Shown here piece after piece: positions 1 through 38,749 of a DNA stretch of 38,749 bases (position 1 is its first letter; every line of letters begins with the position of its first letter). The notes under the pieces are model-generated. The model was not told the origin of the DNA. It did not search any database and saw nothing but the letters and a program-made list of their open reading frames with translations. This stretch comes from Spirochaetota bacterium (lineage in GTDB: Bacteria > Spirochaetota > UBA4802 > UB4802), in assembly GCA_029907515.1 (NCBI GenBank), contig JARYLT010000016.1:1-38749 (forward strand), given 5' to 3'. The position numbers and the translations under genes are program-made.

Positions 1-32
1 TTGGTTGAGTTTTTATTATCTGGTAGGAGTAC

Positions 33-55
33 AATGCTTCTTTACAAGCATTTTT
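33..55 (+). terminator. weak hairpin with T-run, possible terminator
   Basis: AATGCTT (33-39) and AAGCATT (46-52) pair around a 6-nt loop and run into TTTTT. The stem is only 7 bp and AT-rich, so this is a weak terminator candidate for a gene left of the window. Confidence 0.3.
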
Positions 56-102
56 ACACACTCTATGGGACATTACCCTTAAAAAAATTAATGAACAAAT
101 AT

Positions 103-1029
103 TTATCTTATATTTTTAACCAAAATTTTATTTGGAACTAATAAATTTATTATAAAAATCAACCATTTTTTTTCGGCTTCCTGTGGATTGGACTGCCATG
201 CTCGTGCGTGCTTATTGCAATGCGCTGTCCTCATAATCTTTGGTTCTTTGGCTTTTGCAAAAATGCGCTGGCCATGATGATAGGCTATATAATCATCACT
301 ATCACAGTGTATAATAAATACGGGACGTGGTGAAATACTCCCAATAAAATCTTCAGGATTTATACCATTAGTATCTGCTCCCAACCGGATGCTATACACC
401 CACATAACTGCATTAATGATAGGAAATCGTGGCAGGCCAAAATCACGTTTTGCTATTTCAGCAAGCAAATCGCTCAAATTGGCAAAAGCTGCTTCAAATA
501 CACCAGCCTGTATACGTTTGTCACTAGCCATAGCTTGAATTGCAGTGGAAGCTCCCATTGATACACCAAATACACCAATGTTTTTAAAGCCTTTTGATTG
601 TAAAAAATCAACTGCTGCAATCACATCATTTTTTTCATAATAGCCCATGGCTGTTTTTGCCTTATCGCTTTTTCCGTGATTTCGAAGATCAAATAACAAT
701 ACAGTATATCCTGCTTTATGCAGTGCCTTTACCCACCGCAACCCCTCACGTCTGTCAGCGGTAATGCCATGAACCATTACAATTGCTGCATTTGATTTTC
801 CAGGAACAAGCCACCCTTTCAGGGTAAGATTTTCATTATTCTTAAATGTAACATCTTTATACGGTATACCCAGTTCACCTATACCATCGCAATATACAAA
901 ATGATCAACCTGGCATGTATATGGTTTTGGGTTAATAAGCTGATTTGAAAAATGCCATGCAGCACCAAAGACAATGACACACAGCACAATAATAATTGCT
1001 ACACATACTATAATTACTTTTTTAGCCAT
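103..1029 (-). CDS. membrane-anchored alpha/beta hydrolase
   Basis: A 308-residue serine hydrolase of the alpha/beta fold. Residues 4-25 form one hydrophobic segment (uncleaved anchor or signal peptide), so the catalytic domain should lie outside the inner membrane. The nucleophile elbow is GVSMG with Ser157, the acid is probably Asp245 in HCDSDD, and the base His274 in KHARAW. An oxyanion-type HG (87-88) and the FDLRNHGKS turn are typical of this fold. The substrate cannot be told; the family includes esterases, lipases and peptidases. ATG is preceded by GGAGGATACTAC, a good ribosome site. The gene is divergent from the symporter at 1212. Its 3' end contains one arm of an 18-bp inverted repeat whose other arm lies in the divergent promoter region. 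Confidence 0.85.
   Translation of the reverse strand: MAKKVIIVCVAIIIVLCVIVFGAAWHFSNQLINPKPYTCQVDHFVYCDGIGELGIPYKDVTFKNNENLTLKGWLVPGKSNAAIVMVHGITADRREGLRWVKALHKAGYTVLLFDLRNHGKSDKAKTAMGYYEKNDVIAAVDFLQSKGFKNIGVFGVSMGASTAIQAMASDKRIQAGVFEAAFANLSDLLAEIAKRDFGLPRFPIINAVMWVYSIRLGADTNGINPEDFIGSISPRPVFIIHCDSDDYIAYHHGQRIFAKAKEPKIMRTAHCNKHARAWQSNPQEAEKKWLIFIINLLVPNKILVKNIR
156..173. repeat. left arm of 18-bp inverted repeat
   Basis: AAAATCAACCATTTTTTT here is the reverse complement of AAAAAAATGGTTGATTTT near 1129-1146, about 1 kb away. This arm lies inside the 3' end of the hydrolase coding region; the other lies in the intergenic promoter region. Confidence 0.6.
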
Positions 1030-1074
1030 GTAGTATCCTCCAAATCGTTAGATTACATTATAGTGATTATGATA

Positions 1075-1091
1075 ATATAATCGATTTCGAT
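1075..1091. promoter_or_regulatory. direct repeat, possible operator copy 1
   Basis: ATATAATCGATTTCGAT matches ATATAGTCGATACCGAT at 1161-1177 in 14 of 17 positions. Both lie in the 182-bp region between the divergent hydrolase and symporter genes and start 86 bp apart, about eight helical turns. This is the pattern of paired binding sites for one regulator; no protein can be named. Confidence 0.35.
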
Positions 1092-1128
1092 GTTTTGCAA
1101 GAAAAAAATATAGTAACTATCGCCACAT

Positions 1129-1146
1129 AAAAAAATGGTTGATTTT
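1129..1146. repeat. right arm of 18-bp inverted repeat
   Basis: AAAAAAATGGTTGATTTT, the reverse complement of 156-173. Read on this strand, it repeats a piece of the hydrolase 3' coding sequence, and a few bases on both share a GTTC-ending extension with gaps. It sits between the two operator-like repeats. Confidence 0.6.
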
Positions 1147-1160
1147 GATTACATTTGTTC

Positions 1161-1177
1161 ATATAGTCGATACCGAT
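1161..1177. promoter_or_regulatory. direct repeat, possible operator copy 2
   Basis: ATATAGTCGATACCGAT, the second copy of the 17-bp repeat at 1075-1091 (14 of 17 identical). It lies 35 bp upstream of the symporter start, where it could overlap that promoter. Confidence 0.35.
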
Positions 1178-1211
1178 AATTTTCGCACACCTTACCATAA
1201 AAGGATTAGCC

Positions 1212-2699
1212 ATGTGGGAATTTACTCAAACAAGTGTTCACTGGATAGATATCGTTTTGATAGTAAGCTATTTAGCAGGCATAACCGTATTTGGCTTTTA
1301 TTACAAATCACACATTAAAACTGCAAAAGATTATTTTTTGGCCAACAGGTCATTGCCCTGGTGGGTCATAGGTCTTTCAATCATTGGCACCAATATTGGT
1401 TCAAACGATTACATTGGTGCTGCAGGAAATGCCTACAGCATTGGGATAGCTCAGGCAAATTTTGAATGGATAGGTGCTATCCCTGCCATGATACTATCGG
1501 CACTTGTCTTTATTCCATTTTTCTGGCGTGCAGGCGTTTATTCAATACCTGAATATTTGGGCTTGCGATATAATAATGCAGTGCGTTTTATTGCGGCCTG
1601 TGTCATGAGTGTATTTGCAGTGGTTATTGTTGGAGTGTTTCTGTGGGCAACCGCCATTATGCTGCAAACATATTTGGGCTGGCCAATATGGTTTTCAATA
1701 CTGGTAACAGCAACCGTTGTTGGCTTTTATACTATATCGGGCGGGCTTGGCGCAGTTGCTATCACCGATACCGTTCAGACATTCATCATGTTCTTTACAG
1801 CCATTATTGTTGCTTTTATTGGTATTGAAAAAATTGGTGGTTTCGATGTGTTTATAAAAACATTACAAAACAATTACCCTGACCACCTCCATTCATTTTT
1901 GCCTGCCAATCACCCAGTATTCCCATGGCCAGGCGTAATACTGGGACTTGGCATTGTGCTTTCTCCCGCATACTGGTGTGCCAATCAGGCAATTTTACAG
2001 CGAACCTTTGCAGCCAAAAGTGAATGGGATGGCAAAGCTTCAATGATGTTTGCTGCATGCCTTAAAACGTTTGTACCATTTTTAATTGTAATGCCAGGGC
2101 TACTTGCTCTGACCCTTGCAGGCAAAAGTATTACCCACCAGGATCAGGCATTGCCATGGGTTATTAAACATATTCTACCTGCAGGCATTTCAGGCCTTAT
2201 GTTTGTTGCATTCATTGCTGCTTTACAGTCATCGATAGATTCAACCATGAATTCCACCTCGGTTATAATTGTTCGGGATATTATTAATGTTGCCAAAAAA
2301 ACTAAACTGACTGACGGAGCACAATTGCGTCTGGGGAAATTGTTTACATTTATCATTCTTATTGTAGGCATTGCATTTGCACCAATCACAGCTTACTTTC
2401 AGGGTATTTATGTGTATGTGCAATATGCATTATCTCTTTTTCAGGGGCCAATTTTTGCCCTGATGCTCTTTGGTATCTTAGATAAACGTATTACACCTTC
2501 AGCTGGTCTTTTTAGCATGATATCGGGGCTGGCTGTTGCAGCAGTCTTAGGCTGGTTACAGTTCAACATGCTGTATATAGCATTTCTTTCATTTGTATAT
2601 TCGGCGATAGCTCTGTATATTGTTTCCCTGTTTACGAAAAGAAAACCAGAAGCTGAACTGAAAAATGTTGTGTATAGCAATGTTGTTGAAATTGATTAA
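1212..2699 (+). CDS. sodium:solute symporter (SSS family)
   Basis: A 495-residue integral membrane transporter of the SSS/SLC5 family, which uses the sodium gradient to import sugars, amino acids, carboxylates or similar solutes; length and the run of hydrophobic segments fit the usual 13-helix LeuT fold. The N-terminal stretch with AKDYFLANRSLPWW, followed by GTNIGSNDYIGAAGNAY, is the characteristic start of this family, and SIPEYLGLRYN a further family hallmark. The substrate cannot be assigned. ATG at 1212 has AAGGA at good spacing. It is followed 15 bp downstream by a small two-helix protein, probably its partner. A GGCGATAGCTC word lies at 2603-2613. Confidence 0.92.
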   Translation: MWEFTQTSVHWIDIVLIVSYLAGITVFGFYYKSHIKTAKDYFLANRSLPWWVIGLSIIGTNIGSNDYIGAAGNAYSIGIAQANFEWIGAIPAMILSALVFIPFFWRAGVYSIPEYLGLRYNNAVRFIAACVMSVFAVVIVGVFLWATAIMLQTYLGWPIWFSILVTATVVGFYTISGGLGAVAITDTVQTFIMFFTAIIVAFIGIEKIGGFDVFIKTLQNNYPDHLHSFLPANHPVFPWPGVILGLGIVLSPAYWCANQAILQRTFAAKSEWDGKASMMFAACLKTFVPFLIVMPGLLALTLAGKSITHQDQALPWVIKHILPAGISGLMFVAFIAALQSSIDSTMNSTSVIIVRDIINVAKKTKLTDGAQLRLGKLFTFIILIVGIAFAPITAYFQGIYVYVQYALSLFQGPIFALMLFGILDKRITPSAGLFSMISGLAVAAVLGWLQFNMLYIAFLSFVYSAIALYIVSLFTKRKPEAELKNVVYSNVVEID

Positions 2700-2714
2700 T
2701 TGGTGGAGACCCGT

Positions 2715-2918
2715 ATGACAGAAATACTGTATTCACTTCCGCTTTGGTATGCAAAAGTTACAGCAATGCTTATTTTCTTAGGCATGCTTATTGTTGCTTG
2801 GCTTTTGCCGTATAATTTTGTTGTCCAGGGTGCTCCTGATAAAAAACGATGGCGCGATTTACGACTGTGGGCAACCTTATTAACTATAGTACAGTTATTT
2901 ATTTATTATATTTTTTGA
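2715..2918 (+). CDS. small membrane protein paired with symporter
   Basis: A 67-residue protein with two hydrophobic segments (about residues 15-33 and 50-66) separated by a charged KKRWRDLR loop. I chose ATG 2715 over the in-frame TTG at 2700 because GGTGGAG lies just upstream of it. It follows the symporter stop by 15 bp, so the two are surely cotranscribed. Small two-helix proteins in this position accompany several SSS transporters and are thought to be accessory subunits; the role here is inferred from position only. Confidence 0.75.
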   Translation: MTEILYSLPLWYAKVTAMLIFLGMLIVAWLLPYNFVVQGAPDKKRWRDLRLWATLLTIVQLFIYYIF

Positions 2919-2929
2919 ATAGTATATAG

Positions 2930-3692
2930 CAAATCATAAACTCACTACGATACATATTAAAAACAAAATATTTTTTCACCCTGGTTGCTTCTATTATCTT
3001 ATTATTAAGTTCATATGTTTCAGTGCAGGAAGAATATGCATATTTTATGCCATCAGGGAAAATGTTTTTGACTTTCAACGGGGATTTATCCCTGAAAGGG
3101 AATGGCTACGGGAGTAAAGCATCAATAGTTGATACAAACAGTGATGATACGTTGAATGGTGAATCGGGTGCCGCATTCTATTCTTACAAAAACTATTTGC
3201 TAAAATATAGCCATATGTTTAATGATACTGTTGGGGCATATGTGAATGCAGGAATCACAGAAAGAGCATTTAGCGTTGATTATTATTACTCCACAGGTAT
3301 AGAGAATAGTTCACTATAGTATCAACAATATTATCACCTGGAAAGCGGATGCAGGTTAAATATATTTTACAATTGCTATATAGATTTAGGAGCATATTAT
3401 GGCATTCAAAAAGGTAATATGACGTTAACAGTTGAAGATAATATCCTTTTTTTATATGAAAAAGCTAAAAAAAGGGATATAACCATTAAAGAAAATGATT
3501 GGAGAAAAATTAATAAAGATTTTGGACTAACTGTAGCAATGGAATTGATTTTCCCAATTTTTACAGGATAGATTATATTTTGATACCAGTATTAGATTTA
3601 TCAATAGAGTGTTTCCTGCATTTGAACTTGTTGGTAACACATCAGAGGATTTCAAATGGAAAATATACAATGTAAGTCTTGGACTTTTTTAG
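2930..3692 (+). pseudogene. decayed outer-membrane beta-barrel protein gene
   Basis: One reading frame runs from about 2930 through a signal-peptide-like stretch (KTKYFFTLVASIILLLSSYV), an extracytoplasmic segment with alternating aromatic residues, an in-frame TAG at 3317-3319, and on to a TAG at 3569. Reading then continues in another frame from 3567 to the TAG at 3690-3692, ending NVSLGLF, the C-terminal phenylalanine expected for a BAM-assembled barrel. No ATG, GTG or TTG precedes the signal-peptide-like part in frame, so the start also seems lost. At least three lesions (start, nonsense, frameshift) make this a pseudogene of a roughly 250-residue barrel protein. The intact parent family is not recognised. 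It lies downstream of the symporter pair and could once have been its outer-membrane partner. Confidence 0.7.
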
Positions 3693-3748
3693 GAATAACT
3701 GCTGTGTTTTAAAAAACAAAGATATTTTTTAGTTTTAGTTTTACAATT

Positions 3749-3788
3749 AAAGGTGAGTATACGTCTACTCACCTTTATTTATTTTTCT
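3749..3788 (+). terminator. rho-independent terminator
   Basis: AAAGGTGAGTA (3749-3759) and TACTCACCTTT (3766-3776) form a perfect 11-bp stem with a 6-nt loop, followed by a T-rich tail. It ends transcription from the symporter and pseudogene before the AraC-type regulator. Confidence 0.85.
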
Positions 3789-3876
3789 ATTATTTTCTTG
3801 CCATTTTAGTTTTGTTATTTTTAATAAATATATTATTTATTTCACAATTATTTTAATGCAGTGAAATTTTATTAGC

Positions 3877-5007
3877 ATGATACCATTTATTTCCATTCCT
3901 CCTCTACTTATGGCTACTATAGCAGTGTATGTTGCAGTATCATACACTCTTATGTTTGCACGAAGAAAAAATGAACCCGAACATATATGGTTTGCATTAA
4001 TGTGTTATACAATTGCATTGTATGATATATTTTCTGCTTTGCTGTATATGTCGCCATCACCACTTCATTCAATACTGTATCAACGCATGCAATTTGCTGT
4101 ATTGGCATGTTTCATTATAGCAATAACTTGGTTTATTGCTTCACTGGTGCACATTAATTCTGCTTTAGTTTACACCATCACATTGATAATGGGGTTATTT
4201 ATTATAGCTGGATTTGTTTTCGACAGTTCATATACATTAAACCCTTACAACCCATATATAAAGCAATTCCATTTTTTTGGAACAACAATAACGTACAATG
4301 AAGCTGATCCTGGTCTTGTGTATGTGTTACAGTATATTGCCATGTTAATAACTGGTTTATATTTATTATACAAACTTTTTATATGGTGCCGCTATGGTGA
4401 AATTCACATAAAAATTCTATTTATCAGTTTTTCAATTTTCCTACTTGCCAGCATTAATGACGTATGTGTTGGTAAAGGTATGTACCAATTTATTTACATA
4501 CTTGAATATGCCTACTTTTTTGTCATTCTTTCCATGGCATACATTTTACAATCACGCTTCGTTAAGCTCCACAGGGAGATAGAACATCTGACTTTTTTAT
4601 TTAACAGAAAGCTTCTGGAAAAAGAAAGATATTTACAACCAATATCCAGTGAAAGCAAGCATAAACAGCTTTCTGCAACAAACTCAGAAAAGATTCAGCA
4701 TGCCGTTGAGTACATTCATGCAAACTTTGCATTTGATCTATCTCGAGAAGGGCTTGCTGCAATGATTGATTTGCATCCCGATACATTCAGCAGGCTTTTT
4801 AAAACATACACAGGTAAATCCCTCCCTGACTACATAAATGAATTGAGAATTAATTATGCACGGGAATTGCTTACATCAACCAGTGATTCCATAGTAACTA
4901 TCGCCTTTAAAACTGGCTTTGAAAGCCTTTCCACGTTTAACCGTGCATTTCACAAAATTCTTAATACCACTCCAACAGCTTACCGTAAACATAATAGCAA
5001 ATTCTGA
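3877..5007 (+). CDS. AraC-family regulator with membrane sensor domain
   Basis: A 376-residue protein. Residues 1 to about 225 hold seven likely transmembrane segments, like the 7TM sensor part of some histidine kinases; residues 275-376 are a complete AraC/XylS double helix-turn-helix (LSREGLAAMIDLHPDTFSRL for the first, IVTIAFKTGFESLSTFNRAF for the second, ending PTAYRKH). It therefore probably binds DNA while anchored in the inner membrane and senses a ligand in or near the membrane. The kinase, aminotransferase, transporter and aldolase genes that follow are the likely targets. The ribosome site before ATG 3877 is weak. The word TAACTATCGCC occurs in the helix-turn-helix region. Confidence 0.85.
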   Translation: MIPFISIPPLLMATIAVYVAVSYTLMFARRKNEPEHIWFALMCYTIALYDIFSALLYMSPSPLHSILYQRMQFAVLACFIIAITWFIASLVHINSALVYTITLIMGLFIIAGFVFDSSYTLNPYNPYIKQFHFFGTTITYNEADPGLVYVLQYIAMLITGLYLLYKLFIWCRYGEIHIKILFISFSIFLLASINDVCVGKGMYQFIYILEYAYFFVILSMAYILQSRFVKLHREIEHLTFLFNRKLLEKERYLQPISSESKHKQLSATNSEKIQHAVEYIHANFAFDLSREGLAAMIDLHPDTFSRLFKTYTGKSLPDYINELRINYARELLTSTSDSIVTIAFKTGFESLSTFNRAFHKILNTTPTAYRKHNSKF

Positions 5008-5016
5008 TTAATCAGA
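5003..5016. promoter_or_regulatory. 14-bp perfect palindrome, possible operator
   Basis: TCTGATTAATCAGA is a perfect palindrome overlapping the stop codon of the AraC-type gene and 132 bp upstream of the kinase start. It could be a regulator site or a chance event; only one copy was found. Confidence 0.25.
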
Positions 5017-5148
5017 TATTGCGTAGACAAATACACATTTATATCCTATAAAAAAGCATTCTAAGATCCTCTTGCAGTGTAATGTAGAATCGCTATGTAT
5101 GGCGGTTAAGAAAATAAGTTTAAAAGTATTATTTCTGGAGGCATCAAA

Positions 5149-6747
5149 ATGAAACCAACATATATACTAACTCATGACGTGGGTACCACAGGCAACAAAA
5201 CATGCCTTTATAAAGTTGATAATAAAATAACACTTATTGATTCGTATCTGGTGGAATATCCTCTGTATATGCTTCCTGATGGAGGTGTTGAACAAAAAGC
5301 TGACCAGTGGTGGGATGCCATCTGTAAGGCCACAAAGATGGTAATGAAGAAAAGCGGTATTCCACCTGCAAAGATAGCAGCCATGGCATTCTGTGCACAG
5401 ATGCAGGGCTCTGTGTTTATTGACAACGATGGCAATGCATTGCGTAACCCCATGAGTTATTTAGATCAACGTGCTACCAGGCAAATTGAAAAATATCTGT
5501 ACAAAGGAATTGTTAAAATTGAAAAATGGAATGCTTATAAAACTATCAAATCATTAATTGTAACTGGAGGGCTTGCTGCAACGCCAAAAGACCCATTATG
5601 GAAATACCACTGGGTCAAGGATAATGAACCTGATATTTTTGCAAAAGCATACAAGTGGCTTGATGTTAAGGACTATCTGATTTTCAGATGCACCGGGAAA
5701 TTAGGTATGACACAGGATTCAGCTAATGTTACATTTATTTATGATACACGAAAAGGAAGATTGGGCTGGCATAAAGGCTTGTGCAAAATATTTGATGTAA
5801 ACATGGAACACCTGCCTCCTGTGTTCAACTCAACAGATACTATCGGTACTATTACAAAAAAAGCTGCCAGGGAATTAGGTATTGCTGAAGGTATTCCAGT
5901 TTTTGGCGGTGGTGGTGATGTTCCACTTACTCTGGTTGGTTCTGGGTGTACTGACCTGTATGATACAAACATCTATGTTGGAACCAGCGGATGGGTTTCA
6001 TCTAACGTTGATAAACGTATGGTTGATATTGGCAACTTTATTGCTTCAATCCTGGGATCTATCCCCAATCATTATGTGTATGTTGCCGAACAGGAAACTG
6101 CTGGTGCCTGTTTAAAATGGGTTCGTGATCATTTAGCTTTAGATGAAATAGGGATGTATTTGCAGGCTCGCCATATTGCAGACAAAAGTAAGGAATACGA
6201 ATCTTTGTATGATTTTTTGAATACGGTTGTAATGCAAACACCTCCTGGAGCCGGTAATGTTCTGTTCACACCGTGGCTCCATGGAAACCGTTCACCACGT
6301 GAAGACCCGTATGCTCGTGGCATGTTCTTTAACTTGAGTTTGACAACCGGCAAACGACAGATGATACGAAGTGTGCTTGAAGGCGTTGCATACCATATAC
6401 GCTGGATGCTGGAAGCTATGGAAAAAAAGATACCCCGTCAGAAGGTGCTGCGGTTTGCCGGTGGTGGTGCAAAATCTGATGTGTGGTGCCAGATTATGGC
6501 TGATATTACCGGCAGGCAGGTTGAGGCTATTGAAAATGAGATCAATGCCGGTACAGTTGGTGCTACGGTTGTTTGTGCTGTTGGTTTGGGGATTTTATCT
6601 TCATTCAATGAAGCAAAGCGTCTGGTGGGAGTGCGAAAAATTTTCAAGCCACAACCGCAATACGCTGATATGTATACACGCAATTTCAAAGTTTTTACCA
6701 AACTGTATGAAAAGAACAAAGATCTTTTTAAAATACTTAATTATTAG
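5149..6747 (+). CDS. FGGY-family carbohydrate kinase, xylulokinase-like
   Basis: A 532-residue cytoplasmic sugar kinase of the FGGY family, which phosphorylates ketoses or polyols with ATP. The N-terminal phosphate loop HDVGTTGNKTCLY contains Asp10; the catalytic base is probably Asp257 in GGGGDVPL; the C-terminal ATP-site signature includes GGGAKSD with WCQIMADITG. Overall it resembles xylulokinases more than glycerol kinases, but the substrate is not settled. ATG 5149 has GGAGG in front. It is first in a set with an aminotransferase, MFS carrier and class II aldolase (gaps of 17, 1 and 135 bp), so its product may be the phosphorylated substrate of the aldolase. Confidence 0.88.
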   Translation: MKPTYILTHDVGTTGNKTCLYKVDNKITLIDSYLVEYPLYMLPDGGVEQKADQWWDAICKATKMVMKKSGIPPAKIAAMAFCAQMQGSVFIDNDGNALRNPMSYLDQRATRQIEKYLYKGIVKIEKWNAYKTIKSLIVTGGLAATPKDPLWKYHWVKDNEPDIFAKAYKWLDVKDYLIFRCTGKLGMTQDSANVTFIYDTRKGRLGWHKGLCKIFDVNMEHLPPVFNSTDTIGTITKKAARELGIAEGIPVFGGGGDVPLTLVGSGCTDLYDTNIYVGTSGWVSSNVDKRMVDIGNFIASILGSIPNHYVYVAEQETAGACLKWVRDHLALDEIGMYLQARHIADKSKEYESLYDFLNTVVMQTPPGAGNVLFTPWLHGNRSPREDPYARGMFFNLSLTTGKRQMIRSVLEGVAYHIRWMLEAMEKKIPRQKVLRFAGGGAKSDVWCQIMADITGRQVEAIENEINAGTVGATVVCAVGLGILSSFNEAKRLVGVRKIFKPQPQYADMYTRNFKVFTKLYEKNKDLFKILNY

Positions 6748-6764
6748 AGTTTAGGAGGAATACA

Positions 6765-8222
6765 ATGAAACAGGAATATGCCATTTCACACTGGCCAGAT
6801 TCAAAAGAAATTCTTGAAAAATTGAGGGTTCTTGCAAATGAACTACCGGTGTATCAGATCAACCGTAATAAAATGAATGAATACCTTGAAAAGTATGAAA
6901 CAAAATTTAAATCATCAAAGCAACTGGTAGAAAAAGCCAGGCAACGAATACCTGGTGGTGTACAGCATAACTTAGCTTTTAATTATCCATTTCCTTTAGC
7001 AATAGCAAAAGCTGATGGTGCCTATCTATATGATGTTGATGGCAATAAGTTTATAGATTTTCTTCAGGCTGGTGGCCCAACCGTACTTGGCAGCAATTAC
7101 AAACCTGTTCGCGATAAAGTTATAGAAGTTATCAATGAGTGCAGCCCGGTCACAGGTTTATTTCATGAATATGAGTTACTTCTGGCAGAGCTTATACACT
7201 CACATATTCCATCTGTTGAATTATTCCGATCTCTTGCCAGTGGAACCGAAGGATGTATGGCAGCAATAAGGGCTGCACGATGCTTCACCGATAAAAAGTA
7301 TATCATCAAGGTTGGCGGTGCCTATCACGGCTGGAGCGATCAGATGGTATTTGCAATGCGAATACCAGGACTGGGGACTCTGGATTCTCATGGCATACCA
7401 GAAGGTTGTTATACCTACATGCAAGAATTTTATCCAAATGATATTGATGGCTTGGAAAAATTACTGAAAGAAAACGAATCAAAGGGTGGCACTGCTGCTG
7501 TTATAGTAGAACCGCTGGGTCCTGAAAGCGGTACACGGCCAGTACATTATGATTTTAATGCTAAAGTGCGTGAACTATGCGATAAATACAATTCACTGCT
7601 CATCTTTGACGAGGTGGTTACCGCTTTTAGAGTTGGACTTGGCGGTGCGCAGGGCTATTTTGGTGTTAAACCCGATTTAACAGTATTTGGCAAATGTGTT
7701 GCAGGTGGGTATCCTGCTGCAGGAGGTGTTGGCGGCAGAAGAGAAATTATGGAAACGTTTGCAGCAGGTATTCAGGGTTTAAAAAAGCGCACCATGGTTG
7801 GTGGCACCCTATCTGCAAATCCTTTGTCATGCGCAGCCGGATATTTTGCCATTAAAGCTATTGAGGAAACACAGGCACATATAAAAGCAGGAAAAGCAGG
7901 CGATAAACTTACACAAGGATTACAGGAAATATTTAAACGATATGACCTACCCTTTGTAGCATTTAATCATGGCTCAATATGCCACATGGAAACTGGTGCT
8001 GCCATGTTAATGGAATTAACCAACCCCAAGATATTTGAACAGGTTGGACAGCGTCGTAAGGTCATGGAAGAGCTTGGAGCAGCACTCATGGTTGAAGGCA
8101 TCATAACACTAGCGGGAAGCCGCATTTACACAAGTATGGCTGACACTGATGATGTCATTGATGATGCATTAGAGCGATTTGACAGAGTATTTAAATATTT
8201 TGAACCAGTTAAGGAGAAATGA
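6765..8222 (+). CDS. class III PLP aminotransferase (GSA-aminomutase-like)
   Basis: A 485-residue fold-type I PLP enzyme of aminotransferase class III. It has SGTE (159-162) for phosphate contact, AYHGW (186-190), FDEVV (281-285) with the Asp that binds the PLP ring nitrogen, and the Schiff-base Lys310 in VFGKCVAGGYP. The core is closest in pattern to glutamate-1-semialdehyde aminomutase and related omega-aminotransferases, but an N-terminal extension of about 50 residues and the catabolic neighbours argue against a haem role. It may remove the amino group of an amine-bearing substrate, or use one as donor. GGAGG precedes ATG 6765. It lies 17 bp after the kinase and 1 bp before the transporter. 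Confidence 0.85.
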   Translation: MKQEYAISHWPDSKEILEKLRVLANELPVYQINRNKMNEYLEKYETKFKSSKQLVEKARQRIPGGVQHNLAFNYPFPLAIAKADGAYLYDVDGNKFIDFLQAGGPTVLGSNYKPVRDKVIEVINECSPVTGLFHEYELLLAELIHSHIPSVELFRSLASGTEGCMAAIRAARCFTDKKYIIKVGGAYHGWSDQMVFAMRIPGLGTLDSHGIPEGCYTYMQEFYPNDIDGLEKLLKENESKGGTAAVIVEPLGPESGTRPVHYDFNAKVRELCDKYNSLLIFDEVVTAFRVGLGGAQGYFGVKPDLTVFGKCVAGGYPAAGGVGGRREIMETFAAGIQGLKKRTMVGGTLSANPLSCAAGYFAIKAIEETQAHIKAGKAGDKLTQGLQEIFKRYDLPFVAFNHGSICHMETGAAMLMELTNPKIFEQVGQRRKVMEELGAALMVEGIITLAGSRIYTSMADTDDVIDDALERFDRVFKYFEPVKEK

Positions 8223-8223
8223 T

Positions 8224-9435
8224 ATGACTAATGAAATAAAAGTATATGGCTACCGCTGGATAATTTTGTTTATTTTTGCGTTGCTGAATATTGTTATACA
8301 AATTCACTGGATATCCTTTGCCAGCATTACTTCAGAAGCAGCGGCGTTTTACAATGTAACGCCGCTGTCAATTGGCTTTTTATCAATGCTCTTTATGATT
8401 GTCTATGTTTTTATATCACTACCTGCTTCATATATTATTGACACTTATGGCATACGATTTGGTATTGGCATTGGTGCCGTACTCATTGGTATATTTGGCA
8501 TTATAAAGGGTTTGTATGCATATTCTTTTAATGCGATAGTTACTACTCAAATAGCGTTAGCCATAGCTCAGCCATTTATCCTCAATGCATATACACGGCT
8601 ATCTGCAAAATGGTTTCCTTTAGATGAGCGTGCAACAGCAACTGGCATCGCATCGCTTGCACAATATATTGGCATAATAGTTGGGCTTGCTGCTACGCCG
8701 TTTCTGGTGCATTCATATTCTATACCACACACAATGTATATCTATGGCATCTTAAGTATTGCCATTGCAGTACTATTTCTTGTTTTTATGAAAGAAGAGC
8801 CTCCTACACCACCGTGCGAAAAAGGGCAGGAAGAACGCTTCAAAGTAAAAGAGGGGCTACAGCATATATTCAGCATGAAACAGATGTGGCTGGTAATACT
8901 TCTTTTCTTTATAGGACTTGGAATGTTTAACGCAGTTACAACATGGATAGAGCAGATACTTGAGCCACGTGGCTTTAATTCTGAGCAGGCCGGTATTGTT
9001 GGTGCCAGCATGATGGCTGGGGGTATTCTTGGAGCAATTATTCTGCCGTTACTTTCGGACCATTATAGAAAGCGCAAAGTTTTTTTAACTATCTGTATGG
9101 CATTTCTTATTCCTGGACTTGCAGGTTTAACATTTGCACAACATTTTAATACAATTTTGATTTCAAGTTTTATTCTTGGTTTTTTTATCATGAGTGCAGG
9201 CCCAATTGGCTTCCAGTATGCAGCAGAAATTTCCTATCCTGCACCCGAATCAAGTTCACAGGGCCTTTTACTCTTATCAGGTCAGATTTCAGGAATACTC
9301 TTTATTTTTGCCATGGATGCATTCAGAACCAGTAATGGTGCAATGACTCCATTTATGATTGCCTTTATTGTGCTGATGGTTATTAATACACTATTAACAT
9401 TTAAATTAAAAGAATCAAATTTAATCAACTCATAA
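8224..9435 (+). CDS. MFS transporter (FLVCR-like)
   Basis: A 403-residue major facilitator superfamily carrier with about 12 membrane segments and a cytoplasmic loop near residues 188-215 (EEPPTPPCEKGQEE). ATG 8224 is preferred over an upstream in-frame codon at 8179 because AAGGAG lies just before it and the other choice would overlap the aminotransferase. The pattern AKWFPLDERATATGIASLAQYIGI after helix 4 recalls the FLVCR branch, whose animal members move choline and ethanolamine; that is a family resemblance only. It is 1 bp after the aminotransferase and should import the substrate of this set. Confidence 0.82.
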   Translation: MTNEIKVYGYRWIILFIFALLNIVIQIHWISFASITSEAAAFYNVTPLSIGFLSMLFMIVYVFISLPASYIIDTYGIRFGIGIGAVLIGIFGIIKGLYAYSFNAIVTTQIALAIAQPFILNAYTRLSAKWFPLDERATATGIASLAQYIGIIVGLAATPFLVHSYSIPHTMYIYGILSIAIAVLFLVFMKEEPPTPPCEKGQEERFKVKEGLQHIFSMKQMWLVILLFFIGLGMFNAVTTWIEQILEPRGFNSEQAGIVGASMMAGGILGAIILPLLSDHYRKRKVFLTICMAFLIPGLAGLTFAQHFNTILISSFILGFFIMSAGPIGFQYAAEISYPAPESSSQGLLLLSGQISGILFIFAMDAFRTSNGAMTPFMIAFIVLMVINTLLTFKLKESNLINS

Positions 9436-9570
9436 TATTTTTAATGTTATAATGACGTAATTTCTAACAAACGAAAAGAGTGGAATCATATTCGTAAAGC
9501 AAAGATTATTACATTATGGTAATTCGAAATAATCCCATGAATATATTTTATATCTTTATAGGAGTTAACC

Positions 9571-10224
9571 ATGTCACAGTACACAATGTATAAAGAACAA
9601 ATTTTACAATGGTGCCAATGGCTCAATGAACACGGATTTTTTGGTACACAATTGGGCAGTGGTGGCAATATATCATGCAGAATTGAAAATGAAGAGAAAA
9701 TTGCAGTAACTCCATCAAGTCTGCCCTATAAGGATATGACCACGAGCGACATTTGCATTGTTGATTATAACCAGAATGTTATTGAAGGCAAAAAGCCCAC
9801 AATGGAATTGTCAATGCATCTTGCAATTTATAAAGCAAGGGACGATATAAGCGCAGTAGTACACACTCATCAGATTTATGCAAGCATACTGTCGGTCATG
9901 AATATTGATAAGCCAATCCAAGCCATGTTCGATGAAATTGCATTTGCAATTGGTGATGAGGTTGCTTTTGTTCCCTATGCACTATCGGGTACACCCGAGC
10001 TTGCCAGTAATGTTGCTTCTGCTGTTACCAATAAATGTAAATGTTATATCATTAAAAATCATGGTGCTATTGCTTTAGGCAAAAATTTAGAGCAAGCCTG
10101 CCTTCATGCTGAGATGCTGGAAAAGGTTTCCATGGTGTATTATTATTCACTGGCCGCAGGGAAGGAAGCTAGCTCACTCCCCGAACCCATAATGCAGGTA
10201 ATACGCCAGTTATCTGGTAAATGA
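9571..10224 (+). CDS. class II aldolase (fuculose-phosphate aldolase-like)
   Basis: A 217-residue zinc-dependent aldolase of the class II aldolase/adducin family, which splits sugar phosphates such as L-fuculose 1-phosphate into DHAP and an aldehyde. Metal ligands are His98 and His100 in VVHTHQ and His164 in IKNHG; the general acid/base is probably Glu79 in PTMELSMH. The GSGGNIS loop (29-35) binds the phosphate. All key residues are present. GGAG precedes ATG 9571. The gene is separated by 135 bp from the MFS gene, so it may have its own promoter, but it belongs functionally with the kinase at 5149. Confidence 0.88.
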   Translation: MSQYTMYKEQILQWCQWLNEHGFFGTQLGSGGNISCRIENEEKIAVTPSSLPYKDMTTSDICIVDYNQNVIEGKKPTMELSMHLAIYKARDDISAVVHTHQIYASILSVMNIDKPIQAMFDEIAFAIGDEVAFVPYALSGTPELASNVASAVTNKCKCYIIKNHGAIALGKNLEQACLHAEMLEKVSMVYYYSLAAGKEASSLPEPIMQVIRQLSGK

Positions 10225-10269
10225 TGGTTGATTTCCAAAGTTTCGGTTTAATAGTAACAAAATTTTTGC

Positions 10270-10297
10270 TTGACATTATATGAAATATTTATAGTAT
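10270..10297 (+). promoter_or_regulatory. sigma70-type promoter for DUF3015 gene
   Basis: TTGACA at 10270-10275, a 16-bp spacer and TAGTAT at 10292-10297, 57 bp before the ATG at 10354. Confidence 0.5.
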
Positions 10298-10353
10298 TTT
10301 TATAAAATATAAAAATATCCCCTATACTATATACTATTTTACGGAGGTTTTTT

Positions 10354-10824
10354 ATGAAAAAAAGCGTATCATTACTTGTTCTTTTTATGCTGGTAGCAGC
10401 AATAAGCATAGCTGAAGCAGGTGTTGTGCGAAACAATGCAGGTTGTGGCGTTGGCTCAATGATTTTTGGCGACAAAGATGGATTGTTATTTGAGATATTG
10501 GCAACAACAACAAATGGAATTTGTGGCAACCAGACATTTGGCATGACTTCAGGTACACTGGGTTGTGCTCCTATGAAAGGGATTGTTTCAAACGAAAAGA
10601 TCAACCTTTATGTAGCAGATAACATGGATAACCTTGCAAAAGACATTGCTAAAGGCAATGGTGAATATCTGGAAACATTAGCTCTGCTTATGAATGTTCC
10701 CGAAAGCGAAAAACAGCAGTTCTTCACAAAATTACAGTCTAACTTTAACAAAATTTATACTTCAAACGATGTAACTTCAACCGAAGTTGTAAAGAATATT
10801 GAAGCAGTATTGCAGAATAGTTAA
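10354..10824 (+). CDS. DUF3015-family secreted protein
   Basis: A 156-residue protein of the DUF3015 family, function unknown. A signal peptide of about 22 residues (MKKSVSLLVLFMLVAAISIAEA) is followed by NNAGCGVGSMIFG and NGICGNQTFGMTSGTLGC, the hallmark glycine- and cysteine-containing motifs. The protein should be periplasmic or outer-membrane associated. GGAGG precedes ATG 10354. A perfect intrinsic terminator starts 48 bp after its stop, inside the coding region of the next gene. In several bacteria DUF3015 genes sit next to DUF4105 genes, as here; that is from memory and supports an envelope role. Confidence 0.85.
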   Translation: MKKSVSLLVLFMLVAAISIAEAGVVRNNAGCGVGSMIFGDKDGLLFEILATTTNGICGNQTFGMTSGTLGCAPMKGIVSNEKINLYVADNMDNLAKDIAKGNGEYLETLALLMNVPESEKQQFFTKLQSNFNKIYTSNDVTSTEVVKNIEAVLQNS

Positions 10825-10852
10825 TCATATCATATTTTTTAATAGGGGAATA

Positions 10853-12835
10853 TTGTCACTGCTCTCATACATAAGGCACAATAAAGAAATCTTTATTGTG
10901 CCTTTTTTTATTCTATTAATCCATTTTACAGCCATATTGTCTTATCACTATGCCTATGCTCAACAAAAATATCCATATGAAACAATTATTGATATATCGT
11001 CCAGCACAACAATATCAAAGGATCTTTTTCAATCTATAAATATTGATCAATTAATATCAATTGCACACACAAAAAATTTATGTAATACTACTCAATGGTG
11101 GGCTTTGCTTCACTACAAAAAAAATATCTTTGGAATTAAAAGTCTTGTTGATGACCCCAAATTTTTTCTTGCACCAGATGGGAAATACAATCCCCAAAGT
11201 GAACTTGACGCCACAATACGATATTTATACTCATACCATGAAAAAGAAAATCCCATTGATCGTTTCATGGCACGGTATGAATGGTTAAAAAAAGAATTAC
11301 AAACACCAAGTCCATATGAAGTGTTCTGCAAAAAATATCAGGAGATAGTATCATTCAAAGACACAATTAAAGTTAACCTGGTATTTCCCACAGGATATAT
11401 CAACAGCCCTGCTTCAATGTTTGGGCATACTCTTTTAACAGTACAGTCTCAGTATAATCCAGGGCTGCTATCATCAGCTATAAATTACGCTGCAAATACC
11501 AATGAAACATTTGGTCCACTGTTTGCATTCAGAGGAATATTTGGATTTTATAAGGGTTACTTCTCAATAATGCCGTATTATATGAAGGTTCAGGAATACA
11601 GTGACCTTGAAAGCAGGGATATATGGGAATATACATTAAACCTTAATCAGGAAGAAGTCAGGTTCATGCTTTTTCATATTTGGGAGCTTGATAATGTATA
11701 TTCAGATTATTATTTTTTTGATGAAAATTGTTCATTTAATCTTCTATATCTTATGGAAGTTACCCGTCCTGATTCACATCTTACCAATAATTTCTTTTTC
11801 TGGGTAATTCCTATTGATACCATAAGAAAAGTAATCAATGCAGGATTTGTTGAAAGCACTTCATTCCGGCCTTCAAGAACAACAACCATTAATCATATGG
11901 TACTACAACTCAATCCTGATCAAATAAAATTTGTAAAATCCATAGCTAACCATGAAAATAAAGCATTAACAAACCTTTTGAACTCATCATTTACTGAAAC
12001 ACAAAAAATACAAATTCTTGATTGTGCTTCCGAATTCATTCAATATCGATATGCAAATAAAGAATATACACAAAAAGAATATCAGGATTTATTTATCAAT
12101 GTGTTAAAAATCCGAAGTTCTTTTCCACAAACATTATCCTATACAATTCCTGATCCACCAAGACCAGAGACCGGTCATTATTCCAGCCATATACGCTTGC
12201 AGGGAGGAATCTTTGACAAGAAACCTTATAGTGAACTGGTATACAGGCCATCGTATCATGACCTGTGTGATGACCCCTCAGGCTTTATTCCGGGATCTCA
12301 AATTATATTTGGTGAAACAGCAATTCGCTATGATTATGATAATCAAAAACTATTATTGCAACGTTTAGAATTAATAAATATTGAATCCCTTTCACCAATA
12401 AACCCTCTGATAAAGCCGTTAAGCTGGAAAGTAATTACCGGATTTGACCATGTACCTTTTGCAAGCAATAATCAAACACTGGTGTACCAACTTAATACAG
12501 GAAGTGGTTATACCATCGAGGTCTTCAAATGGCTGCAAATACATGGCATGATTGAATTTTCAGGCTTACTCAATAATGGCTTTAAAAATAATATTGAAGC
12601 TGGCCCCGGAGTTTCAGCAGGGTTCGTGTTGCAACCTTTTCAACATTTTCGTATTAGAGGTTATATAGTTGATACATACTATCTTTATGGAGAAGCATGT
12701 AATTTCTTAACCATGAAGGCCATTATGCAGTATAATGTAAGTCAACGATATAGCATGCGATTTGAAGTCACAAGCTGGTATAATGAACAGTGGTATAATC
12801 AGTTTTCAGCTGCATTGACTTTCTATTTCTGGTGA
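10853..12835 (+). CDS. DUF4105 (Lnb N-terminal) outer-membrane protein
   Basis: Predicted 660 residues from TTG 10853, chosen because AGGGGA lies upstream and because this gives a signal peptide with a charged start (IRHNKE) and hydrophobic core ending HYAYAQ. An in-frame ATG at 10799 would overlap the DUF3015 gene. The central part matches the DUF4105/Lnb N-terminal periplasmic domain: SMFGHTLL, with His192, and ENCSFNLLYLMEV. The C-terminal 200 residues look like a beta barrel and end LTFYFW, with a terminal aromatic. Function unknown; a cysteine-protease-like role has been suggested for the domain. It overlaps the next gene or abuts it. A terminator hairpin is buried in its signal-peptide codons. 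Confidence 0.75.
   Translation: MSLLSYIRHNKEIFIVPFFILLIHFTAILSYHYAYAQQKYPYETIIDISSSTTISKDLFQSINIDQLISIAHTKNLCNTTQWWALLHYKKNIFGIKSLVDDPKFFLAPDGKYNPQSELDATIRYLYSYHEKENPIDRFMARYEWLKKELQTPSPYEVFCKKYQEIVSFKDTIKVNLVFPTGYINSPASMFGHTLLTVQSQYNPGLLSSAINYAANTNETFGPLFAFRGIFGFYKGYFSIMPYYMKVQEYSDLESRDIWEYTLNLNQEEVRFMLFHIWELDNVYSDYYFFDENCSFNLLYLMEVTRPDSHLTNNFFFWVIPIDTIRKVINAGFVESTSFRPSRTTTINHMVLQLNPDQIKFVKSIANHENKALTNLLNSSFTETQKIQILDCASEFIQYRYANKEYTQKEYQDLFINVLKIRSSFPQTLSYTIPDPPRPETGHYSSHIRLQGGIFDKKPYSELVYRPSYHDLCDDPSGFIPGSQIIFGETAIRYDYDNQKLLLQRLELINIESLSPINPLIKPLSWKVITGFDHVPFASNNQTLVYQLNTGSGYTIEVFKWLQIHGMIEFSGLLNNGFKNNIEAGPGVSAGFVLQPFQHFRIRGYIVDTYYLYGEACNFLTMKAIMQYNVSQRYSMRFEVTSWYNEQWYNQFSAALTFYFW
10873..10909 (+). 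terminator. perfect terminator inside signal-peptide codons
   Basis: AAGGCACAATAAAG (10873-10886), loop AAAT, CTTTATTGTGCCTT (10891-10904) and a T-run: a perfect 14-bp intrinsic terminator. It lies 48 bp after the DUF3015 stop, but 20 bp inside the predicted DUF4105 coding region, so it may act as an attenuator for the downstream genes. Confidence 0.9.
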
Positions 12836-12843
12836 TTAATTCT

Positions 12844-13641
12844 ATGAACTATCGCTTCTATATAATTTTATGTATATGTTTAGTGGTAACAGGCTGCCTT
12901 GACAGTGTTATCTATCACCCTGACACAATGACACCCACTACCAGTGCACTACCATTCCCCGCAGAAGATGTTTTCATCCATCTCAATGAAACTGTCACTC
13001 TTCATGGCTGGTTCATTTCTTCACAAACAGCTCGTTTTACTGTATGTTATTTTCACGGTAATGCGGGCAACATATATGATAGAATTGAACTATTGAAACT
13101 TTTACATTCAATTCCGCTTTCTATTTTCATAATAGATTATCGCGGATATGGTAAAAGCAGTGGCAAACCCAGTGAAAAAGGATTGTATGAAGATGCAATG
13201 GCTGCATGGGAATATTTGACTGATGTTAAAAAAATATCACCAAAAGAAATTATTTTGTTTGGGCGTTCACTTGGGGGACCTATAGCTTTGTACTGTGCAT
13301 CAAGAACAAACCCTGCAGGTATTATAATTGATTCAAGTTTTACCAGTATTAAAACCATGGTGCAATATCACAGCTCAGGATGCATGTCACTGTTTTTTAA
13401 AGAAAAATATCCAGCTATTGATTACATACAGAAAATAGCTATACCTGTTCTGATACTTCATAGCAGGGATGATGAAACTGCACCATTTTCAATGGGACAG
13501 GAACTTTACAGACAATGTCCATCAAACAAAAAATATTTTGTAGAGTTGCGAGGTGGACATAATAATAATTTTCTTGTTGATGCACCACTATACCGTAACA
13601 GTATAAAAGAGTTTGTTTTATCATTAACCAGTGAGGAGTGA
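12844..13641 (+). CDS. alpha/beta hydrolase lipoprotein (BEM46/ABHD13-like)
   Basis: A 265-residue serine hydrolase. The lipobox VVTGC puts the lipidated Cys at residue 18, so it is probably a membrane-anchored periplasmic enzyme. The triad is Ser142 in GRSLGG, Asp210 in HSRDD and His239 in GGHN; HGNAGN (71-76) forms the oxyanion turn and DYRGYGKSSG the usual following strand-turn. ATG 12844 has GGTG 9 bp upstream; a GTG at 12832 overlapping the previous stop would add 4 residues. It is cotranscribed with the DUF4105 gene and followed closely by a small secreted protein. The substrate is unknown, perhaps an envelope ester or thioester. Confidence 0.85.
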   Translation: MNYRFYIILCICLVVTGCLDSVIYHPDTMTPTTSALPFPAEDVFIHLNETVTLHGWFISSQTARFTVCYFHGNAGNIYDRIELLKLLHSIPLSIFIIDYRGYGKSSGKPSEKGLYEDAMAAWEYLTDVKKISPKEIILFGRSLGGPIALYCASRTNPAGIIIDSSFTSIKTMVQYHSSGCMSLFFKEKYPAIDYIQKIAIPVLILHSRDDETAPFSMGQELYRQCPSNKKYFVELRGGHNNNFLVDAPLYRNSIKEFVLSLTSEE

Positions 13642-13648
13642 TTTCACT

Positions 13649-14203
13649 ATGATAAAAAGGTATGTAGCTCTATTCGTATGCTTGTTGTTTCCATTATATT
13701 CTGAAGCACAGGATTGTGTGCCCATATCCTTTAATACATTGCGAATGCTTGCAGAAAGCTGCATTGACCCATGCCCAATATGTCAGAAGAAACTTCAAAG
13801 GCAAGCACTGGGACAAATTACAAAAGATATATTCCCAGGTAAAAAAATAATGTTTAATTCATCATGCAGCCTGATGAAGACTCAGCAAACAAAAGATAAC
13901 GAATTAATGCTGAACACAGACTATGATTCAAAAATTATGATTAATGGAACAGAAACTAATCTGCCATATATTATTTTAAAGTTTTACACACATGAAAACC
14001 ACATCGTTGGAATTGATGAAAAGGATTATACTTCAAGGGAAATTCAGAATATGTATAAAAATCTAATGTATAATAAACCCCTTGAAGCAGAAGTTATTGT
14101 CATTTCCTATAAATACAGTGATTTTGCATCTTTAATATATTTGCCCGAACGAAATACATTAATTATCCATTGTAAAGTCATCCGTTTGCAACAGATACAA
14201 TAA
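13649..14203 (+). CDS. small secreted cysteine-containing protein, unknown function
   Basis: A 184-residue protein that I do not recognise. Residues 1-21 are a signal peptide (ending LYSEAQ). The mature N-terminus carries four cysteines (23, 38, 42, 45) with CIDPCPICQKK, which could form disulfides in the periplasm or bind a metal. ATG 13649 is chosen because GAGGAG lies upstream; an in-frame codon at 13631 would lie within the preceding gene. It starts 7 bp after the hydrolase lipoprotein and ends 9 bp before the convergent glpC, so it is last in the envelope operon. Confidence 0.65.
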   Translation: MIKRYVALFVCLLFPLYSEAQDCVPISFNTLRMLAESCIDPCPICQKKLQRQALGQITKDIFPGKKIMFNSSCSLMKTQQTKDNELMLNTDYDSKIMINGTETNLPYIILKFYTHENHIVGIDEKDYTSREIQNMYKNLMYNKPLEAEVIVISYKYSDFASLIYLPERNTLIIHCKVIRLQQIQ

Positions 14204-14212
14204 ATTCTTTAT

Positions 14213-15409
14213 TTACTCAATTGCCTCTGCCAGCAATGAAATGGGATGTATTACCGTATACTGAGTATTCATCTCTATCTGCCATTTACAGGTTTCACAA
14301 TCGGTTACCACAAAATCTGGTTTTGCCTCTTCAATTATTTTAAAGAGTTCGCTTCCCACTGCCTGAGAAATGGCATAATATTCATTTTTAAAGCCATATG
14401 TACCGGATATACCGCAGCATTCAGAATGCAGTATCTTCAGGGTTAATCCGGGTATCTTACGCAATAGTTCAATTGTAAATGCAACATTGCCCATGCGTTC
14501 TAAATGGCAGGGTGAATGGTATGCCACAGTATATTTAAGAGGTTTTAAATTGGGGATGTTGCCTTTTTCAAATTCCTCAAGAACATATTGCGTAATATAT
14601 GCTATGTTGTTTGCAATAGGGCTGTTATCAAGTTCAAGCAAATTGGGATATTCATGTTTCAATGCTAACGAACAGCTTGATGATGCTGAAACAATCCTGG
14701 TATGTTCATTGGGCAGTGCTCTGGACAACACCCGTATATTATGCCTGCCATGCGATTGTGCTTTTTTTATATATCCATTTGCTATTAAAGGAACACCACA
14801 GCATTTTTCTTTAGTAATAATAACACCCTTGCCCAATGCATTGAGTACTTTTACTACATCCTTTCCTAATTGAGGATAATTGTAATTAACGTAACACCCA
14901 TGAAAGTATACTACCTTTTCAAGATATTTATTCTGATATTTTTTTGCTTCTTTAAACCATTTTCTAAATGTCATGGATGCATAGTTTGGAAATGTTCTGC
15001 CTTTAGGAATCTGGAAAATCAGGTCAAGAAAGTACTTAACAATTCCCAAATGGGTAAAAAAATTGACTATGGGTGAAAATATTGTCCCAAAAGTTCCCAT
15101 TAAATCAGTACGACTGAGTAAAAAATCCCGTATTCTGAATTCTTTTTTTGAATAGCGCCATTTTGCCGTCTGGATAATGTCTGCTATCTTTACATCAGAT
15201 GGGCATGCAATTTCACACCGTTTACAGTTAGAACAATACTTTAATGATATATCAAGAAGCTGTGGGTTTTTTATGCGAAGCCGTTCAGTATCAGGCCCTG
15301 ACTGCTTGGGACCGGGATACAAATGGGTAACTCGTGCAACCGGGCAGTAAATGGTACATACCGTACATTTTATACAATGGTCAAAACTTATGTTTTCTAA
15401 CTTTATCAT
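14213..15409 (-). CDS. glpC: anaerobic glycerol-3-phosphate dehydrogenase subunit C
   Basis: A 398-residue iron-sulfur subunit that anchors the GlpAB dehydrogenase and passes electrons to quinone. Two ferredoxin-type [4Fe-4S] motifs are seen: Cys12, 15, 18, 22 and Cys59, 62, 65, 69, each ending in CP. Two CCG domains follow (CCGVPLIANG and CCGISGTYGF), which in this family hold a further cluster. It is the last gene of glpABC, 4 bp after glpB. The order A-B-C is the usual one. Heterodisulfide-reductase-like subunits share the architecture, but the neighbours decide the call. Confidence 0.93.
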   Translation of the reverse strand: MIKLENISFDHCIKCTVCTIYCPVARVTHLYPGPKQSGPDTERLRIKNPQLLDISLKYCSNCKRCEIACPSDVKIADIIQTAKWRYSKKEFRIRDFLLSRTDLMGTFGTIFSPIVNFFTHLGIVKYFLDLIFQIPKGRTFPNYASMTFRKWFKEAKKYQNKYLEKVVYFHGCYVNYNYPQLGKDVVKVLNALGKGVIITKEKCCGVPLIANGYIKKAQSHGRHNIRVLSRALPNEHTRIVSASSSCSLALKHEYPNLLELDNSPIANNIAYITQYVLEEFEKGNIPNLKPLKYTVAYHSPCHLERMGNVAFTIELLRKIPGLTLKILHSECCGISGTYGFKNEYYAISQAVGSELFKIIEEAKPDFVVTDCETCKWQIEMNTQYTVIHPISLLAEAIE

Positions 15410-15413
15410 GGTG

Positions 15414-16709
15414 CTATCTCATAAGCTTATATAAAGATATAATCTGATTTGCAGCCTTGTATGCGGTGCTTATCGCCACACCACTTCCACAGCCTTCCCT
15501 GATTGGATTATAATGTGCAAGTATTGCCCCACTGCAATATACATTCTGGATAATATTGTTGTTGCTATCATACGGCCGTAAATTTTCATCGGTAACCACA
15601 CCATACTCTAAGAAAGGATGAGAATTTTTGTAAAAGAATTGTGGGCTATACCATTTATTGCGTTCAGGCTCATAATGAAGTTTCAGTTTAAATACCGGCT
15701 CATAGATATTATTGAATTCACTTATCATCCCGCCACTAAAAAAACTGCCCGTTGATAGAATATAAAATTTTGCTTCCAGCGGATTTTCTGGATGGTTGGC
15801 AGTATACACTGCCTGCACCACATCATTATTAATTTCTGCACGCACAACTTTGTCGCCAGCAATATACACACCGCCCAGCTGTGCAAACCGTGATTTCAGC
15901 GCATTGTCAATTCTCAATCCAAGAATTGATGGCGGAAGCGTTGGCACTTCATAAATGAGTAATCTGGTGCGACTTTGCAACATATTGTGTATCTGATTGA
16001 AGTTATGAATCCCCATGAAAGCTGGGATAACCACAAAATCAGCACCTTCGGCTGCCAGTCGTATAGCATCAGCAATTCTGTATACATTTTCTTCATCTTC
16101 AAAAATACGGGCAATGTCAATGGATCTGAATTCATGAGGATGCCTGGTTAAATCCTGAAGCTGGGGCATATCAATACTTTTAGCAATAATTTCACAGTTT
16201 GCAAATAACGCATGCTTTGAAAGCTGTGCTGCAGCTAACTGAGGATGAAAATCACGATAGCCTTCAAAATTTACAATGACAATTTTTTTCATGCTCTTAA
16301 AACGGTTATACACGTCCTCATTGAACACGCTTCGTTGAGAAAAGTACGTAGGCTTAAGCGTTCCCAGTGCAGTAACATGGAAATGATTGAGGTTTTCATT
16401 ATCAAAAAGATATACATTTTGAGTTTCACATTCCTGTTTAAAAAACTGCAATGCTTCAATAATTAATGGCTTGCCGCATTTTGTATACGGATGCTGGGCG
16501 ATAGTTCCTGTTAAGGTATCCAATGCCTCAAAAGGCTTATACACCACCTTATTGTTTATATATCCCAATACATCAATAGAGCCGGAAGAGAAATGTAATG
16601 CACTCATTCCCGATGAAATGATTGCAGTGTGTAGCCCTTCCTTAACACACCGTATACCTGCAGTTAATCCGGAAATTCCACCACCAATTATTATACAATC
16701 AAATTTCAT
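15414..16709 (-). CDS. glpB: anaerobic glycerol-3-phosphate dehydrogenase subunit B
   Basis: A 431-residue flavoprotein subunit. The N-terminal GGGISGLTAG (8-17) is the FAD/NAD dinucleotide-binding loop; the rest follows GlpB, which acts with GlpA and GlpC in oxidising sn-glycerol 3-phosphate to DHAP in the absence of oxygen. Its ATG overlaps the glpA stop as ATGA, and GAGGAAC provides the ribosome site. The word GGCGATAGTTC lies at 16497-16507 and encodes part of a GTIAQ stretch. Confidence 0.92.
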   Translation of the reverse strand: MKFDCIIIGGGISGLTAGIRCVKEGLHTAIISSGMSALHFSSGSIDVLGYINNKVVYKPFEALDTLTGTIAQHPYTKCGKPLIIEALQFFKQECETQNVYLFDNENLNHFHVTALGTLKPTYFSQRSVFNEDVYNRFKSMKKIVIVNFEGYRDFHPQLAAAQLSKHALFANCEIIAKSIDMPQLQDLTRHPHEFRSIDIARIFEDEENVYRIADAIRLAAEGADFVVIPAFMGIHNFNQIHNMLQSRTRLLIYEVPTLPPSILGLRIDNALKSRFAQLGGVYIAGDKVVRAEINNDVVQAVYTANHPENPLEAKFYILSTGSFFSGGMISEFNNIYEPVFKLKLHYEPERNKWYSPQFFYKNSHPFLEYGVVTDENLRPYDSNNNIIQNVYCSGAILAHYNPIREGCGSGVAISTAYKAANQIISLYKLMR

Positions 16710-18331
16710 TGTTCCTCTTCCTCAACAAGTCCCAGGCCAAATAACCCCTGATAAATCCAGTAGGTAAATTCAAATTCCCGTAATCCATCACCCCACAGTA
16801 CCGGTTTCATCCCTTTAAAACGTTCTTCAAGGAAATCTTTTAAAAGTTTTGTTGATGTATCCGGCGTAAATTGACCAAATTCAGTGAAAAGTCCTGCAGC
16901 ACGATAAGCACACAACTCGCCCTGGCATGGCCCCATGCCAATACGTGTTCTTCGTCGTAAATCTACAAGGTCTTTTACTTTAAGATTTTTAATGGCATAC
17001 TCAACTTCACCCAGTGTGACCATTTCACATTCGCAGATAAGCCCATAATTACGCTTCTGCAAACTCAGGATATTGTGAACACGTTCACCGTGGCGGTAAT
17101 GTGTGGAACCAACTACTGAATTGGGAATTCCTGAAAAATATTTTATTTTCTTTGTATAGCCAACTCTTTTCTCTGAACCGGGAAGGGGTATTTTATGGGT
17201 AACACAGCCTTTATTATTACCAATCTTTTTTGCCACAAGATCTGTTGTCATTTCTGCCATGAGGCGATACGTCATAAGTTTGCCACCAGCTATGGTAATG
17301 AGACCCTGAACATTATCACGTTCTTTATGGTCAATGAGCACAACACCACGGCTTATTTCTCTGCCATCCATTTCACCAGAAACTGCAACAAGCGGCCTTA
17401 CTCCACAATATGCTCGCAACACTCGTGCCCTGGAAACGTTGGGTATTAATTTTTCGCCATCAGCTAATAGCACGTCTATTTCATCATCATCAACAATCAG
17501 TTCATCAATTTTGTCATAGGAAACTTTTCTGGAAGTTGTACCAATTAATGATACCGTATCACCAGGAACTATTATATCACCATCCGAAGGGACACGGCAC
17601 CGGTTTACCACTACATTGTTAATTCTGTAATCAATAATAACCATGGAACCCTTGGAAGGGAACATCTTCAGTTCAATACCTGCAGTAGAACATAAATGCT
17701 GACCCCACACACCAGATGCATTTACTATAATTGGTGCATACACCTCAAAATATTCTTTAGTTACCTTATCATAACACTGTACACCCGCTACCTGATTTTG
17801 TTTAAGCATGATACGTTCCACTTCTGTATGGGTAAAAACTGTTGCACCCCTCTCCACTGAATCCAAAATATTTGCAGAAGCTAGCCTGAATGGGTCTATG
17901 GTTCCATCAGGCACCCATATTGCAGATAGTATATTGGGATTTAAGTTTGGTTCTATTGCCAGAGCTTTCTTTATACTTATTTCTTTAGCATCAATACCAG
18001 CGAATTTACATGATTCAAGCAGTCTGTTATGATAGGTTGGGTCATCTTCAGGAAGAGTTACAAACAAACCACCTGTTGGCTCAATACAATGCCATGCTAT
18101 TTTTTTTAATATTCGGTTTTCATTAATACACTCAGTGGCCGATTCAAGATCTTTAACAGCATAACGGGCACCTGAATGTAAAAGGCCATGATTTCGACCT
18201 GTTGTACCTGAGGCTATATCATTTTTTTCAATTAAAACTGCATTTATACCGCGGAGAGTGCAATCACGCAACACACCACATCCTGTGGCCCCGCCCCCAA
18301 TTATAATTACATCAGTTTCTAATGTCTTCAC
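16706..18331 (-). CDS. glpA: anaerobic glycerol-3-phosphate dehydrogenase subunit A
   Basis: A 541-residue FAD enzyme of the GlpA/GlpD family. GGGATGCGV (12-20) is the FAD loop; the C-terminal part has the BFD-type cysteines CECEM and GPCQGELC for a [2Fe-2S] cluster, which separates GlpA from the aerobic GlpD. The start is GTG at 18331, supported by AAGGAAGAG just upstream. It is first of glpABC. No glycerol kinase or facilitator gene is next to it; the FGGY kinase at 5149 looks more like xylulokinase. A TetR gene lies 270 bp upstream on the same strand. Confidence 0.94.
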   Translation of the reverse strand: MKTLETDVIIIGGGATGCGVLRDCTLRGINAVLIEKNDIASGTTGRNHGLLHSGARYAVKDLESATECINENRILKKIAWHCIEPTGGLFVTLPEDDPTYHNRLLESCKFAGIDAKEISIKKALAIEPNLNPNILSAIWVPDGTIDPFRLASANILDSVERGATVFTHTEVERIMLKQNQVAGVQCYDKVTKEYFEVYAPIIVNASGVWGQHLCSTAGIELKMFPSKGSMVIIDYRINNVVVNRCRVPSDGDIIVPGDTVSLIGTTSRKVSYDKIDELIVDDDEIDVLLADGEKLIPNVSRARVLRAYCGVRPLVAVSGEMDGREISRGVVLIDHKERDNVQGLITIAGGKLMTYRLMAEMTTDLVAKKIGNNKGCVTHKIPLPGSEKRVGYTKKIKYFSGIPNSVVGSTHYRHGERVHNILSLQKRNYGLICECEMVTLGEVEYAIKNLKVKDLVDLRRRTRIGMGPCQGELCAYRAAGLFTEFGQFTPDTSTKLLKDFLEERFKGMKPVLWGDGLREFEFTYWIYQGLFGLGLVEEEEQ

Positions 18332-18421
18332 GTCTCTTCCTTTTAAAATTATAGCAAATCAACTATAATTGCACTATGCCTGATTTCAAAATTATATAGA
18401 TCCCAATAATTCTTATAATAG

Positions 18422-18438
18422 AATACTGTATAATACTG
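18422..18438. promoter_or_regulatory. 10-bp-spaced direct repeat upstream of glpA
   Basis: AATACTG occurs twice (18422-18428 and 18432-18438) with one helical turn between starts, 91 bp upstream of glpA. This is a possible regulator site in the 270-bp gap between tetR and glpA. The rest of this gap shows only AT-rich sequence and no clear terminator. Confidence 0.25.
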
Positions 18439-18601
18439 CTTTTCAGGAATTATCATTTGAAACCTGATATCTTCAATCACTGAATGGCATTAATTTAATA
18501 ACGACCTGCATATGTAGTGATAAAATATATGGAATTAATTATTGCGCATGTTGCAGGTAAATCATAAAAATTTAAGATATACTTCTTATAAAAAAATATT
18601 G

Positions 18602-19222
18602 TCAATTAATATATTGATTTACAAATTCAGGTTTAAACATGCCCCGTATAAATGTTACCATAAACTTATCGGTTAATTCATCAATCTCAGGTTCAGATAA
18701 ACGAGGAACAGACAAAATTGCCTGATATGCTATCATTAAAAGACCACCAATCAGTATACTTGTTGTTATCTGCAAATCCACGCCATCTCGTAAAATACCC
18801 AGATGTTTTGCAAGCCGTAAATCATGCAATATATGCTTGCGTAAATTCTTTTCAAATTCACCTATAAGTTTCTGAATATGTGGGTTAAAACCAAAACCAG
18901 TTTTCAACAGGATTGAAGTAAGTTCCCGATCGTTATTCAGGAATATAATTGTTAACTTAATCCTATGTCGAAAATAAGATACTGGATCTAATGTTTTAAT
19001 TTCCTGATGGCTGATACTGACAGTACGTTTCCATTCTTCCAGAGAACGAATTAAAAGTGATAAAAATAAATCTTCCTTATTGCGAAAATATTCATAAATA
19101 GTACCTTTGCCAATATGAGCAACTTTAATTACATCCTCAACATAAGCCTCATAATAGCCCTTCTCGGCAAATACCTTTTTTGCGCAATCAAGAATATGCT
19201 GCCTGCGCAACTCTGCTTTCAT
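18602..19222 (-). CDS. TetR-family transcriptional regulator
   Basis: A 206-residue regulator. Residues 8-54 form the TetR DNA-binding domain: ILDCAKKVFAEKGYYEAYVE followed by the recognition helix IGKGTIYEYFRNKEDLF. The C-terminal ligand domain is all-helical and not assignable. AGGGG precedes ATG 19222. It is on the same strand as glpABC, 270 bp upstream, without an evident terminator between, so it may regulate or be cotranscribed with it. TetR proteins of this kind often respond to fatty acyl compounds, but the ligand here is unknown. Confidence 0.9.
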   Translation of the reverse strand: MKAELRRQHILDCAKKVFAEKGYYEAYVEDVIKVAHIGKGTIYEYFRNKEDLFLSLLIRSLEEWKRTVSISHQEIKTLDPVSYFRHRIKLTIIFLNNDRELTSILLKTGFGFNPHIQKLIGEFEKNLRKHILHDLRLAKHLGILRDGVDLQITTSILIGGLLMIAYQAILSVPRLSEPEIDELTDKFMVTFIRGMFKPEFVNQYIN

Positions 19223-19308
19223 TGCAACCCCTATTCAATATATTTTTATAACATTTTTAATAATTAAAAATTCTTTATATTTGGTCAATAACTTTTTATT
19301 GCTAGTAT

Positions 19309-22188
19309 TTATTGTTCAGAACTTTGATCCAATTTTAGCAGTGCATCTCTTAAATCATCTATAGTAAATGGTTTTTGCAAAAATACTGAGGGCTTACTAT
19401 CATTCATTAACTCCCGGTAAGAATCATCTGAATATCCTGAAATAAAAATTACTTTCATATCCGGTATAATTAATTTTAATCTGTTAAACAGTTCAATACC
19501 ATTCATCTGCGGCATAACTATATCAGTAATTAATATATCAATGTTGTTTTTATAGTTCTCTGCTACTTGAAGCATCTCAAGAGGATCACTAAATGCATCA
19601 ACCTCCTGATCAAGTAACAATAGCATCTTTTTAATCATATCTAATATGATTAAGTCATCTTCAACAACTAAAATTTTATTTTTAGATATACCAATACCTC
19701 TATCTTCTGTCCTACCATTATCTCTTACATGACCAGATAATTGTACCTCTGGCAATTGCTCAACATATTTAGGGAAAAAGATATTTACTACAGTTCCTTT
19801 ACCTGGCTCACTATAGACATTAATAAATCCATTAAACTGTTTTACTATACCATATACTGTTGAAAGCCCAAGCCCTGTTCCTTTACCAACTTCCTTCGTT
19901 GTGAAAAATGGTTCAAAAAGCCTTTCCAACGTTTCCTTATCCATCCCTGAACCATCATCAATAAATTGTATCATGGCATAGTCACCAGGTTTACACCCGG
20001 GATGCATTGTACAGAATTCTTCATCAAGATATCTATTTTTAGTAATGATTTTTATATTCCCTACGTCTTTTATAGCATCACGTGAATTTGAAGCTAAATT
20101 GGTCAGGATTTGAACAAACGTTGTTGTATCAATCCAAATATCATAAACATCATCTGCCAGTTCCAGTTGCACTTTTACATTTTCGCCAACCATTGCAGCT
20201 AACATCTTTTCATTTGACATAATAATGTAATTAGGATTTACCCGTATTGGATTTACTTTTTGCTGCCGTGAAAATGTTAAAAGCTGCCGTACTATTTCAG
20301 CACTTCGTTTTGTGGCATTTGATATTTCTTCTAAATCTGAATATATTGGATTATCTTTTTCTATTTTGATTTTAATTAACTCTGCATACCCTGAAATAAT
20401 GCTCAATATATTATTAAAATCATGTGCAATCCCGCCAACCAATCTCCCAATTGCTTCCAATTTTTGCGCTTGCCGTAACTGCTCCTCTAATTTTTCTTTT
20501 TGGGCTTCCGCTTCAAGCTGATACGTCATATCTTCTACAATGGCCAATCCACCAACTATTTTATTTTCTACAATGAGTGGAGAAAATAATGCCCTTGCAG
20601 GTGTTATTTTATCTGCAGTTACTGATTTGTACCAACCATTATATTCAGATTGTATCCCCTGCAGGCACTTATTAACAGCATCAACAACCCGCTCATCAGG
20701 CAACTTTAGAGTATTTAAACCAATCAAAGCTTCCCTGAAAGAACCAATTATCTTAACAAAATTATCGTTACAGGCTGTAATAACTCCATTTTCATCAAAT
20801 GCATAGATCCCCATTGGGGCATTTTGAAAAATTAGTCTAAATAATTCCTCGCTCTTTTTTAACGCCTCCTCTGCCTGTCTTTTTGCAGTAACATCATGAA
20901 TAATTGAGAATAAATACTGTTTTCCTTTAATGGTAATGGCACTGCTGTATACATCAACATCGCGTATGTTTCCATCTTTTCTTCTATGCTTAAATTCAAA
21001 ATACACACGTTTACAGGCTCGTGCCTCTTCCATACGTGCCTTAATCTCTTCGGGGGTTAATGTGTTAATTTGCTGAATTTGCATCGATTGTAATTCTTTT
21101 CTACTCCACCCATAAAACTCCACTGCAGCCTCATTTGCATCAACAATATCTCCTGTATCGGGATCAATGATAAGCATAACTGCTTTGCTGTTTTTAAAAA
21201 TGGTTCTATACCGTTCTTCACTTTCTTTCAGTTCATGTTCAACTTTCTTACGTTGCGTTATATCGCTTATTGATCCAAATAAAGCAGCTATTTTACCCTT
21301 TTCATCTCTGATTACCCGGATTTTAATATCTCCCCATACAACCGTTTGATATAAAGTAATGATTCTGCATTCAACTGAAATAAAATTATTGTCACCAGGC
21401 TCTTCAAACATCTTATCATAGAATAAAACATCATCTTTATGAATATATGTATTCAGAGGCGTATTAATTATATCATCCTGTTTATATCCAAGTACAACCT
21501 CAACATTGGGACTTATCCATGTAATTGTCTTTGTAGATGGATCCATACTGAAGACAACAGACGGATTGACACTGAGAACATCATGCAGAAGATCAGCGCT
21601 GGCCTGTAAATTTTGCAGTGCCAGTGTTCTATTTTCAATGGTTTTAAATATAAGAGCTATCGCACATAAACCAGAAGAAAGTACTATTAAATACTGGATG
21701 CCTATAGTAGCTATTACAGTAATCCCACGTGGCCAGGGTAATAATAGCTGGCACAGTAAAACCAGAACATGTGTTATAACCGCAAATAGAACGATTCCAT
21801 ACAGGGGGATGGTTGTTGGTTCATTTTTAAAAATTCGACGAACAACCAATCCACTCAAGGCTGAAACAATGACCGATGCAACTCCAGCATAAACTCCCGG
21901 ACCACCCAGAATAATCCGGTAGCTTCCAGCAATAAGCGATGCAATAAGTGATGCGACACCTCCTCCATACAAACCTGACAATGCTATAACAACTGATCGT
22001 CCATCATATATTATCCCTTCCTCAAATACAAGGGGGGTTGACATTGCAGCAATTGCTGATAAGCCAAACAATAAACCTGAAAAAACTCTGTATGTATTTG
22101 GATAATTTTTTCTGAGTGTAAGAATGGGGCCCCATATTACACTAAGGGCAATAAGTAATGTTATGTTGTGTACAAGTGTTAACAGCAT
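19309..22188 (-). CDS. hybrid histidine kinase, 5TM-PAS(3)-HisKA-HATPase-REC
   Basis: A 959-residue sensor. Residues 1-185 are a 5TM-LytS-type membrane domain (GRSVVIALSGLYGGG and GGPGVYAG are typical). Three PAS domains span about 205-560 (each with the PAC-type end YLFSIIHDVT or similar). The HisKA has His589 in GGIAHDFNNIL; the HATPase has DDGSGMD and GKGTGLGL; the C-terminal receiver (about 838-959) has phospho-acceptor Asp889 in ITDIVMPQMNG and Lys939. All phosphorelay residues are intact. The next relay protein is not nearby. The ribosome site is weak. No neighbour gene is an obvious output. Confidence 0.9.
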   Translation of the reverse strand: MLLTLVHNITLLIALSVIWGPILTLRKNYPNTYRVFSGLLFGLSAIAAMSTPLVFEEGIIYDGRSVVIALSGLYGGGVASLIASLIAGSYRIILGGPGVYAGVASVIVSALSGLVVRRIFKNEPTTIPLYGIVLFAVITHVLVLLCQLLLPWPRGITVIATIGIQYLIVLSSGLCAIALIFKTIENRTLALQNLQASADLLHDVLSVNPSVVFSMDPSTKTITWISPNVEVVLGYKQDDIINTPLNTYIHKDDVLFYDKMFEEPGDNNFISVECRIITLYQTVVWGDIKIRVIRDEKGKIAALFGSISDITQRKKVEHELKESEERYRTIFKNSKAVMLIIDPDTGDIVDANEAAVEFYGWSRKELQSMQIQQINTLTPEEIKARMEEARACKRVYFEFKHRRKDGNIRDVDVYSSAITIKGKQYLFSIIHDVTAKRQAEEALKKSEELFRLIFQNAPMGIYAFDENGVITACNDNFVKIIGSFREALIGLNTLKLPDERVVDAVNKCLQGIQSEYNGWYKSVTADKITPARALFSPLIVENKIVGGLAIVEDMTYQLEAEAQKEKLEEQLRQAQKLEAIGRLVGGIAHDFNNILSIISGYAELIKIKIEKDNPIYSDLEEISNATKRSAEIVRQLLTFSRQQKVNPIRVNPNYIIMSNEKMLAAMVGENVKVQLELADDVYDIWIDTTTFVQILTNLASNSRDAIKDVGNIKIITKNRYLDEEFCTMHPGCKPGDYAMIQFIDDGSGMDKETLERLFEPFFTTKEVGKGTGLGLSTVYGIVKQFNGFINVYSEPGKGTVVNIFFPKYVEQLPEVQLSGHVRDNGRTEDRGIGISKNKILVVEDDLIILDMIKKMLLLLDQEVDAFSDPLEMLQVAENYKNNIDILITDIVMPQMNGIELFNRLKLIIPDMKVIFISGYSDDSYRELMNDSKPSVFLQKPFTIDDLRDALLKLDQSSEQ

Positions 22189-22449
22189 CTATTTTTTACC
22201 ATAGAGAGCACTGTATAATTAATATCAAAACTGCATAAAAAAAGCAAGAATAATAAATGTAACAATTTTTTATATAACCATTACAAACTGGCAATGATGT
22301 ATGTTGGTTTCTTTAAACTGATATAATGTTTCATCATACAGGGAATACCTGAATGCCACAGATGTACAACAATTTTGACTAGAATATAAATTCTGGAAAT
22401 ATTTTGCAAAACCAATATAACAAATATTATATTAAAGATATAAAGACGA
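22189..22449. other. AT-rich intergenic region with no gene seen
   Basis: Between the divergent kinase and the 22513 gene. I see no open frame with a ribosome site, no RNA gene and no strong hairpin; it must hold the promoter of the kinase. Confidence 0.4.
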
Positions 22450-22478
22450 TTGACATTTCAATTATTTTATCCTAAAAA
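22450..22478 (+). promoter_or_regulatory. sigma70-type promoter
   Basis: TTGACA at 22450-22455, a 17-bp spacer and TAAAAA at 22473-22478. This TTG should not be taken as a start codon; the gene starts at 22513 after GGGAGG. Confidence 0.4.
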
Positions 22479-22512
22479 AGTAAAAAAATATCAAATACTT
22501 TGGGAGGAAACG

Positions 22513-22995
22513 ATGTATTTTGAAACTACTACCTGTATTTCTCTTCAGCATATTGAAATCCTTGAAGAATTTGCACAACAATTAGGCATTCCTCTTCGTA
22601 CTATTATTGTTTATATGATTATGTATGCTGCTAAGAAAGAAAAAAAGCAATACAGAGCATTTAAACGCATAGCCTACCGCAAACGAAATGCCGATAATCC
22701 CTGGAAACGGGTACATCTGGTGTTGTACCAATCTGAGTATGAGTTTTTCCTGGATGTGAAGAAGCTGTGGAAGATGTCGCTAGCGCATGTTATTGAGTTT
22801 TGTGTGGATAATGTGCTGGTTGAATTTTTTGAATATTTCAAGGTACGATTGGCAAAGATAAATTCCGATAACTATCCTGAGAATTTGCCAAGTTACTACG
22901 AAAACAGGTCATACACCTTTGATTTTTACCGTGAAAACGGCATCCATTGCCTAAAATTCTACTGGGGACCTCCTCCCGAAATGCTAAGCATATAA
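22513..22995 (+). CDS. hypothetical protein, unknown function
   Basis: A 160-residue soluble protein that I cannot assign. ATG 22513 has the strong site GGGAGGAAACG. The N-terminal 45 residues (ISLQHIEILEEFAQQLGIPL, then a hydrophobic helix and KKEKKQYRAFKR) resemble the size and pattern of a ribbon-helix-helix or related DNA-binding unit, and the middle is very basic (RIAYRKRN). The C-terminus ends with FYWGPPPEML. There are no signal peptide and no cysteine motif. It stands alone between the kinase and the TSUP gene. Confidence 0.65.
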   Translation: MYFETTTCISLQHIEILEEFAQQLGIPLRTIIVYMIMYAAKKEKKQYRAFKRIAYRKRNADNPWKRVHLVLYQSEYEFFLDVKKLWKMSLAHVIEFCVDNVLVEFFEYFKVRLAKINSDNYPENLPSYYENRSYTFDFYRENGIHCLKFYWGPPPEMLSI

Positions 22996-23096
22996 TTTTT
23001 TCATCTATTTTTTGCATATAAATATTTGATTACAGATATAATTGTTGTATACTTTTTTTATTTGGCACAAATTCCATAGATGACGTATTTATCATT

Positions 23097-23819
23097 ATGA
23101 CACTTGAGCAATACATTATTTCCTTCTTAATTGTATTCATATCTGCATTTGTACAGGCAATAACCAGTTTTGGTTCAGCTCTTGTATCCATGTCACTTTT
23201 GCCATTCCTTTTCCCTATGAACTTTGTAACACCCCTGGTTGCACTTAATGGTTCATGTATCACTGCTCTTAATTTTTTCAGGCTCCACCAGCATTTTGAC
23301 CCAAAAAAAATTAAGCCACTTATTATTGGAGCAATTCCTGGTATACCAACAGGCATATATTTGCTTGTTAATCTGCCTGAAAGCATCATTAAAACAACCC
23401 TTGCTCTGGTAATTATTGGATACGCTGTATATTCTCTCATAAATACTAAATCAGGATTTACTATTAATTACAGAGCAGGGTATGCGCTGGGTTTTGTTGC
23501 AGGCTGTTTAGGTGGTGCATTTAATACTGATGGTCCGCCAATAGTGATCTACATAACTTCACAGCACTGGTCAAAGGATGAAATGAACATCTCACTTTCA
23601 TCATATTTCCTTTTCTCAGGATTAACGCTTGTTACCATGCATACCATTGGGGGGGTGTTAACCAAGCACGTTGCGTTATTTTTTATTATGCTTCTACCAG
23701 CCATTTTTTCAGGGGTATACGCCGGCAGCTTGGTTTATAAAACTATTAATCATGAAGTATTTAAAAAAATAGTATTAATCCTTCTTATTTTAGTGGCGAT
23801 AGTTCTTATTAGTAAATAA
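23097..23819 (+). CDS. TSUP-family (TauE/SafE) membrane exporter
   Basis: A 240-residue membrane protein with about eight hydrophobic segments. The two repeats of the TSUP (DUF81) family are seen, with GSALVSMSLLPFLFP near the N-terminus and GFVAGCLGGAFNTDGPPIVIY (residues about 132-152) in the second half. Members export or import sulfite, sulfoacetate or other organosulfur anions; the substrate here is unknown. The ribosome site before ATG 23097 is poor. GGCGATAGTTC overlaps the last codons (23795-23805). It lies 215 bp before the XRE-cupin gene and is probably a separate unit. Confidence 0.85.
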   Translation: MTLEQYIISFLIVFISAFVQAITSFGSALVSMSLLPFLFPMNFVTPLVALNGSCITALNFFRLHQHFDPKKIKPLIIGAIPGIPTGIYLLVNLPESIIKTTLALVIIGYAVYSLINTKSGFTINYRAGYALGFVAGCLGGAFNTDGPPIVIYITSQHWSKDEMNISLSSYFLFSGLTLVTMHTIGGVLTKHVALFFIMLLPAIFSGVYAGSLVYKTINHEVFKKIVLILLILVAIVLISK

Positions 23820-23945
23820 AGATAATAAAATACTAAACCTCATTTAATTAAGTTAATGAAAAAAAAATAACACTTACTAGTGATAACACAATAATTCAAC
23901 GTATTAGTAATAATATTTTTCACACCAATTTTTTAAAAAAATAGC

Positions 23946-23974
23946 TTGACATTAATATAATATTAATAAATAGT
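23946..23974 (+). promoter_or_regulatory. promoter with palindromic spacer before XRE-cupin gene
   Basis: TTGACA at 23946-23951 is followed by the 15-bp palindrome TTAATATAATATTAA (23952-23966) and AATAGT at 23969. A palindrome filling the space between -35 and -10 is typical of a repressor site, so the XRE gene may repress itself. The 16-mer CATTAATATAATATTA recurs at 36051-36066, before the btuB leader. Confidence 0.35.
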
Positions 23975-24034
23975 AAATATTTACAAATAACTTATATTTT
24001 TATTTATGAATATTAACCAGGGTAGCAGCAAACT

Positions 24035-24577
24035 ATGGATTTAGGTTCAGTGCTCAGGCTTAAACGCAAGGAAAAGAAGATGACATTGAAGGCTGTAGCT
24101 GAAAAGGCTGGGATCTCTGAGGGATTTTTAAGCCAGATTGAAAATAATGTTAATTCACCATCGGTAGATACTCTAATGAATATATGCAGCGCTATAGGTT
24201 GTAATGCTGCAGAAGTCATTGAAAAAGCACAAAACCAGGAACGCATTGCAGTTATCAGGAAAAATGACCTTTCTGATGTTGATATACCACATGTTGGATT
24301 TGCAACAAGACGATTTTTCCCTCCAGAATCACGGAGGACAATAGATAGTGCAATATTAATTATTGAACCGGGCAAAAGTATTCCTGCCCGTAAAGGGGTT
24401 CGCAACAGCCAGGAAGTCCTTTGTGTTATAAAAGGTTCTCTGGAATTAACGTATAATAGAGATGTTCTGACTCTGAATCAAGGAGACACAGCACATTTCT
24501 GGACATTACCAGATAATCAAGTAGTTACCAATAAATCGCACTATATTACCATTGCCCTTTGGATAGGCACTATGTAA
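24035..24577 (+). CDS. XRE-family regulator with cupin domain
   Basis: A 180-residue transcription regulator. Residues 5-60 form an HTH_3 domain (LKRKEKKMTLKAVAEKAGIS, then EGFLSQIENNVNSPSVDTL); residues 110-178 are a small cupin barrel (GVRNSQEVLCVIKGSLEL and LNQGDTAHFW), the effector domain. Such proteins regulate neighbouring catabolic genes, often for amino acids, amines or fatty-acid-like compounds. It lies 187 bp before the thiolase-like operon and on the same strand, and a perfect inverted repeat lies between them, so it probably controls that operon. The cupin lacks an obvious full metal set of histidines, so it may bind a ligand rather than a metal. Confidence 0.9.
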   Translation: MDLGSVLRLKRKEKKMTLKAVAEKAGISEGFLSQIENNVNSPSVDTLMNICSAIGCNAAEVIEKAQNQERIAVIRKNDLSDVDIPHVGFATRRFFPPESRRTIDSAILIIEPGKSIPARKGVRNSQEVLCVIKGSLELTYNRDVLTLNQGDTAHFWTLPDNQVVTNKSHYITIALWIGTM

Positions 24578-24704
24578 CAAACTCTCGTTCGTTTACTATT
24601 AAATATTCCGACCATTTATTGACTTATCATTTTTTTCTATAACAATGTTATCGAATCAAATGTAATGAGATCTTTGATTATTTTTGTTTTGTTATGTCTA
24701 TTAT

Positions 24705-24729
24705 AATCCTGAATATATATTTCAGGATT
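24705..24729. promoter_or_regulatory. perfect 9-bp inverted repeat over promoter
   Basis: AATCCTGAA, 7-bp spacer, TTCAGGATT. The left arm overlaps TATAAT (24702-24707), a good -10 box 58 bp before the thiolase-like start. It could be the operator of the XRE-cupin regulator, or alternatively a weak terminator for that gene. Confidence 0.5.
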
Positions 24730-24764
24730 TTGCCATTCTTTAAATATTGGAGGAGGAAAGTATT

Positions 24765-25916
24765 ATGAAAGAGCGAGTAGCAATTGTGGGTATTGGAGTG
24801 ACTGGTTTTTCATCTGTCAGTCCCTCCATATCTTTTAAAGAGCTTACCTATACTGCCGCAGTCAAAGCCTATCATGAAGCTGGGTTACATCCAAAGGAAA
24901 TTGATTCATTTATCACAGCTTCTGAAGATTTCATGGAAGGGTATAGCATCTTTGATGAATACGTTCCTGACCAGATGGGTGCAGTTATGCGTCCTGTACA
25001 AACAGTTACTGCAGATTTTATTCAGGCTTTAGGCATAGGATGTATGATGATCAATACTGGTAGATTCAGGACAATAGCAGTTGAAGCACATAGCAAAGCT
25101 TCAAATGTAAAAACGTTGAATGAAGTTAAAGCATTTGCCCTTGATCCTGTATATATCAGACCTCTTAAAGAAAATGCTGACTTTTTAGCTGGATTAGAAA
25201 TGAAGCGTTTTCTTGAAGAAACAGGAAACACCGAGGAACAATGTGCAGAGGTTATAGTAAAAAATAAAGCTAATGCTCTTAACAATCCTTATGCAGCACA
25301 TGCTGCAAGCCTCACAATTGATGACGTTCTATCATCACCACCCATATCGCTTCCTCTTAAAGAACTGGATGCTGCAAAGCCTGCTGATGGTGCAATTATG
25401 ATTGTACTGGCATCAGAAAAGGAAGCAAAAGCATTGTGTAAAAAACCAATTTGGATTCGCGGTATAAGTTGGTTTTCAGGGCAGGGTAATCCATGGTGTC
25501 GAGATTTTGCTTATGCTGATTATGCACAATTAGCTGCTCAAAAAGCTTTTGCAATGGCAGGTATAGCTAATCCTTTGAAAGACCTGGATTTTGCTGAAAT
25601 ATGCGATGAATATTCATATAAAGAACTACAACATTTAGAATCAATTGGCATTGCACGAAAAGGTGAAGCCGGTTTTCTAACACAAACAGGTGTTACAAAA
25701 TTAGGAGGACTATTACCCGTTAATGTTTCAGGGGGTTCATTGGGTGTTGGCCATACATACGAAGCTAGTGGCGGAATGAAAGTCGTTGAAGCAGTTATGC
25801 AATTGAGGCATGAAGCCGGAATCCGCCAAATACCTAATGCAAAGACTGGTCTTGTTCAGTCTTGGCGGGGTGTTCCAACTGCCACTGGAGCTATCGCCAT
25901 ATTATCAAATGAATAA
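24765..25916 (+). CDS. thiolase-fold protein A, likely without catalytic Cys
   Basis: A 383-residue protein of the thiolase superfamily, SCPx/lipid-transfer branch. ATG 24765 has GGAGGAGG upstream. The region aligned to the nucleophilic-Cys segment of thiolases (about 78-88, VQTVTADFIQA) has no Cys. The C-terminal NVSGGSLGVGHTYEASG retains His330 of the GHP motif, with Tyr332 next to it; CDEYSY (280-285) replaces the HDCF-type motif. Loss of the nucleophile with nearby tyrosines recalls the Ltp2-type retro-aldolases that act with DUF35 partners. It is first in a five-gene run with a second thiolase-like protein, two DUF35 proteins and an acyl-CoA dehydrogenase. Confidence 0.85.
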   Translation: MKERVAIVGIGVTGFSSVSPSISFKELTYTAAVKAYHEAGLHPKEIDSFITASEDFMEGYSIFDEYVPDQMGAVMRPVQTVTADFIQALGIGCMMINTGRFRTIAVEAHSKASNVKTLNEVKAFALDPVYIRPLKENADFLAGLEMKRFLEETGNTEEQCAEVIVKNKANALNNPYAAHAASLTIDDVLSSPPISLPLKELDAAKPADGAIMIVLASEKEAKALCKKPIWIRGISWFSGQGNPWCRDFAYADYAQLAAQKAFAMAGIANPLKDLDFAEICDEYSYKELQHLESIGIARKGEAGFLTQTGVTKLGGLLPVNVSGGSLGVGHTYEASGGMKVVEAVMQLRHEAGIRQIPNAKTGLVQSWRGVPTATGAIAILSNE

Positions 25917-25931
25917 AGGAGGAGGGTGTAT

Positions 25932-27095
25932 ATGGGATTTAGAAAAGTTGCAATTGTCGGCGCAGGCATAACTAAGTTTGTACGCAGAGCACAGGAAACC
26001 GGCCCTGAAATGTCATACCTAGCTTCAAAGATGGCACTGGATCAGGCTGGATTAAAACTTAAAGATGTAGAAATGGTCACATTAGGCACAGCACCTGATG
26101 CGTTTGATGGGGTTCATATGAAAGGTGAGTATCTTTTGAGCGGTGCTGGTGGCAATAATAAACCTTATATACGAAATTTTGTAGGAGGTGGCACAGGAGT
26201 TTTTGCACCAATTCACGGCTGGATGCATGTTGCATCTGGTGCATGTGATGTATGCCTGGTTGTATGTTCTGAAAAAATGTCATCCTGCCATCCGCATCCT
26301 CAAGGAGCATTTTTAACTATTTTTGACCATACAACCGAACAACCGTTAAAACCAACATTGATTTGGATCTTTGCATTAGAAATGCGTCGTTACATGGAAA
26401 CATATGGATTAACCAAAGAAGATATTGCTCGTGTTGCAGTAAAAAATAAAAACAATGCTCTTGACCATCCATCAGCACAAGTAGCCGAAGCAGTAACCAT
26501 TGAAGATATTTTAAATTCTGAAGTTTTAGCTGAGCCCGTTCACCGTTTAGATATTAGCCCTGCATCAGATGGTGCTGCAGCTGTAGTTTTGGCAAGCGAA
26601 GACGTAGCAAAGCGATTGACTGATAAACCGGTATGGATTGATGGCGTAGGTTGGAATTTAGATACAGCATATTGGGCAACAAAAGACCTTTATTATCCTC
26701 GATATGTTGAAAAAGCAGCACGCATGGCATACGAGATGGCAGGCATTACAGAGCCACACAAAGAAATACAGGTAGCGGAGCCCTATGACCCCTTTGACTA
26801 TAAAGAGCTTCACCATATGGAAGGCTTGTTATTGTGTGAGCGTGGCGAAGCTGCCAGACTTACAGCCGAAGGGTATACAGCACGAACAGGAAATCTTCCC
26901 ACATGTCCTTCTGGTGGCGCACTGGGAGTAGGCAATCCAATTGCTGCAACTGGATTGATGAAGGTCATCGAGATTTTCCTACAACTGCGTGAAGAAGCAG
27001 GCAAACGTCAGGTCCCTGGAAAGCCACGTGTAGGAGTTGCCCAAGCATGGGGCGATCTTATGCAGGTTGGCACAGTTATAGTATTACGACGATAG
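25932..27095 (+). CDS. thiolase-fold protein B, likely without catalytic Cys and His
   Basis: A 387-residue thiolase-fold protein of the SCPx branch, distinct from protein A. The nucleophile segment reads NFVGGGTGVF (82-91), with glycine where Cys is expected, and LGVGNPIAATG has Asn335 in place of the GHP His. EPYDPFDYKEL (283-293) replaces the catalytic HDCF motif. CSEKMS (112-117) and the KRQVPG-to-AQAWGD end are typical of the branch. It may be a structural or regulatory partner of protein A, or carry out a non-thiolase reaction. ATG 25932 is chosen over GTG 25926 because of GGAGG with 6-bp spacing. Directly after A (15 bp). Confidence 0.85.
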   Translation: MGFRKVAIVGAGITKFVRRAQETGPEMSYLASKMALDQAGLKLKDVEMVTLGTAPDAFDGVHMKGEYLLSGAGGNNKPYIRNFVGGGTGVFAPIHGWMHVASGACDVCLVVCSEKMSSCHPHPQGAFLTIFDHTTEQPLKPTLIWIFALEMRRYMETYGLTKEDIARVAVKNKNNALDHPSAQVAEAVTIEDILNSEVLAEPVHRLDISPASDGAAAVVLASEDVAKRLTDKPVWIDGVGWNLDTAYWATKDLYYPRYVEKAARMAYEMAGITEPHKEIQVAEPYDPFDYKELHHMEGLLLCERGEAARLTAEGYTARTGNLPTCPSGGALGVGNPIAATGLMKVIEIFLQLREEAGKRQVPGKPRVGVAQAWGDLMQVGTVIVLRR

Positions 27096-27104
27096 GAGGC
27101 AAAT

Positions 27105-27608
27105 ATGAAAATAGAAAATGTTCCAGTAAAAGGCCTTTCAAGTGATGAATATGAAAAAACTCTTAAAATATCATGGAAACCAACTTTACAATATGCTTGG
27201 GATAATGGAATTGGCATTGGCAAATATCTGCAGTCGTTAAAAGAAGGAAAAATTTTAGCTGCATATTGTGAAAAATGCGGCCGCATAATGTTGCCCGCCC
27301 GTGCTTTTTGCGAAATGTGCTTTAGGCCAACTGATAAATATTTACCTGTTAAAGATACTGGCACTGTAAATACATTTGCAATATGCCATGTCAACTGGGA
27401 TGCCAGCCGTCTTAAACCTGATGAACCGCGCTACATCCCTGCAGTTATTGAGATAGATGGTGCTTCACCAGGTCAGGGAATTATGCACTTACTTGGCAAT
27501 GTTGAACCAGCAAAAGTGCGTATTGGTATGAAGGTTAAGGCAGTATGGAAACCTGCAGATAAAAGAGAAGGTTCAATAACTGATATTCTTTTCTTTGAAC
27601 CATACTAA
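27105..27608 (+). CDS. DUF35 zinc-ribbon OB-fold protein A
   Basis: A 167-residue protein with a rubredoxin-like zinc ribbon, CX2CX10CX2C (Cys55, 58, 69, 72), followed by an OB-fold C-terminal domain. DUF35 proteins bind to thiolase-fold partners and hold the CoA substrate or bridge subunits, as in archaeal thiolase/HMG-CoA synthase complexes, steroid ChsH2-Ltp2 and BbsA-BbsB. GGAGG precedes ATG 27105, 9 bp after the second thiolase-like gene. Nothing suggests catalysis by itself. It is a paralogue of the next gene. Confidence 0.9.
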   Translation: MKIENVPVKGLSSDEYEKTLKISWKPTLQYAWDNGIGIGKYLQSLKEGKILAAYCEKCGRIMLPARAFCEMCFRPTDKYLPVKDTGTVNTFAICHVNWDASRLKPDEPRYIPAVIEIDGASPGQGIMHLLGNVEPAKVRIGMKVKAVWKPADKREGSITDILFFEPY

Positions 27609-27621
27609 AAGGAGGCATGCC

Positions 27622-28092
27622 ATGTCATTTAAAGAAACTATTCAATCAAATATACAATTAAGTTATTTTGAAGGCCAGATACCAGTTAATTATCAGTATA
27701 CTCTGGGAGTAGCTGGAAATAAATTTTTTGAAACACTTAAACAAAAAGGCGAATTTATTGCATCAGTATGTTCACATTGTGGCGTAAAAACTATATACCC
27801 ATTGATTTATTGTGAAGAGTGCTTTAATCCAATTGATACATATGTATCAATTGAATTAGAGGGAGAATTGTATTCATTTACCAAATGTTATAGAGATTAT
27901 CAGGGTAATACATACGATGAACCACATGTTATAGGCTTAATTCGATTTGATGGAATTAAAGGCGGAATAATACACCGTTTAAATATTAATGAAAAAGATT
28001 TAAAATTAGGAATCAGGGTAAAAGCAAAATTAAAGCCTACAAATAAACGCACTGGTGGTCTTGATGATATTGTGTGCTTTGAAAAAGTATAA
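27622..28092 (+). CDS. DUF35 zinc-ribbon OB-fold protein B
   Basis: A 156-residue paralogue of the preceding gene, with the same spacing of zinc cysteines CX2CX10CX2C (Cys50, 53, 64, 67) and OB fold; the C-terminal LKPTNKRTGGLDDIVCFE matches KPADKREGSITDILFFE in A. ATG 27622 is taken because GGAGG lies before it; an in-frame codon at 27595 would overlap the previous gene. Two thiolase-fold and two DUF35 genes suggest that each DUF35 protein pairs with one thiolase-like protein or that all four form one complex. Confidence 0.88.
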   Translation: MSFKETIQSNIQLSYFEGQIPVNYQYTLGVAGNKFFETLKQKGEFIASVCSHCGVKTIYPLIYCEECFNPIDTYVSIELEGELYSFTKCYRDYQGNTYDEPHVIGLIRFDGIKGGIIHRLNINEKDLKLGIRVKAKLKPTNKRTGGLDDIVCFEKV

Positions 28093-28141
28093 ATACCAAA
28101 ACAACATAATGTTACCATAAAAATAATAAAAGAGGTTCGCC

Positions 28142-29299
28142 ATGTATGACTTTGGGTTAACCGAGGAACAAAAGCTTCTCCGTCAGAATGTGCGAGAATT
28201 TGCTGAAAAAGAAATCTTACCCGTGGCTCAGGAACTTGATGAAACGGAAACCTTTTCAGTAGAGCTGACAAAAAAAATGGGTTCCATGGGCCTTTTTGGG
28301 ATCGTTGTGCCACAGGAATATGGTGGTGCAGGCATGGATTATTTATCATATGCGATAGTTGTTGAAGAAATAGCTCGCATCGATGGTTCACAGGCTGCAA
28401 CAGTAGCTGCTGGCAATTCCTTAGGGATTGGTCCCATATATTATTTTGGCAATGAGAAGCAGAAGCAAGAGTGGCTGCCTCGTCTGTGCAAAGGCGAAAT
28501 ACTGGCATCATTTGGTCTTACTGAACCGGAAGCCGGTTCTGACGCAGGAGCAAGCAAAACCACTGCCCGTTTAGAACATGGGCAGTGGGTTATAAACGGC
28601 AGCAAAATATTTATCACAAACTCAACATCACCAATGGCAGGCGTGTGCACAGTTCAGGCAATCACTGGCAAACGAGATAATGGGAAAAAAGAAGTATCGT
28701 GTATACTGGTGCCAAATGGCACTCCAGGTTTTACAGCAAAAAAGATGACCCGAAAAATGATGTGGCGTGCATCTGACACAGGGGAACTTTACTTTGATGA
28801 CTGCAAGGTGCCGGAGGAAAATCTACTGGGCAAACGTGGAGAAGGATTTCATCAGATGCTATCGACACTTGATAATGGAAGGCTTGCAATAGCCGCCATG
28901 GGCCTTGGTGGTGCACAGGGAGCTTACGAGTTAGCATTAAAATATGCTAAACAACGCAAACAATTTGGGCAACCAATTTCAACCTTCCAGGCAATAGCAT
29001 TTAAGCTTGCCCAGATGGCAACTGAAATTGAAGCCGCACGAAACTTATTGTATAAAGCCTGCAAGTTAAAAGACGCTGGCCTCCCCTTCTCAAAGCATGC
29101 CGCCATGGCAAAACTATACTGCTCTGAGGTCATGGGGCGGGTGGTAGACCAGGCAGTGCAAATTCATGGTGGGTATGGACTTATGAAAGAATATAATGTT
29201 GAGCGCTTCTACAGGGATTACAAGCTGTTAACCATTGGTGAAGGGACATCAGAAATACAGAAAATAGTAATATCACGGCAAATCGGCTGTTATGAATAA
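28142..29299 (+). CDS. acyl-CoA dehydrogenase
   Basis: A 385-residue FAD-dependent acyl-CoA dehydrogenase, introducing an alpha-beta double bond in an acyl-CoA and passing electrons to ETF. The chain shows the FGLTEPEAGSDAGASKT motif for FAD/substrate, QFGQPISTFQ in the helical domain, and Glu367 in GEGTSEIQ, the catalytic base. The length is normal. The chain length and branching of the substrate cannot be told. It lies 49 bp after the second DUF35 gene, so probably in the same operon, where it would work before or after the C-C bond step of the thiolase-like complex. No ETF gene is in the window. Confidence 0.93.
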   Translation: MYDFGLTEEQKLLRQNVREFAEKEILPVAQELDETETFSVELTKKMGSMGLFGIVVPQEYGGAGMDYLSYAIVVEEIARIDGSQAATVAAGNSLGIGPIYYFGNEKQKQEWLPRLCKGEILASFGLTEPEAGSDAGASKTTARLEHGQWVINGSKIFITNSTSPMAGVCTVQAITGKRDNGKKEVSCILVPNGTPGFTAKKMTRKMMWRASDTGELYFDDCKVPEENLLGKRGEGFHQMLSTLDNGRLAIAAMGLGGAQGAYELALKYAKQRKQFGQPISTFQAIAFKLAQMATEIEAARNLLYKACKLKDAGLPFSKHAAMAKLYCSEVMGRVVDQAVQIHGGYGLMKEYNVERFYRDYKLLTIGEGTSEIQKIVISRQIGCYE

Positions 29300-29500
29300 A
29301 TAAGACACCAACCTTTCATGCCAATCATGGAATTTGTTTGAAAAACCTGAGATCCTGAATCCTTATTCAAGAAAAATCGTGTAAAAATTCTTTACAAGAA
29401 AAATATCCATAAAAATTTTACCATTAGTATAAAATACTTGCCAATAATAGTGTTGTAATATATTATTAATAGTGTAAATTTTTTATTACAAATTTTATAC

Positions 29501-29549
29501 TATAATTGGATTAGATTTATATATCCCTCTCATAAGAGACTGGGATATA
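29501..29549 (+). promoter_or_regulatory. TATAAT and 5' hairpin before EAL-HDOD gene
   Basis: A -10 box TATAAT at 29501-29506 is followed by the hairpin TATATCCC (29520-29527), with an inner CTC/GAG pair around ATAA, and GGGATATA (29542-29549). It would place the stem at the very start of the mRNA, 24 bp before ATG 29573. No T-run follows, so it is not a terminator. The rest of the 273-bp gap upstream is AT-rich and holds no gene. Confidence 0.4.
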
Positions 29550-29572
29550 AACTTAAAGCAAACTGTTTTATT

Positions 29573-30814
29573 ATGAAACAAAAACAAAAGCCACATAATT
29601 ATGCCATTTTCGTTGCACGGCAACCAATATTTAACAGGCATAAAGAATTATATGGCTATGAAATATTATTTCGTAGCGGCTTTGAAAATTTTTATAATGC
29701 ACTTGATGCTGATGCATCAACATCAAAAACCCTTATTAATAGCTTTTTAGTCATTGGAACCGATTCACTGACAGGTGGCAGAAGAGCATTCATTAATTTT
29801 ACTGAAGAAACCTTAAAAACAAACCTTGCCTATTTTTTCCCAAAAGAAGTCCTGACAATTGAAATACTTGAAACAGTTCCCATTACACATGAAATCATCG
29901 CTATTGCAAAAAAACTAAAAAGCCAGGGTTATAAAATCGCGCTTGATGATTTTGTATTTACTGATGAATACCGTGAATTACTCCCTTTTGCGGATATCAT
30001 AAAAGTTGATTTTTTAAACACGACTACCTTTGAGCGCATTCAGATACATAATGAAACAGCACATCTCAACATCAAACTACTGGCTGAAAAGATTGAAACC
30101 TATGAAGATTTTCACGAAGCCCTTTCACTGGGATACTCATACTTTCAGGGATTTTTCTTCAGCCAGCCAGAGATTATAGAATCAAGAGATATTCCTGTCT
30201 ATAAACTCAACTACTTAGAAATATTACAGCAAATCCATAAGGAAGATGTTGATTTTGGCAAATTAGAAGAGATAATAAAGCGTGATGTATCATTAAGCTT
30301 TAAACTGCTTAAATTCATCAATTCTGCTGCGTTTGGATTTGCCAGCCAGATTGGTTCAATTAAACACGCGCTGGCACTACTGGGTATACGTGAATTCAAA
30401 AACTGGCTATCATTTGTGGTACTTCACAGCATAGCACAGGATAAACCACAGGAACTTATTGTAACATCATTAATACGTGCAAAATTTGCTGAACTTTTAG
30501 CCAGCTCATCACAGTTAAAACCGCAGGCGTCCGAATGTTTCCTGATGGGCTTATTTTCACTGGTTGATGCATTTTTTGACAGGGATAAAAAAGAAATTTT
30601 TCTTGAACTACCTCTTACTGATGATATAAAAAATGCAATTTTAAAGCAACAGGGGCCCTATGCAACGCTTTATCAATTTATTACTGCCTATGAAAAAGGT
30701 AACTGGGAAGCAGTGAACAGATTATCAGAAGAGCTTCAGTTACCAGCTGAGCAGATAGCGCAATCATACCGTAAAGCAATTGAATGGGCTAACACATTTT
30801 TTGTGCATCAGTAG
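29573..30814 (+). CDS. EAL-HDOD signalling protein, degenerate EAL
   Basis: A 413-residue protein with an N-terminal EAL-like domain (about 10-200) and an HDOD domain (about 205-400), like the YuxH group. The signature EAL-type sites are altered: YEILFR instead of EALxR and DDFVFTDE instead of DDFGTG; KVDF is left of the KID motif. It is thus probably not a cyclic-di-GMP phosphodiesterase but a sensor or scaffold. The HDOD part has KFINSAAFG and the LLGIREFKNWL core. No strong Shine-Dalgarno lies before ATG 29573; a hairpin 24 bp upstream could control translation. No neighbour explains its role; it sits between the acyl-CoA operon and btuFCD. Confidence 0.85.
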   Translation: MKQKQKPHNYAIFVARQPIFNRHKELYGYEILFRSGFENFYNALDADASTSKTLINSFLVIGTDSLTGGRRAFINFTEETLKTNLAYFFPKEVLTIEILETVPITHEIIAIAKKLKSQGYKIALDDFVFTDEYRELLPFADIIKVDFLNTTTFERIQIHNETAHLNIKLLAEKIETYEDFHEALSLGYSYFQGFFFSQPEIIESRDIPVYKLNYLEILQQIHKEDVDFGKLEEIIKRDVSLSFKLLKFINSAAFGFASQIGSIKHALALLGIREFKNWLSFVVLHSIAQDKPQELIVTSLIRAKFAELLASSSQLKPQASECFLMGLFSLVDAFFDRDKKEIFLELPLTDDIKNAILKQQGPYATLYQFITAYEKGNWEAVNRLSEELQLPAEQIAQSYRKAIEWANTFFVHQ

Positions 30815-30860
30815 AACATATTCCTTGACAGACATTTCCAGACCATTATCACCATGATAC

Positions 30861-31673
30861 ATGCATACCAGAAACAACATCGTTATTGCAATCACCTGTT
30901 TTGTTATAATCCTGGCGATAGCTCATAGCATGCATTCACAGGCTGCCAACAAATCCTTGCAGCAGTACACCCGCATTGTCTCACTGTCGCCATCCATCAC
31001 CGCAATGATACAGGATTTAGGATGCGAACATTTACTTGTAGGAGTCACACAATACCACCCTCCGCTTTCAAGGGCTATACCTATAGTGGGCACTATCACC
31101 AATCCCAACAGTGAAGCAATTATTGCATTACAGCCTGATATCATACTCCATTCAAAAGAAGATTCACCAACACAAAAGATTGATATGCTCCATCATGCTG
31201 GCCTTAGATTGTATGCTCTACCTTCGGCAGATTCATTTGAAACCATTTGCAGTAACTATCGTACAATAGCAGGTATTCTGAATAAAAAAGATTATGCTAT
31301 TCACAAACTTTCAGAGTATAAAAAAAAGCGCCATGCTCTTATACACACAATAAATCGCAGTGCACTTATTCTGCTTTCAGCCGATCCTTTTATTGCTGTC
31401 TCACGGCATTCATACATCAGCAATATCTTTGCCGATGCTGGCATTGACAATACATTGTACTTCAGCAAAACACGCTACCCTATTGTACAGATGGAGTATT
31501 TGCTTGCGCAAAAAGTTGATATGATTATTGTACTGAGCAATGACATGTTACCCGATACAATTGAAAAAACAAAAAACATCGTTCACATGCCATATGATGG
31601 ATTATATCTGTACACACCACGCCATTACTGTGATTCATTGCAACACGTAGTTACTGTGTTATATGGTAAGTGA
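30861..31673 (+). CDS. btuF: cobalamin-type ABC importer, periplasmic binding protein
   Basis: A 270-residue class III solute-binding protein with an N-terminal signal/anchor helix. It starts RIVSLSPSITAMIQDLG and continues LLVGVTQYHPP and ALQPDIILHS, the usual BtuF/FhuD-type pattern. With btuC and btuD following and a cobalamin riboswitch-controlled btuB nearby, B12 is the best substrate; haem or siderophore is possible. A possible TTGACA lies at 30823. No riboswitch is visible in the 46-bp gap upstream. GGCGATAGCTC occurs inside the signal helix (30914-30924). Confidence 0.8.
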   Translation: MHTRNNIVIAITCFVIILAIAHSMHSQAANKSLQQYTRIVSLSPSITAMIQDLGCEHLLVGVTQYHPPLSRAIPIVGTITNPNSEAIIALQPDIILHSKEDSPTQKIDMLHHAGLRLYALPSADSFETICSNYRTIAGILNKKDYAIHKLSEYKKKRHALIHTINRSALILLSADPFIAVSRHSYISNIFADAGIDNTLYFSKTRYPIVQMEYLLAQKVDMIIVLSNDMLPDTIEKTKNIVHMPYDGLYLYTPRHYCDSLQHVVTVLYGK

Positions 31674-31773
31674 AATATTTATGGCAAAATTTATCTATTA
31701 TGAGCTATCGCACCAATTTAAAATGTTGACATAATGAAGCTTTGATACTGATACTTTTATCCAACTGTAAGCT

Positions 31774-32733
31774 ATGAAAAAATTTTCCATAATCATAAGT
31801 ATTATACTGGTCTGTACAGGATGCTTACTCATACTGGCGATAGCTCTTTCGACAGGTGCATCGCACATAACATTGCTACAGGCAATCACAGGCACTGACT
31901 TCGTTGCAAAACAAATAATTATGCTGCGTTTTCTTAGAGTACTCATGGCATTTTTTGTTGGTGCTGCTCTGGCAGTGTCAGGCTGCATATTTCAGGCACT
32001 GTTAAAAAATCCACTGGCCGAACCGTATACACTGGGTGTATCAGGTGGCGCAGCGTTTGGTGCAAGCATTGCCATTATTACTGCATCTGGCGCAGTTTCG
32101 GTATATGCATTTATTGGTGGTGTGTGTACTGTGGTAGTGATTTTCTTCATTGCTAAGGCAATGCAGTTTCATCCCACAGCAATTATTTTAGCCGGCATAT
32201 CATTAGGCTTTGTGCTTTCATCGGGGGTACTGCTTGTATTTGCATTTGCAAAACCCGATACCATACACAAAACGCTGATGTGGCTCTCTGGCGACCTGTC
32301 TATGGCTCACTATGAACATATCACACTGTATTGCATGAGTATACTGGTGCTTACAACAATGACACTTTTTTTTCATCGGCATTTAGATATCATATCATTT
32401 GGTACAGGGTTTGCCACAACCCATGGCATCAGCACAGTTCATATAGCTATTCTTTTCTGGATAGCATCACTTGCAACAAGCATCACCGTGGCCGCAACTG
32501 GCATCATTGGCTTTGTTGGGCTCATTGTGCCGCATGCAGTGCGCAGTATAAAAGCCAATCACGCATTTCTTTTGCCGGTATCAGCAATTGCTGGCGGCAC
32601 CACACTGGTACTGGCCGACACCATTGGCCGAAGCATCGTCATGCCTTATGAAATTCCATCAGGCATTATTACTGGATTCTTTGGCGGGATATTCTTCCTG
32701 ATTCTTCTATTAACACGAAGAGACACAGTATGA
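31774..32733 (+). CDS. btuC: FecCD/BtuC-type ABC permease
   Basis: A 319-residue inner membrane permease with about ten helices. LKNPLAEPYTLGVSGGAAFG is the conserved FecCD loop and GFVGLIVPHAVR the contact region with the ATPase. It forms the channel for cobalamin delivered by BtuF. The reading frame overlaps btuD by 4 bp (ATGA at 32730). The first codons carry GGCGATAGCTC at 31836-31846. The 100-bp gap after btuF has no terminator. Confidence 0.88.
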   Translation: MKKFSIIISIILVCTGCLLILAIALSTGASHITLLQAITGTDFVAKQIIMLRFLRVLMAFFVGAALAVSGCIFQALLKNPLAEPYTLGVSGGAAFGASIAIITASGAVSVYAFIGGVCTVVVIFFIAKAMQFHPTAIILAGISLGFVLSSGVLLVFAFAKPDTIHKTLMWLSGDLSMAHYEHITLYCMSILVLTTMTLFFHRHLDIISFGTGFATTHGISTVHIAILFWIASLATSITVAATGIIGFVGLIVPHAVRSIKANHAFLLPVSAIAGGTTLVLADTIGRSIVMPYEIPSGIITGFFGGIFFLILLLTRRDTV

Positions 32734-33512
32734 GTTTATTTGAATTCACCAACATACAGGCTGGTTACAGAAAAATTCCTGTGCTCGATATTCCCCGTTG
32801 TACCATTAATACTGGCGATTTCATTGGCATCATTGGACCAAACGGTGCAGGTAAATCAACACTGCTGAAACTGCTTGCACGCATTTTAACCCCCTTATCA
32901 GGAACTATCGCCTATAAAAAACAAAATATTACAACCATACCACACACAGTATATGCAACACAGGTATCATCAGTAACTGATATTGAACGTGTGCTTCCCT
33001 ACACGGTGGAATCGTTTATTGCCTTAGGCAGATTTCCCCATGCTACGGTTACAGGTTTAAAAGCACATGATTACAAAGCAATTAATGAGGCCATGCAGTA
33101 CTGTAACGTACAACACTTACAACAAAAAAAGCTTACCGAGCTTTCCTCAGGCGAACTGCAGCGTGTTAACATTGCCCGTGCGCTGGCTCAGAGTACTGAG
33201 TGTATTCTACTGGATGAACCGGTATCGCATTTAGATATACATCATGCTATTGCCATCATGGATATCCTGCGCAAGCTCAATCAACACGGCAGCACCATCA
33301 TTGCAATACTGCATGATATCAACATTGCATCTGAATACTGTAGCCGCATCATTGGCGTTAAAGATGGAAAGATATTTTTTGATGGAAAACCACAAGAGTG
33401 TATTACCTATCAGAATATTGAAGCGCTGTTTGACTGCGTGTGTCTTGTGTATACAAATCCAATCTCAGGAAAGCCATACGTGTATCCTGTACCTGAGCAC
33501 GTGAAACAATAA
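32730..33512 (+). CDS. btuD: ABC importer ATPase, cobalamin-type
   Basis: A 260-residue ATPase. Walker A is GPNGAGKST (36-44), signature LSSGE (138-142), Walker B ILLDEP (159-164) and H-loop His195. It couples ATP hydrolysis to BtuC transport. Its start overlaps the btuC stop. The stop is 12 bp before the convergent MCP-like gene. It carries GAACTATCGCC at 32902-32912, encoding GTIA. Confidence 0.9.
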   Translation: MSLFEFTNIQAGYRKIPVLDIPRCTINTGDFIGIIGPNGAGKSTLLKLLARILTPLSGTIAYKKQNITTIPHTVYATQVSSVTDIERVLPYTVESFIALGRFPHATVTGLKAHDYKAINEAMQYCNVQHLQQKKLTELSSGELQRVNIARALAQSTECILLDEPVSHLDIHHAIAIMDILRKLNQHGSTIIAILHDINIASEYCSRIIGVKDGKIFFDGKPQECITYQNIEALFDCVCLVYTNPISGKPYVYPVPEHVKQ

Positions 33513-33524
33513 ATCTCTGATATT

Positions 33525-35084
33525 TTAATTATCAATTGCAGCGGTAACTTTAGCCAATGTTTGTGCAATTGCGTTAATCTGCATTGTCAATTCATTCATC
33601 TGCATGGTTCTATCTGCCACTATCTGGGCTACATCCGATAGTTTCTGTATGGATGACACACTCTCATTCATGGATGACTGCTGTTCATTTATTGCCATGA
33701 GTATTTCATGGGAAAGTGAATCAAGCACATCAGCCTGGCGTTTTACATCTTGTATAGCCTTTTGTTGATTACCTATTGCATTACGCACCTCATTGATGTT
33801 TGACTTGCTGGCACTTATAATGGCAATCATGTCATTCAATGCCTTCTGCGTATTTTGCATGATGGAAATACTGCTGGTTATATCCTGATTAATGCGTGCC
33901 AGTTGCGATGATATTTCCTTTGCATTATCCGAGGTAGCCATTGCCAATTTACCAATTTCATCAGCAACAACCGCAAAACCCCTGCCATATTCACCAGCCC
34001 GGGCTGCTTCAATGCTTGCATTTAACGAAAGCAAATTGATCTGATCAGTAATGTTACGAATAACTTCTAGAAATGAATTAATGGCACCACCGCTTTGGGT
34101 TACTATATCCATGATATGTGATAATTCATTTAAACTTGCTTCGGTTTTTTTTGAATAGTCAGTTATGCTAACAATATTATTCAACATCTGTTCGCCAACA
34201 GTTATTACATTCTTCTGTATCTCAATGAATTCATGGATCCTGTCTTTCATCAATTTTGTTTCATCTGTTTGTTTGATAGTATTTTTGTAAATAAGTTCAA
34301 TTGCCGAGGTTTGTTCTTCGTACATTGATGAAAGCTCTTCACTCATTGTAGCTTCATCATTTGCCACATCTGAAAGAACGGCGCTAATTTCGGTTTGATT
34401 CTGGCTTACATCAATAAGCGACTTGTTTACAGTTTTGGCTTCATTAACTATCTCCTTTAACTGATCAGCTTTAGTTAGTGCATTTTTTTCATTTTCCAGA
34501 GCCGTAAATGCAAATCGTTGTAAATTCCGTAATACAGCAACAGTTATTGCAGTAAAGCCAATAAGCATAACGATCTTGCCAATTTCATCATCAATGACGA
34601 TATGCCCCCATTCTGAACTACCTGAAATAACCGGCATGTGCATAACAAAAACACCAATAATAACCAGTACACTGTATTCAACCGTAGCCACGATACCGGT
34701 GAGGATTGTTAAAAACCGATCATTTTGAAACAACGTTAACATGATAAACAAAAAGTATGCCTGGAAAGCTGCTCCTTCATTAATCATCAGGTGTGGCTTT
34801 GCAGTAGCCAAATGAGAAAGCTTGAGAATAGTTGGTATGGATATTTCAAAAAGTACTGTACCAAATTTAATAATTTTTGAGTAAAATACCGAAGATACCG
34901 ATCTAAGGTTCACAATTGAAATAACTGTAAATATAGTAATGGTTATCAGATAGCTTATATTAACAATTGCAGGATTGTTTGGTGCTGCTGATACAACAAC
35001 TAAAAATAAAATAATTGCAACAACAATCCGTATCTTATTTGCAGTTTTTCTGCCTTCAGCAGCAATAGCATCTATAAGATTCAT
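33525..35084 (-). CDS. methyl-accepting chemotaxis-like transducer, 6TM
   Basis: A 519-residue transducer. About residues 15-195 contain six hydrophobic helices and no large periplasmic domain; a long coiled coil follows, with the conserved hairpin tip [16 protein letters not shown] (the site for CheA/CheW). No HAMP is evident. ATG 35084 is chosen because GGAG is 8 bp upstream; a TTG at 35090 is a poorer start. The sensed signal may be membrane-related. No che genes are in the window. It sits between btuD and the toxin-antitoxin pair and seems independent of both. Confidence 0.85.
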
Positions 35085-35295
35085 TATCAATTCTCCAGAA
35101 TAATATGATCATAGTATTGGGACGTAATGAGCAGCCTCAATGATAAAAATAATCCCAATATGAGCAGACGCTCGTTAAATACAACCTTATACAATCAGTA
35201 TTGTAAGTCAACACATAAAATTACAGCAACATATATACTTAGCATTTTTATTTTGCAAAGATATAGTTTTTATAATATGTAGAAATGTGTTGCTA

Positions 35296-35571
35296 TTACA
35301 GCAACTCAACACCTACTCTCTGTATGTGATCTAACAAATTTTTATTTTTAATTTTGTGTATGTTTATAACATCAAAATAATACGGTACATTAAGTTCTTC
35401 ATTGAGGCAATAGCTCACTTTGGTTTCATTGCCATCAATGGCAATATCTATATCGCTGCCTGGTTTATTACTACCTTTTGCGCGTGAACCAAACAATATA
35501 CATCGTGTTACACCGCATGTAATCAACACTTCTCGGATACGTTGTAATTCATCATCTGTTAATCCGTACAT
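35296..35571 (-). CDS. minimal nucleotidyltransferase antitoxin (MntA/HI0073-type)
   Basis: A 91-residue MNT-fold protein. The nucleotidyltransferase motif GSRAKGSNKPGSDIDIAID has Gly28-Ser29 and the metal Asp40 and Asp42; Asp67 in YFDVINI is the third. In HEPN/MNT toxin-antitoxin modules, MntA adds AMP units to the HEPN toxin and blocks it. Its ATG overlaps the 3' end of the upstream HEPN gene by 13 bp, so the two are coupled. All active residues are intact, while the partner carries a nonsense codon. Confidence 0.88.
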   Translation of the reverse strand: MYGLTDDELQRIREVLITCGVTRCILFGSRAKGSNKPGSDIDIAIDGNETKVSYCLNEELNVPYYFDVINIHKIKNKNLLDHIQRVGVELL

Positions 35572-35960
35572 ACCTTATCCTTGAATGTATCATATAATTT
35601 TTCCAATAACGGATAATATTCATTTTTTATTTTATTATACACTTCATTGGCTATATCCTCATCATACGTATGTACTGTTAAATTTCTATCCATAAGAGCA
35701 TCAAGCCAGGTTTGCCCATTATCTATTATCCCACTAAAATATGCAGTTTTTATAGCATCACGAGGTGAATGTATATCATATCCAATATATTCACAGTAAT
35801 CTTTTAAAAGCTTCCAGGATAACTCAAATGTTATTTCAAAAAACTGAATAATACCTGCTTTTTCTTATATAGTAGGATTCTGGACTTTTAAAGAATCCTG
35901 CAATAACGCAAATGACTGAGAATAATTATGAAATCGCTGTTTATACCTGATATCCTGCAT
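35559..35960 (-). pseudogene. HEPN toxin (HepT/HI0074-type) with nonsense codon
   Basis: A 134-codon frame from ATG 35960 to TAA 35559 encodes a HI0074-like HEPN protein except for a TAA at codon 32 (35865-35867). On both sides the sequence is conserved: RFHNYSQSFALLQDSL before, IIQFFEITFELSWKLLKDYC after. The RNase motif RX4H is intact in MDRNLTVHTY (Arg92, His97). The length matches the family. The nonsense codon makes the toxin probably inactive, with the antitoxin still encoded downstream. A sequencing error or stop readthrough would be alternatives. No good internal restart is visible before Met90. Confidence 0.82.
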
Positions 35961-36106
35961 ACTGTTATCGTGTCAAAGTTAATTCTATGTTCCTTATAAT
36001 ATATTTTTTACATAGCTTTGTCAATTATTATCTTAAAAATATCATGCTGGCATTAATATAATATTATTTAACAATCAACCAATACCAAAAATCAAATAAA
36101 TTTTTA

Positions 36107-36135
36107 TTGACACAAATCCCTATATCAATTGCTAT
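36107..36135 (+). promoter_or_regulatory. promoter for cobalamin leader
   Basis: TTGACA at 36107-36112, a 17-bp spacer and TGCTAT at 36130-36135, directly before the riboswitch. Confidence 0.5.
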
Positions 36136-36144
36136 TACAATTGC

Positions 36145-36246
36145 TTTTACGCAAAAGCGTAAAGCAGGAGGAAGTTGGGTGCAAATCCCACGCTGACCCG
36201 CAACTGTGATTCCCGGAACCCCGGGATAAGCCAGACACTCCTTGTA
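36145..36246 (+). promoter_or_regulatory. cobalamin riboswitch aptamer
   Basis: The core reads GGAAG, GGGTGCAAATCCCACGC, CCCGCAACTGTGA, a local hairpin TCCCGGAACCCCGGGA, and AAGCCAGACACTCC. These are the conserved blocks of the B12 box element (CCGCAACTGT and the GCCAGA segment). It is a compact type with a short peripheral arm. It should bind a cobalamin and lower expression of btuB. Outer limits are approximate. Confidence 0.9.
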
Positions 36247-36274
36247 GCTGGAATTCCTCGAGGATTGGGAGCCA

Positions 36275-36302
36275 GTTAGCATCAAAGAAATTTGATTCTA
36301 AC
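36275..36302 (+). promoter_or_regulatory. hairpin of riboswitch expression platform
   Basis: GTTAG, C, ATCAAA, loop GAAA, TTTGAT, T, CTAAC form an 11-pair hairpin with one mismatch and a GAAA loop just before the terminator. It could be the alternative structure that switches with the aptamer. Confidence 0.55.
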
Positions 36303-36306
36303 ACTC

Positions 36307-36332
36307 CGCATGCCTCAGAGCATGCGTTTTTT
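36307..36332 (+). terminator. riboswitch-controlled terminator
   Basis: CGCATGC (36307-36313), loop CTCAGA, GCATGCG (36320-36326), then TTTTTT. It lies between the aptamer and btuB, 74 bp before its ATG, as expected for transcription-attenuation control. Confidence 0.85.
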
Positions 36333-36406
36333 ATGTAGCTTTCCGGTTTCCCGCCTCCTCATTCCAGTGCATCTACAACTTAAAATTCAAAAGAGGAGGT
36401 TTTCTT

Positions 36407-38293
36407 ATGGTAAAAATCAAAAAGCTTTTAACAGTACTATTTGTGGCGATAGGCCCTGCTGTCTTTGCCCAGGAAGAAACACCCCTGGAAGATGTTGTTA
36501 TCAGTGCATACAAAAGCACCATCACCTATGGGCAAAGTTCTTCTGTAAGCATCATTACCAGCAAAGATATTGAAGCAGGAGGCTACCGGTTTGTAAGCGA
36601 TGTTCTGCAAACTGTTCCGGGACTAACGCTTGTGCAAAATGGGACGTTAGGCGGTACTGCAAGCGTATTTATCCGCGGTGCAAAGACCGGTAACACAGTA
36701 GTGCTCATTGATGGCGTAAAGGTTTTAGACCCGTCAACTATCGAACGTACGTTTGATTTTGGAACCCTTACCACCGACTCCATTGAGCGCATTGAGATTA
36801 TCAAAGGACCCCAGAGTGTACTGTACGGCTCAGATGCAACCGGCGGTATCATCAACATTGTTACAAAAAGGGGTCAGAGCAAGCCTCAGGTTACTGTAAA
36901 CCTTTATGGTGGTTCATACTATACCACACAGCTTTCAGCAAATATTTCAGCCGGCGATAGTTCATTCAATTATTCTTTTACTGCCGGGCAGCTTTCCGCT
37001 CAAGGATATTCACGGTCAACAAGGCCTTCCACAGCAACAACCCCGTACGATGATGATGGGATGTATCAACGCTATGCAATGGGCAAACTTGGTTACACAC
37101 CATTTACTGTATTAAGCATTGATGCAGGCTTTGCAGTAAAAGAAACAGACCTTGATTTAGACGATTATGCTCTTACAGATGATGCAAACTCCTACGAAAA
37201 CCGTAAAGAGATATCCGCATACACACAGCTTGAACACACCATTACACATTTCTGGAAACACAGCGTAAACGCAAGTGTATCTCAAACGATACGCTCATAC
37301 GATGATTTTGACGATGACGGTAGCGGTGGTTTTGCTGATTTTGGAGCGAATAACCGTTACACGGGAACTATCGCCCATACTGAATGGCTACACACTTTCA
37401 CACTGAAAGATATAAATACGCTGAATCTTGGCATCAGTTTTGAAAAAGAATATTCAAAAGTGCAGGATTACCTGGCTTCATCAAAACTTACCAATGATAC
37501 ATATGTCACTGGCTTTTTTGCTCAGGATCATGTAAATGTAGGTAAAATGTTTTATCTTACCGCAGGGGTCAGAGCCGATAAAAACAACATCTTTGGCTGG
37601 CAGCAAAGCTACACAGTATCACCGGCTGTAGTTATACCTACAGTAAAAACCAAACTCAAAGGCAACTGGGGCAAAGGCTACAAAGCACCCAGCCTGTATC
37701 AAATCTACGGTGATGGCGGAGTATATGTTGATGAAAATAAAGATTTAAAACCCGAAGAAAACACAGGATATGATGCTGGCATTGAACAACCATTATTTGA
37801 TATACTTACTGTTGGTATTGCTTATTTTAAAAACAACTATCGCAATATGATAGACTATGATTCCAGCACCTGGCCGGGAAAATATGTTAACATTGGCAGG
37901 GTTACTACTAATGGCTGGGAAGGATCGTTCACATTGAAGCCTGCTGAGGCTCTGACCCTAGGAGGTGGATATACGTATACAAAAGCCATAGATGAAAACA
38001 CTGATAAACAGTTATTACGCAGACCAAAACATCAGGGCTATGGCTCAGTGACTATTAATATTGATTCATTTGCCATATCGCTTATAGGTACATACGTTGG
38101 TGAGCGTATGGATTCGGGAAATAAGACATTAAAAAATTACATGAAAACCGATATTGCTGCACAGTATGCTCTGACCCCGCAGCTTACCATACAGGCAAAG
38201 GCTGAAAATATCACCAACAAACAATACCAGCAGGCATATGGATACAACATGCCACAACGAAGCTTTTATGCGGGATTAAAGGCAACTTTGTAA
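36407..38293 (+). CDS. btuB: TonB-dependent vitamin B12 receptor
   Basis: A 628-residue outer membrane receptor. The signal peptide (1-21, ending VFA) is followed by the TonB-box-like LEDVVISA; the plug domain includes SVFIRGAKTGNTVVLIDGVK and IEIIKGPQSVLYGSDATGG; a 22-strand barrel follows, ending with the pattern NITNKQYQQAYGYNMPQRSF. The terminal residue is Leu rather than the usual Phe. Cobalamin is the likely substrate from the riboswitch in front and btuFCD nearby. GAGGAGG precedes ATG 36407. Three copies of the CTATCGCC word and four of GCTCTGACCC lie inside it, the densest region of both. Confidence 0.92.
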   Translation: MVKIKKLLTVLFVAIGPAVFAQEETPLEDVVISAYKSTITYGQSSSVSIITSKDIEAGGYRFVSDVLQTVPGLTLVQNGTLGGTASVFIRGAKTGNTVVLIDGVKVLDPSTIERTFDFGTLTTDSIERIEIIKGPQSVLYGSDATGGIINIVTKRGQSKPQVTVNLYGGSYYTTQLSANISAGDSSFNYSFTAGQLSAQGYSRSTRPSTATTPYDDDGMYQRYAMGKLGYTPFTVLSIDAGFAVKETDLDLDDYALTDDANSYENRKEISAYTQLEHTITHFWKHSVNASVSQTIRSYDDFDDDGSGGFADFGANNRYTGTIAHTEWLHTFTLKDINTLNLGISFEKEYSKVQDYLASSKLTNDTYVTGFFAQDHVNVGKMFYLTAGVRADKNNIFGWQQSYTVSPAVVIPTVKTKLKGNWGKGYKAPSLYQIYGDGGVYVDENKDLKPEENTGYDAGIEQPLFDILTVGIAYFKNNYRNMIDYDSSTWPGKYVNIGRVTTNGWEGSFTLKPAEALTLGGGYTYTKAIDENTDKQLLRRPKHQGYGSVTINIDSFAISLIGTYVGERMDSGNKTLKNYMKTDIAAQYALTPQLTIQAKAENITNKQYQQAYGYNMPQRSFYAGLKATL

Positions 38294-38310
38294 TATTGTT
38301 GTCATGCACA

Positions 38311-38349
38311 ATGTATGAGCGATTTTTCAATCGCTCATACATGCTTTTT
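38311..38349 (+). terminator. terminator after btuB
   Basis: ATGTATGAGCGATT (38311-38324), loop TTTC, AATCGCTCATACAT (38329-38342), then GCTTTTTG. A perfect 14-bp stem 18 bp after the btuB stop. It also lies between btuB and the convergent transposase, so a REP-type hairpin is an alternative reading. Confidence 0.8.
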
Positions 38350-38407
38350 GCAATTGAATTTTTTACAGCAATATTTCTTAACTGTAATGCTCTGACCCTT
38401 TTTTCTT

Positions 38408-38749
38408 TTACACCCACCCAAGTATCATGGAATACTTCTTTAGATAGTATTCCTCATACCTCATAAACTTTGCTACCCTCTCAGCAAACGTTTTCCCCAA
38501 CTGCACAAAGAAGTCATGATGGTCTATAGGTACTCCTACATCAGCATTCTCATCTAAATATGCTCGTATGCTGCTGTAGTGGTATTTGGTAGGCTCAGAG
38601 CATAGTCTTTTTCGTATGGGATTATAGGCTAAATACCATAATAACCACAGCAAATAGTGAAACCCATCCTTAGCAAACTCTATGATGCTATCCTTATACC
38701 GCTCATTCCAGAATGGTCCGGTTCTACCGGTTATTTTGTTATACACTTC
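38408..38749 (-). CDS. REP-associated (Y1) transposase, 5' end outside window
   Basis: The C-terminal 113 residues of a RAYT/IS200-like transposase. GPFWNERYKDSIIE and YLAYNPIRKRLCSEPTKYHYSS are diagnostic of this group; the frame continues past the window end (codon GAA at 38747-38749), so the HUH and tyrosine motifs are not visible. RAYTs act on single-stranded DNA at short palindromic REP elements. Ten bases after its stop lies GGGTCAGAGC on the coding strand, a word repeated several times in btuB. Intact or broken status cannot be judged. Confidence 0.8.
   Translation of the reverse strand, partial: EVYNKITGRTGPFWNERYKDSIIEFAKDGFHYLLWLLWYLAYNPIRKRLCSEPTKYHYSSIRAYLDENADVGVPIDHHDFFVQLGKTFAERVAKFMRYEEYYLKKYSMILGWV

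Follow-up and report, generated by a model that had tools for sequence, protein, structure and literature searches.

RAYT/TIRYT elements, their inverted repeats and intragenic REPs that occur as inserted elements are already known (PMC3733652). In TIRYT/TIRtron elements, RAYT-like genes are flanked by terminal inverted repeats with the consensus GGGGWSAS (PMC3733652; PMC6006769), and in the RAYT-REP/REPIN systems the RAYT gene is flanked by its own repeat family, whose copies are almost all extragenic (PMC2817692; PMC3116915).

Here we describe a ten-base word, GCTCTGACCC/GGGTCAGAGC, in a spirochaete genome of 3.49 Mb and 193 contigs (G000), one of which, contig 77, makes up in its entirety the stretch analysed in detail (38,749 nt, hereafter the window). 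The word shares features with both systems. As in TIRYT/TIRtron elements, a RAYT-family gene is bounded by inverted short repeats in its complete copies, the repeats are found elsewhere in the genome too, as singles, pairs and groups, and the form GGGGTCAG, given by the two-thirds of words that have C next, fits GGGGWSAS. The RAYT here is about 199 aa long and was compared with NCBIfam models and PDB sequences; a C-terminal HTH/DnaA-like domain is typical of subclass 2.1. As in RAYT-REP/REPIN systems, the RAYT gene is flanked by its own repeat family, the repeat varies together with the RAYT subtype, and the inverted intergenic pairs are REPIN-like. The present case differs from both in that many bare words lie inside genes, where they are conserved at the DNA level between species. 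It further differs from REPs in that the word has no GTAG foot (judged by GT[AG]G) and that a fold test gave no unusually stable hairpin at any of the six window words, so that single-strand folding around the sites, which the original prediction for this DNA had suggested checking, was not borne out.

In Neisseria, DNA uptake words are strict short words that are found within genes and, between genes, as inverted pairs. The word described here resembles the uptake sequences of Neisseria and Pasteurellaceae in both respects; however, it is sparse, clumped and tied to a transposase family, with a terminal word that changes with the RAYT subtype. Among open-licence papers, we found none describing bare copies of a RAYT word that are kept as DNA sequence in many unrelated genes, and searching such papers for the word as read on either strand returned nothing relevant.

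The word in the window

Six copies of the word, and none besides, lie in the window, where 100 dinucleotide shuffles gave 0.02 on average and never more than 1; the original prediction had placed all six correctly, with the same expectation of 0.02. The features are listed below, together with the fate of the btuB words in the loci (L045, L046 and L047) of the nearest annotated relatives, which are spirochaete metagenome genomes.

2106–2115, plus strand: word in a 495-aa ORF (1212–2696, plus strand), frame reading ALTL
36121–36260, plus strand: cobalamin riboswitch (RF00174, 46.5 bits), immediately 5′ of the btuB-type gene
36407–38293, plus strand: btuB-type TonB-dependent receptor, 628 aa, with four words (Pfam PF00593 and PF07715)
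36871–36880, minus strand: word in btuB, frame reading RGQS; retained in L045, absent from L046 and L047
37566–37575, minus strand: word in btuB, frame reading GVRA; retained in L045 and L046
37949–37958, plus strand: word in btuB, frame reading ALTL; retained in L045 and L046
38168–38177, plus strand: word in btuB, frame reading ALTP; retained in L045 and L046
38389–38398, plus strand: word nine bases past the RAYT stop and in inverted orientation to that gene; the terminal copy at the 3′ end of the RAYT unit
38408–38749, minus strand: C-terminal 113 residues of the RAYT, with the Y---NP motif; the remainder lies past the contig end

Five of the six copies are within ORFs, and the remark in the original prediction that the word lies inside coding sequence in several frames holds here and extends genome-wide to all five stop-free frames (see below). 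The btuB-type ORF has TIGR01779 (TonB-B12) as its top NCBIfam match, under the cut-off of that model, and the riboswitch upstream is consistent with a role of the gene in B12 uptake. In orthologue alignments, the word at 2106 is exact in G002, G003 and G004 and has 7 of its 10 bases in G005. The window also holds a small MNT-type nucleotidyltransferase-like ORF (35296–35571, minus strand) and, judged by eye, maybe a HEPN-like partner at about 35560–35960; the two are a possible toxin–antitoxin pair.

Abundance, frames and motif across the genome

The genome contains 154 exact words (73 forward, 81 reverse), against 0 copies of the word read backwards, at a density of about one per 23 kb with strong clumping. 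Chance or composition as the cause is excluded by this reversed-word count and by the shuffles, and the alternative raised in the original prediction, a host-wide sequence, finds support in the same genome-wide count. With up to one mismatch, 266 matches were found in the genome and 19 for the reversed control; in sampled stretches, 10 of the 14 one-mismatch variants were GCTCTGACAC. Exact and one-mismatch words stand at 154 to 112, whereas neutrality predicts about 1 to 30, an excess that would fit a moderate advantage per word, as a rough estimate that assumes equilibrium. Among the genomes compared, the abundance is confined to the order: in 39 genomes of other lineages, including other phyla, the word stays at background (0–7 copies, like the reversed control), and 13 other families of the phylum have only 0–5 copies each.

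Coding and intergenic shares refer to the DNA surrounding the sites that come first in the list, 100 of the 154, which covers the neighbourhood of about 90 words. Among the 81 classified copies, 47 fall within ORFs of 140 aa or longer and 34 in no ORF, and single words within ordinary genes make up about half of the copies. The coding words use each of the five frames in which the word gives no in-frame TGA (17, 12, 5, 5 and 8 cases), and their flanks are unrelated, yet they carry the same extended motif as the intergenic words, W-D-GCTCTGACCC-Y, in which position −2 is mostly A/T, −1 is never C and +10 is always C/T. The intergenic words form arrays with a spacing of roughly 40–110 bp, often close to contig ends, where the assembly breaks at RAYT genes. 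At six contig ends of G000 (L010, L012, L016, L025, L030 and L043), repeats such as GCGTACTACGCGTTCTCTGCGTGCGTTTCCAT are common to the inter-word segments. From their sequence, the arrays look as if they were built of mobile pieces of 60–110 bp.

Conservation of the word in coding sequence

Fifty coding words were compared with orthologues from four congeners, giving 181 comparisons, in 127 of which the exact word was retained, against about 26 expected from ordinary 10-nt windows of the same alignments. By congener, the values were as follows.

G001: 72% mean nucleotide identity; words exact in 25/43; control windows identical in 4%
G002: 81% mean nucleotide identity; words exact in 38/44; control windows identical in 13%
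G003: 88% mean nucleotide identity; words exact in 42/50; control windows identical in 30%
G004: 77% mean nucleotide identity; words exact in 22/44; control windows identical in 9%

Where all amino acids were unchanged, 121 of 140 words were identical, compared with 9–41% of control windows, and codons lying wholly inside the word and encoding the same residue were identical in 389 of 430 cases, against 212 ± 9.7 predicted from those codons at other positions of the same alignments. The gene around the retained words diverges by 13–28%. This identity goes far beyond what the protein needs: some process preserves the word as such, and the coding words are maintained at the DNA level. Some translations of the word, for instance ALT or GSD, are common short motifs, but ordinary protein conservation plus codon preference is hardly credible as the source of the word: the word and codon counts rule it out, the copies occupy five frames and the reversed word occurs 0 times. 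The outcome that would have spoken against the original prediction, namely btuB bases explained by protein conservation with no enrichment elsewhere, was thus not what the comparison gave.

Orthologues without the exact word align nearly always gap-free at the word sites, which rules out insertion of a 10-bp element. More broadly, the genic words might be leftovers of the insertion of a tiny MITE or REP whose frame was kept by chance, as intergenic arrays and inverted pairs adjoin RAYTs and REPs inside genes have been described from other bacteria (PMC3733652). However, the unrelated flanks of the coding words and the gap-free alignments make such an origin very improbable, and protection from substitution is not expected of leftovers.

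The btuB gene offers an example. Alignment of its homologues, proposed as a check in the original prediction, showed that the words persist across species: all four are kept in L045 (76% nucleotide identity), three of four in L046 from Spirochaetia bacterium UBA2205 (68%) and none of four in L047, from a different family of the order. L045 has a RAYT downstream of btuB as in the window (5025–5426; 76% identical to the query RAYT), and the RAYTs at btuB seem to have been inherited in place. Since this RAYT has a decayed terminal word beside four intact btuB words, and since no RAYT match was found in the examined btuB flanks of L046, including about 2.5 kb downstream, the btuB words are independent of a neighbouring element.

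The RAYT gene and its terminal words

The RAYT fragment of the window is 86% identical to residues 87–199 of a complete 199-aa RAYT from G003, which passes NCBIfam NF047646 (81.8 bits, cut-off 80). The HUH motif NHIHL and YLAYNP were seen by eye in the complete protein, the window fragment having the Y---NP part alone; a phmmer sequence search gave no PDB match for the RAYT. When the flanks of other RAYT copies were compared, as the original prediction had suggested, the clearest complete copies were found to have one to three direct words upstream, at about 80–360 bp, and one inverted word 3–28 bp past the stop, as at 38389. Among 31 RAYT loci, an exact word lies upstream in 18 and downstream in 14; among the rest, many show greater divergence or are truncated at a contig end. 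One further word lies inside the coding sequence of the G003 RAYT (L233, 1403–1412, frame reading CSDP), with a corresponding copy in L002.

RAYT relatives in word-poor genomes bear other terminal words: ATCTCTGGCACC in G011 and G020, GCTCAGAGCAATT in G011, CCTCTGAGG in G037, GGTCTGACCCC in G039 and GGGCTGACCCC in G048 (loci L268–L275, L279, L281 and L282). The form CTCTGGCACC is raised in G011 (35 copies vs 9 for the control) and G020 (24 vs 0), and has 0–21 copies in the remaining genomes, mostly at or near control. The variant words of the relatives and this enrichment indicate that word and RAYT subtype go together. The suggestion that the word could be the recognition word of this transposase is therefore strengthened as far as sequence can show, the word flanking RAYT copies and other subtypes bearing other words.

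Word retention and RAYT content

RAYT matches number 11 in G000, 8 in G001, 11 in G002, 18 in G003 and 1 in G004, the single match of G004 being partial and 51% identical, although copy numbers are uncertain because assemblies break at RAYTs. Sites with the word in both G000 and its most distant congener, G001, are probably ancestral. Such words are kept at 20 of 22 sites in G002, 19 of 25 in G003 and 11 of 23 in G004 (11/23 vs 39/47 for G002 and G003 together, p = 0.004), and windows with the same amino acids are identical in 20/29 cases in G004 and 101/111 in the others (p = 0.005). The erosion of words thus appears tied to RAYT scarcity; as it comes from one lineage, this dependence on RAYT is suggestive, not proof. 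Word-rich genomes of the order mostly have this RAYT; G017, G030 and G036, with words present and a RAYT match absent, are either exceptions or genomes whose RAYTs were lost in assembly gaps.

These patterns bear on whether the word is a DNA uptake sequence, such that word-bearing DNA would be preferentially imported, transformation would keep the genic words, and RAYT ends would carry or exploit the same word. A strict ten-base word in every usable frame, with inverted intergenic pairs and retention between species, is what such a system would give. Nevertheless, it is quite unlikely, given the low and strongly clumped density, terminal words that differ with the RAYT subtype and word erosion in the RAYT-poor congener, and in the literature searched no such word is reported for spirochaetes.

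Turnover between genera and dense domains

Between genera, word sites were shared in 0 of 32 comparisons, including the positions of the dense domains of G035, so that from genus to genus one set of sites gives way to another, each site being protected meanwhile; in G005, 2 of 9 words are at matching sites. The dense domains of G035 comprise 15 words in 9.4 kb around a RAYT and two stretches of ordinary genes with 18 words in 11.5 kb and 14 in 10 kb; when words were placed at random, the two G035 contigs simulated had no more than 6 and 9 per 12 kb. The domains lie at L264, L265 and L266 (contigs C2, C3 and C1), and just one surrounds a RAYT. G035 also contains REPIN-like inverted pairs, e.g., GGGGTCAGAGC-N18-GCTCTGACCCC, and its opposite-orientation neighbours within 110 bp are of the outward type in 9 cases and of the other type in 0. 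No replichore orientation bias of the Chi/KOPS type was found in three G035 contigs of 470–725 kb (plus/minus 11/13, 16/19 and 18/23).

Dense domains over ordinary genes and the lack of strand polarity, together with conservation at the DNA level within genes and a sharp motif with few near-variants, would suit the binding site of a chromosome-organising or regulatory host protein unrelated to RAYT, which RAYT units adopted as their target. We consider this unlikely, since it leaves unexplained both the matching variant words of RAYT relatives and the erosion where RAYTs are scarce, and since site sets differ between genera.

Proposed role of the word

Two findings favour recognition by RAYT: different RAYT subtypes come with different terminal words, and words are lost in the lineage with few RAYTs. 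We propose, with a probability of roughly 0.6, that a family of RAYT/TIRYT-type HUH tyrosine transposases recognises the extended word W-D-GCTCTGACCC-Y, and that this word is maintained genome-wide by a RAYT-dependent process. Against this proposal, the coding words appear to persist regardless of RAYT proximity, as in L045 and L046, the genera compared share no sites, erosion alongside RAYT scarcity comes from a single lineage, and G017, G030 and G036 have words but no RAYT match. We infer recognition, nicking and a reason for maintenance along the following lines: a RAYT/TIRYT-type HUH family would have long been resident in the spirochaete order, its protein may bind or nick the word genome-wide, and the words could be kept through a host benefit, e.g., in fork or single-strand DNA processing, or alternatively word-bearing alleles could win by RAYT-driven biased conversion.

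Tentatively, and at slightly under even odds, the resident RAYT family might have made its terminal word a functional site across the chromosome, held in protein-coding genes by selection or by RAYT-driven biased conversion, in which case transposase and word would form a stable host system outside any mobile element. The word sites are countable and provide a comparative test of RAYT function. Some codon choices in these genomes, and perhaps some amino acids, are set by a DNA word, not by the protein.
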